Below, piece after piece: positions 1 through 64,000 of a stretch of DNA of 64,000 nucleotides (positions are counted from its first letter, which is position 1; each line of letters begins with the position of its first letter). The notes under the pieces are model-generated. The model saw only the letters and a list, made by a program, of their open reading frames with translations, did no database searches and was not told the DNA's origin. The translations under genes were made by a program, and so were the position numbers. Source of the stretch: Prolixibacteraceae bacterium (GTDB lineage Bacteria; Bacteroidota; Bacteroidia; Bacteroidales; Prolixibacteraceae); assembly GCA_028377305.1 (NCBI GenBank), contig JAONJW010000005.1, positions 1-64,000 of the forward strand. Reading direction: 5' to 3'.

Positions 1-281
1 TAAAATTGTAATGTTTAATGTGGTTGTTATTGACATCTGTTAACTATTGAGCTGAATTTATTGTATTGAGATCGTGAATTTTAGTAGGTGTGAACTATTG
101 CTTCTTTGAGAAGTGTTATGTAGTTTGTTTTTTTTAACATAATCATATTGTCTTTTATGGCTTAAATTATGCATTTTATATTGAAAATATACTTTCACTC
201 TATCTTTAGCTATTTCTTATTTTGTTATATATTTGATCTATAAAACTCGTTTTTATAACTTTAAATACCAGAAAAAAAGAT
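1..281. other. AT-rich upstream region, nothing recognised
   Basis: This stretch is very AT-rich and has no convincing reading frame on either strand. It presumably carries the promoter and leader of the oxidoreductase gene that starts at 282, but I see no clear TAnnTTTG element close to that start. No repeat or tRNA was recognised. Confidence 0.4.
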
Positions 282-1289
282 ATGTGTAAAGATAAAACCA
301 TAAGGTGGGGCATTATTGGATGTGGAAACGTTACAGAGATGAAGAGTGGTCCAGCATTTAATAAAGTGCCAAATTCAAAGCTTGTTGCTGTTATGAGGCG
401 TGACAGGTCTAAATTAGTCGATTATGCAACACGCCATAATGTACCATTGACATTTACGGATGCCGCTGAGCTTATTATATGTCCAGAGGTGGATGCAGTT
501 TATATTGCCACTCCTCCTAACTTGCATGCAAAGTATGCCATTGCTGCAATGAAAGCGGGTAAACCAGCTTATGTTGAGAAACCTATGGCAACTACAATGG
601 AGGAGTGTTTAGAAATGAATAAAGTGTCTATGGAAACAGGAATGCCACTTTTTGTTGCTTACTATAGGCGTGAGTTGCCTGGTTTTTTGAGAGTAAAGTC
701 AATTATAGAGAGCGGAGAGCTTGGAAAACCATTGGAGGTGGATGTCGAACTGTTCCAGCACCATGCTCCCGAAAAGTATGAAGGTGAACTTCCATGGAGA
801 GTAGTTCCTCAAGTTGCAGGAGCTGGATTGTTTTATGATTTAGCTTCTCATACATTAGATTACCTAGTAAGCCTGTTTGGCCCCATTCTTAAAGCGGGAG
901 GAAAAGCAATTAATGTACGTAAATTGCATAGTGCCGAAGAGAGAGTCCATGGTGCTTTTGAGTTTGAAAATGGTGTGAAAGGAGTCGGTCGTTGGATGTT
1001 TGATGCAAATTATGAAGATTTTTCTGATAAAATAGTGATAACTTGCGAAAAGGGAACGATAGAGATGTCTACATTCCAATTTTCTCCCATTGTTGTGAGA
1101 AACAATGGAGGGGAGACACAAGAATTAGATTATCCTCGTCCCGAACATGTTCAATTAAACCTGATTGACAGTATTGTTAGATCATTGAGAGGTGAAGGAG
1201 AATGCCCTAGTACGGGCATGTCTGCAATGAATACGAATTGGGCTATGTGGTCCATGGTAAAGAATTATTACGCAGAACAAAAAGAGTAG
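282..1289 (+). CDS. Gfo/Idh/MocA family NAD(P)-dependent oxidoreductase
   Basis: A 335-residue cytosolic oxidoreductase of the Gfo/Idh/MocA superfamily, which oxidises or reduces sugars, inositols and related polyols with NAD(P). The N-terminal Rossmann fold starts with WGIIGCGNV at about residue 9, and the family's EKP motif follows (VEKPMATTMEE, about residue 98). The C-terminal half has the alpha/beta substrate domain, with a DLASHTLDYL segment that matches the usual D-x-x-x-H catalytic region near residue 190. Length is normal for the family. The next gene, pdxB, starts 4 bp after the stop, so the two are probably co-transcribed. The substrate cannot be told from sequence; a role next to PLP synthesis is not implied by the fold. 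Confidence 0.9.
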   Translation: MCKDKTIRWGIIGCGNVTEMKSGPAFNKVPNSKLVAVMRRDRSKLVDYATRHNVPLTFTDAAELIICPEVDAVYIATPPNLHAKYAIAAMKAGKPAYVEKPMATTMEECLEMNKVSMETGMPLFVAYYRRELPGFLRVKSIIESGELGKPLEVDVELFQHHAPEKYEGELPWRVVPQVAGAGLFYDLASHTLDYLVSLFGPILKAGGKAINVRKLHSAEERVHGAFEFENGVKGVGRWMFDANYEDFSDKIVITCEKGTIEMSTFQFSPIVVRNNGGETQELDYPRPEHVQLNLIDSIVRSLRGEGECPSTGMSAMNTNWAMWSMVKNYYAEQKE

Positions 1290-1293
1290 AGTT

Positions 1294-2412
1294 ATGAAGA
1301 TTGTTATTGATGATAGAATACCATATATACAAGGTGTTTTTGAACCGTATGCTGAGGTTGTTTATACTCCAGGTGCCAAAATAGATTCATTGATGGTAAA
1401 AGATGCTGATGCATTGATCATTCGCACAAGAACCAAATGTGATAAGGCACTTTTGGATGGATCCTCAGTAAAGATAATTGCAACCGCTACTATTGGTTTT
1501 GACCATATTGACAGGGATTACTGTGAAGGGCAGGGGATTGTATGGCAAAATGCTCCTGGTTGTAATTCGTGGTCTGTAGCCCAATATATGGCAACAGTAT
1601 TGTCACTACTATACCTAGAAAAGAATATAGATGTTGAAGGGAAAACAATTGGAGTAGTAGGGGTTGGTAACGTGGGGGATAAGGTTGCAAAATATGCATC
1701 TTTGCTCGGAATGAACGTTTTGCTAAATGATCCGCCATTAGAAAGAGCAGGTGACCCGAGGAATTTTGTCTCTTTGGAAGAGATACAGAAACAGTCTGAT
1801 ATTATTACGTTTCATGTCCCTTTAACAATGGAAGGTGAAGACGCTACTTTTCACCTGGTTAATGAACAGTTTCTTTCAGAATGCGAAAAGAAACCGATTA
1901 TGTGTAATACTTGTCGAGGAGAGGTGTTTGATACTAGTGCTGTTGTGAAGTCTTTTGATGATGGACGAATTGCAGATTTGGTTGTTGATTGTTGGGAATT
2001 TGAACCCAATATTCATTCCGTCCTGTTAGAGAAAGCTTGGGTTGCAACTCCCCATATTGCTGGATATTCGAGAGATGGCAAAGCAATGGGAACGGCCATG
2101 AGTGTAACAACCATCGCGGAACATTTTGGTCTTCCAATAAAAAACTGGTGGCCTGTAACTATAGAAGAACCAGAGAATGATAAAATCGATCTAGATGGGT
2201 TAGATGCTAGAGAGGCTTTATGGACTGCAATTTATCACAGTTACAATATCAAAAATGAGGTGAAATTGTTGAAAAAAAGTCCTGATACATTCGAACAGCA
2301 AAGAGGTGAATATCCTCTGCGAAGAGAATTTACGGCCTACTATATTTCGAGTAAGGATGATTCAGTTGTTAAAATTCTATCGAATATGAACTTTCAAGTG
2401 TCTGAATTGTAG
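1294..2412 (+). CDS. pdxB: 4-phosphoerythronate dehydrogenase PdxB
   Basis: A 372-residue D-2-hydroxyacid dehydrogenase of the PdxB type, which oxidises 4-phospho-D-erythronate to 2-oxo-3-hydroxy-4-phosphobutanoate in the DXP-dependent pyridoxal-phosphate pathway. The nucleotide-binding loop is GVVGVGNVGDKVA (about residue 120). Catalytic elements are visible: NTCRGEVFD (Arg), a Glu region around EFEPN, and TPHIAGYS (His). After residue ~290 there is the extra C-terminal segment that distinguishes PdxB from SerA, ending with a charged R-x-E-F-T-A-Y-Y strand. It follows the oxidoreductase by 4 bp. About 160 bp separate it from gnd, so gnd may have its own promoter. Confidence 0.93.
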   Translation: MKIVIDDRIPYIQGVFEPYAEVVYTPGAKIDSLMVKDADALIIRTRTKCDKALLDGSSVKIIATATIGFDHIDRDYCEGQGIVWQNAPGCNSWSVAQYMATVLSLLYLEKNIDVEGKTIGVVGVGNVGDKVAKYASLLGMNVLLNDPPLERAGDPRNFVSLEEIQKQSDIITFHVPLTMEGEDATFHLVNEQFLSECEKKPIMCNTCRGEVFDTSAVVKSFDDGRIADLVVDCWEFEPNIHSVLLEKAWVATPHIAGYSRDGKAMGTAMSVTTIAEHFGLPIKNWWPVTIEEPENDKIDLDGLDAREALWTAIYHSYNIKNEVKLLKKSPDTFEQQRGEYPLRREFTAYYISSKDDSVVKILSNMNFQVSEL

Positions 2413-2581
2413 GGTTTATAGTTAAAAGCTATCCGTTGATAGGAAAAAGATATAATAGGATCTATTTGTCGTTTTTCTATTTCTAGCTATATTTGCTTAT
2501 GTCAAAGTCGAGCAATAATCGCTAGAGAATTAGCTGTGTTGACTTTATAATTATTGTCGAATCATAGAGTATATGTATATC

Positions 2582-4033
2582 ATGAAAAAAGCAAATATAG
2601 GATTAATAGGCTTGGCAGTGATGGGCGAAAACCTCGTGCTAAATATGGAGAGTAAAGGATATACGGTAGCTGTATATAATCGTACAGTTGCAAAAGTGGA
2701 TTCCTTTGTGAATGGTAGAGGTAAAGGGAAAAACTTTATTGGAACTAAATCTTTAGAAGAGTTAGTGGCTTCTTTAGAACGTCCTAGGAAAGTAATGATG
2801 CTCGTAAAAGCTGGGCAAGCAGTGGATGCATTGATTGATCAATTGATTCCTTTATTAGAGCCAGGTGATATTATTATCGATGGTGGTAATTCTCATTATC
2901 CAGACACAATTCGAAGAACAGAGTATGTAACATCTAATGGCCTATTATATGTCGGTAGTGGAGTCTCTGGTGGAGAAGAAGGGGCTTTGTTAGGCCCATC
3001 TCTGATGCCTGGTGGTTCAAAAGAGGCATGGCCATTTATTAAAGATATATTTCAATCTATTGCTGCGAAAGTAGAAGATGGAACACCATGTAGTGATTGG
3101 GTTGGTAACGATGGCGCAGGTCATTTTGTGAAGATGGTTCACAATGGTATTGAATATGGTGATATGCAGATTATTAGTGAAGCGTACCACATGTTGAAAC
3201 GTGTTCTACATCTATCTCATGACGAGATGAGTGAAACGTTCGATAAATGGAATAAAGGTGATTTGGACAGCTACTTGATCGAAATTACTTCAGAGATATT
3301 AGCTTATCGAGATGAGAAGAACGAGCCTCTAGTAGAAAAGATTCTGGATGCTGCAGGTCAGAAAGGAACTGGGAAATGGACTGCAGTCTCTGCTTTGGAT
3401 GCAGGCATACCATTGACATTGATTGGAGAGTCAGTTTTTGCACGTTGTCTATCAGCACAGAAAGATCTGAGAGTCTCTGCAAACAAGTTATATCAAGAGC
3501 CTAAGATTGAATTCAAAGGAGATAAGCAGCAGTTTATAAATGACCTTGAAGCAGCATTATTGGGGGCTAAGATAGTCTCTTATGCTCAAGGGTATGACCT
3601 TATGAGAGAAGCAGCCAAAGAGTATAAATGGGATCTGAATTATGGCGGTATTGCTTTGATGTGGAGAGGTGGATGTATTATCCGTTCTGCATTCTTAGGA
3701 AAGATCAAAGAGGCATATGATAAGAATCCTACATTAGAACATTTGATGTTAGATGATTTCTTTAGAGGGAAACTAGAGTCAGCTGCCCAAGGATGGCGTA
3801 ATGTTGTTGCAACAGCAGCGATAAATGGTATTGCTATTCCTGCGTTATCATCTGCACTGTCTTATTTTGATGGGTTTAGAACAGCAGATTCATCAGCCAA
3901 TATGTTACAGGCGCAGCGCGATTATTTTGGTGCTCATACTTATGAACGAAAAGATGGTAAGCGTGGTGAGTTTCATCATACAAACTGGACTGGACGTGGT
4001 GGTGATACTGCATCTACGACTTATAATGTTTAA
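2582..4033 (+). CDS. gnd: 6-phosphogluconate dehydrogenase, decarboxylating
   Basis: A 483-residue Gnd, which converts 6-phosphogluconate and NADP+ to ribulose 5-phosphate, CO2 and NADPH in the oxidative pentose phosphate pathway. The Rossmann motif IGLIGLAVMGENL opens the protein. GGNSHYPDT, VSGGEEGA and the catalytic Lys/Asn segment HFVKMVHNGIEYGDMQ follow in the usual order, then the all-helical dimer domain and the C-terminal tail that ends in THYNV-like residues (STTYNV). An ATG lies 9 bp upstream (2573), but the internal ATG at 2582 gives the family-typical MKKANIGLIG start. No zwf or pgl partner lies in the window. A small membrane-protein gene starts 24 bp downstream. Confidence 0.95.
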   Translation: MKKANIGLIGLAVMGENLVLNMESKGYTVAVYNRTVAKVDSFVNGRGKGKNFIGTKSLEELVASLERPRKVMMLVKAGQAVDALIDQLIPLLEPGDIIIDGGNSHYPDTIRRTEYVTSNGLLYVGSGVSGGEEGALLGPSLMPGGSKEAWPFIKDIFQSIAAKVEDGTPCSDWVGNDGAGHFVKMVHNGIEYGDMQIISEAYHMLKRVLHLSHDEMSETFDKWNKGDLDSYLIEITSEILAYRDEKNEPLVEKILDAAGQKGTGKWTAVSALDAGIPLTLIGESVFARCLSAQKDLRVSANKLYQEPKIEFKGDKQQFINDLEAALLGAKIVSYAQGYDLMREAAKEYKWDLNYGGIALMWRGGCIIRSAFLGKIKEAYDKNPTLEHLMLDDFFRGKLESAAQGWRNVVATAAINGIAIPALSSALSYFDGFRTADSSANMLQAQRDYFGAHTYERKDGKRGEFHHTNWTGRGGDTASTTYNV

Positions 4034-4057
4034 TCTATTTGATCTAGAAATCATATA

Positions 4058-4348
4058 ATGAACGAATGGTTATATTTGGTATTGGGGTGTTGGTTTGTTT
4101 CAGCACTGTTTGTGTTTTTTCGCCCTACCCCAGTATCTAATGGTGGAGCTATATCACGTTTATATAATTGGATATTGAACTATGCACAATCTGTTGCATG
4201 GTTCATTTTTGGTTTTTACTGTTTGGTACACTACAATGAAGCGTCTTGGTGTTATTCAATATCCAATACAATGCTTATTTTTGCAGGAGCTTTATATTTT
4301 CTTTTCATAGGAGCATTGATTCATGTAAAATTTACCAAAGGCAGGTAA
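4058..4348 (+). CDS. small membrane protein of unknown function
   Basis: A 96-residue hydrophobic protein with about three predicted membrane segments (residues ~3-20, ~41-60 and ~68-90) separated by short loops, and a basic C-terminus (KFTKGR). I do not recognise a family. It begins 24 bp after the gnd stop in the same direction and is probably transcribed with it. It is retained because its start lies directly behind gnd and its composition is that of a real membrane protein, but no motif shows a function. Confidence 0.6.
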   Translation: MNEWLYLVLGCWFVSALFVFFRPTPVSNGGAISRLYNWILNYAQSVAWFIFGFYCLVHYNEASWCYSISNTMLIFAGALYFLFIGALIHVKFTKGR

Positions 4349-4422
4349 GGGAATAACTCTAGGGAAAAGATGATAATATTGTCAGGCCAATGATTGTACA
4401 CTAATTATATTATATACTTGTT

Positions 4423-5079
4423 ATGAAAAAAGTTGCCGTGATTCTTTCTGGATGTGGTGTTTATGATGGATCCGAGATCCACGAAGCTACATCTATCCTT
4501 ATTGCACTCTCAATGCGAGGTCTTTCTTATCAATGTTTTGCTCCCAATATTATGCAACATCATGTTGTTAATCACCTGACTGGAGAGGAGATGGATGAAC
4601 AACGTAATGTGTTGGTCGAGTCTGCACGAATTGCACGAGGTGATATTAAGGAGATTGGAGATTTTAGTGCCGAAACATTTGATGCGGTAATCTTTCCTGG
4701 TGGGTTTGGTGTAGCCAAGAATCTATGTGATTTGGCTTTTGAAGGAGCAGCATGTGAAGTACATGAAGATATCCGTAAAGTAATTCTTTGGATGGTAAAA
4801 GAAGAGAAGCCTATCGGTGCCCTTTGCATATCTCCAGCAATGATTGCTAGAGTGTTACCACAAGCAGATGTCACTATTGGACAAGATAGGAGTACCATTG
4901 ACGTGATTGAAGCGATGGAAGGTGTTCATCATAACACTGATAACTGTGAGGTGATTGTGGATGAAAAGTATAAGCTTGTTACCACGCCTTGTTATATGTT
5001 GGATGCTACTATTGCAGAAGTATTTCAAGGTGCATTAAATATCGTTGATGAGATTATCCAATTATGGAATGAAAAATAA
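4423..5079 (+). CDS. elbB: ElbB-type DJ-1/PfpI glyoxalase
   Basis: A 218-residue protein of the ElbB (YhbL/SCRP-27A) branch of the DJ-1/PfpI superfamily, reported to have glyoxalase activity. It begins with the family-typical VAVILSGCGVYDGSEIHE. The FPGGFGVAKNL loop and the nucleophile elbow with Cys in GALCISPAMIA (about residue 138) are present. The C-terminal NTDNCEVIVDEKYKLVTTP stretch is also typical. Length matches the family. The older link to isoprenoid synthesis rests on E. coli genetics and is not shown here. It is followed directly by a strong hairpin terminator. Confidence 0.92.
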   Translation: MKKVAVILSGCGVYDGSEIHEATSILIALSMRGLSYQCFAPNIMQHHVVNHLTGEEMDEQRNVLVESARIARGDIKEIGDFSAETFDAVIFPGGFGVAKNLCDLAFEGAACEVHEDIRKVILWMVKEEKPIGALCISPAMIARVLPQADVTIGQDRSTIDVIEAMEGVHHNTDNCEVIVDEKYKLVTTPCYMLDATIAEVFQGALNIVDEIIQLWNEK

Positions 5080-5100
5080 GTGGTTGGAAGTTTTTATTTA

Positions 5101-5156
5101 AAAAGATAACGGTAATGATAAACCATTTATGGTGTATCATTACCGTTATCTTTTTT
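5101..5156 (+). terminator. Rho-independent terminator after elbB (works on both strands)
   Basis: A near-perfect stem of about 18 bp (AAGATAACGGTAATGATA and its complement) surrounds a loop centred on 5127, ending in TTTTTT on the plus strand and preceded by AAAA for the minus strand. It lies between converging genes (elbB and the PafA-like gene) and likely ends both. Confidence 0.85.
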
Positions 5157-5170
5157 AGTCTTTAGGAACT

Positions 5171-6793
5171 TTATTTCTTTACATTAAAAATTGCTTGTCC
5201 ACTTGAACCACTTGGATTTGGTGCATTAATTAAATAGCTAACAGTAGGAGTGAAGTCGGTTGCATTATACAGCTTAGGGTCGTTGTATTTACGAATGCCA
5301 TTTCCTAAAAACATAAACATCGACTGTTTTTCTCCATAGTATGATAGTGTACTATATCGATCTTTCATTCCCCAGTTAGGACGTAATCGATAAACCACAT
5401 CTCCCGATCTTTTTGCATTAAATCCAAGACTGAAAGGTATATTATTTTCTGATGTAAAGTCTGTTTGTAAAAGTGTTGATGCACTCCATGACTGTGATAT
5501 CGCTTCGAAATCTTTTAGGAACGTTGCGGTTTCATTTTGGAAATCAGACAAGCTGAGTTTTCTTTTACGTATAAGTTCTCTGTCAAAGAATATCTGTTGG
5601 TCTTCGGAAAGGAGAATCCAGTTCCCCTTTTCAAATCTTATATTAAGATAAGATTTCAGAAGTGCTGTTGCTGCTGTTGGATTAAAATATTCTACAGGCA
5701 TCTTAAGCTCTTCTTTTAAATATTCTACTCCATACTGCATTGGATTAAAGTTTGCAATAGATACAAGGTAATTGCCTTTGCCATATTTTTGATCCAAGAA
5801 ACTCAACATTGATGCAATGTTGGTATCCAGTCGTAAGAAGGTATCTTCCATTTCCATCGAAGTTGGTCCAAAGTGAATCCCTTCATTGTCCATTGTAGAG
5901 TAAACCAGATTTAATTGATCTAGTTTTTCTTTCTTTCCAAACTCTTCTGATTCAATCAATGTCTTTGCAAAGTCAGTCACTAGTTGATTACCGAATGGTG
6001 TAGATTTTAGAATCTTGAAGTTGCCACTCTTTTTGTGAAGGTCTTTTAAATCATGAGGGAAGGAGTTGTATCTTTGGGCATATCCTTTCTCAAGGATATA
6101 GTCATCCGCAAGGCTTTCACAGTATTCAGTGTCAGGTAAAAGAGGATCCCATTTTCTAGAGATGTAGTCGTCAATAAGTCTTTTCTTGTTAAATAAAAAG
6201 GCCCATTCAGGGAAAGCTTCTAGATAATAGGATGAGGAAATAAAGTTTCCGTTACTATTATCTAACCAATATGCCCCATTGGAGGTGTGCCCCGTAGCTA
6301 AAATGGCAGTGTTGCGATTGAGCGAAACAGTATAGGTTCTGGCGTCGTTTAAGGTCAGTTGTTTAATTTGATCTCCCATGGTAGGCACTAAAAGGTGATG
6401 TGCTGAAGCTTTTCCCTCATCCGAGTCACTACCTACGGTAATGTAATATGGATCGTCTACAGCTTCAATTTTTTCATTGTTTAACCAGTTATACCAATTG
6501 TTACTAACAATTCCATGAACTTGTGGCCATGCTCCAGTCGAAAGAGTAGAGATTGAACTTGATCGATCCATTATGGATTGACTCATTTGTACATTAGAGC
6601 AAACATAGCCTTGATTATAGAATCGCTTAAAGCCATCTTCTCTCAAGTGAGGCCAGAAGCGTGCGATATAATCATTTCTCATATTTTCAATGAAAATATT
6701 CACTACAACTTTCGGTGCTTTTCTTTGTGCAATTACAGGAATATTAATGGCAAAGAATATGGATAGTAATAATATTTTGATGGGATGTTTCAT
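5171..6793 (-). CDS. PafA-like alkaline-phosphatase-superfamily protein with degenerate active site
   Basis: A 540-residue exported protein (signal peptide about 1-22, ending in VIAQ) that follows the PafA-type alkaline phosphatase architecture from end to end: PKVVVNIFIENMR near residue 28, GFKRFYNQGY, PQVHGIVSNNW, STMDNEGIHFGPTSMEMED, and a C-terminal FTPTVSYLI segment. Compared with the PafA signatures I know, most catalytic positions are changed: the first metal Asp (DQMR) is Glu36, the nucleophile Thr region reads IMDRSSSIS, the STDYVGH ligand His is Ile306, the ADHG pair is ANFN (Asn348, Phe349), and the C-terminal ligand His region reads YGEKQS. It is therefore probably not a phosphatase. 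A CYTH gene lies 49 bp upstream in the same direction. Confidence 0.85.
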   Translation of the reverse strand: MKHPIKILLLSIFFAINIPVIAQRKAPKVVVNIFIENMRNDYIARFWPHLREDGFKRFYNQGYVCSNVQMSQSIMDRSSSISTLSTGAWPQVHGIVSNNWYNWLNNEKIEAVDDPYYITVGSDSDEGKASAHHLLVPTMGDQIKQLTLNDARTYTVSLNRNTAILATGHTSNGAYWLDNSNGNFISSSYYLEAFPEWAFLFNKKRLIDDYISRKWDPLLPDTEYCESLADDYILEKGYAQRYNSFPHDLKDLHKKSGNFKILKSTPFGNQLVTDFAKTLIESEEFGKKEKLDQLNLVYSTMDNEGIHFGPTSMEMEDTFLRLDTNIASMLSFLDQKYGKGNYLVSIANFNPMQYGVEYLKEELKMPVEYFNPTAATALLKSYLNIRFEKGNWILLSEDQQIFFDRELIRKRKLSLSDFQNETATFLKDFEAISQSWSASTLLQTDFTSENNIPFSLGFNAKRSGDVVYRLRPNWGMKDRYSTLSYYGEKQSMFMFLGNGIRKYNDPKLYNATDFTPTVSYLINAPNPSGSSGQAIFNVKK

Positions 6794-6842
6794 TTGTATT
6801 TAAACTTGTACGGTGTGTTTTTATATTATCAGGTTAATTTAT

Positions 6843-7304
6843 TTAGTCCCAACTTGTAAAAGGGGTTATGCATAGTTGTGAGTTGTAATACCTCTCATCA
6901 TGTGATACTTCTTCGAGGATCCATTCTGGTAATACAATTTTTTCTGATGATGTCTTCAGCTCTACCTCGGCTAAATATAAACCTTTATTCTCATCTTCAA
7001 AAATATCAATTTCCCACAGGTGTGATAAATTCTTATAATAGTACCTTCTTTTTTTTATTTTGTATGAGGTCATGTTCAAAAGATCAATGGCATCTTTCAC
7101 TGGGATCTCATATTCAAACTCCTCTCGTGTAATACCTTCTGTCTTCCCTTTTACTGTAAGAAATGCTTTGTTATCTTTTATTCTTACCCGTACTGTTTTA
7201 TTAGGATCAGTTGAGAGATAACCTTGTTCTATATTGGAGAAAGGAAGACCTTCGAGTGGAATGTCTTTGGAAACAATAAACTTTCTTTCTATTTCTTTAG
7301 CCAT
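6843..7304 (-). CDS. CYTH domain protein (inorganic triphosphatase-like)
   Basis: A 153-residue cytosolic CYTH protein, the family of triphosphate tunnel enzymes (tripolyphosphatases, class IV adenylate cyclases). It opens with the signature EIERKFIV at residues 3-10, and the basic/acidic tunnel strands follow: RVRIKDNKAFLTVKGK, REEFEYEIP, KIKKRRYYY, and an acidic FEDENKGLYLAEVEL strand. An in-frame ATG at 7358 would add 18 residues that do not belong to the domain; MAKEIERKF at 7304 is the better start. The small size favours a simple triphosphatase over a cyclase, but this is inference. It is probably co-transcribed with the PafA-like gene downstream. Confidence 0.9.
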   Translation of the reverse strand: MAKEIERKFIVSKDIPLEGLPFSNIEQGYLSTDPNKTVRVRIKDNKAFLTVKGKTEGITREEFEYEIPVKDAIDLLNMTSYKIKKRRYYYKNLSHLWEIDIFEDENKGLYLAEVELKTSSEKIVLPEWILEEVSHDERYYNSQLCITPFTSWD

Positions 7305-7580
7305 AACTAATCGTTTTAGTTGCGATGAAAGCAAAGATAGTGATATCGATAATGCCATTCAAATAGCCATATATTATTCTTTTCATCAATGGACAGTATT
7401 GTTGGTGTATATCTTGTGTTTTGAACCCAAAATATCATGATTTATAACGTTTGGTTTATTTTTAATTAAACCAAACTATGTTGAAATATTGTGGGTTATT
7501 TAATATGTGGGACTTTAAATGTCTGTAAATGAGAATTCTAGTGGTGATTGATGAGGAGTTTTAGATATGTGAAAAATAAG

Positions 7581-7611
7581 TTGCTATACTAAATAAAATA
7601 CTCTATTTTTG
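7581..7611 (+). promoter_or_regulatory. Bacteroidota-type promoter of the DEAD-box helicase
   Basis: A TTG at 7581-7583 and TATTTTTG at 7604-7611 are spaced 20 bp apart, matching the Bacteroidota -33 TTTG / -7 TAnnTTTG pattern. The element ends 24 bp before the ATG at 7636, which rules out the upstream in-frame ATG at 7609 as the start. The remaining part of the 330-bp gap holds nothing else recognised. Confidence 0.7.
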
Positions 7612-7635
7612 CAGTCTTATTTTTTAGAGAAACAT

Positions 7636-9516
7636 ATGAGTTTTGATACATTAGGATTACGCGAAGAGTTAGTGTTAGGGGTCAAAGAGTTAGGTTTTGA
7701 GAACCCTACACCAATTCAGTCTGAAGCGATCCCTTTATTGCTAGAGGAGCAGTCGGATTTTGTCGGATTGGCTCAAACGGGAACTGGGAAAACAGCAGCA
7801 TTTGGTCTGCCATTATTGAATAGTATTGATTCTACTATTAGTGACACTCAGGGTGTCATAGTCTGTCCAACACGTGAGTTGTGCCTTCAAATCGAAAAAG
7901 ATTTGAATAATTTTGCAAAGATGATGCCTTGGGTGCGTGTCGTGTCTGTATATGGTGGGGCTAATATCGCATTGCAAATCAAAGAGCTTAGAAGAGGTGC
8001 ACATATTATTGTGGCTACTCCAGGGCGTTTTGTTGACCTTATTTCGAGAGGAAAGGCTCGTTTAGATCAAGTTAAGGTTGCAGTGCTTGATGAAGCTGAT
8101 GAGATGCTAAATATGGGCTTTAAAGCCGAATTAGATGCCATCTTAGAAGCAACACCAGACCACAGATCTACTTGGTTGTTTTCTGCAACCATGCCAGCAG
8201 AGGTAAAAAGGATTTCTAAAGCTTACATGTCCAATCCGAAAGAGTTATCGGTTGGAGGAGTGAATGAAACTTCAAATAATATTTCTCACGAATACTATGC
8301 TGTTCGTGAAAGAGATCGTTATGAAGCACTAAAACGAGTTATTGATTTTCAGCCAAATATCTATGGTGTTGTGTTCTGTCGCACTAGAATGGAGACACAA
8401 GAGATTGCTGATAAATTAATGAGAGATGGTTATAGTGCCGATTCATTACATGGAGATTTATCACAAGCACAACGTGATGCTGTGATGAACTCATTTAGAA
8501 AGAAACGCATTCAAATGTTGGTTGCTACTGATGTAGCTGCTCGTGGAATTGATGTTTCCGATCTTACCCATGTAATTCATTATAAATTGCCAGATGATCC
8601 TGAAGTGTATACACACCGAAGTGGTCGTACTGGACGTGCGGGTAAAAAAGGTACTTCTGTTGCCTTTATTACAAGTAAAGAACAACGTCGTCTACAGGAC
8701 ATTCAGCGAACTGTAAAAGCTAAGTTTGAAGGAAAGGAAATACCTTCTATTGAAGATATTTGTCAAACAAAACTTTACTCATTGGTTGATGATCTAAAAG
8801 ATGTTACGGTCCATGATCAAGAGATTGATCAATATATTGAAAAAGTTTCGGGTAAATTAGATGAGCTTACAAGAGAAGAGTTAATCAAAAAGATTGTTTC
8901 TAAAGAGTTCAATCAATTCTTAGATTATTATCGTAATGCTCGTGATATCTCTTGTGATTTCAAACAATTATCTAAGAGATCAAGAGAAGATCGTAGTAGT
9001 CGCACTAGTCAACCTACGAGAAAAGGAATGTCTCGATTCTTTATCAATGCGGGTCATCTTGATGGATTGAATAAAGGGGCATTAGTTCGTATTATTTGTG
9101 AGTCAACAAATATGCGTGGTCATCTTATTGGTGCTATTGATATCAAGTCTGCATACTCTTTCTTCGAAGTGGAAAGTAGCTCTTCTGATCAAGTGGTGGG
9201 CTCTTCATCTAACTTTGATTTTGAAGGAAAAAGCTTAAGAGTAGAAAAAGCCGAAGGTGGCGGAAGTGAACGTCGTAGTGGCGGAGGAGATCGTCGTCGT
9301 AGTGGCGGAGGAGATCGTCGTCGTAGCGGTGGAAGTGATCGTCGTAGTGGTGGAAGTGATCGTCGTGGTGGTAGTTCAGATCGTCGCGGTGGTGATGGAG
9401 ATCGTCGTGGTGGAAGTGGAAAATTTAATGGAGGAGATGATAATTACCATGATAATGGTGGTGGAAATCGTCGTTTCGGAAATAAAAGAAGAAGCTTTAA
9501 AAGAAGTAGTAAGTAA
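7636..9516 (+). CDS. DEAD-box RNA helicase with DbpA-type RNA-binding domain and RG-rich tail
   Basis: A 626-residue ATP-dependent RNA helicase. The Q motif (FENPTPIQSEAIP), Walker A (AQTGTGKT), PTRELCLQI, DEAD box (VLDEADEML), SAT, and motif VI (HRSGRTGRAG) are all intact. A DbpA-like RNA-binding domain follows at about residues 465-525 (MSRFFINAGHLDGLNKG, a typical opening). The last ~95 residues are a low-complexity tail of GG-S/G-DRR repeats. In CsdA/DeaD-like helicases this type of tail aids RNA binding, and the proteins act in ribosome assembly and cold adaptation; the exact role here is not shown. The start is fixed by the promoter that ends at 7611. A strong terminator follows. Confidence 0.95.
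   Translation: MSFDTLGLREELVLGVKELGFENPTPIQSEAIPLLLEEQSDFVGLAQTGTGKTAAFGLPLLNSIDSTISDTQGVIVCPTRELCLQIEKDLNNFAKMMPWVRVVSVYGGANIALQIKELRRGAHIIVATPGRFVDLISRGKARLDQVKVAVLDEADEMLNMGFKAELDAILEATPDHRSTWLFSATMPAEVKRISKAYMSNPKELSVGGVNETSNNISHEYYAVRERDRYEALKRVIDFQPNIYGVVFCRTRMETQEIADKLMRDGYSADSLHGDLSQAQRDAVMNSFRKKRIQMLVATDVAARGIDVSDLTHVIHYKLPDDPEVYTHRSGRTGRAGKKGTSVAFITSKEQRRLQDIQRTVKAKFEGKEIPSIEDICQTKLYSLVDDLKDVTVHDQEIDQYIEKVSGKLDELTREELIKKIVSKEFNQFLDYYRNARDISCDFKQLSKRSREDRSSRTSQPTRKGMSRFFINAGHLDGLNKGALVRIICESTNMRGHLIGAIDIKSAYSFFEVESSSSDQVVGSSSNFDFEGKSLRVEKAEGGGSERRSGGGDRRRSGGGDRRRSGGSDRRSGGSDRRGGSSDRRGGDGDRRGGSGKFNGGDDNYHDNGGGNRRFGNKRRSFKRSSK
9257..9420 (+). repeat. Intragenic tandem repeat encoding GG(S/G)DRR units
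   Basis: About seven imperfect units of 18-24 bp built on GGTGGAAGTGATCGTCGT code the arginine/glycine tail of the helicase. The unit length stays a multiple of three, so copy number changes keep the frame. The near-identity of adjacent units at DNA level suggests slippage-prone growth. Confidence 0.85.
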
Positions 9517-9543
9517 GCTTATAACTTCAATTTAAATATTAAG

Positions 9544-9579
9544 AAGCCACAGCATATATCTATGCTGTGGCTTTTTTTT
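9544..9579 (+). terminator. Rho-independent terminator of the DEAD-box gene
   Basis: AAGCCACAGCATA, a 4-base loop and TATGCTGTGGCTT form a perfect 13-bp stem followed by a run of eight T. It lies 27 bp after the helicase stop. Confidence 0.92.
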
Positions 9580-9660
9580 GTCTATTGTTCCTATTTTATC
9601 TTCTCATGCAGATCTTTGTTTAACTATCACAGATGTCATTGTTTGGTTATATTTGTCTTG

Positions 9661-10018
9661 AAATTTCAATTTAAAATCATAGCGCAAAATAATTGTATTA
9701 GGTTACCATGGGTTGTTCATAAACCAGTCAAAATTTTGATATTACAATCATACATTGAAAATGCCATACTCTATAATTTTAACTTAGGGCTTGATATACC
9801 AATACCACAGATGTGTAACTTTTTTCCAGACAAAGAGTTGCGTATTCACTTCGAAGGAATAATCTGATGATGGCCGGACTAACAGCACTCCATCTAAAAA
9901 ACTACACAAAACTAGGGGTAAAACACTTGACTATAAATACAAAATTGTTGGACAAGAAACGAGGCGTGAGAGCTTGTATTTTTATGAATAAGCCCTCATT
10001 AGTTATGTTTATAATATG
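9661..10018 (+). pseudogene. Possible remnant of a LytS/YehU-type sensor histidine kinase C-terminus
   Basis: This stretch has no intact gene, but three overlapping frames give fragments in the order expected for the HATPase domain of a LytS-type kinase. The first frame has VKILILQSYIENAILYNF, which resembles the ILQPxVENAIKHG N-box, then KELRIHFEGII before a stop at 9865-9867. A second frame gives SDDGRTNS, near the expected DDG(I)GR position. A third frame gives LGVKHLTINTKLLDKKRG, which resembles the LGxxLTxxRLxLLxxKYG end of these kinases. At least two frameshifts would be needed. The match is by eye and the remnant is short, so this is a suggestion. Confidence 0.45.
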
Positions 10019-10211
10019 AATAAATTAATCCTGATCCTCTATACTCTTGATCCTAATACTTAGTGCCCATATATGATCAAATAGTTTATTTAACGTGTTT
10101 TATCGTACAATTTAGTTTTATTATAGAAATAATATTATGTGTATCATAATAAAGTTTCCATATTTAAGGTCATATTTACTATCGATGTTCTAAATCAAAA
10201 TAATCCAGTCT
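10019..10211. other. Intergenic region ahead of the first GH20-like gene
   Basis: About 190 bp of AT-rich sequence with no supported gene. It must carry the promoter of the lipoprotein gene at 10212, but I see no clear TAnnTTTG element close to the start. Confidence 0.35.
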
Positions 10212-12419
10212 ATGAAGTGTCTTGTGAATTATGTTATTCTTTTATTGCTTTTAGTGGGGTGTGCTAAAACGAGCAATAAGAGGGAGCTCGCAACAATCAT
10301 CCCTAACCCATTGAGTAATCAAACTGCTTCCGGAAGTTTTAAACTTAAAGATGGGCTAACGATGAAGAGCAATAGTGCTTTAATTTTGTTGCAAGAGAGA
10401 AATCTAACACAATTCTATGAAAAATACTGTTCTTTAGATATCAAGAAAGCCAAGACATTAGAAGAAGCCCATATTAAGATAATCATCGACAAAAGATTGA
10501 AATTTGGAGAAGAAGGCTATTCCATTAAAGTGACTAAAAAAGAGATTGTAGTCAAAGCTAGTAGTAAAGGGGGCGTGGTATATGCAATTGAGAGTTTGAA
10601 ACAACTGACCAATAAAGATAAAGATGGTCAATGTAGTATTTCATGTGTAACCGTTACGGATAAACCGGTGTATAAGGATAGAATATTACGAGTTGACGTT
10701 TCACAACAACCATTGTCCGTTGATGAGTTAAAAGGAATAATCAACAGTATGGCTTATGTAAAGCTAAATCGTTTGATTCTTGTGGTTGGAAGGGGAGACT
10801 ATATGAGGGTTCATATTCCTTCTTATCCTAAACTTACGGATGGCACTGCTGATCTGTATAGCCTAAATGACATCTCAAACTTACTTAACTATGGAGAGAG
10901 ATATAATGTGAAGGTTATACCCGAAGTGGTGCTTTTTGATGACAATCAAGCCATTAAAAAGAACTACCCTCATTTATGTGATGGTTCCTCGTATGGGGAA
11001 GTCGTTAAAGAAACTAACTTCGAACAGGATTGTTTCTTTAATCTGTCAAATAAGGAAGTTCCTGAGTTCTTAAATTCAGTTATTCGTGACATCTCTAAGG
11101 CCTTCAGATCGAAATATATTTGTATCGGTGATATTAAGGAGCTCCTTGTGGATCAAGAGCATTTTAAAGATCTCATTGCAGGATCTGAATTAGATCAGCT
11201 CATTGACAACTACACAAGTAATCAGTCAAAATTATTAAAGCTTCTAGATAAACAGTTTTATGAAAAGGGCAAAGAGTTGATTTTTGTAAACGAAGCGTGG
11301 AAATACACCGATAGAAAAAGGGCTTTAACGTTGGTGACCACTTCTACTGCGGTCTCCTATGTGAATATGAATAAAGGGTTGAGGGTGGTTGAAGCTCCTG
11401 CTGCCGTTTATGATCTTGATCGTCCTCAGCGCATGATTAAAAATACTAGTAAGGTTAAGAATTTTACGACCTTAAGAAAGATTTATGAGTTTACTCCTGA
11501 GATGAAAGGGAAGAGTGTTGAAGGAAAACATGTTGTAGGTGTTTGTGCAATGATTGATGCATCAAAATCAGCAACTGCAGAAGAGTTGATTCAAAAATTG
11601 TTCCCTCGAATATTAGCAATTTCTGAGAGAGGTTGGGCTGGAGAACGCATGAATGATTGGGATAATTTTCATCAAAGGGTACATAAGATAGAAGACGTAT
11701 TTAAAAACAACGATATCTCTTACGGAGATCCATCTTATGGTGTGATATTCCAGAACAGCATTAATGAAGAAGGCCAAGTAGTAATGACACTCTCTAGTGA
11801 AGGAGAAGCTCCAAAATACTACACAACAGATGGTTCAAAACCAACCAAAGCTTCAATTAAGTATGATGGCCCTGTTGTGATGCCTGATAAGTACAAGGTT
11901 AGAGCCAGCAGTTTGCGTCCTGATGGCACTTGGTCTACTGTCAGAACTCGACGATTTATGAAGCACCTAGGTTTCAATAAAGAAGTGTCTGTAAAATATC
12001 CATTTTCGAAGTTAAAGAATAGTTCAGGAGGCAAAGGTATCTGTGATGGTGTTGTACAGTTATTTCAACGCATGGATCTAAATAACATTAACCTTACTGT
12101 GGATCTAGGTCAGAAATACCCAATCAATCATATTGGATCTAATTGGTCAATACAATACGAGAACAATGTTTTTATGCCTTCTTCTGTAAGCTATTTTATG
12201 TCTAATGATGGAAAGCGATTCCAAATGGTTTATAAAGATGTTTACGATAATAGTCCCAACAACACTAAACGAAGGACAGAGAATGTTTCTTGTTTTCCCG
12301 GAGGGAAAGAAGCAAGATATATTCGAATTGTGGCAATGAACATTCGTGTTATTCCTAATTGGCATACGAATAAAGGACAATTTGCCACCTTATATATGGA
12401 TGAACTAGTGATTGAATAA
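10212..12419 (+). CDS. GH20-like lipoprotein with eroded catalytic centre
   Basis: A 735-residue lipoprotein (lipobox LVGC, Cys17) with the layout of a Bacteroidota beta-N-acetylhexosaminidase: a GH20b-like N-terminal domain (~25-150), a GH20-type barrel (~155-500; YVKLNRLIL, then FPRILAISERGWAG at ~464), a chitobiase C-terminal Ig-like domain (YYTTDGSKPT, ~537) and a discoidin-like domain ending in CFPGGKEARYIRI. The expected HxGGDE catalytic signature reads CIGDIKE (304-310), the HLTDDQGW strand reads VVGRGDYM, the EIEMPGH strand reads EVVLFDDN, and the Trp-Asp-Glu strand reads VNEAWK. It probably binds glycans, or has another function, and does not act as a hexosaminidase. It resembles the minus-strand gene at 35167-37452. 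Confidence 0.82.
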   Translation: MKCLVNYVILLLLLVGCAKTSNKRELATIIPNPLSNQTASGSFKLKDGLTMKSNSALILLQERNLTQFYEKYCSLDIKKAKTLEEAHIKIIIDKRLKFGEEGYSIKVTKKEIVVKASSKGGVVYAIESLKQLTNKDKDGQCSISCVTVTDKPVYKDRILRVDVSQQPLSVDELKGIINSMAYVKLNRLILVVGRGDYMRVHIPSYPKLTDGTADLYSLNDISNLLNYGERYNVKVIPEVVLFDDNQAIKKNYPHLCDGSSYGEVVKETNFEQDCFFNLSNKEVPEFLNSVIRDISKAFRSKYICIGDIKELLVDQEHFKDLIAGSELDQLIDNYTSNQSKLLKLLDKQFYEKGKELIFVNEAWKYTDRKRALTLVTTSTAVSYVNMNKGLRVVEAPAAVYDLDRPQRMIKNTSKVKNFTTLRKIYEFTPEMKGKSVEGKHVVGVCAMIDASKSATAEELIQKLFPRILAISERGWAGERMNDWDNFHQRVHKIEDVFKNNDISYGDPSYGVIFQNSINEEGQVVMTLSSEGEAPKYYTTDGSKPTKASIKYDGPVVMPDKYKVRASSLRPDGTWSTVRTRRFMKHLGFNKEVSVKYPFSKLKNSSGGKGICDGVVQLFQRMDLNNINLTVDLGQKYPINHIGSNWSIQYENNVFMPSSVSYFMSNDGKRFQMVYKDVYDNSPNNTKRRTENVSCFPGGKEARYIRIVAMNIRVIPNWHTNKGQFATLYMDELVIE

Positions 12420-12442
12420 CGACATATTTTCAAGTTATTTGA

Positions 12443-12479
12443 ACAAAAGAAGGAGTTGATCAATCAACTCCTTCTTTGT
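12443..12479. terminator. Bidirectional terminator between the GH20-like gene and ung
   Basis: ACAAAAGAAGGAGTTGA and TCAACTCCTTCTTTGT form a 16-bp stem with a single bulge around a 4-base loop, between two converging genes. Confidence 0.8.
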
Positions 12480-12495
12480 TGTATATATAGACTTT

Positions 12496-13161
12496 CTACG
12501 ACCATGTAATTGGATCAATCCCATGGCTCTGTAAATAACTATTAGTAGTAGAGAAGGGTTTAGTCCCAAAGAAGCCTCTATGTGCCGAAAGTGGACTTGG
12601 ATGGACCGCTTTTAGAATGAAGTGCTTAGATGTGTCAATTAAACTACTCTTCTTTTGTGCATAGGCTCCCCACAGGATAAACACCACATTACTCTTTTGA
12701 TCAGATATTGTCTTGATCACTGCATCGGTAAACTGTTCCCAGCCTCTCTTTTGGTGAGAGCCCGCTTTACTCATTTCAACAGTAAGTGTTGCATTCAAAA
12801 GAAAAACACCTTGTTGTGCCCACGCTGTCAAGTTGCCATTGTTTGTATATGGAATCCCAACATCGGCTTCCCTCTCTTTGAAGATATTACGTAATGATGG
12901 AGGAAGTGTGATCCCTTCATTCACAGAGAAACAAAGACCGTGAGCCTGATTGGGACCATGATATGGATCTTGCCCCAGGATCACCACTTTTACATCAGAC
13001 ATAGGAGTGAGATTAAAAGCTTCAAATATATTCTTCTCAGGAGGGTATATTGTTTTGGTTTTATATTCGAGTTTCACAAATTCGATGAGCTCTTTAAAGT
13101 AAGATTGCTTGAATTCGTGAGCAAGTGAAGCTTTCCAGCTTGGGTCTATTGGTACATCCAT
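12496..13161 (-). CDS. ung: Uracil-DNA glycosylase (family 1)
   Basis: A 221-residue family-1 uracil-DNA glycosylase, which removes uracil from DNA in base-excision repair. The catalytic water-activating loop GQDPYHGPNQAHGLCFSV (about residues 62-79), the Pro-rich PPSLRNIF segment, the LLNATLTV strand and the minor-groove loop HPSPLSAHRGFFG (about residue 187) are all present. Length is normal. It lies 17 bp downstream of an unknown gene on the same strand and is probably co-transcribed with it. Confidence 0.97.
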   Translation of the reverse strand: MDVPIDPSWKASLAHEFKQSYFKELIEFVKLEYKTKTIYPPEKNIFEAFNLTPMSDVKVVILGQDPYHGPNQAHGLCFSVNEGITLPPSLRNIFKEREADVGIPYTNNGNLTAWAQQGVFLLNATLTVEMSKAGSHQKRGWEQFTDAVIKTISDQKSNVVFILWGAYAQKKSSLIDTSKHFILKAVHPSPLSAHRGFFGTKPFSTTNSYLQSHGIDPITWS

Positions 13162-13178
13162 AATTTATTGTGGGTATA

Positions 13179-13778
13179 TTAAGATCTTGAATATTTTATA
13201 TAGGCAAGATATGCCCATTGATACTGCTCTCGAGAAGATAATTTTCGCCTCTTCTTCAACTCTATTTTACTCTTCTGTAATAGTGCTTTATTTGCATCCT
13301 CTTTCGAAAAAGTGAGGGTGACTCCGGTCGAAATAAAATAATTATCAAATGGAATAAGTCTTGTATAAAAAAGAAGTCCTGAAGCATTAGAGTGAGACAG
13401 GTTGATGTCGATCAACGTAATTGTCACATCTTCATCAATCAAATCCTTTAAGATAACTTCGTTGGTCTCTCGGTTACAACTGATCACCTCATATAGGGAG
13501 TGGATACTCTTGCTCATTAAACTTGCAATTGCCGAGTCGTTCTCTTCTTTATACTGACTTATTTGTGATCCTTTGGAAGATAATTTCTCATAGAAACTAA
13601 ATTCAAAGAAAATAATCTTGTCTTCCTCCTCTTTGTAGGTTAAGGAATTACTCTTCCATAGATCTAGCATCTCTGCCGAATTGATAATCTGCTGAGAGCT
13701 TAGGCGATTCCAATTAAATCCATTGTTGAACACCTGCTGTATCATCTCTCGAATCTCCTGATAACGATTCCCGTCCAT
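13179..13778 (-). CDS. Hypothetical protein upstream of ung
   Basis: A 199-residue soluble protein with no signal peptide or membrane segment and no family that I recognise. It has an amphipathic helical N-terminus (MDGNRYQEIREMIQQ), a central alpha/beta stretch (VILKDLIDEDVTITLIDINL), and a basic helical C-terminus (KIELKKRRKLSSREQYQWAYLAY). It directly precedes ung by 17 bp, so the two likely share a transcript, which hints at housekeeping use but does not show a role in DNA repair. Confidence 0.75.
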   Translation of the reverse strand: MDGNRYQEIREMIQQVFNNGFNWNRLSSQQIINSAEMLDLWKSNSLTYKEEEDKIIFFEFSFYEKLSSKGSQISQYKEENDSAIASLMSKSIHSLYEVISCNRETNEVILKDLIDEDVTITLIDINLSHSNASGLLFYTRLIPFDNYFISTGVTLTFSKEDANKALLQKSKIELKKRRKLSSREQYQWAYLAYIKYSRS

Positions 13779-14019
13779 AGTTCGTGGCTATATATCTTAT
13801 TATTTGTTCGCTATATAATGAGGGATAAAAATACGATTTTTATCAAAGTAAACTGTCTGAATTTTCCAGAAACAGATAATGCATTTCTTCGTCCTATTTG
13901 TTTCGAATTAACATATTATCCATTGTTTTTAGTGATATATGAGCTCTATATATCAAAATATTTCTTCTAATGCGATATTTTTAACATCCTCCGCCGTGAT
14001 AACATTACTTCTTTTTCTG

Positions 14020-14027
14020 TAAGTTTG
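14020..14027 (+). promoter_or_regulatory. TAnnTTTG promoter element of speA
   Basis: TAAGTTTG followed by C matches the Bacteroidota -7 consensus and lies 117 bp before the chosen speA start, giving a leader of about 110 nt. The 13779-14144 gap has no other recognised feature. Confidence 0.55.
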
Positions 14028-14144
14028 CGGTTCAAGTAGAGAGGGGTTGTTAGAGCAGAACTTTACTAAGGATAGCTTTGCTCAAGTTTATTGTTTTTTT
14101 TTGGCATCCAATATACCGATGTCATTAGGTTATGTTTTTGGAAA

Positions 14145-16043
14145 ATGAGAAAGTGGAGTATTGAAGATTCTTTGGAATTGTATAATATGCAAGGCTGGGG
14201 AATCAACTATTTTTCAATTAATGAAAAAGGGAATGTACAGGTCACACCATCAAGAGATGGAAGAGCTATTGATTTAAAAGGTCTATTAGACGAACTTCAA
14301 CTCCGTGATGTTGCTACTCCTGTTTTATTACGATTCCCAGATATCCTGGACAGTCGAATTGAAGAGATGTACAGATGTTTTAAGAGAGCATCCTTGGATA
14401 ATAACTATAAGGCAAAAGCTTATACTATTTTCCCCATTAAGGTTAATCAGATGCAGCCAGTGGTGGAAGAGCTTGTTTCTCATGGAAAGAAGTTCAATAT
14501 CGGATTAGAAGCGGGTTCAAAACCTGAACTGCATGCTGTGATTGCCAACAACACCGATCCTAATTCGTTAATTGTTTGTAATGGATACAAAGATGAAGAC
14601 TACGTCGAATTAGCACTTCTGGCACAAAAGATGGGTCGTCGTATCTTTCTTGTGGTCGAAAAACTTAATGAGCTTTGTCTAATAGCTGAGATCTCAGAGA
14701 GACTCAATGTGCGCCCAAACATCGGAATACGCATCAAGCTTTCTAGTGCTGGTAGTGGCAAATGGGAAAGTTCGGGAGGCGACTCTAGTAAGTTTGGATT
14801 GAACACTAGTGAGCTATTAGATGCAATAAACTTCCTAGAAAAAAATGGATTGCAAGACTGCCTTAAGCTTGTCCACTTTCACATTGGAAGCCAAGTGAAC
14901 AAAATTCGTCGCATTAAAATTGCTTTGAAAGAGGCGGCACAATTCTATGTCCAACTTCAAAAGATGGGTATTCCCGTCGAATTTGTAGATATTGGAGGTG
15001 GGCTTGGAGTCGACTATGATGGCACACGATCATCCAACTCCGATAGTAGTGTGAACTACAGCATTCAGGAGTACGTTAATGATGCGGTTTATGCCATGGT
15101 CGATGCCAGCAATAAGAACGATCTCCCTCATCCAAATATCATTACCGAGTCAGGACGTTCCCTAACTGCCCATCACTCCGTATTGGTTTTCGAGGTGATG
15201 GAATCCACTTCTCTACCTCGTTGGGATTATGAGATGACCATTGACGATCAAATGCATGAGAATGTGAAAGATCTATACAGTATATGGAATGGGCTATCTC
15301 AACCCCACCTTCTAGAAGATTGGCACGATGCCTTGCAAATCAGAGAAGAGTCTTTGAATCTCTTTAGTCTTGGGTTATTGGATATCAAAGGACGTGCTTT
15401 GGTTGAGAGACTTTTTTGGACTATTGCAAGAGATATAGAGAAGATGTCCAAACGGCTGAAGCATGTGCCACATGAATTAGAGCGGATGCCACAGCTTCTT
15501 GCAGATAAATATTTCTGTAATTTCTCGTTATTTCAATCCCTACCCGACTCTTGGGCCATCGATCAGCTCTTCCCAATTATCCCTATACAGAACCATCTAG
15601 AGGAGCCTTCTAACTATGCCACCATACAGGACATCACTTGTGATTCCGATGGGAAAATAGACAACTTTATTGTAACCACCAACTCTTCGCAAACCCTACC
15701 TGTGCATCGTCTCAAAGAGGGTGAGAACTATTATATTGGGGTTTTTCTAGTTGGAGCCTACCAAGAGATTCTTGGAGATCTCCACAATCTGTTTGGCGAC
15801 ACCAATGCGGTGCATGTATCGTTAACTGAAGATAGTTATTCGATAGATCAGATTATTGATGGTGAGACGGTTGCTGAAGTGTTAGACTATGTGCAATACA
15901 ACCCAAAGAAATTAGTGCGTGCAGTAGAAACATGGGTTACGGCCTCAGTCAAGGAAGGTAAGATTACAGCCAAAGAAGGTCGTGAATTCTTAGCAAACTA
16001 TCGATCCGGGCTATATGGTTACACCTACCTTGAAAAAGAGTAG
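14145..16043 (+). CDS. speA: Biosynthetic arginine decarboxylase SpeA
   Basis: A 632-residue PLP enzyme that decarboxylates arginine to agmatine, the first step of polyamine synthesis by the agmatine route. It starts MRKWSIEDSLELYNMQGWG, typical for SpeA; an upstream in-frame ATG (14091) would add 18 residues not seen in the family. The PLP lysine lies in FPIKVNQM (about residue 95), followed by GLEAGSKPEL, the HFHIGSQ motif, the glycine-rich FVDIGGGLGVDYDG phosphate loop and TESGRSLTAHHS. The long C-terminal helical part and the full length are characteristic. No speB or aguA partner gene is in the window. A hairpin lies 45 bp after the stop. Confidence 0.96.
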   Translation: MRKWSIEDSLELYNMQGWGINYFSINEKGNVQVTPSRDGRAIDLKGLLDELQLRDVATPVLLRFPDILDSRIEEMYRCFKRASLDNNYKAKAYTIFPIKVNQMQPVVEELVSHGKKFNIGLEAGSKPELHAVIANNTDPNSLIVCNGYKDEDYVELALLAQKMGRRIFLVVEKLNELCLIAEISERLNVRPNIGIRIKLSSAGSGKWESSGGDSSKFGLNTSELLDAINFLEKNGLQDCLKLVHFHIGSQVNKIRRIKIALKEAAQFYVQLQKMGIPVEFVDIGGGLGVDYDGTRSSNSDSSVNYSIQEYVNDAVYAMVDASNKNDLPHPNIITESGRSLTAHHSVLVFEVMESTSLPRWDYEMTIDDQMHENVKDLYSIWNGLSQPHLLEDWHDALQIREESLNLFSLGLLDIKGRALVERLFWTIARDIEKMSKRLKHVPHELERMPQLLADKYFCNFSLFQSLPDSWAIDQLFPIIPIQNHLEEPSNYATIQDITCDSDGKIDNFIVTTNSSQTLPVHRLKEGENYYIGVFLVGAYQEILGDLHNLFGDTNAVHVSLTEDSYSIDQIIDGETVAEVLDYVQYNPKKLVRAVETWVTASVKEGKITAKEGREFLANYRSGLYGYTYLEKE

Positions 16044-16087
16044 CGTGTAACGTTTCTAACTCTATTTAATCTAATAAATACGAATAG

Positions 16088-16125
16088 ATAGTAGTAGCGA
16101 AGGCAATGACTTCGCTACTACTATT
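16088..16125. terminator. Hairpin between speA and the converging unknown gene
   Basis: ATAGTAGTAGCGAAG and CTTCGCTACTACTAT form a perfect 15-bp stem around a 7-8-base loop. There is no strong T run on either side, so it may act together with another factor; its place between two converging genes supports a terminator role. Confidence 0.6.
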
Positions 16126-16147
16126 CCATATCAATATACTCCTCTGA

Positions 16148-17824
16148 TCACAGACAGTACTTTTGGGATAACATGATGTTGGGTAAGAGATGACTATAAC
16201 CTTTTACTTTATATATCAGATCTATAAGCATTTCAAAACTCATAAACAGATTCTGAGCCGACTCCTCTTTTCCCTGAAATAATGAGCTATAATCTTTCAG
16301 AACCAACTTATCTCCCGAGTAGGATAAGGTTATTTGATATGTACGCTTGTTGTTCTTCTTCTCATAGATATCAATACGATCTTCTCCATAACGAATGTAA
16401 GAGACGATCGTATATCCGTTACTATTATCTTCTTGAGGATACACCTCGAATATGCTTGCATTCATGCCATAGCTGTTCAACAATTCACCACTAGGCTCAA
16501 TCAATTCTATTCCTTGCCCTGATCGCAGTATATCATTACTCTTAATCTCAGCACACAACTGCCCAAAGATTCGTTTAATATCCATTCGGGTCAGCCCATG
16601 GGATTCATTAACAAAAACAATTTGGTCGTGAATCACACAAAGCATGTTCTCCCACTCTTTTCCATTGTATCGTTGTAATATAAAATTACTTCGAATTCTT
16701 TCGTCAAATGGAATATATGAATCGAGTGTTAATGAAATGGTACTCAACGAGAATAAGTGCTTGTGCTTGTTAAACTTGAATTCCATTTCGTAATGATACA
16801 CGGTAAAAAAACAATTAGAAAAGAGAAGATCGTACATCTCTTGGTAGACTTGGGATAGTCTTTGATGGGAATCCTTTACCGATTTAAGCAGTGTCAGGTT
16901 CGATGGAATTAGATCTTCAATATTATATCCCTCTTTGTTGTCCGTGCCCGCTTCATGATTAAATTTTGCAAGTAAACTATCGTAAATGGATAGGATCCTA
17001 ATAAAGTTCTGGTACGTTGGTTCTAATGATGCAATCTCATAGGCCGTATTGATTAAAGCACTATCTGCTGTAGACACAATTTGTGGTGTCGAAGTGCAAA
17101 TTTTTTTCAATATCTTTTTGTTCGCATCAATATTAATTGATGCGTATTCTTCCATTTTACATACTTGCTTTTGAATCTTATTTAGTACAGCAGTATAATC
17201 TCTTCGATCTTCCTCTGTGATCGTCTTTATTTTATTATCAATACAATGTGGCTTAAGTAATGGAAGGCGTCTTTTGATTGAATCTACAAACAAATGGCTC
17301 TTGAAATGATTTAATGCAGCATTCATACTTTCATCACATTGATACATCTCTAAGAACATATCAATAAACACAGCAGTTGGTTCAATAAGCTTCTTCTTGA
17401 ACCTTAGGTCGGTCATCGCAATACCTAAAACGGCATCCGAACAACGTATCTCTAAAGCTTCGAAGAAACTACGTATAATCTTCCTCTCTAGATTGGTGGG
17501 GATAGCTCTACGACTCGAATGCCTCAAGAGCAGTGTACCCTCACTTAAAATATAATCTTGTGTGCCAAGAAAGCCTTCTTTTCCTTGCTCCAAGAATATT
17601 ATATAAGTAATATCAGCAAAAGATTGAACTACTACATAATTCTCTTTCTGGTAGTGCTGATAGATGTGTACATCATTCAGACGTTTCTGTTTGTCATCAC
17701 CAAACTTATGACAGTGCTTCATTAAATCTTCCATCCTCTGGTATGGGAAATTCTCTAGTGCTCTGATTTCTGTAAACTCCTGCATGGCCAACGGCATTTT
17801 TACAGGAAGAAAAACTTTATCCAT
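16148..17824 (-). CDS. Hypothetical protein, 558 residues, no recognised family
   Basis: A soluble-looking protein with no signal peptide. The first third mixes strands and helices (VVVQSFADITYIIFLEQGKE at ~68), the middle is helical and charged (~150-330), and the last third has strand-rich segments such as FNKHKHLFSLSTISLTLDSYI and DRIDIYEKKNNKRTYQITLSY. I see no catalytic or nucleotide-binding motif. The gene is monocistronic as far as can be seen: it converges on speA at one end and lies upstream of a terminator-flanked transporter gene at the other. Codon use looks like that of its neighbours. It is a plain unknown. Confidence 0.75.
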   Translation of the reverse strand: MDKVFLPVKMPLAMQEFTEIRALENFPYQRMEDLMKHCHKFGDDKQKRLNDVHIYQHYQKENYVVVQSFADITYIIFLEQGKEGFLGTQDYILSEGTLLLRHSSRRAIPTNLERKIIRSFFEALEIRCSDAVLGIAMTDLRFKKKLIEPTAVFIDMFLEMYQCDESMNAALNHFKSHLFVDSIKRRLPLLKPHCIDNKIKTITEEDRRDYTAVLNKIQKQVCKMEEYASINIDANKKILKKICTSTPQIVSTADSALINTAYEIASLEPTYQNFIRILSIYDSLLAKFNHEAGTDNKEGYNIEDLIPSNLTLLKSVKDSHQRLSQVYQEMYDLLFSNCFFTVYHYEMEFKFNKHKHLFSLSTISLTLDSYIPFDERIRSNFILQRYNGKEWENMLCVIHDQIVFVNESHGLTRMDIKRIFGQLCAEIKSNDILRSGQGIELIEPSGELLNSYGMNASIFEVYPQEDNSNGYTIVSYIRYGEDRIDIYEKKNNKRTYQITLSYSGDKLVLKDYSSLFQGKEESAQNLFMSFEMLIDLIYKVKGYSHLLPNIMLSQKYCL

Positions 17825-17943
17825 ATGTTTAAGAATTTATACGATCATAATGATCTTAGGTAGTACACTAAAGTTAATATTTCATGTGGATGAAAGCTAA
17901 TGATTTAGGAAATTTATTTCTTTAAAATAGAACTTATTGAAAC

Positions 17944-17977
17944 AAAAAAAGAGGGTGCTAAAATGATAACACCCTCT
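17944..17977 (-). terminator. Rho-independent terminator of the YfcC-type transporter gene
   Basis: Read on the minus strand, AGAGGGTG and CACCCTCT enclose a 12-base loop and are followed by a run of seven T. It lies 17 bp past the transporter stop codon. Confidence 0.85.
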
Positions 17978-17994
17978 CTCTTGTAACCTAAAAC

Positions 17995-19593
17995 TTACTC
18001 AAATCCATTCAGAGGTACCGTTACAGTGGGGATCAGTAGCAGTAGTCCAACCAGAATAAGAATAATCATCAATGGAGTGATCCACTTTACCCATTTAGGA
18101 TATGGAATCTTAGCAACTCCCAAAACCCCTACAAGAATACCCGAAGTAGGCGTGATCATATTCGTAAAACCATCTCCAAATTGAAAAGCCATCACGGTAG
18201 CTTGTCGTGAAATGCCGATAAGATCAGAGAACTGTGCCATCATCGGCATAGTCAGTGCTGCTTTACCAGATCCAGAAGGAATAATAATATTTAAGAAAGT
18301 CTGGAAACCATACATCATCCCCACCGATGACACTTTCCCCATATCGTTCATTGCTGTGGAGATGCCATACAAAATCGTATCGATGATCTTACCATCTTTT
18401 AGTATCACGATAATTCCTCCTGCCAATCCAACAACCAATGCAGCCGATAGAATATCTGCAGTTCCTTCAATAAATAGTTTGGTAATCTTATTACCGTTGT
18501 TACCTGCCGCAATACCACCAAAGACTCCCATAGCAAGAAACAGAGACGCAATTTCGCCCACATACCAACCATAGCCCATGGCACCAACAATCAACAGAAG
18601 GATAGTGAATAATAGAAGGTTTAAAACAAAGTAGTGTACAGTCTTACGAAGCGAAAGGGCACCCATCACAACAAACATTCCTGCCAAAATAGGAAATGCT
18701 CGAAATGCAATCACTGCCTGTCCTATCTTAAGATCCGTAACAGGATATTGAAATGCAATGCTAATCAGAAACACCGACAAAAAAGTATACACCACATACG
18801 CACTAGTAGGAAGGTAGTATGGGTTTTCCTCTTCTGTATTCTCCTCTTTGTCTCGCCAATATTTATCTTCTTCATATACCAACGAACTTTGTGGATTCTT
18901 ACGAATCTTGTGGGCATAGCGTAGAATAAAAGTGAAGCCCACAAGATTAATAACCACCCAACAGAACAAACGATACTCAATCCCACTAAATGGTTGAAGG
19001 TTGGATAGTCCTTGTGCAATACCAATGGTGAAAGGATTTAGAATGGCTCCTGCAAATCCCAATCCAGCAGCTACAAAACATAGTGCTACACCTAAAAGGG
19101 AGTCATACCCCATCTTGACGGACAAAGGAACAAAGATGATGATAAAGGCGATGGTCTCTTCGCTCATCCCAAAGACCGCTCCAAAAATACTGAACAAGAG
19201 CATAATCATCACAAAAATAATATTGTCCACCCCAATCTTCTGTATCCACTTTACGTGTTCGAATCTCTTCAAAGAGTTCAAAAACGATGTAATCCCTACA
19301 TCGATAGACTTACTGTCGTTTATAATCCAAAATGCACCCCCGATAATCAGGATAAATGCTATAATATCTGCCGCATTTGTAAAGCCTGTGAAAAAGGCTG
19401 AAAACACTTGCCACGACTGTGGAACACTATCTTTAAATTCAAAAGAGTTGTTCACAACAACCTCTCTATTAACACCATTTACATTGACAATCTCTCTAGC
19501 ATACTCTCCGCCAGGAACGATCCATGTCATGACTGCAGAAAGAAGGATGATTCCAAAAATAATCACATAAGTGTGAGGAATTTTCTTAAGCAT
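17995..19593 (-). CDS. YfcC/DcuC-superfamily membrane transporter
   Basis: A 532-residue polytopic inner-membrane protein with about 12 hydrophobic segments. It begins with the typical KKIPHTYVIIFGIILLSAVMTW and a periplasmic WIVPGGEY loop, and carries the conserved FGMSEETIAFI loop (~residue 143) and the second half-repeat IIPSGSGKAALTMPMMAQFSDL (given here only in part in meaning: Ser/Gly-rich substrate hairpin at ~430). These are hallmarks of the YfcC/ArcD-like branch of the DcuC superfamily, whose members move amino acids, peptides or carboxylates; the substrate cannot be told. Its start overlaps the end of the CPBP protease gene by 8 bp, so translation of the two is probably coupled. Confidence 0.88.
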   Translation of the reverse strand: MLKKIPHTYVIIFGIILLSAVMTWIVPGGEYAREIVNVNGVNREVVVNNSFEFKDSVPQSWQVFSAFFTGFTNAADIIAFILIIGGAFWIINDSKSIDVGITSFLNSLKRFEHVKWIQKIGVDNIIFVMIMLLFSIFGAVFGMSEETIAFIIIFVPLSVKMGYDSLLGVALCFVAAGLGFAGAILNPFTIGIAQGLSNLQPFSGIEYRLFCWVVINLVGFTFILRYAHKIRKNPQSSLVYEEDKYWRDKEENTEEENPYYLPTSAYVVYTFLSVFLISIAFQYPVTDLKIGQAVIAFRAFPILAGMFVVMGALSLRKTVHYFVLNLLLFTILLLIVGAMGYGWYVGEIASLFLAMGVFGGIAAGNNGNKITKLFIEGTADILSAALVVGLAGGIIVILKDGKIIDTILYGISTAMNDMGKVSSVGMMYGFQTFLNIIIPSGSGKAALTMPMMAQFSDLIGISRQATVMAFQFGDGFTNMITPTSGILVGVLGVAKIPYPKWVKWITPLMIILILVGLLLLIPTVTVPLNGFE

Positions 19594-20431
19594 GTTGATC
19601 TGTTTTAGTTATAATTGGTCTCTTAAACCAGCGATAATTGTTTTTTTTCCTTGTTGCAAAAATAATCATTGCAAGGGTAATAAATATGACAATTCCATGG
19701 ATTAGGTTATTTTGTGGATTGTGTCGTAGTAGCGAAACCTCCGAGATAGGTTTCCAAAATACAATCGAGAGGTAAACCAACCCATTGTGAATACTGTGAC
19801 CTGCAATAGCTGCCCATATAGAACCCGTTTGAACTCGTAAAATCCCTACCATCACACCCAAAAGAGTGGCGGGAATAAACTGCCATGGATTCATGTGAAA
19901 AAAACCAAACAGTAGTGCCGACACAATAATGGCCTTGGTTTTCGAGTAATTACGAAGAAACCCATTCATAATGACTCCTCTAAATATCAACTCCTCGATG
20001 AGTGGCCCAATTAAAACCACCTTAGCAATACCAATCCACTGTGAGGGGGCACGCTCAAAAATTCGGGCAAACAACTGATTGAACCAATCGGGTACTGGGA
20101 TCACTTGACTAAACCAAGTGTTGATGTCGGCCATATAATACTGCACCGAAACATCCAGTACAATAAAAGGTAGTAGCAGCCACACTGCAAAACTTTTAAA
20201 TGGGAACACATCTTTATGAGAAAACCCCGAACTCTTATACCCATAAAAGAGAATAAAAAAGGTAGACCCCACAAACACCGGATAGGAGACCCAAGGACTA
20301 CTCAAATACGACGTGCCATTATGATAGTCATGCAGTGCGATTGGCAACTCTATAATCGCTTGTATAAACGTGTACAGTCCGATAATAAATAGCGATGCCC
20401 ATATATTTGGATAAAACTGTTTCTGTTGCAT
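19586..20431 (-). CDS. CPBP family intramembrane metalloprotease
   Basis: A 281-residue membrane protein of the CPBP (CAAX protease/bacteriocin-processing, Abi) family. All three motifs are present: EELIFRG (EExxxR, about residue 150), FGFFHM (FxxxH, ~185) and GHSIHN (HxxxN/B, ~225). About seven membrane segments are predicted. Bacterial members are glutamic-type intramembrane proteases; targets are mostly unknown. It is the first gene of a two-gene unit with the YfcC-type transporter (8-bp overlap), which suggests a linked function such as handling of a peptide or amino-acid product, though this is inference. The 985-bp repeat-bearing gap lies upstream of it. Confidence 0.92.
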   Translation of the reverse strand: MQQKQFYPNIWASLFIIGLYTFIQAIIELPIALHDYHNGTSYLSSPWVSYPVFVGSTFFILFYGYKSSGFSHKDVFPFKSFAVWLLLPFIVLDVSVQYYMADINTWFSQVIPVPDWFNQLFARIFERAPSQWIGIAKVVLIGPLIEELIFRGVIMNGFLRNYSKTKAIIVSALLFGFFHMNPWQFIPATLLGVMVGILRVQTGSIWAAIAGHSIHNGLVYLSIVFWKPISEVSLLRHNPQNNLIHGIVIFITLAMIIFATRKKNNYRWFKRPIITKTDQHA

Positions 20432-20599
20432 AATATTCTTGTCTCATTACAAAATAGTGCCTACACAAGACACTCTCAACCCACGAAGATAGTGATTCAC
20501 CGAGGATGATACAAGATAACAAATGTTATTGGTATACTATAGAATACTTAAGACTTTCCATTTCAACCGGACACCTACTTCCCGCTATAAGGTAATGTC

Positions 20600-20754
20600 T
20601 TCAAAGCACAATCATACTTCCTCCAAAGCGTATCAACACTGTTTCCCCAGTGCATTGATAATGACTCCAAAGCATAATCATACTTCCTCCAAAGCACAAT
20701 CATACTTCCTCCAAAGCACAATCATACTTCCTCCAAAGCGTATCAACACTGTTT
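20600..20754. repeat. 22-bp direct-repeat array
   Basis: Four copies of a 22-bp unit (consensus TCCAAAGCACAATCATACTT plus CC) lie at 20600-20621, 20666-20687, 20688-20709 and 20710-20731; the last three are strictly tandem. Copies 1 and 4 are each followed by the same 23-bp variant, TCCAAAGCGTATCAACACTG plus TTT (20622-20644, 20732-20754). Between them, TATCAACACTG and CAGTGCATTGATA make a small imperfect hairpin (20631-20660). The unit is not a multiple of three and has no spacers, so it is neither a coding repeat nor a CRISPR array. Confidence 0.9.
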
Positions 20755-20768
20755 TTCCTATGAAATAA

Positions 20769-20970
20769 CAGTGCCTTAACCTATACCTAATCCGTATCTA
20801 ATCTGTACCTAATCCGTTGATTTACCATGGTTTCTCAATCATTCCCCCATGGTTGGTCCATCGATTTAACATTTTCGGTGGGCCAACCATGGGTAATCCT
20901 TTAAGAATGGATAGGGGATCTACGGATTAGGTACAGATTAGATACGGATTAGGTATAGGTTAAGGCACTG
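20769..20970. repeat. Perfect 49-bp inverted repeat with nested inner palindrome
   Basis: The arm 20769-20817 is the exact reverse complement of 20922-20970 (49 of 49 bp). The inner 33 bp of each arm are three 11-bp units: ACCTAATCCGT, ATCTAATCTGT, ACCTAATCCGT (20785-20817). The 104-bp loop holds a second inverted repeat, CCATGGTTGGTCCA (20848-20861) against TGGGCCAACCATGG (20878-20891), with one mismatch. The whole block can fold into a long cruciform or RNA hairpin. I see no TAnnTTTG promoter in the loop on either strand. It lies 15 bp from the 22-bp array, and the two unit lengths (11 and 22) share helical phasing. Confidence 0.93.
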
Positions 20971-21416
20971 TCTGGTAGTATCAAGTTGTTGTCGAAGTAG
21001 TATTCCGGTAGTATTAAGTATTGTCAAGGTGTTATGGTATCTGGTTAAGTTAGGGTTGAGGGGGGCAGCTGAATTAGGATGATATAGGAGTATTTAATGA
21101 ATGGATCTTCGATCATTCGGCAGAAGAAATTTAAAGTTGGAAAATGTACTGATTTATGCTGATTTTTTTGTAAATTAAAGGGTTACTTGATTGGGTTACA
21201 GGTTGTTGTTGTTTGTGTTTTTGACAATGTGTAGTCAACGTGCCACGATCTCCAATTAGGTACATATTTTTGATGTCTGGATCTCTCTTTTTTGATGAAA
21301 ACAGAGGCATCGAAGATGGTAAAACAATTTTATTAACCTATTCCGAAAGCTTTTTCTCTTCTCCCTGTTTTAGGGGTAAGGTGTTGTAGTGTTTCGGATC
21401 TTTAAAACAAAAAAAG
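20971..21416. other. Gap between the inverted repeat and the DUF6266 gene
   Basis: About 445 bp without a supported gene. A TATTTTTG at 21265-21272 fits the -7 element and could drive the gene at 21417 with a leader of about 140 nt. Two short GGTAGTAT(T/C)AAGT-like direct repeats lie at about 20974 and 21008. No other structure was recognised. Confidence 0.45.
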
Positions 21417-22073
21417 ATGGCAATTATTAAAAGAGGGCGCCTAAGTGGTGCCGTTGGCCCTATCGTTACCTATCATGTTAAAGGTAAAGAGATTGTGCGA
21501 TCACGTCCGGAGAAGCGCACCAAACAGTCACCGAAACAGCTATCACAGCAGGTTCGTATGAAACAGACCATTGAGTTTCTCTCTGGCATACGAGATGTTG
21601 TTCGTTGTAGCTATCCTTCAGAACATCCTTTCTCCAATGGACATGTCTTGGCTCGGGCTGCTATTCTTCGCAATGCTTTTGCGGGGATCTATCCAGATTT
21701 AACTTTCGATTTTTCAAAAGTGCCACTGAGTAGTGCTCCGGAGTGTCGTATCGCTTCAATTTCGGCAAACTATCGTGACGGGTGGTTGGATCTAGAGGTC
21801 GAGCTTAAGGGGGTGACGGATAAGAGAGGACTCTCACTTGTGGTGGTGCATGAAGCTGGAGAAGCCACCATACAGACCTTTAGTTATGGACCGTTTCCAT
21901 ATAGCAAAGAGAATCGCTATTCGTTGGAAGTGATGCGTCGTGAGAGTCATGGTGCGGTACAGCATTTCTGGGTAATGCTTTGCTATCCTTTTAGATTGGA
22001 GTATATGAAGAGTTGCTACTTCAGTCTGTCAGAAGAAGATCCTTCTCCTAAAACGGTCTACTATAGTGACTAG
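21417..22073 (+). CDS. DUF6266 family protein
   Basis: A 218-residue protein with the DUF6266 pattern: a basic N-terminus MAIIKRGRLSGAVGPIVTY, then a KGKEIVRSRP segment and a Gln/Arg-rich helix (SPKQLSQQVRMKQ), followed by a strand-rich domain with two Ig-like halves. The family is confined to Bacteroidota and its function is unknown. It stands alone between the repeat locus and an unknown membrane-protein gene; its base composition looks somewhat richer in G+C than the flanking AT-rich gaps. A perfect hairpin follows the stop. Confidence 0.8.
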   Translation: MAIIKRGRLSGAVGPIVTYHVKGKEIVRSRPEKRTKQSPKQLSQQVRMKQTIEFLSGIRDVVRCSYPSEHPFSNGHVLARAAILRNAFAGIYPDLTFDFSKVPLSSAPECRIASISANYRDGWLDLEVELKGVTDKRGLSLVVVHEAGEATIQTFSYGPFPYSKENRYSLEVMRRESHGAVQHFWVMLCYPFRLEYMKSCYFSLSEEDPSPKTVYYSD

Positions 22074-22079
22074 ATCTCT

Positions 22080-22108
22080 TAGGGCAACACTTTGATGGTG
22101 TTGCCCTA
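22080..22108 (+). terminator. Hairpin after the DUF6266 gene
   Basis: TAGGGCAACAC and GTGTTGCCCTA form a perfect 11-bp stem around TTTGATG, 6 bp after the stop. There is no T run after it, so terminator function is likely but not certain. Confidence 0.65.
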
Positions 22109-22223
22109 GGGAAATAAAATATGGCTAGGAATAATCGTGTTGGATGTTAAATATATATCGAAGATTTAGATGGTAATGTTTTGTATGTTATATTTGTTAT
22201 TATACAACATAATATAAGTTCTT

Positions 22224-22958
22224 ATGCCTTCACCTCTGCCATTTTTAATTATTCTTTTGATTCCATTCATCATTTTTGTTGAGTTGTTGTGGTATCTGTT
22301 ACAACGTTTTTGGCACTGTATTAAATACCTAGTAGTACGTACTTCATTTCATAAATGGAGAATAACGCGTTGGTGTGCCAAAGGTTTGTTGTATATATTA
22401 GTCATTTGCTTAGTTATAGAAATATTTGACAGTAAACCTGTTGATACATTTAATTTTATAGGAATGAAGGTCCGAAAAGTGGGTGTGCCGGTTGGTGAAG
22501 TTTCTCTTGAGGATATTCCGTTAGGAGCAAAGCGTGATGATTATTCTAGAGTTGGGTTGGGTATTACCATTGATCTCGACTATGTCACATCTGGTCGTCC
22601 CATGCGTAGTTCATATGAAGCTAAGATGCCTGGGGTCAATGGATTATATCATCCTTCTGATAACCGACGATTATATGTTGAAATGGAAGGTCATGAATTA
22701 ATAGACCTAGGAGATTATCTTATTTCTGATAAGTTAACCAAAAGTAGGTCACAAATGAATGGCTCCTATCGTATCTTACGGCAGAAAGTTTCTTTTAATG
22801 ATTTTAAGGAATCAATAGCTTACGGTGATTTTTATGCTAGAGCCATTGTTGTGGACGGGAATGAGTTTGTCTTCTGGATAGAGAATGAATCTATCATTTC
22901 GCAATTTCTTGCATCCGATATCGTAGTTCATGTTCCTGAATGTATTGAAGGGAAGTAG
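22224..22958 (+). CDS. Unknown two-helix membrane protein (intact copy of a duplicated family)
   Basis: A 244-residue protein with two hydrophobic helices (about 5-27 and 52-67), a short basic loop between them, and a soluble domain of about 170 residues. I know no family for the domain. It has strand-rich blocks VGLGITIDLDYVTSG, GVNGLYHPSDNRRLYVEMEG, DLGDYLISDKL, KVSFNDFKESIAYGDFY and FWIENESIISQFLASDIVV. A decayed full-length paralogue lies at 24684-25351, and these same blocks are the ones that survive in it, which supports them as the functional core. Three terminator-separated small genes lie around it. No enzymatic motif was seen. Confidence 0.78.
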   Translation: MPSPLPFLIILLIPFIIFVELLWYLLQRFWHCIKYLVVRTSFHKWRITRWCAKGLLYILVICLVIEIFDSKPVDTFNFIGMKVRKVGVPVGEVSLEDIPLGAKRDDYSRVGLGITIDLDYVTSGRPMRSSYEAKMPGVNGLYHPSDNRRLYVEMEGHELIDLGDYLISDKLTKSRSQMNGSYRILRQKVSFNDFKESIAYGDFYARAIVVDGNEFVFWIENESIISQFLASDIVVHVPECIEGK

Positions 22959-23088
22959 GAGAGTGCAGGGTGAATTCGGATGGACGGTTTTGCGAATGTT
23001 TTGACTCTTATCGATCAGTTGTGCAATGATGAGTGTGTAGCTGGGGTGTGTTTTATGGAAGTCGTAAATTATAAGTAAATCAGATATA

Positions 23089-23128
23089 AAAGAGAGCACT
23101 ATAAATTAGGTTTTAGTGCTCTCTTTTA
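23089..23128. terminator. Bidirectional terminator between converging small genes
   Basis: AAAAGAGAGCACTA and TAGTGCTCTCTTTT form a 14-bp stem around a 12-base loop, with A run and T run on opposite sides, so it can end both the plus-strand membrane protein gene and the minus-strand gene at 23152. Confidence 0.85.
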
Positions 23129-23151
23129 TTTGTTTCAAAACTCAGGCTTAA

Positions 23152-23580
23152 TTAATCGATGACCTCTTTGAGCCTTTTGATTAAGTCTTTTCTATCTATT
23201 CCTGAGATGAGAGCAACAGGAACTCGTGCTTTAGACCCGTCTTTAGAATGGATCACAACTTTTTTCTCTGAAATGTCCTCTATATTTGTAATGTCTTTGT
23301 ATCTAATCTGTTTGGTCGATGAAGCAGGTGCCGCTTTAAACTCGATGTGTTTATCGAATAAAGTAATTGCTTTTCGATCTTTTTGCCAGTAGCCAACATA
23401 TAAATACAGAGCAGCAATAGCTAGTACTCCAACGAAGTGAATTACTAATAGTGCGACTAGACCTATGGCTAACATTACATAAGCCATCGTGATCTGTTTA
23501 CTTGCGATAGACTCAAGAACAGTATAGGCTTTGACTTCTGAATTTTGGATCTGTTTGTTGGTGGAATTATTGACGGTCAT
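23152..23580 (-). CDS. Small membrane protein with PH-like C-terminal domain
   Basis: A 142-residue protein (start MTVNNSTNK at 23580; an ATG six codons upstream is less likely). A hydrophobic segment spans about residues 29-62 (VMLAIGLVALLVIHFVGVLA, extended), followed by a domain of ~75 residues with the strand pattern of bacterial PH-like proteins: ITLFDKHIEFKA, IRYKDITNIED, KVVIHSKDGSKARVPV, then a C-terminal helix. Such proteins are often membrane-anchored with unknown partners. A second small membrane-protein gene lies 86 bp upstream on the same strand. Confidence 0.72.
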   Translation of the reverse strand: MTVNNSTNKQIQNSEVKAYTVLESIASKQITMAYVMLAIGLVALLVIHFVGVLAIAALYLYVGYWQKDRKAITLFDKHIEFKAAPASSTKQIRYKDITNIEDISEKKVVIHSKDGSKARVPVALISGIDRKDLIKRLKEVID

Positions 23581-23666
23581 AATTTTTTGTTTTTGCACAC
23601 AACGCCTATTTCAGCTAATGTATAGGAGTCTGGTTATGCCTTTAGTGTTTTGAAAGGATTGTGTTT

Positions 23667-23957
23667 TTAATCTTCAAGCGAATCCTTGAATTTTTCATTT
23701 TTGATCTCATCAAGCTCTTTTCTAGCAGATTTTGCACCGATAAGTCCAATAGGAACAAGTACAAAACTGGAGATCATAAAGGTTTTGTATCCAGCTTCTT
23801 TCTTTCCTATTGCAACAAGTAGTATGCCTAGTATATTTCCGATGACTACTGCTAGTCCTAAGAAACCAATTTGACTTTTATCGGGGTCTGAAAATAGTAA
23901 TAGTGTAATAAATATGTGTATTACAACTGCAATAATCATTCCTGCATTAATTTTCAT
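23667..23957 (-). CDS. Small three-helix membrane protein
   Basis: A 96-residue protein with three hydrophobic segments (about 4-22, 29-50 and 57-75) and a charged C-terminal tail (SARKELDEIKNEKFKDSLED). I do not recognise a family. It is transcribed toward the PH-like membrane protein gene 86 bp downstream and may form an operon with it. Confidence 0.65.
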   Translation of the reverse strand: MKINAGMIIAVVIHIFITLLLFSDPDKSQIGFLGLAVVIGNILGILLVAIGKKEAGYKTFMISSFVLVPIGLIGAKSARKELDEIKNEKFKDSLED

Positions 23958-24683
23958 AATAGTTTGGTTTGTAAATGTTTATATATTTGTATTATAATTG
24001 ATATCTGTGATGTGGATATGTTTTTATCAAGGTGCTAATGGAGCTCCTGTATTCTCAGTTGTTTTTCAATGGCTTTAATGGATTGGTGTACCCAATCGTA
24101 TTTAGATGATTTTTTGCTGTTGAATTGTCCTCCAATATGAAGATGTATATTGGTTAATCACATTGACCTATTATTTCTACTTAATCTAAGGGTTTGTGAT
24201 GCGAGCTAAAGAATCGAATATGATTCTGTGTAGTGATACTTTTATTTATAGTATATATTTTTCTCATGTTAGAAGTTAAGTTAAAAATCATATGTAAGAG
24301 ATGATTGTAGATACTGTTTTGTTGATGAAGTAAAATAGTATCTAGCGCAACAAATTTAATTATATTAATGATATTGGCAAACATAATGTTTGTAAAAATG
24401 CACTTCTTTTCTGAAAGGAGAAGAAGGTCAATCCCTGATTATATGTATTTGGATATTTGTGTCATTCTTCTGTGAATTTGACTATTTATTTTTTGGTTAT
24501 GACAAGTTGAGGCTCTACATGCGATGGCAAAAACGCAGTTATTTAAGTAGTGGAGAGGTTGATTGGAGCTGTTAACCTGTTTTTGTCTTGTATAGATATT
24601 GCTTATTACGGATTGTGCTAAATTTTACTCTACTCGACGGTTTTTATTCAAGATATTGTTAAATGATATGAATAGATACTCAA
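23958..24683. other. Gene-poor AT-rich gap
   Basis: About 725 bp with only short, low-quality reading frames on both strands. It lies upstream of the decayed paralogue and may contain further worn-out sequence, but no fragment could be tied to a known protein. No repeat or RNA gene was recognised. Confidence 0.4.
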
Positions 24684-25351
24684 ATGGTTATTGGTGTTTT
24701 GATCTCAATTTTGTCCATTGTTTTTGTTGGAGAAACATTGTGTCTGATATTAAAATTACTTATTACCAAGACATCTTTCTTAGAAAGTAGGTTTATTTCG
24801 TAATGTGGCTCGTGTGACCGTTCATATTTTTGGACTTTAAGTGCTGTCTATGTACTAATGATCGTTCGTTGAATAGTGTCTATATTTAAGGTTGTAAAAG
24901 TTTGGTAAGGTTGTGATGTTAGAGAAAGGTGAGAGTCGTGTTGACTATAGAAGAGAGAAAACGAAACGACAAATATAAGAAGGTCGGTCTCGGAATTCGT
25001 TTAAAGTGTGATTACGTTGCTGCAAAGGATTATAATCGATTTTCGTTATTTAATAAGAGAGCTAGTGTGAATGGTTTATATGATATTTCAGATGCAAGTG
25101 ATGTAATCATACTATATTGAAAGACGAAACGATATTGTTTTGGGAGACTATCTGCTTTCAGAGGAGTTTGCGGTGCAACGGAGAATTTATGGTCCTAAGT
25201 TGATTGGGTAGCATAAACGGGTTCCTTTTAATGATTTTAAGCAAGCGCTAATACACAATGACATTTATGTAAATCCTCCTAATATTTCAGATAAAGAGTA
25301 TTACTATGGATCGATAATGATTCGATTGCTCAGATCCTTCTGGAGTCATAA
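24684..25351 (+). pseudogene. Frameshifted full-length paralogue of the membrane protein at 22224-22958
   Basis: Joined across frames, this stretch matches the intact neighbour in order. ATG at 24684 opens MVIGVLISILSIVFVGETL, matching the first membrane helix; a second frame gives WTLSAVYVLMIV, matching the second helix; the frame at 24929-25120 gives KKVGLGIRLKCDYV and SVNGLYDISDASD. After a shift near 25110 it reads VLGDYLLSEEF and RVPFNDFKQALIHNDIY, with an in-frame stop (about 25208) between them. After another shift it ends WIDNDSIAQILLES with stop 25349-25351. Several frameshifts and a stop codon make it a pseudogene of about 668 bp against 735 bp for the intact gene. Confidence 0.85.
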
Positions 25352-25575
25352 CTGGAAGTGTTTATTTGAGATCCTCAATGGAGAGTCACTAGGGGTTGAG
25401 GTTTATTAAGAAATTTAGTTTATATGTAATGTCGATGTTTTCACGTGATTCGATGGTATGTTTTTGATATAAATGAAGGGGGAGAAGGAGTGCTATATAT
25501 GGAGGATTTGTTTTAAAAGAGTGAAAAAAATGCACTTTTTTTTATTTGTTATATCAGGAAATCAAATATTTGCTT
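25352..25575. other. Gap between the pseudogene and the ribosomal protein promoter
   Basis: About 220 bp of AT-rich sequence without a supported gene. No terminator or repeat was recognised. Confidence 0.35.
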
Positions 25576-25584
25576 TATATTTGC
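25576..25584 (+). promoter_or_regulatory. TAnnTTTG promoter element of the rpmB operon, with long leader
   Basis: TATATTTGC matches the -7 consensus. Transcription from here would give a leader of roughly 155 nt before rpmB (25748). The leader is richer in G+C than the surrounding gaps, which is compatible with a structured ribosomal-protein leader, but I could not define a known motif. Confidence 0.6.
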
Positions 25585-25747
25585 ACGCAGTTGTTTAAAA
25601 AGATAATGTGCTAGGAGTCATGTAGTATGATGCTTAGGCTGTTAGATGTCGGAGGACGAACCACATCAAACGTAAGGGTTTAAGCTTTTCAGAAACTGTG
25701 CTTTGAACACTATTTTAAAACTAGGACGGAATAAAAAATTATTGACA

Positions 25748-25990
25748 ATGTCAAAGGTTTGTCAGATAACCGGAAAAAAAGTAATGGTGGGAAACAATGT
25801 TTCTCACTCGAACAGGAAGACAAAAAGAAAGTTTTTTGTGAATCTATTCACTAAAAAATTGTTTCTTCCAGAGGAGGATCGTTGGATTTCTCTTAAAGTA
25901 TCAGCGGCAGGTTTGCGTATTATCAACAAAAAAGGGCTAGCTGCTGCATTGAAAGATGCACAACAAAAAGGCTATATTACTAACTTTTAA
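25748..25990 (+). CDS. rpmB: 50S ribosomal protein L28
   Basis: An 80-residue L28 of the large ribosomal subunit. It opens [20 protein letters not shown], followed by the basic NRKTKRKF block, and ends in the usual hydrophobic [12 protein letters not shown] helix. It has a single Cys where zinc-binding forms have pairs, so it is the zinc-free type. The ATG at 25748 is chosen since an upstream in-frame start at 25703 adds residues foreign to L28. rpmG follows 14 bp later. Confidence 0.97.
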
Positions 25991-26004
25991 TTTTGACTTA
26001 GACG

Positions 26005-26187
26005 ATGGCTAAGAAAGGTAATAGGGTTCAAGTGATTTTGGAGTGTACTGAGCACAAAGAGAGTGGTATGCCAGGTACTTCTCGTTATATCACTACAAAG
26101 AACCGTAAGAATACTCCAGATCGTATGGAGTTGAAGAAATACAACCCGATTTTGAAACGAGTAACTCTTCACAGAGAAATTAAATAA
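26005..26187 (+). CDS. rpmG: 50S ribosomal protein L33
   Basis: A 60-residue L33. It has the family pattern [14 protein letters not shown] and [23 protein letters not shown]. Only one Cys is present, so this is the zinc-independent (C-minus) form. It lies between rpmB and the DUF4295 gene in the arrangement usual for Bacteroidota. Confidence 0.97.
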
Positions 26188-26195
26188 TTTGAGGT

Positions 26196-26348
26196 ATGGC
26201 TAAAAAAGCAGTTGCATCACTTCAAAAAGGTGCTGGTAAAGGTTACGCTAAAGTAATCAAGATGGTAAAATCAGAGAAGACAGGTGCTTATACTTTCTCT
26301 GAGAGTATTGTTCCTAACGAAGAAGTAAAAGCTTATTTTAAGAAATAA
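26196..26348 (+). CDS. DUF4295 family protein (small basic, ribosome-linked)
   Basis: A 50-residue basic protein, MAKKAVASLQKGAGKGYAKV at its start and NEEVKAYFKK at its end. DUF4295 is a Bacteroidota-specific family that is nearly always found directly behind rpmB-rpmG, as here (8 bp after rpmG). A ribosome-associated role is inferred from this conserved context and the charge. A terminator follows its stop. Confidence 0.92.
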   Translation: MAKKAVASLQKGAGKGYAKVIKMVKSEKTGAYTFSESIVPNEEVKAYFKK

Positions 26349-26379
26349 TCTTGACTTTCAACGTTAGAAAGAGATAAGA

Positions 26380-26416
26380 AAGCTTTTATCAATATTTATT
26401 GATAAGAGCTTTTTTT
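26380..26416 (+). terminator. Rho-independent terminator of rpmB-rpmG-DUF4295
   Basis: AAGCTTTTATCAATA and its near-complement TATTGATAAGAGCTT form a ~15-bp stem with one wobble, followed by TTTTTT. It lies 32 bp after the DUF4295 stop. Confidence 0.85.
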
Positions 26417-26433
26417 ATATGTCAAGTATTGAA

Positions 26434-26441
26434 TATATTTG
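26434..26441 (+). promoter_or_regulatory. TAnnTTTG promoter element of ftsY
   Basis: TATATTTG lies 29 bp before the ftsY ATG and directly after the terminator of the ribosomal genes, so ftsY likely has its own transcript. Confidence 0.6.
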
Positions 26442-26469
26442 TATTATAAGCATCTAAATAATTAATCTA

Positions 26470-27423
26470 ATGGGAATATTCGATTTTTTCTCAAAAAAGA
26501 AGAAAGAGAGTCTTGATCAAGGACTTGCAAAGACTAAGGAAGGTGTCTTCAAAAAACTATCTCGTGCCATTGTTGGAAAGACAACCGTCGACGATGAGGT
26601 GCTCGATAATTTGGAGGAAGTTTTGATTACTTCAGATGTTGGAGTAGAAACTACATTAAAAATCATTGAGCGTATTGAGAAGCGTGTTGAGGATGATAAG
26701 TATCTTGGGACTAAGGAATTGCATGGTATTCTTCGAGATGAGATCTCCTCTCTTTTAGAGGAAAATAATTCTGGTGATGCTGTTTTAGACTTTGAGTCAG
26801 AACTACCACATAAACCTTATGTGATTATGGTCGTAGGAGTCAATGGTGTGGGTAAAACGACAACTATTGGTAAGATGGCTCATCAGTATAAGAAGGCTGG
26901 GAAGAAGGTCGTGCTTGGTGCTGCGGATACTTTTAGAGCTGCTGCGATTGATCAGTTGCAGGTTTGGTCGGATAGAGTGGGTGTTCCAATTGTGAGGCAA
27001 CAGATGGGATCTGATCCAGCTTCTGTGGCTTATGATACGCTTGAGTCTGCAGTGAAGACCGATGCGGATGTAGTGATTATTGACACTGCGGGTCGACTTC
27101 ATAATAAGGTCAATCTGATGAATGAATTGTCTAAAATCAAGAGGGTTATGGACAAGGTGATACCTAATGCGCCACACGAAGTTATGTTGGTGTTGGATGG
27201 ATCGACAGGTCAGAATGCTTTTGAACAGGCAAAACAGTTTACAGCCGCGACAGAGGTTCGAAGTATGGCTGTTACAAAACTGGACGGTACTGCTAAAGGA
27301 GGGGTTGTGATAGGTATTTCTGATCAGTTTAAAATACCAGTAAGATATATTGGTGTCGGGGAAGGAGTGGAAGATCTACAAGTGTTTTATCGTCATGAGT
27401 TTGTAGATTCGTTATTTGGATAA
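26470..27423 (+). CDS. ftsY: Signal recognition particle receptor FtsY
   Basis: A 317-residue SRP receptor GTPase that takes SRP-ribosome complexes to the Sec translocon. It has a short lysine-rich N-terminus (FDFFSKKKKE) without the long acidic A domain of E. coli, then the N domain, and the G domain with G1 GVNGVGKTTTIGKMA, the DTFRAAAIDQLQ motif, DTAGR (G3), TKLDGTAKGG (G4) and the closing GVGEGVEDLQ. It is complete at both ends. A terminator follows 25 bp after the stop. Confidence 0.97.
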   Translation: MGIFDFFSKKKKESLDQGLAKTKEGVFKKLSRAIVGKTTVDDEVLDNLEEVLITSDVGVETTLKIIERIEKRVEDDKYLGTKELHGILRDEISSLLEENNSGDAVLDFESELPHKPYVIMVVGVNGVGKTTTIGKMAHQYKKAGKKVVLGAADTFRAAAIDQLQVWSDRVGVPIVRQQMGSDPASVAYDTLESAVKTDADVVIIDTAGRLHNKVNLMNELSKIKRVMDKVIPNAPHEVMLVLDGSTGQNAFEQAKQFTAATEVRSMAVTKLDGTAKGGVVIGISDQFKIPVRYIGVGEGVEDLQVFYRHEFVDSLFG

Positions 27424-27448
27424 ACAATATTTGAATTAAAGATATATA

Positions 27449-27477
27449 AGAATGCTATTTATAGCATTCTTTTTTTG
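27449..27477 (+). terminator. Rho-independent terminator of ftsY
   Basis: AGAATGCTA, a short loop and TAGCATTCT form a perfect 9-bp stem followed by seven T. Confidence 0.88.
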
Positions 27478-27547
27478 ATTGTTAAAAAAAGGATTTATTT
27501 GTTTGGGCTTCGAACAATTGTAGGCAGATGTCTGTAATAAAAGTATT

Positions 27548-28087
27548 ATGAAAGAAAAAGGAATAAATAAAAGTGAGGTTGTTGCATTGCTTCAATCTGG
27601 TCATCAAGAGAGGATCTCTGAGGCGATAGCAATGTTGAGAGAGCATGGGGATAGTTCGTTCCTTCCAGAGGTTATTCAGGAGCTGAACCGTACACAGGAT
27701 TCATTTGTTGAGAAGTCAATTCTAGGATTGTTGGCCGATGTAAAGAGAACAGATGCTATACCATATATCGTTGATGGAATTAAGCATGCATCTAACCCAG
27801 AAGTGCAGCGTAGCTTGGTGTCTATATGTTGGGAGAATGGCATGGATTTCTGTCCGCATATCTCTTTGTTTGTAGACTTGGTATTGAAAAAAGATTTTTT
27901 GATTGCTTTTGAAGCTTTTACTGTCATTGAGAATATGGAAGGTGTTGTGGATGATGCCGAGAAGCAACGATTGGTTTCGTTGATTGAGTCTCAATTGGTG
28001 GATATTGAAGCTGAGAAAGAGGGGCTTCTTCTTGACCTTGTTCAGATTATTCCAAATATTAAACCTGCAGAATCTTACGAGGCTTAA
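27548..28087 (+). CDS. HEAT-repeat-like helical protein
   Basis: A 179-residue cytosolic protein made of repeated helix pairs such as ISEAIAMLREHGDSSFLPEV, KSILGLLADVKRTDAIPYIV and the stretch NPEVQRSLVSICWENG, which suggests HEAT-type repeats used for protein contacts. No catalytic motif is present. It ends 3 bp before the DUF4268 gene, so the two are almost certainly co-translated from one message. Functions of such pairs are not known to me. Confidence 0.75.
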   Translation: MKEKGINKSEVVALLQSGHQERISEAIAMLREHGDSSFLPEVIQELNRTQDSFVEKSILGLLADVKRTDAIPYIVDGIKHASNPEVQRSLVSICWENGMDFCPHISLFVDLVLKKDFLIAFEAFTVIENMEGVVDDAEKQRLVSLIESQLVDIEAEKEGLLLDLVQIIPNIKPAESYEA

Positions 28088-28090
28088 TAT

Positions 28091-28579
28091 ATGTATAGTA
28101 GAGAAGAGAAGAGAGCTTTAGTTCAGAAGTTCTGGGATGCATTTGATGTGTATCGTAAAGAGCAGAATCGTCTTCGAGAGGTTCGTGTTCCGTGGATGTT
28201 AGGTCAGACAGGAATTCGAGATATAGATTTGCGATTTGGGGTGGGAAGAAAGAGTGCTAGCGTTATCTTGGAGGTGACATCACGAAGTGAAGACAAGCGA
28301 TTGCTTGTTTTTGAGCTTTTATCTCAATATCGATTGCTTATCGAAGATGGTTTTGACGAGCCATTGGATTGGGATCTGGTTTATGAAAAAGAGAATGGGC
28401 AAATGGTTTCAAGGATCTGGACCTCATTATGTGATGTGGATATTCATAAGCCTAAACATTGGGACCGTATCATGTCATTCTTGTATACGAATATGTTTCA
28501 GCTTCAAGAGAATTTTGATGATGTGAAGGATGTATTGGAAGATAAGATACGCCACTTGTATGATCAAGAGATAATATAA
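28091..28579 (+). CDS. DUF4268 family protein
   Basis: A 162-residue protein with the DUF4268 pattern: an N-terminal helix with RALVQKFWDAFDVY, the strand pair DIDLRFGVGRKSASVILEV, and a C-terminal helical half with HWDRIMSFLYTNM. The domain often occurs at the C-terminus of longer proteins with nuclease-like N-termini; here it stands alone. It follows the HEAT-like gene by 3 bp and is followed by a strong terminator. Confidence 0.82.
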   Translation: MYSREEKRALVQKFWDAFDVYRKEQNRLREVRVPWMLGQTGIRDIDLRFGVGRKSASVILEVTSRSEDKRLLVFELLSQYRLLIEDGFDEPLDWDLVYEKENGQMVSRIWTSLCDVDIHKPKHWDRIMSFLYTNMFQLQENFDDVKDVLEDKIRHLYDQEII

Positions 28580-28621
28580 GTGGATGATCCATTATATACA
28601 AGAGATTTAGTCTTTTGATTT

Positions 28622-28658
28622 TCCACACAGCAATGATGTATTGCTGTGTGGATTTTTT
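28622..28658. terminator. Terminator between the DUF4268 gene and the PhnA-type gene
   Basis: CCACACAGCAA, a 7-base loop and TTGCTGTGTGG form a perfect 11-bp stem followed by eight T on the plus strand. It ends right at the stop of the converging minus-strand gene. Confidence 0.88.
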
Positions 28659-29243
28659 TTATTGTTTCTTCACAAATTTGGTGAGAATAACAATATGTTG
28701 TCCATTGACTTTCCCTTCAATATGCTCTGCATTGTCATGAACAAGAGAGATATTTCTTACTGCTGTTCCTCTTTTTGCTGTGAATCCAGCACCTTTAACG
28801 TTAAGGTCTTTGATTAAGGTTACAGTATCTCCATCGCTAAGAAGTGCTCCGTTTGAATCAAGGTGCTTCACTTGTACTGTGTCGTCGCCAGCTTGGTCTT
28901 CGCCTGTTGCTTTTGCCCATTCCAGTGTCTCATCGTCCATGTAAAGCATGTCTAAAAGATCTTGTGGCCAAACGTGTTCTTTAAGTCTGTTTAGTAGTCT
29001 CCAAGCCATTACTTGGACAGCAGGTACCTGACTCCACATGCTGTCGTTTAGACATCTCCAGTGGTTTGGTTCCATCTCTTTTTCTCCTTCGATCTGTTCT
29101 TTGCAGTGGCTGCAGATATATACCGCTTTGTCAGCGTTATTATCTTCTACAGGAGGTACGGTATAAGCAGTTAAATTATCAGTTGAAGTACATAGCTCAC
29201 ATTTGTTGCTACTTCTCTCGATTAGCGCTTTGTTTACGTCCAT
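28659..29243 (-). CDS. PhnA/YjdM-type zinc-ribbon protein
   Basis: A 194-residue protein with the PhnA domain at the C-terminus (VKHLDSNGALLSDGDTVTLI, then DLNVKGAGFTAKRGTAVRNI), and an N-terminal zinc ribbon with CELC (residues ~15-18) and CSHC (~50-53). Despite the old name, the family is not tied to phosphonate use and its role is uncertain. The start MDVNKALIERS at 29243 is taken because the 12 upstream codons are not part of the family. Confidence 0.88.
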   Translation of the reverse strand: MDVNKALIERSSNKCELCTSTDNLTAYTVPPVEDNNADKAVYICSHCKEQIEGEKEMEPNHWRCLNDSMWSQVPAVQVMAWRLLNRLKEHVWPQDLLDMLYMDDETLEWAKATGEDQAGDDTVQVKHLDSNGALLSDGDTVTLIKDLNVKGAGFTAKRGTAVRNISLVHDNAEHIEGKVNGQHIVILTKFVKKQ

Positions 29244-30062
29244 TTTATCCTTTGTATTCAGTGTAGTAATTAAAATCAAAAAAGCGTTAAGCTTTTTGCA
29301 AAGATAATTGGATTGGGAGCATAATCAAATGAAGAGAAGGAGACTTTTTTAATATGTAGTTAAACAAAATAAGAGGTTGACTGTTTTACTTACAGACCTT
29401 GGGTGTCGGTCATAAGGTCGTTTAATTTAGGTATTGCCCTTCTTCTTTGTATTTTAAGCAAAAGAGGAAGGGTTTTTTGTGATAAGTATTGTCTTAGCTA
29501 CTAAATGTAGGCGAGATCTCATCGTATATATTTCTCTTTCGAGGCGGCAGGATAGAATATTAAAATAGAGTGCATTTTACAAACTGTTGATTTGTGTAAT
29601 GCTATCGTTTACCGTAATTAGGTTCCATGGTTTATGTGAATGATAAATATGCATAAGTAGGATTGTGCTTCTCATAATGATTGATTTTTATTTTAGGTTT
29701 GCCTTTTTGTCTTTTCTCAAATAATTTTGTGGTGTGATTACTTGTGTCAAGATAATGGGGGTATTCGACGACTTATTATAAATCCCGATGTTTTCCCACT
29801 TAGAGTGAATGCTAAGCTTACAAAGTTCATGGGTCAAGTGCTTTTCAATGTTCAATTGTGGCGATAGAGGAGGAGATATTTCCTGGGAAATAGATAATGA
29901 ATCTAGATTCATTATCTATTTATGGGTTTAATATTACGACTTTTGCTATTTATAATAATGAGATTAGACAATTTATTGTCAATGGCTATATAATTATTGC
30001 CTTGAATAGTGGATAATACGTTACAATTTTTAGTTTTGTCTTAACAGAAAATGTATTGAGCA
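29244..30062. other. Long gap with one orphan terminator
   Basis: About 820 bp without a supported gene. A terminator-like hairpin at 29437-29478 has no coding sequence in front of it on the plus strand. A minus-strand frame at 29688-29912 shows no recognisable family. TAGTTTTG at 30031-30038 fits the -7 element for the SixA-like gene at 30063. Confidence 0.45.
29437..29478 (+). terminator. Orphan Rho-independent terminator (possible end of a small RNA)
   Basis: CCCTTCTTCTTT and AAAGAGGAAGGG form a 12-bp stem with one wobble around a 12-base loop, followed by TTTTTT. The nearest upstream gene on the plus strand ends 850 bp away behind its own terminator, so a short non-coding transcript beginning in the ~29300-29420 region is possible. 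A promoter was not identified. Confidence 0.6.
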
Positions 30063-30572
30063 ATGAAGAATATTTTATTTGTACGACATGGTAAGGCAGA
30101 ATCCTCGTCTTGGGATATTGATGACTTTGATAGAACTTTAACAGAGCAAGGGAAGTATGATACGGAATTGATTGTGAAAGAGGTGTTAAATAGGTTGTCG
30201 TTGGATGATCGTAATTGTTCTTTGGTTGTTAGTGATGCTAAACGAACACGTCAGAGTGCAGAAATTTACGAGCATATACTAGGGCTTCCTGGTAGTGTGT
30301 GTAATGTGTGGAGAAATCTGTATGGAGACTATACTACAGAGGAATTTATAGAGTATGTAGCGGAGAAGGTACCTAATCAGTGTGATAATCTGATTATTGT
30401 TGGGCATAATCCAACGCTCTCGGATGTGGTGAATCAATTGGCAAAGGAGTTGGACTGTTGGATGTCTACATCTTCATGTGTTTGTTTGTCATTTGATATG
30501 ACTTCGTGGAATGAGTTAGAGGCTAGATCTGCAGAATTATATTTCTCTTTATTTCCTTCAGAAATGAGATAG
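30063..30572 (+). CDS. SixA-like histidine phosphatase
   Basis: A 169-residue histidine (branch 2-like small) phosphatase. The catalytic RHG motif is at residues 8-10 (FVRHGKAES), the second arginine block is DAKRTRQSAEI, and the second catalytic His is in IVGHNPTLSDVVN. Small SixA-type members remove phosphate from phosphohistidine proteins; substrate specificity is not visible. rsmE begins 52 bp downstream in the same direction. Confidence 0.88.
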   Translation: MKNILFVRHGKAESSSWDIDDFDRTLTEQGKYDTELIVKEVLNRLSLDDRNCSLVVSDAKRTRQSAEIYEHILGLPGSVCNVWRNLYGDYTTEEFIEYVAEKVPNQCDNLIIVGHNPTLSDVVNQLAKELDCWMSTSSCVCLSFDMTSWNELEARSAELYFSLFPSEMR

Positions 30573-30624
30573 TTTCTGTTTTTCCTGCTATTTTTGTTTC
30601 TAATATAATAGTAGAAGTTTATTT

Positions 30625-31335
30625 ATGCATTTATTTTATACGCCAGATTTATCGGAAGATAGTCGTTACGTTTTAGACGAGGTTGAATCGAAGCACTGTG
30701 TAAAGGTGTTGAGACTTAGAGAAGGGGATACAATCCAATTAGTAGATGGTAAAGGTGTTTTTGCGAATGCTGAGATCTCAAATGCCCACCCTAAAGCTTG
30801 TACGCTTAATATAGTGAATCGTCAACTAGATTTCCAAAAAAGAGGCTACTATATCCAAGTAGCGGTAGCTCCTACTAAGAATATTGATCGTATCGAGTGG
30901 TTTATCGAAAAAGCTACAGAGATTGGGGTGGATCGTATTACTCCTATGTTGTGTAAACGTTCAGAGCGTAAGATTATTAAGCATCTTAGGCTATTGAAAG
31001 TGGCTGTGTCTGCAATGAAACAGTCTATAAAAGCATATCTTCCTGAATTGGACGAGTTGACTTCGTTTAAAGATGTGGTAGAAGACGAGTTTGATGGGGA
31101 GAAATTTATTGCTCATTGTGCAGAGGATGCACCTAGGGTTTCTTTTTTTAAGACCGTAAAATCGGATCGAGTAAAGATTCTGGTTGGTCCTGAAGGAGAC
31201 TTTACTTCAGAAGAGGTTACATTAGCTAAAGAGAACGGATTTATTGAAATCACTCTTGGTGAACAACGATTGCGAACAGAGACCGCGGCATTGATGTCGG
31301 TGAGTAGTTTTGCGGTAATAAATGAGCTGAAATAG
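30625..31335 (+). CDS. rsmE: 16S rRNA m3U1498 methyltransferase RsmE
   Basis: A 236-residue SPOUT methyltransferase that methylates N3 of U1498 in 16S rRNA. The N-terminal PUA-like part (HCVKVLRLREGDTIQLVDG) is followed by KNIDRIEWFIEKATEIGVD, and the knotted SAM site shows LVGPEGDFTSEEV and LGEQRLRTETAALMSV. Length is typical. It follows the SixA-like gene and precedes an exported hydrolase. Confidence 0.96.
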   Translation: MHLFYTPDLSEDSRYVLDEVESKHCVKVLRLREGDTIQLVDGKGVFANAEISNAHPKACTLNIVNRQLDFQKRGYYIQVAVAPTKNIDRIEWFIEKATEIGVDRITPMLCKRSERKIIKHLRLLKVAVSAMKQSIKAYLPELDELTSFKDVVEDEFDGEKFIAHCAEDAPRVSFFKTVKSDRVKILVGPEGDFTSEEVTLAKENGFIEITLGEQRLRTETAALMSVSSFAVINELK

Positions 31336-31396
31336 TATTTATACTTTAAATGGTATAACAAATCTATAATATATCTAACGATTAACTAACTAGACC

Positions 31397-32560
31397 ATGA
31401 ACAGAAGAATCCTTTTGTCGCTATATGTATTCTTATTATTGGTGGTTGTTACTGCCTGTAATAAAGAAGTTAAAGAGCCTATCCGGTTCGCAACATTTAA
31501 TGCTGCTCTGAATCGCCCAGAACAGGGAATGTTGTTGAAGGACTTAAAAATGGGATGTCGTCAGGCACAGAATGTGGCTTCGATCATTCAGATCACTCGA
31601 CCGGATGTTTTGTGTCTTCAAGAGTTTGATTATGATGCCTCAGAAGAGGCTTTAGAGATCTTTATGACAAAATATCTACAGAGTGGAGAAGATCCAATAA
31701 CATATCCGTATTATATGACGTTTGCTTCTAATACAGGAGTGCTTTCGACATCAGATATAAATAATGATGGTAAGGTTGCATTACCTGCTGATGGCTATGG
31801 GTTTGGAGCTTTCGAGGGGCAGTATGCATTTGTGATCCTATCTAAATATCCAATTGATAAAGAAAAGGTTAGGACATTTCAAAATTTTAAATGGGAGCAG
31901 ATGCCTAACCCTAGTTGGCCTGTTGCTCCGGAAGGGACACAGTGGTTCGATGATAAAGAGAAGAAGGATTTAAGAATCTCATCTAAGACGCAAGTGGATG
32001 TTCCAATAGATATGAATGGACATATGATTCATGCGATCATTGCACATCCAACTCCTCCTGTATTTGATGGCAAAGAGGATCGTAATGGACGTCGTAATTA
32101 TGATGAGATTCGATTTCTTAAAGACTATATTGAAGGTTGTGACTATATGATCGATGATAAGGGAGGCAAAGGTGGTCTTGAAAAAGGAGCTTCTTTTGTT
32201 GTAATGGGTGATATGAATGCAGACCCATACGATGGCGACAGCTATCGCTCTGCTATTGTTCCATTGTTGAAAAGCCCTAGATTAAATAATGAGGTGACTT
32301 TTGGTGCAAAAGTTCCAAAGAGTTTGGGTGCCTTAGAGTTTAATAAAAAGATGAAGCGTAATCATAAAGGGGATGATGCGATGGATACCAACGTTTTTGG
32401 TCTAAGAATCGATTATGTTTTACCTTCGTCTGATCTATTGGTGATTGATTCGAAGGTCTATTGGAATGAAAAGAATCATAAAGATGGTGCATTGACTTTT
32501 AAAAAGAATTCATCTGATCACCGAATGGTTTGGGCGGATGTCAATATCACTAAGAAGTAA
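31397..32560 (+). CDS. Endonuclease/exonuclease/phosphatase family lipoprotein
   Basis: A 387-residue lipoprotein (lipobox VTAC, Cys21) of the exonuclease III/DNase I-like metallohydrolase fold. Visible active-site parts are RFATFNAALN, LQEFDYDASEE (Glu), the VVMGDMNADPYDGDSY motif (Asp/Asn) and SSDHRMVWADV (Asp-His). Exported Bacteroidota members act on phosphodiesters or sugar phosphates outside the cytoplasm; the substrate here is open. Genes before and after run in the same direction with 60-100 bp gaps. Confidence 0.9.
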   Translation: MNRRILLSLYVFLLLVVVTACNKEVKEPIRFATFNAALNRPEQGMLLKDLKMGCRQAQNVASIIQITRPDVLCLQEFDYDASEEALEIFMTKYLQSGEDPITYPYYMTFASNTGVLSTSDINNDGKVALPADGYGFGAFEGQYAFVILSKYPIDKEKVRTFQNFKWEQMPNPSWPVAPEGTQWFDDKEKKDLRISSKTQVDVPIDMNGHMIHAIIAHPTPPVFDGKEDRNGRRNYDEIRFLKDYIEGCDYMIDDKGGKGGLEKGASFVVMGDMNADPYDGDSYRSAIVPLLKSPRLNNEVTFGAKVPKSLGALEFNKKMKRNHKGDDAMDTNVFGLRIDYVLPSSDLLVIDSKVYWNEKNHKDGALTFKKNSSDHRMVWADVNITKK

Positions 32561-32663
32561 GAATTATAAAATATTTTTCACATGGATTATGGTTAATGTA
32601 ATAATTAATTGTATTTTAATCCAATGATGATCTTTAATACTTCAAATATAGGATAATAAGAAT

Positions 32664-33785
32664 ATGAGAAATAAAGTCCAAAAACTATGTGTGTTGTCCC
32701 TGTCATTGCTAGTGTTGTGTTTCGTGTCGTGTCAGAAAGAGGACGGTTATGAGCTGAAAGGTAGTGTTGAAGGACTAAAAGATGGATATATTTATCTACA
32801 AGTAATGGGTGTTGATGGACCAATAAAGGTTGATTCAACGGAAGTTTTTGATAATGAATTCATTTTTGAAGGAGTGGTTAAGAAGCCCACCCTTTGTTAT
32901 TTAGGGCAAGGAGATAATCTTCGTGGTGCCATCATTATCTTTGTAGAAAATACAAACATTAGTGTCGAAGGAGTTATTGATAATCTAGGAGATGTCAAAA
33001 TAGAAGGTTCGGAGACGCAAGATGCGTTTAAGATTTATAAAGATAGAAATGATACATTTATTCTAGAGAAAAAGAAGTTAAAAGCAAAGTATAATGATCT
33101 GTTGCGTGATCCTGAGGATAAAATATCTGCGATAAATAAAATGGTAGATGTTATCGCTCGTTTGGTTGAAGAGCAGAAGCAGTATCAGCTTAACTATATC
33201 AAGGAGCATCCAAATTCATATGTCTCACCTTATATTTTGAATAATCTTTCTTATAATTTGGATTTGACTGAGCTAGATAGTTTGTATGCATTAATGACTC
33301 CAAGTGTGAGACAGTCATATGAGGGTCAGTGTATTGAAAATAGAATTAAGATCCTTAAAAGTACGCAGATTGGTGCTATTGCGCCAGATTTTACTATGCC
33401 TGATATAAATGGTAATCCTGTTCGTCTTTCGGATATTTATAGCAACAATAAATATACATTGATTGATTTTTGGGCATCTTGGTGTAGTCCATGTCGTATT
33501 GAGAATCCAAATATAGTTAATGCTTACAGAAAGTTTAATGAAAAAGGCTTTGGGGTATTGGGCGTCTCTTTAGACAAGAATCGTTCCTCTTTGTTAAGAG
33601 CTATAGGTAAGGATGGAATCATATGGCCCAATGTATCTGATTTTAAGGGATGGCGTAATTCTGCAGCAGAGCTGTATGGTATTAAATCAATCCCTTCAAA
33701 TATATTGGTTGATAGAGAAGGTCGTATAGTGGCAAGGAATCTTCGAGAACAGTCTCTACATAATAAATTAGAAGAGTTGTTATAG
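32664..33785 (+). CDS. TlpA-like thiol-disulfide oxidoreductase lipoprotein with DUF4369 domain
   Basis: A 373-residue lipoprotein (lipobox FVSC, Cys23). An N-terminal DUF4369 domain (about 28-130; YELKGSVEGLKDGYIYLQV) is followed by a helical linker and a C-terminal TlpA thioredoxin domain with DFWASWCSPCRIENP (CxxC at about 273-276) and cis-Pro in KSIPSNILVD. Such proteins reduce or shuffle disulfides in the periplasm of Bacteroidota. A strong terminator follows. Confidence 0.93.
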   Translation: MRNKVQKLCVLSLSLLVLCFVSCQKEDGYELKGSVEGLKDGYIYLQVMGVDGPIKVDSTEVFDNEFIFEGVVKKPTLCYLGQGDNLRGAIIIFVENTNISVEGVIDNLGDVKIEGSETQDAFKIYKDRNDTFILEKKKLKAKYNDLLRDPEDKISAINKMVDVIARLVEEQKQYQLNYIKEHPNSYVSPYILNNLSYNLDLTELDSLYALMTPSVRQSYEGQCIENRIKILKSTQIGAIAPDFTMPDINGNPVRLSDIYSNNKYTLIDFWASWCSPCRIENPNIVNAYRKFNEKGFGVLGVSLDKNRSSLLRAIGKDGIIWPNVSDFKGWRNSAAELYGIKSIPSNILVDREGRIVARNLREQSLHNKLEELL

Positions 33786-33806
33786 TATATATTTAGTATT
33801 AAAGAT

Positions 33807-33848
33807 AAAACAAGCTCGGTTGTTCTTAGAAACAATCGAGCTTGTTTT
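33807..33848. terminator. Rho-independent terminator after the TlpA-like gene
   Basis: AACAAGCTCGGTTGTT and AACAATCGAGCTTGTT form a 16-bp stem with one wobble, flanked by A and T runs. Confidence 0.88.
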
Positions 33849-34043
33849 ATTTGTATGGTTAGTACGCTTTGGCTCTTATAATATACTGGTGGTATTGTTA
33901 TGAGCTGTTAAAGTGGTTTTGTTGTACCTTCGATTGATTTGCATTTGTCGGAGAATAGTGTGTTAATATCTCATGGAAATAGAATACAAGGTCGGTTTAG
34001 TAAAATAAAATACTTTTTAGTCTTTTATTTCGACATTAATCCA

Positions 34044-34051
34044 TATATTTG
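34044..34051 (+). promoter_or_regulatory. TAnnTTTG promoter element of the BFD-like gene
   Basis: TATATTTG lies 38 bp before the ATG at 34090. The upstream in-frame TTG at 34072 would leave little leader, so the ATG is preferred. Confidence 0.6.
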
Positions 34052-34089
34052 TAAAGTATTAAGTTGTTGAATTGAAAAAGAAATTAAAT

Positions 34090-34266
34090 ATGGAAATTAT
34101 ATGTTCATGTTTCGGTATATCTAAAGAAGATATCCAAGAAGCGATAGCAGGTGGATTGACTACTGTTGACGAAGTTGCTGAAGAGACTGGTGCAAGTCAT
34201 GGATGTGGAAGATGTAGTCAAGAATTTGCAGATGTAACCAAAGAGTTGATCTCTGAAAATTCATAA
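34090..34266 (+). CDS. BFD-like [2Fe-2S]-binding protein
   Basis: A 58-residue protein with the BFD/NirB-type [2Fe-2S] domain. Four cysteines lie in CSCFG (residues 5 and 7) and GCGRC (about 38 and 41), spaced as in bacterioferritin-associated ferredoxin. It likely carries electrons in iron or nitrogen metabolism, but no bacterioferritin gene is next to it. It is monocistronic with its own promoter and terminator. Confidence 0.9.
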   Translation: MEIICSCFGISKEDIQEAIAGGLTTVDEVAEETGASHGCGRCSQEFADVTKELISENS

Positions 34267-34281
34267 CCAAGATAATTTAGT

Positions 34282-34312
34282 AAAAGGACTGTCTTAAAAG
34301 ATAGTCCTTTTT
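34282..34312 (+). terminator. Rho-independent terminator after the BFD-like gene
   Basis: AAAGGACTGTCTT and its near-complement AAGATAGTCCTTT form a stem with a single wobble around a 2-base loop, then a short T run. The rest of the 310-bp gap holds the promoter of the MaoC gene. Confidence 0.82.
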
Positions 34313-34536
34313 ATTATATAGATTTCTTTCCTAAAGAACGATGAGTGGGGAGCTCTCATTTTTTAATATCCTTCCTTAATAGATGTATTTAATAATGCAC
34401 TAAGGTGAACTAATTGTGTTGTATTATTAAAACAATAGATTCATAAAGTCTAATAAATAATCCCTCTTTTCCCTCAAGATTTTTCAATCTTTAGGATAAA
34501 TAACGGTCTCTATTCAGTTTCATTAGTAAAATGAAG

Positions 34537-34544
34537 TATCTTTG
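34537..34544 (+). promoter_or_regulatory. TAnnTTTG promoter element of the MaoC-type gene
   Basis: TATCTTTG lies 32 bp before the ATG at 34577 and matches the -7 consensus; no clear TTTG is seen at the -33 position. Confidence 0.55.
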
Positions 34545-34576
34545 TTGCCAATAAATTACTATTTGATTATTTAGAT

Positions 34577-35041
34577 ATGGAAAAGATTGTTGTATCGAAC
34601 TTTGACGAATTTAAGGCATTTGAGGGTAAGGAACTAGGGGTGTCAGACTACCTGAAGATATCGCAAGAACAGGTCAACCTTTTTGCTGATGCAACTTTAG
34701 ATCATCAGTGGATTCATACTGATCCGGAGAGAGCAGAGAAAGAGAGTCCTTTTAAAACTACAATTGCTCACGGTTACTTGAATGTGTCAATTCTTCCATT
34801 CCTTTGGGAGCAAATTGCAGATTTCGAGAATGTAAAGTTAATGGTTAATTATGGTATTGATAAATTAAAATTTAATCAACCAGTTGCTGTAAATAGTGAA
34901 GTGCGTTTGGTGGCTAAACTTCATTCTATTATGAACCTTAGAGGAGTTGTTAAAGCAGAGATTGATGTAACTCTAGAGATCAAGGATCATAGAAAGCCTG
35001 CTTTGACTGGTCGTTTGATATTCTTGTATCACTTTAGCTAA
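34577..35041 (+). CDS. MaoC-family dehydratase
   Basis: A 154-residue hot-dog-fold protein of the MaoC/(R)-hydratase family, which hydrates enoyl-CoA to (R)-3-hydroxyacyl-CoA. The hydratase-2 motif is clear: FADATLDHQWIHTDPERA (Asp and His) followed by TTIAHGYLNVSILP. It is the size of the NodN-like single-domain members. No fatty-acid or polyester gene is adjacent, so the pathway is open. Confidence 0.9.
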   Translation: MEKIVVSNFDEFKAFEGKELGVSDYLKISQEQVNLFADATLDHQWIHTDPERAEKESPFKTTIAHGYLNVSILPFLWEQIADFENVKLMVNYGIDKLKFNQPVAVNSEVRLVAKLHSIMNLRGVVKAEIDVTLEIKDHRKPALTGRLIFLYHFS

Positions 35042-35110
35042 GAACCAAGGTGATATTTTATGAGTCTCTATCAGGGGGCTCTTATCACTAAGCTTAATCA
35101 TGTAAGATAT

Positions 35111-35156
35111 ATAAGGTTGTAATAGGATTTGATTGTTCCTATTACAACCTTATTTT
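35111..35156. terminator. Bidirectional terminator between MaoC-type and GH20-like genes
   Basis: AAGGTTGTAATAGGA and TCCTATTACAACCTT form a perfect 15-bp stem around a ~9-base loop, between converging genes. Confidence 0.87.
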
Positions 35157-35166
35157 GTTTTAAGCG

Positions 35167-37452
35167 TCATTCTATAATAACTTCATCCAGGTTCAACCAT
35201 GCATTCTTATCTGGATTTTTAAACCAAATAGGAGTAATGTGGTTTAATGGGTCTTTTCTTCGATTCTCTCCTATAATGTGAATATATCTTGCCTTTATCC
35301 CACCTGGATAACAAGAGGCTCTTCTATGACCATTATGGGTGTTTGTCGCAGGAGACATTTCTTGGAATATATTTCTGTAGTTTATACCATCAGTAGAAAC
35401 ATAATAGGTGATTGAGGTGGGCTCGTAAATAGACCTCATCGGTCTTATAAGCCAATTCGTAGAAATGAAATTTATGCTTTCTTCTTTTTGAAGATCAATT
35501 GTAAAATCTAGGTTCTCTACCTCCATTGCTAAATATTCATCTAGAATACCGTTGACAAGAGTTTTATGCTTTCTCTTTCCTGTATCAGAAGAGTAGGGAT
35601 ACTTGTAACTTATATTGGCCATAATAGCCTTATGTTTTTTTATAACTCTCTGGTAGTTTATAGCATTTTTGGTTCCTAATAAGTTATTATCGATAGATGC
35701 TGTAACCTTCACTGTTCCAACGATAGTAATCGGTGTTTTGTAAATAAACGAGGTGTTATTGGGTTCAGAACCATCTAATGTATATCTCATGAGTTTATTC
35801 GCATCATTTGATAATAAGACTACATGCTGCCCTTGTTTTGTTTTGAAGGAGTTGAAATTTATCTTTTCACAAGGTTCTCCATATTGGATTTGATGCTTTG
35901 TGAGGTATCTAATCGTCTTTTTTTGTCTTAGATTAAAGTCATCCCAATCTTTATTCGTTGGACCATACCATGCGTTCTCTGCTATGGCAAATAGTCTTGG
36001 GAATAGATTATAAGTAAGTTTGTCAAAATCATACATCTTAAATGTCCATATGGTTGCTGTGAGCCCATTTATATATTTATTATGAATTTGTTGATTGGAT
36101 AGGTTTGGATTGTACTCATATACGTCTCTAGTGGTAAGTGCCTCTTGGATTATGGGTGTGTGTAGAAAATTTTGAGGAATGGTCAGAGAATAATAACGTT
36201 CGATACCAATAATGGTTTGGTGTTTATTCTTGATATTATTGGAGACCATATTTGAGCTTTGCCACACCATTGCGCTTGATGTGCTGTTTTGTGCATATGA
36301 GTATACATTGTTCCACCCCATCAGCTTCTTCTGATTTGAATTTACTAATGATTCAATTTTGGTGAAAAAATCATGTTCTAACTCTTTTGTATTGTTCATA
36401 TTATTTCGTCTCATATGATCAAGACAGTGTTGGCAAAGTTCATCCTCTTCAATTGATTTTGCCCCCCCTCCAATATGAATATAATCACTCTCAAATATGT
36501 TTGCGATATTATTAATTAAATCAGACCAAAGGTTAATCGTTTTATGATTGGTCATACATAACTGTTTTGATCTTTTATGAGAAGTTGTGCTTTTACATCT
36601 GATAAAAGGATAGGATCGATGGTGGAATCCTCTTGTTCCATTAATTTCAACATGAGGGATAATCTCAACATTCAATTTTTTAGCAAATCTTATAAGGTCA
36701 TGTAGCTCTTGTTGGGTGTAATAGCCTCCATAAGTACCATCCTTTCTGATATATTGTTTCGGAAGTTTATTGATTCCAAACTTTTGAACTTTTCTCCATG
36801 CTGTCTGCTGTGTGAACTCAGGACGAGATTTAATTTCAATTCTACAAGTTGTAGTGTTGATTATCCCAAATGTTAGCTTGTTTAGTTTTATATAAGACAT
36901 GGCTCGAATTAGCTTTTTTAATTCAGAGATATTGTAGAAGTGAGTGCAGGCATCCAAAAACAGCCCCCTGTGGTTATAGTAGGGATAATCTATTATATCC
37001 ACCTTTTTGAATCTTACAGTATTATCTATTGTCACTTCTTCTATTAGTTGGGACAGAGATTGTATACCATAAAAGATGCCAACAGTTGAACTCGCTTGTA
37101 TGAAAATACCATTATCATCTATTTTAAGTTGGTAACCTTCTTTTTTGTAGCCTTCTTTTTTTATTAAAAGAAGTCGGATATTGGATCTCTTCCCTTTTTC
37201 ACTTCGCTTTAGATTGATGTTAAGTTCATCTTTAAGAAGTTTTGATGCTGTTTTCTCAACATCTCTAAGAAGTGCAGTATTACTAGATATTGTAATGTTG
37301 TTACTTGTAGTGTAGTACCCTGTCGGCTGTTTTATCCTTTGGGGCTTCGGAAGTAGGTAGGGGCTTAAACTTTTTGTCTCCTCGGTTTTGCATGACGCAA
37401 TCATTAGTGAAAATGTAAGAATAGCTACAATTGTCGAAATTGTTAGTTTCAT
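35167..37452 (-). CDS. Second GH20-like lipoprotein with eroded catalytic centre
   Basis: A 761-residue lipoprotein (lipobox IASC, Cys21). Domain order is that of Bacteroidota hexosaminidases: GH20b (~30-150), GH20 barrel (~158-520; HRGLFLDACTHFYNI, YYTQQELHDLIRFAKKLNVE), chitobiase-type Ig domain (RYTLDGSEP, ~556) and a discoidin-like C-terminal domain (CYPGGIKARYIHI). The scaffold is far better preserved than in the gene at 10212, but the catalytic HIGGDE reads HIGGGAKS (326-333), the HLTDDQGW strand reads FGIINTTTC, EIEMPGH reads HVEINGTRG, the WDE strand reads GWNNV, and the WTE strand reads IWTFK. It most likely does not cleave hexosaminides. Confidence 0.85.
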   Translation of the reverse strand: MKLTISTIVAILTFSLMIASCKTEETKSLSPYLLPKPQRIKQPTGYYTTSNNITISSNTALLRDVEKTASKLLKDELNINLKRSEKGKRSNIRLLLIKKEGYKKEGYQLKIDDNGIFIQASSTVGIFYGIQSLSQLIEEVTIDNTVRFKKVDIIDYPYYNHRGLFLDACTHFYNISELKKLIRAMSYIKLNKLTFGIINTTTCRIEIKSRPEFTQQTAWRKVQKFGINKLPKQYIRKDGTYGGYYTQQELHDLIRFAKKLNVEIIPHVEINGTRGFHHRSYPFIRCKSTTSHKRSKQLCMTNHKTINLWSDLINNIANIFESDYIHIGGGAKSIEEDELCQHCLDHMRRNNMNNTKELEHDFFTKIESLVNSNQKKLMGWNNVYSYAQNSTSSAMVWQSSNMVSNNIKNKHQTIIGIERYYSLTIPQNFLHTPIIQEALTTRDVYEYNPNLSNQQIHNKYINGLTATIWTFKMYDFDKLTYNLFPRLFAIAENAWYGPTNKDWDDFNLRQKKTIRYLTKHQIQYGEPCEKINFNSFKTKQGQHVVLLSNDANKLMRYTLDGSEPNNTSFIYKTPITIVGTVKVTASIDNNLLGTKNAINYQRVIKKHKAIMANISYKYPYSSDTGKRKHKTLVNGILDEYLAMEVENLDFTIDLQKEESINFISTNWLIRPMRSIYEPTSITYYVSTDGINYRNIFQEMSPATNTHNGHRRASCYPGGIKARYIHIIGENRRKDPLNHITPIWFKNPDKNAWLNLDEVIIE

Positions 37453-37714
37453 GGCAAAGGCTTCGTATGGTTTGGAATTATTTTAGATTCTTACAAAGGT
37501 AATTAATTATCAAGTATCTATCTTGGCTATTATAATATCGTGTGTCCCTAATGACGTGAAAAAATCATTTTGAAACATGGGTTGAACAGATCTAAACAAA
37601 AGAGCTGTTCCGTTAAGTGTTGAGAAGGACTGTTCGGGTTATATTGGTCTATTAGTTTTTACCGTTATTAGGAGTAATTCATTATTTTTATTCTGCATCT
37701 TATTGAAGTAGAAT
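37453..37714. other. Gap between GH20-like gene and the regulator's terminator
   Basis: About 260 bp with no supported gene. It should hold the promoter of the GH20-like gene on the minus strand, but I could not place a clear element. Confidence 0.35.
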
Positions 37715-37752
37715 AAAAAAAGAGACATCCTTATTGTAAAGAATGTCTCTTA
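37715..37752 (-). terminator. Rho-independent terminator of the TPR-HTH regulator gene
   Basis: On the minus strand AAGAGACATTCTTT and AAGGATGTCTCTTT pair around a short loop and end in seven T. It separates the regulator from the GH20-like gene downstream. Confidence 0.85.
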
Positions 37753-37779
37753 ATTGAATAGGAATATATCCTATATATT

Positions 37780-39471
37780 TTAGATTCTCATGATGAAGTC
37801 TACAAGATTGACCTCTGGAGTAATGTCAAGTTTTTTACGTAGTCTATTTCTACGTTTATTAACTGAAGTAGGATTAATATTTAGAATCTTACTGATCTCT
37901 TTAGAAGAAAGATTGATTCTTAGATAAGCACACAACTTCAATTCATCTTGTGTTAAACCAGGATATAGTTCTTTTAATCGTCTAAAGAAACCTTCATGTA
38001 CACTTTCAAAGTGAAGTTTGAAATTATCCCAGTCTTTGTCCAAGTTTATAAACTCATTGATCTCTCTTACTACTCTGTGGAGATCATCAATGTTTCTGTT
38101 TTTAGCTCTAATATACTCTTTCAACTTATCCTGAACATTAATAAGTGCATTGTTCTTATTCAGAAGGTGAATAGAGTGTGTTGATAATTGCTGCTGTTTG
38201 TGCTTTAGATCATTCTGAAGCTTAATCTTCTCTAGGTTGTTTAGCTTAGCCGTTGTTTGCGCAGATTCGTTCTCAGCAATCAGACGTCTATTTTCATTCA
38301 TCTTAAGCTCATTCTCATGTCTTAAGATCTCACTTGTCTGTTTTGATGTACGTACTCTATAGTGAGTCAGCGTCAATGCTAGCAATAGTAGAAGGATTAA
38401 TATGATTAGAATAGAGATGGTCAATACATTGAAGAATCTTTTTTGCTGACTCTCTTTCTCCGTTTCAATCATTATCTTCTTTAACTGCTCATCTTTTTTG
38501 GTTATCTCAAGCTGTACTTTCAGTTTTAGCTGTTCACTAATCTGTTGTTCATTCATCTGCTTATCTTGCAGGATATAGGCAACATGAAAAGCATTTGATG
38601 CTTCTTTGAACTTTCCTTTATCCGTATAGATACGTCCCATTGTGGCATGAGCAGAAATTAGTTCTTTGCTATTTTCGTGAGAAGACAAATATCTTACGGC
38701 TTCTTGGAATCTACTAATTGCTAGATCGTACTCTTTTTTCCAGAAGTAGACCAGGCCATAGTAATAGTTAATCCTTCCAATCCAAATACGATTCTTCGTT
38801 TCGTTTTTGATCAAAAGTAAACTCTTTTTTAGGAAGCTGTTTGCAAAAGTAAACATCTTCTCTTCTGTATATAGCTGTCCAATGTCAGCATAGTTATTTC
38901 CTAAACCAACAGAGTCACCAATAGCTTGATAGATTGTCTCAGCTTTTCTGAAATATGATAATGCCTTGTGTATTTTATGATTTTCTCTATATATGTTACC
39001 AAGTCTATTTAACAGATCTGCAGATGAATTTTGATCTCCAATATCTTCAAATAGACCTAAGCTTTCAAAACTGCATTCATATGCCTTATCTAAATCTCTA
39101 ATTTTGAGGTATAGATCACCAAGCTTTCGAAGAAGAATCGCCTGCCTTTTAGGTTCGTCTCGAGGGATAGCTTTAACACCTTTTTCAATAAAGGTAATGG
39201 CTAGAATGTCATTATATTCGCTTTCAAAAAGTTTCCCTAAACGAATACACCCCTTAATATATTCTTCGTTAGAAACCTTTCGGCGTTGACCTAAATATTC
39301 TAGGCAGTATTCATATGCCTCTCCATAATTGTTTGCTTCTAAAGCATCTCTACTTAGCATGAACAGAGACTCGTCATCATAATTGTTGTACGAGATTGTC
39401 TCATGGCTTTGAGCAAAACCAAATGATGCATAAAAAATAATAGATAGTATAAGGTAAACTTTCGATCCCAT
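37780..39471 (-). CDS. Membrane-bound TPR protein with C-terminal LuxR-like HTH
   Basis: A 563-residue protein of a Bacteroidota regulator type. A signal peptide or N-terminal anchor (to about residue 21) is followed by six or so tetratricopeptide repeats (~35-310; e.g. DLLNRLGNIYRENHKIHKAL, ANSFLKKSLLLI). One membrane helix follows (VLTISILIILILLLLLALTL, ~345-365), then a long cytoplasmic coiled coil (~375-460), and a LuxR/GerE-like helix-turn-helix (LTQDELKLCAYLRINLSSKE, with NKRRNRLRKKL, ~510-555). It has no receiver or kinase domain, so it would sense by its periplasmic TPRs and act on DNA directly. Targets are unknown; the GH20-like gene next door is a candidate. Confidence 0.88.
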   Translation of the reverse strand: MGSKVYLILSIIFYASFGFAQSHETISYNNYDDESLFMLSRDALEANNYGEAYEYCLEYLGQRRKVSNEEYIKGCIRLGKLFESEYNDILAITFIEKGVKAIPRDEPKRQAILLRKLGDLYLKIRDLDKAYECSFESLGLFEDIGDQNSSADLLNRLGNIYRENHKIHKALSYFRKAETIYQAIGDSVGLGNNYADIGQLYTEEKMFTFANSFLKKSLLLIKNETKNRIWIGRINYYYGLVYFWKKEYDLAISRFQEAVRYLSSHENSKELISAHATMGRIYTDKGKFKEASNAFHVAYILQDKQMNEQQISEQLKLKVQLEITKKDEQLKKIMIETEKESQQKRFFNVLTISILIILILLLLLALTLTHYRVRTSKQTSEILRHENELKMNENRRLIAENESAQTTAKLNNLEKIKLQNDLKHKQQQLSTHSIHLLNKNNALINVQDKLKEYIRAKNRNIDDLHRVVREINEFINLDKDWDNFKLHFESVHEGFFRRLKELYPGLTQDELKLCAYLRINLSSKEISKILNINPTSVNKRRNRLRKKLDITPEVNLVDFIMRI

Positions 39472-39524
39472 ATATCTTATAACTTTTGTTTCTAAAATCT
39501 TATCCCCTAAGTAATGAATAATAG

Positions 39525-40082
39525 TTATTCATAACCTGTAATAAATTTATCTGGGTGGCACGCTACCACTTCTTGATCGTGATACCACTTTTTTATTCGT
39601 TTCAAATCATTGTTTACATCTTTTGTTATTTCAAAAGGAATATCGAAGCGCATCTCTTTCTTTTTAAAGTCGAAATAACCCATGTATACAGGTACTTTTG
39701 CCAATCTTGCTATGGCATGAAAACCACCTTTCCATTGTGTTGTCGCTTTTCTTGTTCCCTCGGGGGTAATGGCTAATTGGAGCGAATCTCTTTCATTGAA
39801 AGTTTTTACGATCTGTTTCAACGAATTTGATCCTTTTTGTCTATTTAATGGGATTGCCCCCATCCATCTAATAAACGGTCCTATAGGAAAGAAGAAGAAC
39901 TCGGATTTAATCATTACATTTGGATTGTTTCCCAATGTATTATACCCAATCCAGCATATTACAAAGTCCCACATGCTTGTGTGTGGAGCACCAATAATAA
40001 TACACTTCTTGTCTTCTACCTTTGAGCCAATTACTTTCCAACCCAAAATACGAATCAATAATTTACAAAAAGAACGTTTCAT
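39525..40082 (-). CDS. PlsC-like 1-acylglycerol-3-phosphate acyltransferase family protein
   Basis: A 185-residue lysophospholipid acyltransferase-fold protein. The catalytic HxxxxD motif is in APHTSMWDFV, followed by the FFFFPIGPFIRWMGAIPLNR block, and the EGTR motif in TPEGTRK. It is shorter than classical PlsC and resembles the short cytosolic-face acyltransferases of Bacteroidota. An in-frame ATG ten codons upstream (40112) is possible. The substrate is not defined. Confidence 0.88.
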   Translation of the reverse strand: MKRSFCKLLIRILGWKVIGSKVEDKKCIIIGAPHTSMWDFVICWIGYNTLGNNPNVMIKSEFFFFPIGPFIRWMGAIPLNRQKGSNSLKQIVKTFNERDSLQLAITPEGTRKATTQWKGGFHAIARLAKVPVYMGYFDFKKKEMRFDIPFEITKDVNNDLKRIKKWYHDQEVVACHPDKFITGYE

Positions 40083-40286
40083 ATTTATTTTCTTTCGTGT
40101 ATAGCTCATCACTTTTTTAATGAAATATGTGATGAGAAATAATCCTATTATTTCATAATTTATTAATTGAAAGTAATAATTTTATCTCTGAATCACTAAA
40201 GTGTTTCTTTACACTATTGCAAAATAAAACATAATTTATTTAGTAATGCATTTTAATAACCTTTTTTTTCTTTTTTTCTCAGTTTT

Positions 40287-40958
40287 ATGTCAAGTAAATA
40301 TATAAATGTGCACACTCACTCGAATCTTAGGAGTGACGAGACGAATATTATATCTTTATATAGCCACTCAATCGGTAATAGTACTAGTAATATTAAAGGT
40401 TATTACTCGGTTGGGGTGCATCCATGGGATGTTGAGTCGGTTTCAATCGAGGAATTAAAAGGATCTTTAAAAAACTATTTTGAGGATCAGAACTGTGTTG
40501 CTTTGGGAGAAATAGGTCTTGACTATCATCGTGCAATAGACCGTAATATTCAACAACTGTTCTTTGAAAGGCAACTCTCTATTGCTCATGAGTGTCATAA
40601 GCCTGTAATACTACATGTCGTTAAAAGTTATCATGATGTTTTGCGTTATAGGAGTGATTATGAAGGAATTTGGATTCTTCATGCATTCCAAGGGAATGAA
40701 GATGTTTTAAGAAAATTAAAGGACTATCCAGTCTATTTCTCATTAGGAATAAGGGAGATTAATCGTCTAAAGAAACTCAATATACTAAATTCAATACCTC
40801 TGAATAAGCTCTTTTTAGAGACCGATGAGAGTGAATGCTTAATCGAGGAGGTGTATGCTTATTATTGTCTATGTAGTAGTTATCCATTAGAGAGAATAAA
40901 AAAATGTATCTTTGACAACTTTTTTACGGTATTTAGCGATATCAATATTCAACAATAA
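40287..40958 (+). CDS. TatD-family metal-dependent hydrolase
   Basis: A 223-residue TIM-barrel metallohydrolase of the TatD family, whose members are DNA exonucleases or deoxyribonucleases in some species. Metal-ligand segments are VHTHSN (H-x-H), GEIGLDYHR (Glu), VILHVVKSYHD (His), WILHAFQGN (His) and LETDES (Asp). It is at the short end for the family (~255 typical). The tcdA gene starts 15 bp downstream, which points to co-transcription. Confidence 0.88.
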   Translation: MSSKYINVHTHSNLRSDETNIISLYSHSIGNSTSNIKGYYSVGVHPWDVESVSIEELKGSLKNYFEDQNCVALGEIGLDYHRAIDRNIQQLFFERQLSIAHECHKPVILHVVKSYHDVLRYRSDYEGIWILHAFQGNEDVLRKLKDYPVYFSLGIREINRLKKLNILNSIPLNKLFLETDESECLIEEVYAYYCLCSSYPLERIKKCIFDNFFTVFSDINIQQ

Positions 40959-40973
40959 AATGTTAAGAGTAAA

Positions 40974-41690
40974 ATGAGTTGGTTTAGAAGAACTGAGATC
41001 CTTGTGGGTGAAGAGGCAATGCGTGATTTTAGGAATGCGCATGTGATGGTGATTGGGCTCGGAGGAGTAGGCGCATATGCTGCAGAGTCAATTTGTAGGG
41101 CAGGTGTTGGGAAAATGACCATTGTCGACGGAGATACGGTGGATGAGAGTAATAGAAATAGACAACTTCCAGCTTTAGTTTCGACAACTGGTGAACCAAA
41201 GACAGAAGTACTTAAAAAACGATTCCTTGATATCAACCCAGAAGTGGAGGTCGTTGTCGTGAATCATTTTATTAAAGAACAGTATACTATTGACTTGTTG
41301 GAGTCTGATCGGTTTGACTGTGTTGTAGACTGTATTGACACCCTCTCTCCTAAGGTTAATCTGATCAGAAATTGCGTCGAAAAAGAAATTCCTATTGTAA
41401 GCTCGATGGGAGCAGGTGGAAAATTTGATCCAACAATGATTCAAGTTGCAGACCTAAGTAAAAGCTATAATTGTAAGCTCGCAAGAATGGTGAGGAAGAA
41501 ATTGGGTAAATTCAATATACGAAAAGGGATTCCAGTAGTTTTTTCTCCCGAAGAGGTGGAAGCTTCACTTGTGATTGAAGAACAAGGTCATCATAAGGCT
41601 TCTGTTGTAGGAACAATATCTTATATGCCTCCTGCTTTTGGTTGTGCCCTAGCATCGGTTGTACTAAGAAAACTTATTAAAAAGATATAA
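40974..41690 (+). CDS. tcdA: tRNA threonylcarbamoyladenosine dehydratase TcdA
   Basis: A 238-residue ThiF/E1-like enzyme that cyclises t6A37 of ANN-decoding tRNAs to ct6A using ATP. The ATP loop GLGGVGAYAAESICRAG, the DGDTVDESNRNRQ segment (Arg finger and Asp), and SSMGAGGKFDP are typical of the CsdL/TcdA branch. It is complete and follows tatD closely. A terminator follows. Confidence 0.94.
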   Translation: MSWFRRTEILVGEEAMRDFRNAHVMVIGLGGVGAYAAESICRAGVGKMTIVDGDTVDESNRNRQLPALVSTTGEPKTEVLKKRFLDINPEVEVVVVNHFIKEQYTIDLLESDRFDCVVDCIDTLSPKVNLIRNCVEKEIPIVSSMGAGGKFDPTMIQVADLSKSYNCKLARMVRKKLGKFNIRKGIPVVFSPEEVEASLVIEEQGHHKASVVGTISYMPPAFGCALASVVLRKLIKKI

Positions 41691-41692
41691 AC

Positions 41693-41723
41693 AAAGGGAC
41701 TCTCATAAATGAGGTCCCTTTTA
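41693..41723 (+). terminator. Rho-independent terminator after tcdA
   Basis: AAAGGGAC and GTCCCTTT form an 8-bp outer stem over an inner CTCATAAATGAG hairpin, followed by TT-ACTT; the T run is weak. Confidence 0.7.
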
Positions 41724-42225
41724 CTTAAAATGATGGAAAAACAAAACCATCGTAGATTAACCTATAAAACGTTTGCAAGATATGAAAAAAGTGTTCAATA
41801 AAAAATCAAAAATGTTAAAAAGGATACTGTAGTTCATAGATTTCATATTTAATACACTTTTCGTTTGAGCTGTTTTAGATACTTAAATCTGCGTTCTTCG
41901 TATTGTGTGATAAAATGTCCAGGTAGTCAAAAGTGTCCCTATTGTGGCTAGAGTGCTGATAACTATAAACGATAGTAATATTTTAGGAAAAAATGGTGCT
42001 TTTTGATAGTCCCATATTGTTTATCTGTTTTTGAAACAGGAGTTAATGTTGAGTACTATTTGATCCTATTTGAATTGGTTTTTTTCTTTTAGGATATATA
42101 TGTCCTAAATTGTGAGAGTGTGGTAAAGTTATACCTATAACAGTGACCTTCTCTGATGAAAAAAATTATTTTTGTAATCTACATATTAAGAATAAACAAT
42201 ACTTGAAAACTGACATACAAAGATA
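41724..42225. other. Gap ahead of the sulfatase maturase gene, with promoter element
   Basis: About 500 bp. TATTTTTG at 42167-42174 matches the -7 element and lies 52 bp before the maturase ATG. A short plus-strand segment near 41910-41955 would read KCPGSQKCPYCG, like a zinc ribbon, but it stops after a few codons. Nothing else was recognised. Confidence 0.5.
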
Positions 42226-43425
42226 ATGGCTAAAAAATACAAACCTCTTAATTCAGTTTTGGTTAAACCAACCGGACCAGACTGTAATCTAAATTGCACT
42301 TACTGTTTTTATTTAGAGAAAGCAGAGCTTTTTAAAGAAGAAAAAATTCATAGAATGTCTGAGGAAACTTTGGAAGAGATGGTTCGTCAGGTAATGCAAC
42401 AGTCTGCTGATGCTGTCTCTTTTGGATGGCAAGGTGGAGAGCCTACACAGATGGGTGTTGACTTTTTTCAAAAAGCAATAGATTTTGAAATTAAGTACGG
42501 TCATGGACAATCTGTAGGAAACGGATTACAAACTAATGGTCTTCTACTAAATGAAGATTGGGCTAAGTTTTTAAAGAAATATGACTGGCTTGTAGGTCTA
42601 TCTTTAGATGGCCCTCAGCATATCCATGATAAGTATCGTTTCGACAAAGCTGGAAAAGGAACATGGGAGAGAGTTGAGCGTAATGCAAAGATGCTTCTAG
42701 ATGCTGGGGTCTCTGTTAATGCAATGTGTTGTATTACGGATTATTCTTCTCAGTATCCTGAAGAATTGTATAATTATTATAAGGGTATGGGGTTGAATTT
42801 TATGCAATTTATCCCTGTTGTGGAGACAGATAAGAACGACCCTACTTTAGCTGCTCCATTTTCATTGGATCCAGTAGATTATGGACATTTTATGATCAAA
42901 TTATTTGATCTTTGGATTAATGACTTTAAAGATGGACAACCAACCACTTCTATACGTTTCTTTGAATCTATTTTCCACTCTTATGTTGGAATGGAGGCCC
43001 CTGAATGTGCTTTGATGAAAGAGTGTGGGGCATACGTTGTGGTAGAGCATAATGGAAACGTATATTCTTGTGACTTCTTTGTAGAACCAAAGTTTAAGCT
43101 TGGAAACATTCAACATGATCGTATCATTAATATGTTGAATTCGAAAAGACAACATACTTTTGGTGCTGCCAAAGCAAACGTTCCGAGAAAATGTAAAATG
43201 TGTGAGTGGTATACTAAATGCTATGGTGGATGTACAAAAGATCGTATAAAGGATCCTGCTGACAATAAACAGCCTCGTTTCTGTACTGCATACAAAATGA
43301 TTTATAAGCATGTGGATCCAGTCATGAAGTCCATGGCTGCACAATGGAAAGAGCAACAAGCACAATATCAGCAATCTCAAAGAAGTGGCGACACCTATAA
43401 TGCTTTTGAAGACTTTGTTAAATAA
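42226..43425 (+). CDS. Anaerobic sulfatase-maturating radical SAM enzyme
   Basis: A 399-residue radical SAM enzyme with a SPASM domain. The CxxxCxxC cluster motif is in CNLNCTYCFYLEKAELF near the N-terminus, followed by GWQGGEPT and LSLDGPQHIHDKYR. C-terminal cysteines for two more [4Fe-4S] clusters are seen in APECALMKECG, VYSCDFFVEP, CKMCEWYTKCYGGC and RFCTAY. Such enzymes oxidise a Cys or Ser of sulfatases to formylglycine without oxygen. No sulfatase gene is in the window, so its clients must be elsewhere. Sulfated algal glycans are common substrates of marine relatives. Confidence 0.93.
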   Translation: MAKKYKPLNSVLVKPTGPDCNLNCTYCFYLEKAELFKEEKIHRMSEETLEEMVRQVMQQSADAVSFGWQGGEPTQMGVDFFQKAIDFEIKYGHGQSVGNGLQTNGLLLNEDWAKFLKKYDWLVGLSLDGPQHIHDKYRFDKAGKGTWERVERNAKMLLDAGVSVNAMCCITDYSSQYPEELYNYYKGMGLNFMQFIPVVETDKNDPTLAAPFSLDPVDYGHFMIKLFDLWINDFKDGQPTTSIRFFESIFHSYVGMEAPECALMKECGAYVVVEHNGNVYSCDFFVEPKFKLGNIQHDRIINMLNSKRQHTFGAAKANVPRKCKMCEWYTKCYGGCTKDRIKDPADNKQPRFCTAYKMIYKHVDPVMKSMAAQWKEQQAQYQQSQRSGDTYNAFEDFVK

Positions 43426-43558
43426 AACAATAGCCATCTTCATATAAAGGACTGTCAAGCCTTGCATATCGTGTGAGCATACTCTAATGGTTAAGGTTAA
43501 GAGTGGACTCCCATTCTTTTCTTTTCATATTGTGATTCATTTTTTTGACGAAAAAAAT

Positions 43559-43566
43559 TACCTTTG
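43559..43566 (+). promoter_or_regulatory. TAnnTTTG promoter element of ychF
   Basis: TACCTTTG followed by C lies 41 bp before the ychF ATG and matches the -7 consensus. Confidence 0.6.
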
Positions 43567-43607
43567 CGTAAAATTTTGTGTAAGAAAACATTAAACTATA
43601 ATTATAA

Positions 43608-44708
43608 ATGGCACTACAATGTGGTATCGTTGGACTTCCAAATGTTGGAAAATCCACACTATTTAACTGTCTTTCTAATGCGAAAGCACAATCAGCAAAT
43701 TTCCCCTTTTGTACAATTGAACCTAATGTCGGAGTAATTACAGTTCCTGATGAGCGTTTGATTAAACTGGAAGAGCTAGTACAACCAGAGAGAGTACAGC
43801 CAGCAACTGTTGAGATTGTGGATATTGCAGGTTTGGTAAAAGGAGCAAGCAAAGGTGAAGGCCTTGGGAACAAATTCCTTTCAAATATTAGAGAAACAGA
43901 TGCAATTATCCATGTGGTACGTTGTTTTGAAGATGATAATATTACTCACGTAGATGGTTCAATAGATCCTGTTCGTGACAAAGAAGTTATTGATACAGAA
44001 CTTCAACTGAAAGATCTTGAAACTGTGGAGGCTCGTTTGACAAAAACACAGAAGATGGCTAAAACAGGAAAGGATGTTGCTGCAATGCGTTTAGTTGGTG
44101 CTCTAGAAAGATATAAAGAAGCTCTTATTCAAGGGAAGTCCGCACGTGTTGTTGAATTGTCTGAACAAGAAGAGGAAGTGACCAGAGATCTTTATTTGTT
44201 GACTACAAAGCCGATTCTTTACGTTTGTAATGTTGATGAAGCTTCTTTACGTAATGGGAACTCCCACATTGATGCTTTTAGAGAAGCAGTGAAAGAGGAA
44301 GATGCAGAGGTGTTGATTCTTGCTGCCGCTGTTGAAGCTGATATTGCTGAACTTGAAACATATGAAGAGCGTCAGATGTTCTTAGATGATCTAGGAATTG
44401 AGGAGCCTGGAGTTGCTAATCTAATTCGTTCTGCTTATAAGTTATTGTGTCTTGAGACATACTTTACTGCAGGGGTAAAAGAGGTTCGTGCTTGGACTTA
44501 TCCTAAAGGAGCAACAGCACCACAAGCCGCAGGTGTAATCCACTCAGATTTTGAGAAAGGATTTATCCGTGCTGAGGTGATCAAATATAGTGACTACGTT
44601 GAGCTTAAGTCAGAAGCTGCATGTAAAGATAAAGGTAAGGTTGCCATCGAAGGTAAAGAGTATATTGTTCAAGATGGAGACATTATGCATTTTCGTTTTA
44701 ATGTGTAA
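43608..44708 (+). CDS. ychF: Redox-regulated ATPase YchF (OLA1)
   Basis: A 366-residue Obg-related P-loop protein that prefers ATP. The G1 motif GLPNVGKST, G3 DIAGLVKGASKGEGLGN, an altered G4 motif (VCNVDE), a coiled-coil insert (~130-180) and a C-terminal TGS domain (AGVKEVRAWT, FEKGFIRAEV) all fit YchF. It has its own promoter and terminator. Confidence 0.97.
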   Translation: MALQCGIVGLPNVGKSTLFNCLSNAKAQSANFPFCTIEPNVGVITVPDERLIKLEELVQPERVQPATVEIVDIAGLVKGASKGEGLGNKFLSNIRETDAIIHVVRCFEDDNITHVDGSIDPVRDKEVIDTELQLKDLETVEARLTKTQKMAKTGKDVAAMRLVGALERYKEALIQGKSARVVELSEQEEEVTRDLYLLTTKPILYVCNVDEASLRNGNSHIDAFREAVKEEDAEVLILAAAVEADIAELETYEERQMFLDDLGIEEPGVANLIRSAYKLLCLETYFTAGVKEVRAWTYPKGATAPQAAGVIHSDFEKGFIRAEVIKYSDYVELKSEAACKDKGKVAIEGKEYIVQDGDIMHFRFNV

Positions 44709-44728
44709 ATTCTTATTTGTAAGATATC

Positions 44729-44764
44729 AAAAGTCGTATTCATATATTGAATACGACTTTTTTA
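44729..44764. terminator. Rho-independent terminator after ychF
   Basis: AAAAGTCGTATTCA and TGAATACGACTTTT form a perfect 14-bp stem around a 5-base loop, ending in six T. Confidence 0.9.
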
Positions 44765-44889
44765 TGTGATATTTAGAAGGAGTTCTTTCGTTGATTTATA
44801 GGATAAATAAAATCTATATTCCCAAGACCACTTATTTTAAACCAATAATATTTGCCATTTCTGAACTAACCACTCATATTATCACCGAC

Positions 44890-46104
44890 TTATATATTTG
44901 ATAAAACATCCTTAATAATCACGATTGCCTCTCTTAGTTGCTTTTCATTAATCACAAGTGGCGGGGTAAAACGAATATTGTAGTCGTGGGTGGGTTTTGC
45001 CAATATGCCTTTATCTTTTAGCTCAAGACATAAATCCCATGCACTTTTAGGTGCACTAGCATCAATTTCAATGGCATTTAATAACCCTTTTCCTCTAACT
45101 TCTTTGATATAAGGAGAATCAATAGTATTCATCTCTTTTCTAAAGAGCTGTCCTAGGGTCTCGCTGTTTGAAATAAGATTCTCTTCCTCTAGTATCTTTA
45201 GTGCTTCTATTGCAACCACTGCAGCAAGAGGATTTCCACCGTAAGTTGATCCATGTTCACCAGGCTGAATCGTTAACATCACTTCATCATCAGCCAATAC
45301 ACATGAAACTGGTAGCATTCCTCCTGAAATAGCTTTACCTAGCACTAATATGTCTGGTCGAACACCTTCATGATCGCATGCCAACATTTTACCTGTACGT
45401 CCTAGTCCTGTCTGCACCTCGTCAGCTACCAATAAACAATTATGCTTCTTGCAAAGAAGAGAAGCACTTTTTATGAAACCGTCGTCTGGAACATACACCC
45501 CTGCCTCAGCTTGAATTGGCTCAATAAGTAATCCTGCCACATGAGGGTCTTTCAATACATTCTCTAGTGCTTCCAGATCGTTATAAGGAATACGAATAAA
45601 GCCAGGTGTATATGGACCATATCCACCATAAGCAGATGGATCTGATGACATGGATACTATGGTAATGGTTCTTCCATGAAAGTTTCCATCGCAAACAACT
45701 ATTTTAGCCTCATCTTGAGGAATACCTTTGACCTTATATGCCCACTTTCTTAATAATTTAAGAGCTGTTTCATCTGCTTCAGCACCACTGTTCATTGGCA
45801 GCATCTTGTCGTAACCGAATAGTTTTGCAGTATATTTCTCCCACTCTCCTAATTGATCATTATAATAAGCTCTAGAGGTCAGGGTGAGTTTTTGACACTG
45901 ATCTTGCATGGTCTTCACTAGTCTAGGGTGGCAGTGACCTTGGTTAACAGCAGAATATGCTGCAAGGAAATCCATATATTGATTTCCTTCCACATCCCAA
46001 ACATAGATGCCTTCTCCTTTGCTTAGGACTGCAGGAATGGGATGATAGTTGTGTGCACCATATTGATGTTCAAGATCCATGTAATAGTTCGAACTTCTTT
46101 TCAT
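44890..46104 (-). CDS. rocD: Ornithine--oxo-acid aminotransferase
   Basis: A 404-residue class III PLP aminotransferase that turns ornithine and 2-oxoglutarate into glutamate semialdehyde and glutamate. The start [20 protein letters not shown] is typical of ornithine aminotransferases, and [28 protein letters not shown] and the PLP-lysine segment [15 protein letters not shown] follow in order. It could also act in arginine breakdown together with SpeA-independent routes; no argI lies in the window. It runs opposite to ychF and is monocistronic. Confidence 0.94.
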
Positions 46105-46411
46105 TGAATGTATAGATTAAAAATTTGAATAGCTTGTCTATAAATTTACATTTTTAAATATTTTCAACCTCAAAAACGGTAATGTTGTGTAGCATTTGAT
46201 GTTGAGAAAAGTCAGACCTATGGTTTCATTGTAGAAACAGAAGTTTCACGCATGAATTTGCGATACATTGAACTAAGTTTGTGGTTAATTATTTCTTGGA
46301 AATTCAATTTATGAGGATATATGCGAGTGTATATCATTATATTGAAAATTAAATAAGAAAAAAGTGCCGTTGGGTTGTTATGTTTTTAATAGAGAATCGT
46401 CATGATAATGT
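46105..46411. other. Divergent intergenic region between rocD and the sigma operon
   Basis: About 305 bp that must serve both rocD and the ECF sigma operon. I see no standard TAnnTTTG element just ahead of the sigma gene, which is consistent with recognition by an alternative sigma factor but does not show it. Confidence 0.4.
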
Positions 46412-46915
46412 ATGAGACCTAAATCAACTATAATAACAGATAATCTGAGATTGCGATTGGTGCAATTTGCAAAAACATTTATGACAGACTATGCTCATGC
46501 AGAGGATGTGGTACAAGATGTTCAGTTAAAATTGCTGATTAGCAAGGGAACATTGGATCAGGTAGATAATATAGAGGCTTTTTTGTTTCGTATGGTTCGT
46601 AATCGATGTTTGGATCTAATTAAGGTCAAAAAGAACAAGTTTGCTGAGTTAGAGAATAATATGGATTGTGAAGATAGTGATTTGATGAACCTAATTGAAA
46701 ACAGAGAGATGTCACAAGTTGCTGTATCATTAATGGAAGAGCTTCCTGAAAAGCAGCGAATGGTAATTTATTTGAATGATGTGGAGCAGATGACATCAGA
46801 TGAGATTGCAGATATTCTCAATATGGATCCGAAAACAATTAGAGTGAACCTTTCGAGAGCAAGAAAACAGATTAGAGAACGATTAAGAAAAATATGTACA
46901 TATGGTACCGTCTAG
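46412..46915 (+). CDS. ECF-type RNA polymerase sigma factor
   Basis: A 167-residue sigma-70 family factor with only regions 2 and 4. Region 2 (~15-80) has AEDVVQDVQLKLL and FLFRMVRNRCLDLI; region 4 (~100-160) has LPEKQRMVIYLNDVEQMTSD and an HTH ending in KTIRVNLSRARKQIRERL. It heads a four-gene operon: the next gene overlaps it by 14 bp and codes a membrane protein that would be the anti-sigma factor. Operons of this makeup (sigma, membrane protein, DUF4252 pair) occur in Bacteroidota; the signal is unknown. Confidence 0.93.
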   Translation: MRPKSTIITDNLRLRLVQFAKTFMTDYAHAEDVVQDVQLKLLISKGTLDQVDNIEAFLFRMVRNRCLDLIKVKKNKFAELENNMDCEDSDLMNLIENREMSQVAVSLMEELPEKQRMVIYLNDVEQMTSDEIADILNMDPKTIRVNLSRARKQIRERLRKICTYGTV

Positions 46916-47402
46916 AATATACGACTTATTAGATAAATATTACGAGGGCACCAACAGCTCAGAAGAGCTGAGTGAGCTGGTGAAGTTCTTTGATGAGAAT
47001 GAAGATATTCCTGTGGATCTGTTACCCGATAAGGTGATGATTCTAGGAATCATAGGAGTGAGAAAGAATAATGAACCTGAAATAGATCAGAAGCTAGAAC
47101 AGCTCCAGATTAGCAAACAGAATGGGATTACCCTAAATTGGTTCAAGTGGGCAATTGCGGCGTCTATTCTTGTTGTAATGAGTGTTGTCGGGGTCAATGA
47201 GTTGTTGACAACAGCTCCTGAAGCTCAGCCTATTTATGGTTATTATAACGGCAAGCCCATTACCAATAAGCTAGTTGCAGCACAAAGATTTAATAGTACT
47301 TTAGATAAAATATCTCCCTCTTTTCAAAAGATGCATAATGAAGTAAAGAAAGTAGAAGAGATGTCAAAGTATAACGATGTAATTAATAAGATAAAGCCAT
47401 GA
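46902..47402 (+). CDS. Putative anti-sigma factor, single-pass membrane protein
   Basis: A 166-residue protein with a cytoplasmic helical N-terminus of about 85 residues (RIYDLLDKYYEGTNSSEELS), one membrane helix (WFKWAIAASILVVMSVVG, ~86-103) and a short periplasmic part with a helical tail. Its place right behind and overlapping the sigma gene, and the topology, fit an anti-sigma factor. The N-terminus shows no zinc ZAS motif. The DUF4252 gene overlaps its end by 4 bp. Confidence 0.78.
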   Translation: MVPSRIYDLLDKYYEGTNSSEELSELVKFFDENEDIPVDLLPDKVMILGIIGVRKNNEPEIDQKLEQLQISKQNGITLNWFKWAIAASILVVMSVVGVNELLTTAPEAQPIYGYYNGKPITNKLVAAQRFNSTLDKISPSFQKMHNEVKKVEEMSKYNDVINKIKP

Positions 47403-47881
47403 TAAAGAAGATCATTTTAATATTGACACTAATGATTTCATTGAACTCATACGGCCAAGAGAATGTGAGAAACTATTTGTCTAGCCTTTCAGGTAAAAGA
47501 GGATTTACAACGATAGAATTCACACCATTTATGTTCGAGATGATTCGTAACGCAGTGGAGCAGACTGAGGGTGAAGAGGATCTTTTCGATAATATTGATT
47601 CGATGCTATTAATCACAACAGATGATAATTCAATATTGAATATACTACAGCCTATATTGAAAAGAGATAAATATCAATTGATGATGCAGATGTATGATGA
47701 AGATGATTCACATATTATCTTTTACGGATTGATGAAAAACAAGAAGGTAACAGATTTTCTAATGATTATAGATGATAAAAACGACTTTTTGGTTTTAGAG
47801 CTACAATGTGATATGACTTTGAGGCAATTAAAGTCCGTAACCAAACAGATTTCGATTAAGGGAGTGAATAATTTTAAATAA
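47399..47881 (+). CDS. DUF4252 family exported protein (first copy)
   Basis: A 160-residue exported protein with a signal peptide (to about residue 20, ending NSYGQ). It carries the DUF4252 pattern: RGFTTIEFTPFMFEMI near the N-terminus, then strands YQLMMQMYDED, IIFYGLMKNKKVTDFLMIID and a closing LRQLKSVTKQISI helix. The family is Bacteroidota-specific with no known function. Its start overlaps the anti-sigma gene by 4 bp and the second copy begins 3 bp after its stop. Confidence 0.87.
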   Translation: MIKKIILILTLMISLNSYGQENVRNYLSSLSGKRGFTTIEFTPFMFEMIRNAVEQTEGEEDLFDNIDSMLLITTDDNSILNILQPILKRDKYQLMMQMYDEDDSHIIFYGLMKNKKVTDFLMIIDDKNDFLVLELQCDMTLRQLKSVTKQISIKGVNNFK

Positions 47882-47884
47882 GAT

Positions 47885-48373
47885 ATGATGAAAAATAAAA
47901 TGATAGTCAGGTTCTTTCTTCTAATGTTGTTAGTTATTCCAGTGACAACATATGCCAAATCAGGCATCTCTATCTTTCAAGATAAATGTAGTAGTATTGA
48001 TGGGATTAAAAGTTTCTCTTTTTCTGGGGGTTGGTTCGACTGTTCTAAATTTGTTTCTGATGTAGATATTTCGTCGATTGCTGAACAGACCGACAATGTT
48101 TCAGTAATGATATCTTCTGAAGACTCAGATAAAGTACTTAAAGTGTGGGGAAACATTAGACGTGACCTTAATTTTGAGAAGATGATGGTTGTCAATAGCG
48201 ATGATGATGCAAATATCTCCTTCTGGGCAAAGATGAAAAGTCGTAATGAGATAGAAGAGATCGTTTTGATTGTTGCTGACAAGAAGTCCTTGGTGACGGT
48301 TGGTTTGGAAGGGAGTTACACGATGAAGCAAATTAAAGAATTGTCCAAAAATGCTAAAATGTCTGTAAAGTGA
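47885..48373 (+). CDS. DUF4252 family exported protein (second copy)
   Basis: A 162-residue exported protein (signal peptide to about residue 22, ending TTYAK). It is a divergent paralogue of the preceding gene: VMISSEDSDKVLKVWGNIRR, then FEKMMVVNSDDDANISFW and MKQIKELSKNAKMSV line up with the DUF4252 core, although the N-terminal EFTPFM block is replaced by a serine-rich stretch. It closes the sigma operon and is followed by a terminator. Confidence 0.8.
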   Translation: MMKNKMIVRFFLLMLLVIPVTTYAKSGISIFQDKCSSIDGIKSFSFSGGWFDCSKFVSDVDISSIAEQTDNVSVMISSEDSDKVLKVWGNIRRDLNFEKMMVVNSDDDANISFWAKMKSRNEIEEIVLIVADKKSLVTVGLEGSYTMKQIKELSKNAKMSVK

Positions 48374-48407
48374 TTGCTTATCCTTACAATCAGAATGAAA
48401 TAAATTT

Positions 48408-48459
48408 AAAAGGGTACCACGCCATAGTAATTTGATGCTATGTGTTGGCACCCTTTGTT
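48408..48459 (+). terminator. Rho-independent terminator of the sigma operon
   Basis: AAAGGGTACCACGCCATAG pairs with CTATGTGTTGGCACCCTTT in a long stem with two small internal mismatches; a weak T run follows. Confidence 0.75.
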
Positions 48460-48542
48460 ACATCAAGTGCTATCATCTTCTATCATTAATTAAGGAATCA
48501 CTCTGCCTCCTAAAGAATATTGATACTATCTTCTCTAATTAT

Positions 48543-48573
48543 TTTGACCAATAGATAATGCTCTGTATTTTTG
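48543..48573 (+). promoter_or_regulatory. Promoter of uvrA
   Basis: TTTG (48543-48546) and TATTTTTG (48566-48573) are spaced 19 bp, one of the best matches in the window to the Bacteroidota vegetative promoter. It gives a leader of about 70 nt. Confidence 0.72.
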
Positions 48574-48649
48574 TACATCTTATACTTTACCCTTAGATTC
48601 GGTATCGTAAGTGCGTTTCTGAATATAAATAACAAAATGCTCCCTCTCC

Positions 48650-51454
48650 ATGAACAAGAAGAAGAGACCTCTCAAAAATGATATAATAGAGATAAAAGGT
48701 GCACGAGTACATAATCTAAAGAACTTGTCGGTAAATATTTCTAGGAATCAGTTTGTCGTTGTGACAGGCGTTTCTGGTTCCGGAAAGTCGTCTCTTGCAT
48801 TTGATACATTATATGCAGAAGGACAGCGACGTTATGTGGAGAGTTTATCTTCTTATGCTCGTCAGTTTTTAGGTCGTATTGATAAACCTGAGGTGGATTA
48901 TATCTATGGTATTCCTCCTGCAATTGCTATCGAGCAGAAAGTTAACATACAGAATAATAGATCCACAGTTGGTACTTCCACCGAAGTGTATGACTTCTTA
49001 CGTATTCTATTTGCACGTTTGGGTAAAACATATTCTCCTACTTCTGGTGAAGAGGTGAAATGTTCAAATGTTGAGGACGTAGTTAACTTTATTGTTTCTT
49101 ATCCTGAAGGAACAAAGATGATGTTATTGGCGGCTAAAAAAGTGAGAGAAGGTCGTACATTACTGGAAGAACTAGATAGCCTTCGTCAACAAGGATTCTC
49201 TAGAGTGAAAATAAACAACGAGCTGATCTCTTTATCAAGCCTTGATGATCAAAGTCCCTTCATGGAGGATTCTTTTGAGATTGTAGTCGATCGTTTGGCT
49301 GTTTCTCATGATGATGAGAGTCGATATCGCTATGCAGACTCTGTGCAAACCACATTCTTTGAAGGGGATGGAGATTGTGAGATCATAGTCATAAAGTCTA
49401 GAACAGCAGAAGAGCAATTCTCATTCTCTAATCGTTTTGAAAGAGATGGAATAAAATTCGATGTGCCTTCTCCTGAGATGTTTACATTCAATAGCCCTAC
49501 AGGAGCTTGTGAAGTATGTGAAGGATATGGGAAAGTGTTGGGTATTGACCCTGATCTAGTAATTCCTAACAAGTCTCTTTCTGTATTTGAGGATGCCGTT
49601 GCCTGTTGGAGAGGAGAGAAAATGTCTGAATGGAAGAACCAGTTACTCTTAAATGCACATAAATTCGATTTTCCTGTACATCGTCCTTTTATTGATTTGA
49701 CTGATGATCAAAAGAAGTTGTTATGGAGTGGAAATAAACATTTCAATGGAATTGACGACTTCTTCCGTATGGTGGAAGATCAAATATATAAAGTGCAGTA
49801 TCGGGTTATGCTGTCCAGATATAGAGGTAAAACAACTTGTCCTTCGTGCAAAGGTTTTCGACTCAAAATAGAGAGTGCTTATGTTAAAGTTGGAGGTCTG
49901 AGTATTCAAGAGTTCTTGGATAAGCCTGTGTATGAGTTGATACCAATGTTTAAAGAGATCATTTTTAATGAATATGAAGTCAAAGTGGCCAAAAGAGTCA
50001 TGGAAGAGATCTCTAAAAGATTAGAACTAATAGATAAAGTAGGGCTTGGGTATTTGACATTGAATCGACTATCATCCACCCTATCTGGAGGAGAGAGTCA
50101 GCGTCTAAATTTGGTGACCTCTTTAGGTAGTAGCTTGGTGGGGTCTTTATATATATTGGATGAGCCTTCCATTGGTCTTCATTCAAAAGACACGGAGAAG
50201 CTGATCGCAGTATTAACTGAACTACGGGATTTAGGTAATACCGTTTTGGTCGTGGAACACGATGAAGATATAATGCGAGCAGCCGATCAAATTATTGACA
50301 TCGGTCCTCGTGCAGGGATGCATGGGGGAGAAGTAGTGTTTCAAGGAGATATGACACAACTTCTTGAAACAGGAAATACTTTGACATCAAAGTATCTTTC
50401 GGGTGATATGAAACTAGAAGTGCCTACATCACGACGTTCTGTGCGTAATTTTATTACAGTTCATGGAGCCAATGAAAACAACTTACAACATGTGACAGCA
50501 AAGTTCCCGCTCAATATGTTAACGGTGGTAACTGGTGTCAGTGGTTCAGGAAAAAGTACACTAGTTAAAAACACCCTTTGGCCATTTTTAGCTAAACATC
50601 TTGGGGGATATGGTAATCCTACTGGAGCTCATGATTTTGTCGATGGAGACCTCTCTGCAGTACAAGCAGTCGAATTTGTTGATCAAAACCCAATCGGGAA
50701 ATCGAGTCGATCTAATGCGGTAACTTACCTGAAGATATATGATGATATTCGTGCCCTATTTGCTTCTCAAAAACAAGCAAAAGTAATGGGAATGAAAGCA
50801 AACTTTTTCTCGTTTAATAGTGAAGGAGGGCGTTGTGAACAATGTAACGGTGAGGGTGTAACCACCGTTCAGATGCAATTTATGGCTGATGTCCGACTTA
50901 ATTGTGATCTTTGTAATGGAAAACGATTTAAGCCAGAAGTGTTAGACGTAAAATATCGCAAAAAGAGTATTTATGATATTTTATGCCTAACAGTTAATCA
51001 GGCAGTAGAACTCTTCTCAGAGGTTGATAGTCGTTATGAAAAAGCTATTGTAAAGAAACTTAGAACACTGCAAGATGTAGGATTAGGGTATATCCAGTTG
51101 GGACAGTCTAGTAGTACACTTTCCGGAGGAGAGAGTCAGCGTGTGAAACTTGCCTCTTTCTTAGCAAAAGAGAAATCGGTGCCAACGGTCTTTATTTTTG
51201 ATGAGCCTACTACAGGGTTGCATTTTGATGATATCGCACTTCTAATGAAATCTTTACAGTCACTAATTGAAAGAGGGCATACCGTCATTATCATTGAGCA
51301 TAATCTTGATGTAATCAAAACCGCAGACTGGATCATCGACTTAGGTCCTGGAGGAGGTAATCGAGGAGGAAATATTATTTTCGAAGGAACTCCTGAGGAA
51401 CTTGTTCTCTGTCACGAAAGTATCACTGCTCCCTATTTAAAAGAGAAGCTTTAA
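48650..51454 (+). CDS. uvrA: Excinuclease ABC subunit A
   Basis: A 934-residue UvrA, the damage-sensing ATPase of nucleotide excision repair. Two ABC ATPase halves are complete: Walker A GVSGSGKSSLAFDTLYAEGQ (~41) and GVSGSGKSTLVKNTLWP (~642), and signature motifs STLSGGESQRLNL (~482) and STLSGGESQRVKL (~824), each followed by its Walker B DEP. Zinc modules are seen as CEVCEGYG with CPSCKGF, and CEQCNGEG with CDLCNGKRF. It has a clear promoter. The PIF1-like helicase gene follows by 30 bp, so they likely share a message. Confidence 0.97.
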   Translation: MNKKKRPLKNDIIEIKGARVHNLKNLSVNISRNQFVVVTGVSGSGKSSLAFDTLYAEGQRRYVESLSSYARQFLGRIDKPEVDYIYGIPPAIAIEQKVNIQNNRSTVGTSTEVYDFLRILFARLGKTYSPTSGEEVKCSNVEDVVNFIVSYPEGTKMMLLAAKKVREGRTLLEELDSLRQQGFSRVKINNELISLSSLDDQSPFMEDSFEIVVDRLAVSHDDESRYRYADSVQTTFFEGDGDCEIIVIKSRTAEEQFSFSNRFERDGIKFDVPSPEMFTFNSPTGACEVCEGYGKVLGIDPDLVIPNKSLSVFEDAVACWRGEKMSEWKNQLLLNAHKFDFPVHRPFIDLTDDQKKLLWSGNKHFNGIDDFFRMVEDQIYKVQYRVMLSRYRGKTTCPSCKGFRLKIESAYVKVGGLSIQEFLDKPVYELIPMFKEIIFNEYEVKVAKRVMEEISKRLELIDKVGLGYLTLNRLSSTLSGGESQRLNLVTSLGSSLVGSLYILDEPSIGLHSKDTEKLIAVLTELRDLGNTVLVVEHDEDIMRAADQIIDIGPRAGMHGGEVVFQGDMTQLLETGNTLTSKYLSGDMKLEVPTSRRSVRNFITVHGANENNLQHVTAKFPLNMLTVVTGVSGSGKSTLVKNTLWPFLAKHLGGYGNPTGAHDFVDGDLSAVQAVEFVDQNPIGKSSRSNAVTYLKIYDDIRALFASQKQAKVMGMKANFFSFNSEGGRCEQCNGEGVTTVQMQFMADVRLNCDLCNGKRFKPEVLDVKYRKKSIYDILCLTVNQAVELFSEVDSRYEKAIVKKLRTLQDVGLGYIQLGQSSSTLSGGESQRVKLASFLAKEKSVPTVFIFDEPTTGLHFDDIALLMKSLQSLIERGHTVIIIEHNLDVIKTADWIIDLGPGGGNRGGNIIFEGTPEELVLCHESITAPYLKEKL

Positions 51455-51484
51455 CGACCATTGATTTCTTTGAGAAAGTAATAT

Positions 51485-53668
51485 ATGCAACCAGATACAA
51501 CGGTAACCATCAATAAAGAGTTAGAATATGCCAAGGACTTTGTTTCAAAGTCTTCTTGGCATATATTTCTTACCGGTAAGGCAGGGACAGGGAAAACAAC
51601 TTTCCTTAGATCTTTACCAAAGATCACAAAGAAAAAAACAATTGTGGTGGCACCTACTGGTATCGCAGCTATTAATGCAGGTGGACAAACCATTCATTCC
51701 ATTTTCCAGATTCCTTTTGGACCTCTATTGACAAAAAAAGCTGGGGCCTTAAAGAGTAGTCTTACTGATCAAAAGATTCGTAAGAATAAGATCAAATTAT
51801 TCCAAGCCATGGAGCTTTTAGTGATTGATGAGATCAGTATGGTTAGAGCCGATCTATTAGATGCCATCGACGAAATTTTACGAAAGTATCGTAAAAGTAC
51901 AAAGCCATTTGGGGGTGTTCAACTTCTATTGATTGGAGATATTCAGCAGCTACCTCCGGTGATTACCAACGAAGACTGGGGAATATTAAAGAATTTCTAT
52001 CCATCACTATTCTTTTTTAATAGTCACGCTTTCCGAAACTGTCGTTATATCCGTATTGAGCTAAAGAAGATATACCGCCAAGATGACCCTGTCTTTATCC
52101 AGATACTAAATGAAGTAAGAGATGGTTTCTTATCAGGTAATTCCAAAGTACTGCTAAACCAGCGGTATATGCCTGAATTTAACCCTGATAAAGAGCAAGG
52201 CTATATTAGATTGTCCACACATAATGCATCCGTAAAAGCAATTAATGATAAAAAGCTAGAGGAGATAAAGACAAAACTTTTTGTTTATAAAGCAGATATT
52301 GATGGAGAGTTCCCAAAACAAAACTATCCAACGGAACTATCCCTAGAACTAAAAGTTGGAGCACAGGTTATGTTTATTCGTAACGATAGTACGCCAGAGA
52401 AACGATTCTATAATGGGAAAATTGGAGAGATTACTTTCTTAAATGACAAGAAAGTTCATGTTCTATGTGAAGATCTAGAGGAGACTATTATTGTTCCAAA
52501 AGAGCAGTGGGAAGAGGTAAAGTATGGATTAAACAAAGAGACGGGTGCATTAGAAACAAAGATTGTTGGAGTGTTTACTCAATTCCCATTGAAACTTGCT
52601 TGGGCTATCACTATCCATAAGAGTCAAGGTTTAACCTTTTCACGTGCAATTATAGATACCAATAGGGCTTTTGATCATGGGCAAACCTATGTTGCCTTGA
52701 GTAGATGTCGTTCCCTTGAAGGGTTAGTATTAACCCAGCCATTTAATGAACATGCTGTCATTTGCGATGAAACCGTTCGGCTATTTCATAAGATATCGTC
52801 TGATGTAGAACCCGATGATGATCTTTTAGATACTGCACATAAAGAGTATCAAATATCTCTTTTGTGTGATATCTTTGGAACCGAACTGCTTAAGCAGCTT
52901 GTCTCTTCTGTTAGCCATCAACTTCAGTCTCAATCTCGATGGGAAGGTTCTCTTTATGATGTTATGGAGAGTATTTTTATGGAGATTTTAGAGCCTTTAG
53001 AAGCGGTGACTAGTCGATATGTAAATCAGTTGAGTGTCATGATATTTGCAAATAAAAAGGAAGATCTTGCAAAAAGACTTCAAGAGGGAGCAAGATATTA
53101 TCAAAACCATCTGATAGATAAGTTTACAGACAAAATTTCCAATGCTATTTTCGAATCGGATAATACTGAACTGCGAGTCGAATGGGGAGAGCTGAACGAA
53201 GCATTTTATCGTGTTATTGAAGCTAAGAAGAGATGTTTTCAAGCACTAGGTAATCTTACTCCTGTAGCCAATCTAAAAGAGTTGATTGCAAAAACAGAAG
53301 GACGACTGATTGTTAAGCCTGTTCGTTTTCAACTAAAAGGGGTCGTATCTTCTAACCCTAAGTTATTCACCCTACTTAAACTGTGGCGTGAAGAGACCGC
53401 ACAAACTCACGATTGTTCTGAGAGTGCCGTACTTCATTTCAATATGATGAAACATATTGCCGACCACGTTCCAGTTACCATGAGTCAGCTAAAAACACTT
53501 CCCGGTTTAGGAGTTGCTACTTTAGATAAATATGGTCGTGACCTGTTGAATATTTGCAGGAGATGGAAAGAAGACGAGAAGAAAGAAGATAACACACTAA
53601 AGCAGATCAATGATAACTTTGGTCTAAAGATAACCAAAGAGACCTTCGATCGTTTCAAAGATCTATAA
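51485..53668 (+). CDS. PIF1/RecD-like SF1 helicase with C-terminal HRDC-like domain
   Basis: A 727-residue superfamily-1B helicase. Walker A is GKAGTGKTTF (~31), motif Ia VVAPTGIAAINAGG, motif II DEISMVRADL, motif III GDIQQLPPV, and motif V/VI AITIHKSQGLTFSRA and YVALSRCRSLEG. The C-terminal ~110 residues carry an HRDC-like domain (MTMSQLKTLPGLG-type stretch, VTMSQLKTLPGLGVATLDKY) that can bind DNA. PIF1-type enzymes unwind G-quadruplexes and forked DNA. Its position 30 bp after uvrA suggests a repair-linked use. Confidence 0.92.
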   Translation: MQPDTTVTINKELEYAKDFVSKSSWHIFLTGKAGTGKTTFLRSLPKITKKKTIVVAPTGIAAINAGGQTIHSIFQIPFGPLLTKKAGALKSSLTDQKIRKNKIKLFQAMELLVIDEISMVRADLLDAIDEILRKYRKSTKPFGGVQLLLIGDIQQLPPVITNEDWGILKNFYPSLFFFNSHAFRNCRYIRIELKKIYRQDDPVFIQILNEVRDGFLSGNSKVLLNQRYMPEFNPDKEQGYIRLSTHNASVKAINDKKLEEIKTKLFVYKADIDGEFPKQNYPTELSLELKVGAQVMFIRNDSTPEKRFYNGKIGEITFLNDKKVHVLCEDLEETIIVPKEQWEEVKYGLNKETGALETKIVGVFTQFPLKLAWAITIHKSQGLTFSRAIIDTNRAFDHGQTYVALSRCRSLEGLVLTQPFNEHAVICDETVRLFHKISSDVEPDDDLLDTAHKEYQISLLCDIFGTELLKQLVSSVSHQLQSQSRWEGSLYDVMESIFMEILEPLEAVTSRYVNQLSVMIFANKKEDLAKRLQEGARYYQNHLIDKFTDKISNAIFESDNTELRVEWGELNEAFYRVIEAKKRCFQALGNLTPVANLKELIAKTEGRLIVKPVRFQLKGVVSSNPKLFTLLKLWREETAQTHDCSESAVLHFNMMKHIADHVPVTMSQLKTLPGLGVATLDKYGRDLLNICRRWKEDEKKEDNTLKQINDNFGLKITKETFDRFKDL

Positions 53669-53672
53669 AGGC

Positions 53673-54020
53673 TTATTTGATATTTGTGATCCGATCAAAT
53701 TGATTTGGATTGATAATGCCTTTCTCCATAAAAAATTGATTAAACTCCACAAATGAGCCGTTAAAATAATCATTTACAATTCGCATCCCTATAAATTCCA
53801 TATACTCTTCCCTACTCACAATTGGGAAATATTGATGGGAACGACCAAAAGCCCTATAACTCACAAATCCTTTGCGTTCCAAAATTCTGACAATAGTTGA
53901 AACAGTATTATAAGCTGGTTGGGGCATTTCATACATCTCCACCAACTGTTTTACAAATGCTTTATCCATATCCCATAGATATAGCATCACCTGCTCTTCT
54001 GCTCTTGTTAACTCTTTCAT
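53673..54020 (-). CDS. BlaI/MecI/CopY-family transcriptional repressor
   Basis: A 115-residue winged-helix regulator starting MKELTRAEEQVMLYLWDMD, with NTVSTIVRILERKGFVSY as recognition helix and wing and the dimerising C-terminus after it. An upstream in-frame ATG (54083) would add 21 residues and lies within the terminator of the preceding gene, so 54020 is chosen. The usual partner, a BlaR1-like M56 metallopeptidase, is not next to it here: the neighbours are a sugar symporter and a helicase. The target is therefore unclear. Confidence 0.92.
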   Translation of the reverse strand: MKELTRAEEQVMLYLWDMDKAFVKQLVEMYEMPQPAYNTVSTIVRILERKGFVSYRAFGRSHQYFPIVSREEYMEFIGMRIVNDYFNGSFVEFNQFFMEKGIINPNQFDRITNIK

Positions 54021-54039
54021 ATTTGATTGTTTTATAACA

Positions 54040-54076
54040 AAAAGAGAGAAACCCATCAGTGGATTTCTCTCTTTTT
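54040..54076 (-). terminator. Terminator between the sugar symporter and the BlaI-like gene
   Basis: AAAAAGAGAGAAA and TTTCTCTCTTTTT form a 13-bp stem around a 12-base loop with T run on the minus strand, ending the symporter message. Confidence 0.85.
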
Positions 54077-54100
54077 GATTCACTGAATAACTCTCAATGA

Positions 54101-55387
54101 TTATGCGTTATTTGGCTTATAACCTACCATTGCATACCATAGGATATATAGTTCACAAAGGATTACAATAACCCAAGTCATATCCCATCCACCAAGAACA
54201 TCTGCGAAGATACCTTGCATCCATGGAAGCACAGCACCACCAGCAACACCGATCATCAATGCTCCTGATCCTTTTGATGTATATTTACCTAGTTTGTCTA
54301 CAGCCAATGCGAAAATTGCTCCCCACATGATAGAGTGAACAAGACCTACTCCAACCAGTAACCATGGGTTTTTTAATACCATACTCAATACGATAAGAGT
54401 AGTTGCAACAATCGATGCTACTGCAAGTTGTACTTGACCAGAGATTTTAGCTAGGAATGATCCACATAGACGTCCTACCAACATTCCGAACCAGTAAAGA
54501 GAAGCCATCAATGCACCCTCTTTCATTACTTTTCCTAGGAAAGAAACGTCTCCAGTGAAACCACTATTTTCAGCGAAAAGAGTGATGTTTGCACCAATAC
54601 AAACCTCAGCACCTACGTAGACAAAAATACCAATCACACCATACTTAAGGTGTTTGAAAGTCCAAACGCTTTTCCCATCATCTACAGAGTCCTGTTCTGA
54701 CCCTTTAGAAGCGATATTTGGAAGGTGAAGCTTGCTTACAGTCAATGCAACCAATGCTACCGTTGCCATCAGTACAGCAAATGGTACATATAGTTGGTCT
54801 ACGGTAGGGTTTGCTGTTCCTGCAAATACGATACCTGATACAAAGAATGGGGCTAGTGTCGTTCCGATTGAGTTCGATGCACCTCCAATGTTGATACGTG
54901 TTACAGAAGAAGTACCGTTCACGTCACAATTTACCAAATAAGGGTTAATTACAACTTGAAGAACTGCCAATGCACATCCTAGAAAGAATGAACCAATAAA
55001 GAAAATGATAAATGCATATGGAAGTGTCTCTCCTGCTCCAATAGACATAGTTCCTAAGAAACCATTTGAGAAAGCTGAAATCTCGAAAATACCTAATGCA
55101 AGAACCAACATTACCAATCCACGAATCAGTGTTGATTTGTATCCAAAGTTATCTACCCAACGAGACGAGATATTACCCATTACTGGATACCCCATAAAGA
55201 AGGCAAAAGTGATAAATGTGGTTAGTGTATTTTTTAGTGCTCCAACATTTGAAAGAAATGCACCCTTTAATGGAGCTTGGAACTGTTGGTTAACAACAGT
55301 TAGGAAACCTACAATGAAAAACAATGAAACCATAATAAGGAATGGCCCCATGTAGTTCGGCTTTTGTGTGTTTGAACTCGATGTCAT
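54101..55387 (-). CDS. FucP-type (FHS family) sugar:H+ symporter
   Basis: A 428-residue MFS transporter of the fucose/galactose/glucose:H+ symporter family. It starts with LIMVSLFFIVGFLTVVNQQF and the FFMGYPVMGNISSRWVDNFG loop, then the paired ANITLFAENSG segment and twelve membrane helices. The conserved N-terminal acidic proton-coupling region of FucP is not obvious by eye. The sugar is not known; no kinase or isomerase gene sits next to it. A 300-bp gap lies upstream, shared with recD2. Confidence 0.9.
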   Translation of the reverse strand: MTSSSNTQKPNYMGPFLIMVSLFFIVGFLTVVNQQFQAPLKGAFLSNVGALKNTLTTFITFAFFMGYPVMGNISSRWVDNFGYKSTLIRGLVMLVLALGIFEISAFSNGFLGTMSIGAGETLPYAFIIFFIGSFFLGCALAVLQVVINPYLVNCDVNGTSSVTRINIGGASNSIGTTLAPFFVSGIVFAGTANPTVDQLYVPFAVLMATVALVALTVSKLHLPNIASKGSEQDSVDDGKSVWTFKHLKYGVIGIFVYVGAEVCIGANITLFAENSGFTGDVSFLGKVMKEGALMASLYWFGMLVGRLCGSFLAKISGQVQLAVASIVATTLIVLSMVLKNPWLLVGVGLVHSIMWGAIFALAVDKLGKYTSKGSGALMIGVAGGAVLPWMQGIFADVLGGWDMTWVIVILCELYILWYAMVGYKPNNA

Positions 55388-55689
55388 GATTTTGTTTTAT
55401 ATTTACTTTATGCGTTATACTTTTCTTGAGTTTGGGGTTAATGAAGTTTTATTTCAGTTAGCCTATCCCAAAAATATTATAATAATTTAGTTTGTTTTCA
55501 ACGAAGCAATGATAAATGTCTTAAATGTTAACTGTAGGTCTCTTGGGTGTTGATATACAGCGTGTTCTGTTGGCATGTTTTATAATAGGTTGTTTTCATT
55601 TGTTTTTGTGTTTTATTTATATAAAGCATCGTTTTGACATTGGATTTATTAACTGTAATTTTACTACACTTAAATCCTATATCAATATT
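55388..55689. other. Divergent region between the symporter and recD2
   Basis: About 300 bp. An ATG at 55525 is in frame with recD2 but its 55 codons have no helicase similarity. Promoters for both genes should lie here; none is clear. Confidence 0.4.
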
Positions 55690-58122
55690 ATGTTTGAAGA
55701 GCAGCTAGAAGGCGTTGTGGAGCGAATTACATATCGAAACGAAGAGAACGGTTGGACGGTTTTAAAAGTCAAACCATCAGGATCACACCGCACCATATCG
55801 GTAGTGATGTACGGTGAGGACATTTTTGTCGGTAAGACGCTCGAATTCTTCGGTAAATGGATTCAACACAAATCCTATGGTAGACAGTTTGAAGCCAAAA
55901 GAGCGGTTGAGAAAGAGCCCGAGTCACTGGAAGCCCTTCAAAAGTATTTAGGATCGGGTCTTATAACAGGAGTAGGGCCTGCTATGGCACGTAAGATTGT
56001 GCAGTGTTTTGGAAAACAGACCCTTGAGATCTTCGAGAACGACATAGAACAACTCCTAGAAGTCCCAGGGATCTCTAAAAGTAAGTTGTCTAAAATCAAA
56101 AAAACATGGGAAACCCACAGTGCTACCCGTACGATGGTGCAATTTCTTCAGAAGAATGATATTCCGATAAGCTATGCAACCAAATTGATGGATCGTTATG
56201 GTGCTTCTGCTCCAAAAGTGGTAGAAGAAAACCCATACCGTCTCATCGAAGAAGTGCATGGGATCGGTTTTGCGCGTGCCGATGCTATCGCTCTAGCAAC
56301 CGGCATAGAACCGCAAAGTCCGCAGCGTATAAGAGCAATGATTAGGTATATTCTATCTCGTTCAAAGGAGGATGGGAACTGCTATCTTCTATATCATCAT
56401 GTGGAGGAGAAGCTGAAGCGTTTGGATGAGCGTGTATCGACAAAGGAGCTTGCAGAGGTTCTTCTGTCACTACAAAAGGAGGGAAGCATAAAGTCTCGTG
56501 ACATCGATGGAGAGAGGGCTTACTACGATAACCTGCTGTATGAAGCGGAGAATATCGTGGGGGATAAAATCCATACTTTGATTGGTGAAGATTATTCTCC
56601 GTCTATCTCAAGACAGGTGATCTCATTTGAGAAGCTTGAAAAGAGTGAGGCATTCCCTCTATCAGATGAACAGCGAAGTGCGATTGCCAATATTGTAACT
56701 TGTCCAATATCCATACTAACAGGAGGTCCTGGATGTGGAAAGACAACCACATTAAAGCTATTGGTCAAACTACTTCAACAACGTCAATTAAAGGTGATGC
56801 TTGCAGCCCCTACAGGACGAGCAGCTCAACGAATGGGAGATGTGATTGGAGTGGAAGCCAAAACTATTCATCGACTACTGTCTTATAATGCGATTACCAA
56901 CTCGTTTAGGTTTAATGAAAACGATCCATTGGATGTCGACTTCCTTATCATTGATGAAACTTCTATGTTAGACATTCAGCTATCTTCCCATCTAATGAAT
57001 GCTATTGGTGAAGACACTCAGGTGTTGTTCATCGGAGATGTGGATCAGCTTCCGTCTGTAGGTGCTGGGAATGTGCTTCATGATATGATCGAAAGCGATA
57101 AAGTCCCCGTCTTTAGACTATCTTCAGTATTTCGCCAAGCTGCATCAAGTGCCATAATACGTTATGCCCATCAACTAAATGACGGAAAACTGCCCGAGAT
57201 CCGTACTCCTTTTAGAGAGCCTCATCTTTGGAAACAGCAGGAGGATTGTATGTTCATCGATAGTGAAGTCGCCACCCAAGAACAGTCCGATTTTATTCGA
57301 AGGGTACGTAAGTATTTTGCCTATCAGATGCAAGAAGAGAATCATAGTGCGAACCCTATGGATTACGATGGTTACACTTGGGACGGGTTTGAAGTACCCG
57401 AAAAATTTAAACAGTCCAACCTAACAAGTGTGGCGCTAAGTGATTCTGAGAATCAGGGTCTTCGACACATATTGAAAAGAATATCTCCTTACTCATCCAT
57501 TCACTATGGTTTAAATGCAGTAGATATGATTCTACGTTTGTATTGCACTACCATAGAACAATATTATGGGAAAGGAATGGAAGTCCAATTGCTAACCCCT
57601 ATGACCAAAGGAATATTGGGAACGGAGAATCTGAACCAATGTATCCAACAAGAGGTAAATCCTTCTAAAGGCGAACATGAGATAGAGATGAAAGTAGGGA
57701 AATATATTTTAAGAGAAGGTGATAGAGTGATCCAAAAGCGTAACAACTACAACCTCGAAGTCTTTAATGGGGATATTGGACACATCAGTACTATTGAGCC
57801 ACGAAAGAAAAAGATAGGAGTGCTTTTTAAAGATAAAAGTGGAGAGAAAGAGGTGGTCTATAGTGCTGATGATTTAGTGGATCTAGATCTTGCATATGCC
57901 ATCACCATACATAAGTCTCAAGGGAGTGAATTTGACGCTGTGATTATACCATTGGCATACCAACATTTTACCATGTTAACACGGAACCTTGTTTATACTG
58001 GAATGACCAGAGGGAAAAAATTGGTTGTGTTTGTTGGTAACAGAGGGGCGTTACGTCGAGCTGTAAGTAACACCAAGCAAGTAGATCGACTAACCCATCT
58101 ATCTAAGTTAATACAGCAATAG
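55690..58122 (+). CDS. recD2: RecD2-type ATP-dependent DNA helicase
   Basis: An 810-residue SF1B helicase of the RecD2 (RecD-like, RecBC-independent) group. The start MFEEQLEGVVERITYRNEEN and the OB-like N-terminus with tandem helix-hairpin-helix motifs (LITGVGPAMARKIVQCFG, LEVPGISKSKLSKI) are typical. Helicase motifs follow: GGPGCGKTTTLK (Walker A), APTGRAAQRMG, IIDETSMLD (motif II), GDVDQLPSVGAG, and AITIHKSQGSEFDAVI with YTGMTRGKKL. RecD2 acts in DNA repair and replication-fork upkeep. The acidic insert RMQEENHSANPMDYDGYTWD-like region (~545) looks lineage-specific. Confidence 0.94.
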   Translation: MFEEQLEGVVERITYRNEENGWTVLKVKPSGSHRTISVVMYGEDIFVGKTLEFFGKWIQHKSYGRQFEAKRAVEKEPESLEALQKYLGSGLITGVGPAMARKIVQCFGKQTLEIFENDIEQLLEVPGISKSKLSKIKKTWETHSATRTMVQFLQKNDIPISYATKLMDRYGASAPKVVEENPYRLIEEVHGIGFARADAIALATGIEPQSPQRIRAMIRYILSRSKEDGNCYLLYHHVEEKLKRLDERVSTKELAEVLLSLQKEGSIKSRDIDGERAYYDNLLYEAENIVGDKIHTLIGEDYSPSISRQVISFEKLEKSEAFPLSDEQRSAIANIVTCPISILTGGPGCGKTTTLKLLVKLLQQRQLKVMLAAPTGRAAQRMGDVIGVEAKTIHRLLSYNAITNSFRFNENDPLDVDFLIIDETSMLDIQLSSHLMNAIGEDTQVLFIGDVDQLPSVGAGNVLHDMIESDKVPVFRLSSVFRQAASSAIIRYAHQLNDGKLPEIRTPFREPHLWKQQEDCMFIDSEVATQEQSDFIRRVRKYFAYQMQEENHSANPMDYDGYTWDGFEVPEKFKQSNLTSVALSDSENQGLRHILKRISPYSSIHYGLNAVDMILRLYCTTIEQYYGKGMEVQLLTPMTKGILGTENLNQCIQQEVNPSKGEHEIEMKVGKYILREGDRVIQKRNNYNLEVFNGDIGHISTIEPRKKKIGVLFKDKSGEKEVVYSADDLVDLDLAYAITIHKSQGSEFDAVIIPLAYQHFTMLTRNLVYTGMTRGKKLVVFVGNRGALRRAVSNTKQVDRLTHLSKLIQQ

Positions 58123-58140
58123 TCTCGAGAGTATATGACA

Positions 58141-58178
58141 AAAAAATAGGGCAACCCAAATGAATGTGTGTGCCCTAT
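58141..58178. terminator. Terminator between recD2 and the converging membrane-protein gene
   Basis: ATAGGGCA and TGCCCTAT form an 8-bp stem around a 17-base loop, with a seven-base T run on the minus strand. It serves mainly the minus-strand gene. Confidence 0.7.
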
Positions 58179-58243
58179 CGTGAATCGATCGATCTAGTGT
58201 TGTGTTGTTGCGAATAGATAAATAACTGTCAGAAGTTATTTAA

Positions 58244-58906
58244 TTAGAACGATTGATTTTTTCTTTGTTCTGTATGTAGTTTTCGAGCCAATACTTGCTC
58301 TCTTTCTAATGCACGTTTTCTATGAATTTCAAACTCTTCTTGCGTATCATTTAACTTCTCTTGTGTTCTGTTGGTTAATATATGAGCACGCTTGAATAGA
58401 AGGAAGCAGATGATAGATAAGATAATCAAAACAACGATGATACTCCAAAGAATAGTTTGATAAGTAGATTTTTCTACTAATATTCCAAGGATACTCAAGC
58501 TGTCTTTCTCATTGGTTACCGATTCAAGATTTTGCTTGGTCTGTGTCAAATCATTATTTAAGTTTTCAACTTCAGACTTTAACTTGATAGTTTCTGCATT
58601 TGCTTCTTGCCATAGAGAAGTTTTTGCATTTAATGAATCTTTTATGTTTTTACGAAGACCTTGATACCAAGTGATTTTAACCACTTTGTATTCTTGATAC
58701 TTTGTAGATCTATTATATATCAAATCAAACTGTTCGTCAATAGTTTTATCCTTTAAGGTAAACTTTGGACGAGGTTTCTTCACCACTCTTTTTGCTTGAG
58801 TTGTTGACGTATTAGTGGTCGTGGTCGCAGTTGTGTTATCTTGTGCAAACAAAGTAGAAGACACAAACAGAGCTATTAACAACATGCATGATCTTAATAA
58901 TCGCAT
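58244..58906 (-). CDS. Exported coiled-coil protein with one membrane anchor
   Basis: A 220-residue protein: signal peptide (to about residue 22, TLFAQ), a Thr/Ala-rich linker, a basic block (KRVVKKPRPKF), a coiled coil (~95-135), a membrane helix (ILWSIIVVLIILSIICFLLF, ~150-170) and a cytoplasmic charged helix. Proteins of this kind in Bacteroidota are often named tRNA methyltransferase by database error; nothing here looks like an enzyme. A structural or scaffold role in the envelope is plausible but unproven. The TauE gene lies 92 bp upstream on the same strand. Confidence 0.8.
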   Translation of the reverse strand: MRLLRSCMLLIALFVSSTLFAQDNTTATTTTNTSTTQAKRVVKKPRPKFTLKDKTIDEQFDLIYNRSTKYQEYKVVKITWYQGLRKNIKDSLNAKTSLWQEANAETIKLKSEVENLNNDLTQTKQNLESVTNEKDSLSILGILVEKSTYQTILWSIIVVLIILSIICFLLFKRAHILTNRTQEKLNDTQEEFEIHRKRALEREQVLARKLHTEQRKNQSF

Positions 58907-58998
58907 TCCTATATATCTTTTTATTAATAATTCACCTAATATTGAGATGTTTTTTTGTGGTAAAGGTGAGGATGAGCCACAAATATAGTAAAAAAGGA

Positions 58999-59784
58999 TT
59001 AGTTGTAAAACATATTCAAAAGAACCATAACAATTCCAAGAAGGGCATAGATTCCTCCCATAAAATAGGATAACGCTTTTTCATTTAAATTACTCATCTT
59101 CTTTGCACTAATAGTTCCCACTACTGTTGCTACAACAGCAACTATAATGCCATCTCGGAAATTAACATTCCCATAATATAGGTGTCCTGCAACGCCCGCA
59201 CTTGCAGTTAGGGCCATCATAAGAATAGAGGTGCCTAACGCATCGTGTAGTGAGAAACCATAAATAAGTATCAGAATTAATAGTAGGTTCGTTCCGCCGC
59301 CTGCTCCCATAAATCCGGTCATAAATCCACTAGCACCAGCTAGGACAAAGCAGATAGTTGATTTGGCCATCGGATGTCTAAGATAACATGGTAGAGATGA
59401 TGAATTTCTGCCATCGATCTTCTGTTTTGCTCCAGTTCGAAAAATAATGATAGCCAATACGATCATAAAACCCCCGAACGATGACCCAAGTCCGCGCTCT
59501 GGTACCATATCAGAAAAATATGATCCAATAGGAGCCATAAGAACGGTTCCTAGTAATACAGCAAGACACTCTTTGAGTTTGATATGTCCCCTCTTAGAAT
59601 AGGTTAAAGAGATGAAAAGAGGTGCGACAACATCTACAACTAAGCTCGTACCAATAGCTTGATGGATGGAGAAATTCAACAATATGCTTAATAGAGGAAC
59701 CACTACCATTACACTAGAGGCTCCAGTGATACCTGTTACGATTCCAGCAATTGTTCCAATAAGGATGAGTAGTAGTTGGTCCAT
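58999..59784 (-). CDS. TauE/SafE-family sulfite exporter
   Basis: A 261-residue membrane protein with about eight helices in two halves. The family repeats are visible: GTIAGIVTGITGASSVMVVVP in the first half and GFMTGFMGAGGGTNLLLILIL in the second. Members export sulfite, sulfoacetate or other organosulfur anions, or work as general anion carriers; substrate unknown here. It diverges from the CLC gene and has a palindromic promoter-like element just upstream. Confidence 0.92.
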   Translation of the reverse strand: MDQLLLILIGTIAGIVTGITGASSVMVVVPLLSILLNFSIHQAIGTSLVVDVVAPLFISLTYSKRGHIKLKECLAVLLGTVLMAPIGSYFSDMVPERGLGSSFGGFMIVLAIIIFRTGAKQKIDGRNSSSLPCYLRHPMAKSTICFVLAGASGFMTGFMGAGGGTNLLLILILIYGFSLHDALGTSILMMALTASAGVAGHLYYGNVNFRDGIIVAVVATVVGTISAKKMSNLNEKALSYFMGGIYALLGIVMVLLNMFYN

Positions 59785-59804
59785 AAATTAAAATTGTCTG
59801 TTTC

Positions 59805-59826
59805 TATATTTGTGCTCACAAATATA
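59805..59826. promoter_or_regulatory. Palindrome with a -7 element facing both ways upstream of tauE
   Basis: TATATTTGTG (59805-59814), a CT spacer and CACAAATATA (59817-59826) are perfect reverse complements. Each arm contains TATATTTG, the Bacteroidota -7 consensus, so it offers one such element on each strand. The minus-strand copy is 35 bp upstream of the tauE start. Confidence 0.6.
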
Positions 59827-59942
59827 AAATATTATTATGGATTCGACTACGAGCAGCCGTGCATTATAATGAAGATAGAGTAGAATTCGCATACTAGGGT
59901 GAATTTAATACCTTTTTTATTACTCGTTTCTAATTTTGACAC

Positions 59943-59950
59943 TATTTTTG
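59943..59950 (+). promoter_or_regulatory. TAnnTTTG promoter element of the CLC gene
   Basis: TATTTTTG followed by T lies 65 bp before the CLC ATG. No fluoride-riboswitch (crcB) pattern could be made out in the leader. Confidence 0.55.
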
Positions 59951-60015
59951 TAGTTAGTAAAAAAAGAGTCTCTATTGATTAGATCTCTTTAATCTGTTAA
60001 TTGTAATAATGAGCT

Positions 60016-61314
60016 ATGTTTGAGCGTATTAAAGAGAAAACGCTGCATGTGCAGCAATTGGCTTCGTTAGGATATCTCGTAAAATGGCTTCTATTGTCTT
60101 TATTGGTAGGATTATTGGCAGGGGCAGCGTCTGCTTTCTTCCTTAAATCATTACATTGGGCTACCGACTTCCGAAATGACCATATGATGATTATTTTTGG
60201 ATTGCCTATAGGTGGACTGGTTATTGGTTTGATGTACTACTATTGGGGAGAAGGAGTGGTAAAAGGAAACAATCTATTATTGGAAGAGTTTCATAGCCCA
60301 AAGAAGATCATACAACTTCGAATGGCTCCTTTGGTCTTCATTGGAACTGTGATAACCCACCTCTTTGGAGGTTCAGCAGGACGAGAGGGGACAGCCGTAC
60401 AAATGGGGGGAGCTATTGCTGATCAATTCACCAAATGGTTGAAATTAGATAAACGAGATAGGCGTATTCTTATCACTTGTGGCGTGGCAGCAGGTTTCGC
60501 TTCTGTTTTTGGTACTCCATTAGCAGGAGCCATATTCGCATTAGAAGTATTTACGATTGGTCGAATGCGTTACGACACGATCGTTCCTTCCTTCCTTTCT
60601 GCCGTATTTGCAGATTATGGATGTCGTATGTTTAATGTTCACCACACCCACTATGAGATTTTCAGCATCCCTAATTTAGAAGTGCAAAATTTCCTTTGGG
60701 TCGTTTTAGTAGGTGTTCTTTGTGGTTTGGCAGGAATGTTATTCTCTAAAGGAGTACACTTTTGGGGAGATCTTTTCAAGAAGATTAAATATGCTCCTTT
60801 TCGTCCTGTGGTAGGTGGAGTCGTTTTAGCCTTAATCATTTGGGCAATGAACTTCGATACCAAATACATAGGTCTTGGAGTTCCTACTATTGTAGATTCG
60901 TTCTCTCAACAGATGAATTGGTATGACTTCCTCTTGAAGATACTCTTTACCACCTTTACGCTGGGGGCTGGATTTAAAGGGGGAGAAGTAACCCCTCTAT
61001 TCTTTGTCGGTGCTACTTTAGGTAGTGCGCTATCTATGTGGGTTCCACTACCCATATCATTGTTGGCTGGAGTTAGTTTTGTGGCCGTTTTCTCCGGTGC
61101 AACCAACACCCCGATAGCTTGTACAATGATGGGCATAGAGCTGTTTGGTGTTGAAGCAGCAGCTTATATTGCTGTAGCTTGTGTGATTGCCTATCTATTC
61201 TCAGGACATTCAAGCATCTATAGTGCACAGGTCATCGGTAGTCCTAAGCATTGGAAATTTGATGATGAAAAAGGGAAGACACTTTCTCAGATCGATGCAG
61301 AGAAGCATAAATAG
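60016..61314 (+). CDS. CLC-family anion transporter, fluoride-type (CLC-F/EriC-F-like)
   Basis: A 432-residue CLC protein with two internal halves. The usual GSGIP chloride filter is replaced by GNNLLLEEFH (~84), GREGP reads GREGTAVQMG (~122), and GFKGGEVTPLFF with GATLG follows (~325). GNNL(I) and GREGT are, from what I know, marks of the fluoride/proton antiporter branch, which protects cells from fluoride. The gating Glu of GREGT is present. It stands alone on the plus strand and is ended by a strong hairpin. Fluoride selectivity is an inference from these motifs. Confidence 0.85.
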   Translation: MFERIKEKTLHVQQLASLGYLVKWLLLSLLVGLLAGAASAFFLKSLHWATDFRNDHMMIIFGLPIGGLVIGLMYYYWGEGVVKGNNLLLEEFHSPKKIIQLRMAPLVFIGTVITHLFGGSAGREGTAVQMGGAIADQFTKWLKLDKRDRRILITCGVAAGFASVFGTPLAGAIFALEVFTIGRMRYDTIVPSFLSAVFADYGCRMFNVHHTHYEIFSIPNLEVQNFLWVVLVGVLCGLAGMLFSKGVHFWGDLFKKIKYAPFRPVVGGVVLALIIWAMNFDTKYIGLGVPTIVDSFSQQMNWYDFLLKILFTTFTLGAGFKGGEVTPLFFVGATLGSALSMWVPLPISLLAGVSFVAVFSGATNTPIACTMMGIELFGVEAAAYIAVACVIAYLFSGHSSIYSAQVIGSPKHWKFDDEKGKTLSQIDAEKHK

Positions 61315-61326
61315 ATCTATTTATTA

Positions 61327-61375
61327 AACAAAAAAGGATGTTCGTTTTTATTATAGTGGACATCCTCTTTTGTTT
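61327..61375. terminator. Terminator after the CLC gene
   Basis: ACAAAAAAGGATGTTC and its near-complement GGACATCCTCTTTTGT form a 15-bp stem with minor mismatches around a ~14-base loop. The remaining gap to 61587 has no feature that I can support. Confidence 0.75.
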
Positions 61376-61587
61376 AATGTTCTTTTACGAAATCGAATGA
61401 ATCAGAATTCATACTTGGAATATATTCAGTAATATCGGTCTTCGCAAGTCTTGGAGTAAGTGAAACGAATATAAATATCTGAACCTGATTATGTCTCTGT
61501 TGAATCGATGAAATAATACACCGATTCAATAGTTTTTGTATCCATAAAAATTATCGCATCTATTTTAATAGGGTTATGTCTGAAGTG

Positions 61588-62643
61588 TTATTTCTTTTGC
61601 TTTTTATAGTCATAGATTACGCCTTCAACCATCCACTCAGCCAACAATTGTCTATTGCTTGGTTGTAGAAGACGTTTTTGATCTCTTGGGTTCTTAATAT
61701 TTCCTAGTTCAATAAAAACTGTTGGAGGATCTGTTGTCGAGAGCATATGAAGATCTCGATGAACAACTTTACCATTATAACCACGTTGTGGTTGATATTG
61801 AGCATATTTCTGACGTATAATTTCTCGCATATTATAAGCCATATTCTTACCTTTTCTACTTCGTTTGAAGTAGTAGAAGAATAGATCTATTTGGGTGGTG
61901 ATCAGATGTGCATCCACATGTAAAACCAATAATCTTTGGTATTTATACTGTTTGTTCTTTCGGTAAAGAGTATTAACAGCATTGGCACGTTGACGTAATC
62001 GTTTCTTCTGATTTAAAGGAATCTTTTTACTAGGATAACAAACTTCAGTGCAGTTGTTTTTAAGAAAACGATCGTCACGAATACCATCTTTAGGGTCACG
62101 AGTAATGATATATACTCGGGCACCATTACGGATAAGTTCTCGTCCAAGTCTAAGGGTCACATCATAGGCGTATTCATCCTCTGTAATCATCTTATTTTCG
62201 ATCGTCTCAACTGCTCCAGGATCGGGGCCTCCATGACCACTAACCAGATAAAACACACACCCTTTTAGTTGTTCATTTCGAATATGCACTGTATCATAAT
62301 TACTTCCAAAGATATTATATTTACGAATAGCAATGGGTGCTTTATTTACAATACCTTTTGACGTAGGTGTTGAATTGGAAGACTTTGTTGTTTTGACAAG
62401 AGGTAGCTTGTACTTTACTCCGACAAATACCTGTTCGTTCTTCCCAATATTCTTTTCATTGAGAGCAATAAAATTCTTTTTGTATTTGATTGGGTCAAGA
62501 TGATTTCGTTCAAGAATTTTATATATACCATCTCCTTTTTTTGCAACAACATATTTATAGTTCGATTGCCCGGATGCAACAGAACTCACAAATATCAGAA
62601 GAGTCAATAGGAATAAGTTGGTGTATCGATTGATAATGTTCAT
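61588..62643 (-). CDS. N-acetylmuramoyl-L-alanine amidase with LysM-like domain
   Basis: A 351-residue exported Amidase_3 protein that cuts the amide between MurNAc and the peptide stem in peptidoglycan. A signal peptide (ending ASGQ) is followed by a LysM-like segment (VVAKKGDGIYKILERNHLDP) and the zinc-amidase domain with HGGPDPGAVE (His ligand), the EDEYAYDVTLRLGREL (Glu) helix, LLVLHVDAH (His) and the catalytic FIELGNIKNPRD (Glu). An alternative ATG at 62670 would add nine residues before the signal. It lies 217 bp downstream of the regulator at the right edge. Confidence 0.92.
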   Translation of the reverse strand: MNIINRYTNLFLLTLLIFVSSVASGQSNYKYVVAKKGDGIYKILERNHLDPIKYKKNFIALNEKNIGKNEQVFVGVKYKLPLVKTTKSSNSTPTSKGIVNKAPIAIRKYNIFGSNYDTVHIRNEQLKGCVFYLVSGHGGPDPGAVETIENKMITEDEYAYDVTLRLGRELIRNGARVYIITRDPKDGIRDDRFLKNNCTEVCYPSKKIPLNQKKRLRQRANAVNTLYRKNKQYKYQRLLVLHVDAHLITTQIDLFFYYFKRSRKGKNMAYNMREIIRQKYAQYQPQRGYNGKVVHRDLHMLSTTDPPTVFIELGNIKNPRDQKRLLQPSNRQLLAEWMVEGVIYDYKKQKK

Positions 62644-62860
62644 TACGTTATGAAAGGATTTTAATGACATGCGCTGGTTGAAAATAATGATTTACGTCTC
62701 TGCTACTATAACCGTATGCAGTTAATATTGTTCAACCATGATGTGTTTAATGTATTAATCCATATCGTATTTGTGTGCATAAATTCGTGATCGTTTTTTA
62801 TGAATAGTAAAACAGTGTCCCGAATATATAATTTTTATATTGGAAACTTATGTTTTGATT

Positions 62861-64000
62861 TTAGTTTTTGAGGTTGTTTTCTCTATACATTTTGGGACTC
62901 ATATTATGTTGCTTTCGAAATGCTTTCGAAAAGTATTTAGGATCAGAGTATCCACACTCAAATGTGATTTGAGAAATACTCTTATCTGTGGTGATCAGTA
63001 GGTGTTCGGCTTTTTTTATTCTTTTACGTGTTAACAACTCATTTGGGCTTATCCCTGTCTCTACGATAGTCTTTTTATATAGTGACGAGTAGCTGATGTT
63101 AAGTTTTTGTGCAACTTCTTCCATCGATATCTGTCCTTGTTTCATCTCTTGGTTGATGATTAGCTCTAATTTGTGTGTAAAGCTATTGACATGATGATGG
63201 AAAAGAAAATCATGAGAACGGGTTGAGGTCTCTCTTTTCTTGGTAATATAGTTTTTGATTCTAAGTTTTAGCTCTTCTGGTTCAAATGGCTTTTGAATAT
63301 AGTCATCTACTCCTAGTTTTAGGGCATCTAACCTCTCTTTCTTACTGTGGTTGGCAGTGATTAGTATGAATGGAATATCTTGTGTCTTGGGATTCTGTTT
63401 AATCAGAGTGAACAGTTCGGTGCCTGAGATACCTTCCATTTGTAAATCACTGACAATTAAGTTAAAATCTCTGGTTTGAATTTTTCCTAGTGCCTCTTGT
63501 CCATTGGTGGAGGTCTCTACGATGTAGCTTGATGAGAGGTATTCTGAAAGATATTGTCGCATTTCAGGATGATCTTCCACAATAAGGATAGATTTTTTGT
63601 TTGGCAAACATTTGCTGCTTTCATCCATTATAGAGGAACTGATCTCAGGAACCTGTGTTGTTTCAAATTGACTTAAACTGCTTTGTTTCTTATTTTGTGG
63701 AAATTGAAGAATGAATGTTGCACCTGCCTGTGATGGGGCAAGTTGAATTGACCCTTGGTGAAGATGCATTAGGTCTTTGCAAAGTGCTAGACCTATTCCA
63801 GTACCTCCTTTTTTAACTCCTTGATGACTCTGGTAGAACATATCAAAAATACGTTCTTGTTCTTCGCTCGGAACACCACATCCACTATCTTTGATGGTAA
63901 TCTGTACTTTCTGTCCTTTGGTTTTGTAGGTTACCTCAATATGGATATTGCCATATACTGGTGTAAACTTAAACGCATTAGAGAGTATATTATACCAAAC
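62861..64000 (-). CDS. Hybrid two-component regulator, C-terminal part (5' end beyond window)
   Basis: The frame is open to the right edge, so 380 codons of a longer gene are seen. It starts within an HATPase domain (N-box WYNILSNAFKFTP, then KDSGCGVPSEEQERIFDMFY and GTGIGLALCKDLMHLH), then a receiver domain (SILIVEDHPEMRQYL, phosphorylated Asp in LIVSDLQMEG, Lys in YIQKPF), and an AraC-type DNA-binding domain (ISMEEVAQKLNISYSSLYKK, FECGYSDPKYFSKAFRKQHN). This is the layout of hybrid two-component systems that control polysaccharide-use loci in Bacteroidota. The periplasmic sensor half is outside the window. Confidence 0.94.
   Translation of the reverse strand, partial: VWYNILSNAFKFTPVYGNIHIEVTYKTKGQKVQITIKDSGCGVPSEEQERIFDMFYQSHQGVKKGGTGIGLALCKDLMHLHQGSIQLAPSQAGATFILQFPQNKKQSSLSQFETTQVPEISSSIMDESSKCLPNKKSILIVEDHPEMRQYLSEYLSSSYIVETSTNGQEALGKIQTRDFNLIVSDLQMEGISGTELFTLIKQNPKTQDIPFILITANHSKKERLDALKLGVDDYIQKPFEPEELKLRIKNYITKKRETSTRSHDFLFHHHVNSFTHKLELIINQEMKQGQISMEEVAQKLNISYSSLYKKTIVETGISPNELLTRKRIKKAEHLLITTDKSISQITFECGYSDPKYFSKAFRKQHNMSPKMYRENNLKN

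Follow-up and report, generated by a model that had tools for sequence, protein, structure and literature searches.

The locus considered here, an intergenic inverted repeat made of 11-bp units, raises the question of what such a structure is and what it does. It lies within a window of 64,000 nucleotides (the whole stretch of DNA that was analysed) from a Prolixibacteraceae bacterium, the genome of which (G000; 154 contigs, 77% complete) was compared with three other genomes of the genus (G001, G002 and G003), G001 and G003 being single-contig chromosomes. A first-pass annotation of the window had offered four options, namely an invertible segment, a protein-binding locus with helically phased sites, the end of a small mobile element, or a highly structured RNA.

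The inverted repeat and its neighbours

The arms of the inverted repeat had been placed at 20769-20817 and 20922-20970, and pairing analysis bore this out, with exact pairing found to extend one base further on each side, giving a perfect inverted repeat of 50 bp (20768-20817 with 20922-20971). Near-pairing ran inward from there to a 10-nt loop (20768-20864 with 20875-20971; 97 nt, 82% complementary). Tandem-unit analysis recovered the 11-bp units that had been described within each arm. The 104-bp loop between the arms does contain a stem of its own, as had been proposed, though this occupies 19 positions rather than 14 bp (20846-20864 with 20875-20893; 17 of 19 Watson-Crick pairs and two G.T), and it is also present in the RNA fold. 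The fold of 20740-21000 reached -143.8 kcal/mol, whereas shuffled sequences averaged -62 (sd 4.5, z -18.18, 0 of 200 shuffles), a difference large enough to exclude chance. The features of the locus are as follows.

19586-20431, minus strand: left neighbour, an Rce1-like (CPBP) membrane protease gene (Pfam; conserved flank in four species)
20602-20739, plus strand: flanking tandem array of 22-bp (2 x 11) units, unrelated in sequence (tandem-repeat analysis)
20768-20817, plus strand: left outer arm, with 11-bp-phased units at its end (TAATCCGTATC / TAATCTGTACC / TAATCCGT; pairing and tandem-unit analysis)
20818-20921, plus strand: 104-bp core, opposed 11-bp-phased motif arrays about a palindromic centre (model R1 match)
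20858-20881, plus strand: centre, consisting of CCATCGA, a 10-nt middle and TCGGTGG (sequence and comparison of copies)
20922-20971, minus strand: right outer arm, the exact inverse of the left arm (pairing analysis)
21417-22073, plus strand: right neighbour, a DUF6266 gene (Pfam; conserved flank)

Model R1 matched the window core along its whole length (84.5 bits, E 4.7e-12), and the middle of its centre is of a type common in G000, most copies in other species having different middles. Pfam matches among the window neighbours were to DcuC, Rce1-like and DUF6266 proteins, the last having 46-64% amino acid identity in the other three species, and no recombinase was found by Pfam among the six neighbouring open reading frames (ORFs). 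The 22-bp flanking array was not seen in the three orthologous spacers; a listed 81-aa ORF at 20523-20768, which overlaps these repeats and has no Pfam match, is probably not a gene.

In all four species, the element is situated between the protease and DUF6266 genes in one orientation. An invertible segment, as suggested previously, was not supported, given that the directional centre has a single orientation in the assemblies of the four species.

A dispersed family with a constrained phase and length

A DNA search of G000 retrieved the window copy along with more than 20 diverged relatives dispersed across the genome, and the element was present in all four genomes of the genus. The first-pass annotation had recommended both searches and had regarded a lone copy, absent from close relatives and showing neither orientation change nor transcript, as pointing to a chance fold-back duplication; as regards further copies and presence in relatives, the outcome was the opposite. 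The family comprises at least 29 loci in G000 (at least 28 model loci, and C111 from the DNA search), at least 38 in G001, at least 62 in G002 (at least 60 model loci and two from a pattern search, of which a few located at contig ends may represent two halves of a single site) and 38 strong loci in G003, where the weakest scored 80.9 bits on its better strand and the next locus 50.4. The covariance model was built on 55 aligned copies from the four species, selected from 79 listed stretches by excluding near-duplicates, 117-bp copies and those whose orientation was unclear (L005 and L020 were turned round on visual inspection); its first pass scored 150 candidates per genome. No locus was found with this model in 17 genomes of 17 other genera.

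In pattern searches, the sequence TAATCYGTNNNTAATCYGT matched G000 42 times on one strand and 45 times on the other, with none for a reversed control pattern, and among 41 genomes it occurred only in G000 and its congener G003. A core pattern was matched 8, 5, 56 and 15 times in G000, G001, G002 and G003, respectively. Each of 136 further genomes from the family had between zero and two matches, with any match at all in 18 of them. Viral contigs contained no match to two exact patterns of the element, and nothing on such elements appeared in literature listings. Short contigs bearing the core pattern (L163, L164 and L194) were retrieved from MAGs named Marinifilaceae McD1.32 and Vallitalea McD1.14, and are possibly misbinned Prolixibacteraceae DNA; the same search returned one match from Pleionea.

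Each element consists of two opposed 11-bp-phased motif arrays about a palindromic centre. From the centre outward, the inner units are built around CATGG..TT, followed in G000 and G003 by outer units of TAATCCGT. In the 55-copy alignment, invariant columns and those conserved to at least 90% return with a period of 11 bp, and gaps are confined to the loop and ends (the 117-bp copies being left out). The core spans 105 bp in all 38 strong G003 loci, whilst the 38 listed G001 copies, measured on the better strand, span 106 bp in 29 cases, 117 bp in seven and 95 bp in two, indicating that length changes in steps of 11. The element is also directional, in that the inner units carry TTTGT on one side and CTGAA (G003) or AGGAA (G002) on the other. 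The right arms of G001 are degenerate, and a strict palindrome detector passed 96 of 159 loci; the window copy, at 50 bp, has the second-longest perfect run in the family, against a median of 10 for the 124 copies measured of 159.

The middle of 10-12 nt is mostly species-typical, with three exceptions, all in G000. In these copies (C79, C85 and C88; L022, L018 and L026), the centre is of the G003 or G002 type and not of that found in their own genome. One protein encoded beside L022 shares 99% identity with its relative in G003, possibly as a result of recent transfer.

The positions of the elements are shared between species. With gene sharing defined as at least 45% identity within two genes, 10 cross-species locus pairs shared genes on both sides and 33 on at least one side. 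The window spacer can be aligned across species at the element itself, near the start of the protease gene and patchily towards DUF6266, and is largely unalignable elsewhere; a second orthologous spacer pair gave a similar pattern. The element positions are thus old. The host spacers are long, with medians between 682 and 1122 bp by genome, although gene contexts and spacer lengths are approximate, as longest-ORF gene calls were used; 11 of 57 centres fell inside a called ORF of 240-447 bp, and these ORFs were taken as spurious. Of 149 spacers classified by flanking gene orientation, 49 were divergent, 36 and 32 tandem and 32 convergent, another 10 of the 159 loci having no called gene on one side. 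Five G003 copies (L095, L096, L100, L101 and L104) are located about 0.8-0.9 kb upstream of rRNA operons, two of these operons being identified by Rfam and the other three from the positions of tRNAs and from sequence identity. A G001 copy (L125; model hit 4270606) likewise precedes a 16S rRNA gene, the distance to 16S being about 0.7-0.9 kb over the six copies.

A GTGTAAATTAAACTCTGTC-like motif was observed near elements, for instance in L304 (about 810-825 and 1215) and in the flanks of G000 and G003 elements. It lay within 600 bp of a centre in 22 of 23 G000 matches, where loci reach 1.5 kb out, and in 22 of 24 G003 matches, where they reach 3 kb. Elsewhere there were five matches in G001, five in G002 and two in 400 kb of G073, a member of another genus; the window contained none.

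Spacing along the chromosome and a second family

The distribution of copies was compared with random placement over all positions, and not over spacers alone. The 38 copies in G001 were separated by gaps of 43-261 kb, with a coefficient of variation (CV) of 0.40 against 0.96 for random placement (0 of 100000 as even). Exclusion of 43 kb alone would, by our own arithmetic, give a CV of about 0.64. On the G002 contigs of known length, 61 copies provided 36 within-contig gaps, the smallest of which was 15.9 kb, compared with 0.66 kb as the median under random placement (0 of 5000). The smallest gap between G003 copies, at 27.6 kb, was above random (P=0.0002), and was the only unusual property of this set, the evenness of which was unremarkable when taken alone (CV 0.80, P=0.10).

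A second family was encountered at an orthologous locus. In G000, an element of the family described above (type 1) is found upstream of a putative glycosyltransferase gene, the ortholog of which in G002 also has a type 1 element. The G003 ortholog is instead preceded by an element of unrelated sequence (type 2), comprising outer CTTCGTGTCTC and inner ATTGGTCATAT units in opposed arms, and the G001 ortholog by a 324-bp spacer without an element; the far neighbour at this locus is, by eye, the same one only in G001 and G003. A DNA search for type 2 yielded 18 loci in G003, two short traces in G000 and none in G001 or G002. Seventeen of the 18 loci were displayed (scores 18-32), and in most of these the palindromic 11-bp anatomy was visible by eye.

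Types 1 and 2 together form 56 sites in G003, with a smallest gap that is again 27.6 kb. Type 2 avoids type 1 (circular-shift P 0.0003-0.0014 on four measures, corresponding to 0.03-0.14% of shifts), and random type 2 placement gave a combined CV as low as that observed in 2.6% of cases. Eight consecutive type 2 sites occupy 2.03-2.43 Mb of G003 (P=0.0014), as if a block of the chromosome had changed type; the count of neighbouring type 2 pairs was less striking (P=0.034).

It had been predicted beforehand that the large gaps would be filled by further arrays. Such gaps do hold additional 11-bp arrays (L336, L339, L342, L345, L351 and L353 in G003; L357, L362, L363 and L364 in G001), which belong to new sequence types 3 and 4. 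Gap-filling was nevertheless not supported, because a control of 194 kb from small G003 gaps also holds three such arrays and because G001 is without a control. Type 3 (GAATGAACTTC, ACCGTATTGAA) was seen in G003 at L336 17043-17311, L339 1349-1896, L345 15973-16190, L368 17784 and L373 7300, the arrays in L368 and L373 coinciding with weak covariance-model matches. Type 4 (TTACCCTTAAG / GTTACCCTTTG) was seen at L351 19912-19990 and L353 2929-2972 in G003 and at L357 7929-8019, L363 6384-6453 and L364 17429 in G001, with opposed arms discernible by eye in several of its arrays. Types 3 and 4 share the 11-bp phase of types 1 and 2 but not their spacing, the distances of 22 weak-hit proxies from these two types being random. 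The 400 kb of G073 contained no period-11 non-coding array and one of period 22; the sole palindrome signal in this genome (L288) proved to be a masked run of N.

A putative chromosomal landmark and its alternatives

Judged from sequence, we see an even chance that the element is a DNA-level chromosomal landmark, a putative site for a chromosome-organising protein. Of the four options in the first-pass annotation, the protein-binding locus with helically phased sites would be the best fit to the phase, length steps, motif and positions described above. A phased and opposed array, length changes in steps of 11 bp, distance from copies of its own kind and a spacing held in common with an unrelated array are together best explained by a nucleoprotein landmark, from which we infer protein binding, wrapping or polymerisation and a role in chromosome organisation. 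With an 11-bp phase, every helical turn would present a single contact, all of them facing the same way along the double helix to the left and to the right of the centre, and a protein making these contacts might wrap the DNA or extend outward over the two arms as a polymer. Some 40-60 sites of this kind, at least 16-43 kb apart, could then divide the chromosome into segments acting as units of anchoring, supercoiling or segregation.

Known systems provide partial parallels. In E. coli, 23 matS and 50 SlmA sites are dispersed and mark chromosome regions (according to passages of PMC3116907), and dispersed sites with a non-random chromosomal pattern were likewise found here; homology is not implied by this likeness to matS/MatP and SlmA, which involve single sites of 13 and 12 bp, whereas the present elements are long phased arrays found over the whole chromosome. 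In type II plasmid partition, parC carries iterons of about one turn (10-bp repeats, split into two blocks in R1) upon which ParR forms a helical wrap (passages of PMC5016525), so that a phase of this kind can be read by polymerising. We do not claim membership of that system, in which the repeats are tandem, of the same orientation and confined to one locus upstream of a par operon, whilst here the arrays are opposed and occur at dozens of loci.

Several considerations weigh against the landmark reading. A weak 11-bp periodicity is described as characteristic of bacterial genomes in general (PMC4132750), and it is disputed whether DNA is bent by it (PMC7537859). Species vary in how many sites they carry and of which type, the type 1 sites of G003 have a CV of 0.80, types 3 and 4 break the spacing, and there was no replichore bias in the orientation of G001 copies (10 plus and 9 minus on one side, 9 plus and 10 minus on the other, with ori and ter guessed).

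REP elements have an associated Y1 transposase, and the present family could be a REP- or MITE-like repeat spread in the past by a transposase that has since disappeared or that works in trans, with its spacing due to target immunity or to deletion of close copies. This we regard as unlikely, albeit deserving of some weight. It would account for dispersed multi-copy palindromes, for near-identical inner cores with species-typical centres in G002 and G003, as after amplification, for the empty 324-bp spacer of G001 and for the three G000 copies whose centre is of a type seen in other species. However, no isolated arm was seen in G000, where five loci have a double unit on one side only and a degenerate partner or contig end on the other, and Y1_Tnp, the sole transposase family searched, was absent from G000 and from G002, the genome with the most copies (one was found in G001 and two in G003). 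Together with the lack of viral matches, these results leave the end of a small mobile element, as proposed initially, without direct support. Furthermore, positions are common across species, single-element immunity would not cause two unrelated families to avoid each other, and G001 is more even than exclusion alone would produce. By the REP definition used (extragenic, multi-copy, palindromic and with a consensus in common; passages of PMC12306157), the element resembles REPs in that it is palindromic and intergenic, and has a consensus and tens of dispersed copies, subject to the 11 of 57 centres within called ORFs and the 96 of 159 loci passed by the strict palindrome detector. E. coli REPs, however, measure 14-40 nt and show no clear clustering or periodicity along the genome (same passages), whilst the present element is much longer, with a core of about 105 bp (104-106 bp) that reaches about 220 bp with its arms, is built of 11-bp arrays and has copies that are spaced apart.

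A site akin to the strong gyrase sites, with arms wrapped by the GyrA C-terminal domains and a centre that is cut, fixing the entry points of supercoils, is a rather improbable alternative. E. coli gyrase reads a symmetric 130-bp motif with GC phased at 10.75 bp (passages of PMC6379681; the motif is repeated in part of PMC12393610), so a phase of this kind can be read by wrapping, although neither homology nor membership is claimed. The size and symmetry of the present element are comparable with this motif and with the strong site of phage Mu, as is its phased GC, which over 60 bp either side of the centre oscillated with a best period of 10.4-11.7 bp (122 copies), and two sequence-unrelated families of equal phase would suit indirect readout. 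Yet specific bases, and not GC phase alone, are invariant across species, in many near-identical copies. Strong gyrase sites are also enriched downstream of transcription units (passages of PMC6379681), whereas gene orientations here are mixed; the lack of any preference for convergent spacers and the copies upstream of rRNA argue against a plain role in gyrase relief.

It is very unlikely that the elements are operators of a transcription factor regulating neighbouring genes. Divergent spacers are the commonest class and five G003 copies precede rRNA operons, as operators might; but every gene orientation occurs, convergent pairs included, and mutual spacing would have no reason among operators.

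Even less probable is a structured RNA, in which case transcription of the locus would yield the long hairpin as a functional or processed product. The fold is very stable. Pairing was compared within and between copies oriented alike (12 of 23 loci in G000, 31 of 38 in G003, 20 of 38 in G001 and 59 of 60 in G002, the others being dropped for an unmatched centre pattern or an arm running off the locus). Over the inner 45 bp, an arm matched its own partner to no greater extent than it matched that of another copy (P 0.06, 0.10, 0.51 and 1.0 in G000, G003, G001 and G002, respectively). Over the outer 50 bp, pairing was better within than between copies in G000 (0.732 against 0.607) and G003 (0.628 against 0.540; 0 of 2000 shuffles for each), and there was no such advantage in G001 or in G002. 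The outer arms are thus homogenised or selected as pairs in G000 and G003, and pairing is not a common property of the family. An excess of G.T over A.C mismatches, found in half of the eight arm classes (G003 inner 137:41, G003 outer 149:106, G001 inner 119:62, G002 outer 370:244), would also be in keeping with an RNA, but the G003 inner excess is largely one fixed asymmetric unit common to the copies, the G002 outer stretch falls mostly beyond the element, and the two mismatches were near parity in the other four classes (40:31, 44:49, 108:107 and 111:112). The cross-species consensus fold retained 15 pairs with a covariation term of only -0.22 kcal/mol, the right arms of G001 are degenerate, and no Rfam family reached its gathering score over 20400-21420 (three microRNA-type matches and one RAGATH match fell below threshold). 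Little therefore speaks for the highly structured RNA suggested at first; what is conserved is phase, motif and spacing, and not inner-arm pairing.

Finally, a chance fold-back duplication or assembly artefact, to which three G000 copies at contig ends (C106, C114 and C144) might point, is refuted by copies in two single-contig chromosomes and by the element at an equivalent locus in four species.

Returning to the landmark reading, an extension of it that we put forward only tentatively is that the genus maintains a spacing-controlled set of interchangeable sites, the identity of which would lie in the 11-bp phase and opposed-array design and not in any one sequence. Unrelated families would then fill alternate slots, and the difference in type between species at the glycosyltransferase locus might be an instance of this. 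Selfish DNA alone hardly accounts for repeats that keep their distance chromosome-wide and across unrelated families. Were the sites interchangeable in this way, they would amount to a system of landmarks for the entire chromosome, recognised by an as yet undescribed protein that wraps DNA or polymerises on it, and if they organise the nucleoid, they would provide a testable entry to chromosome organisation in the Bacteroidota.
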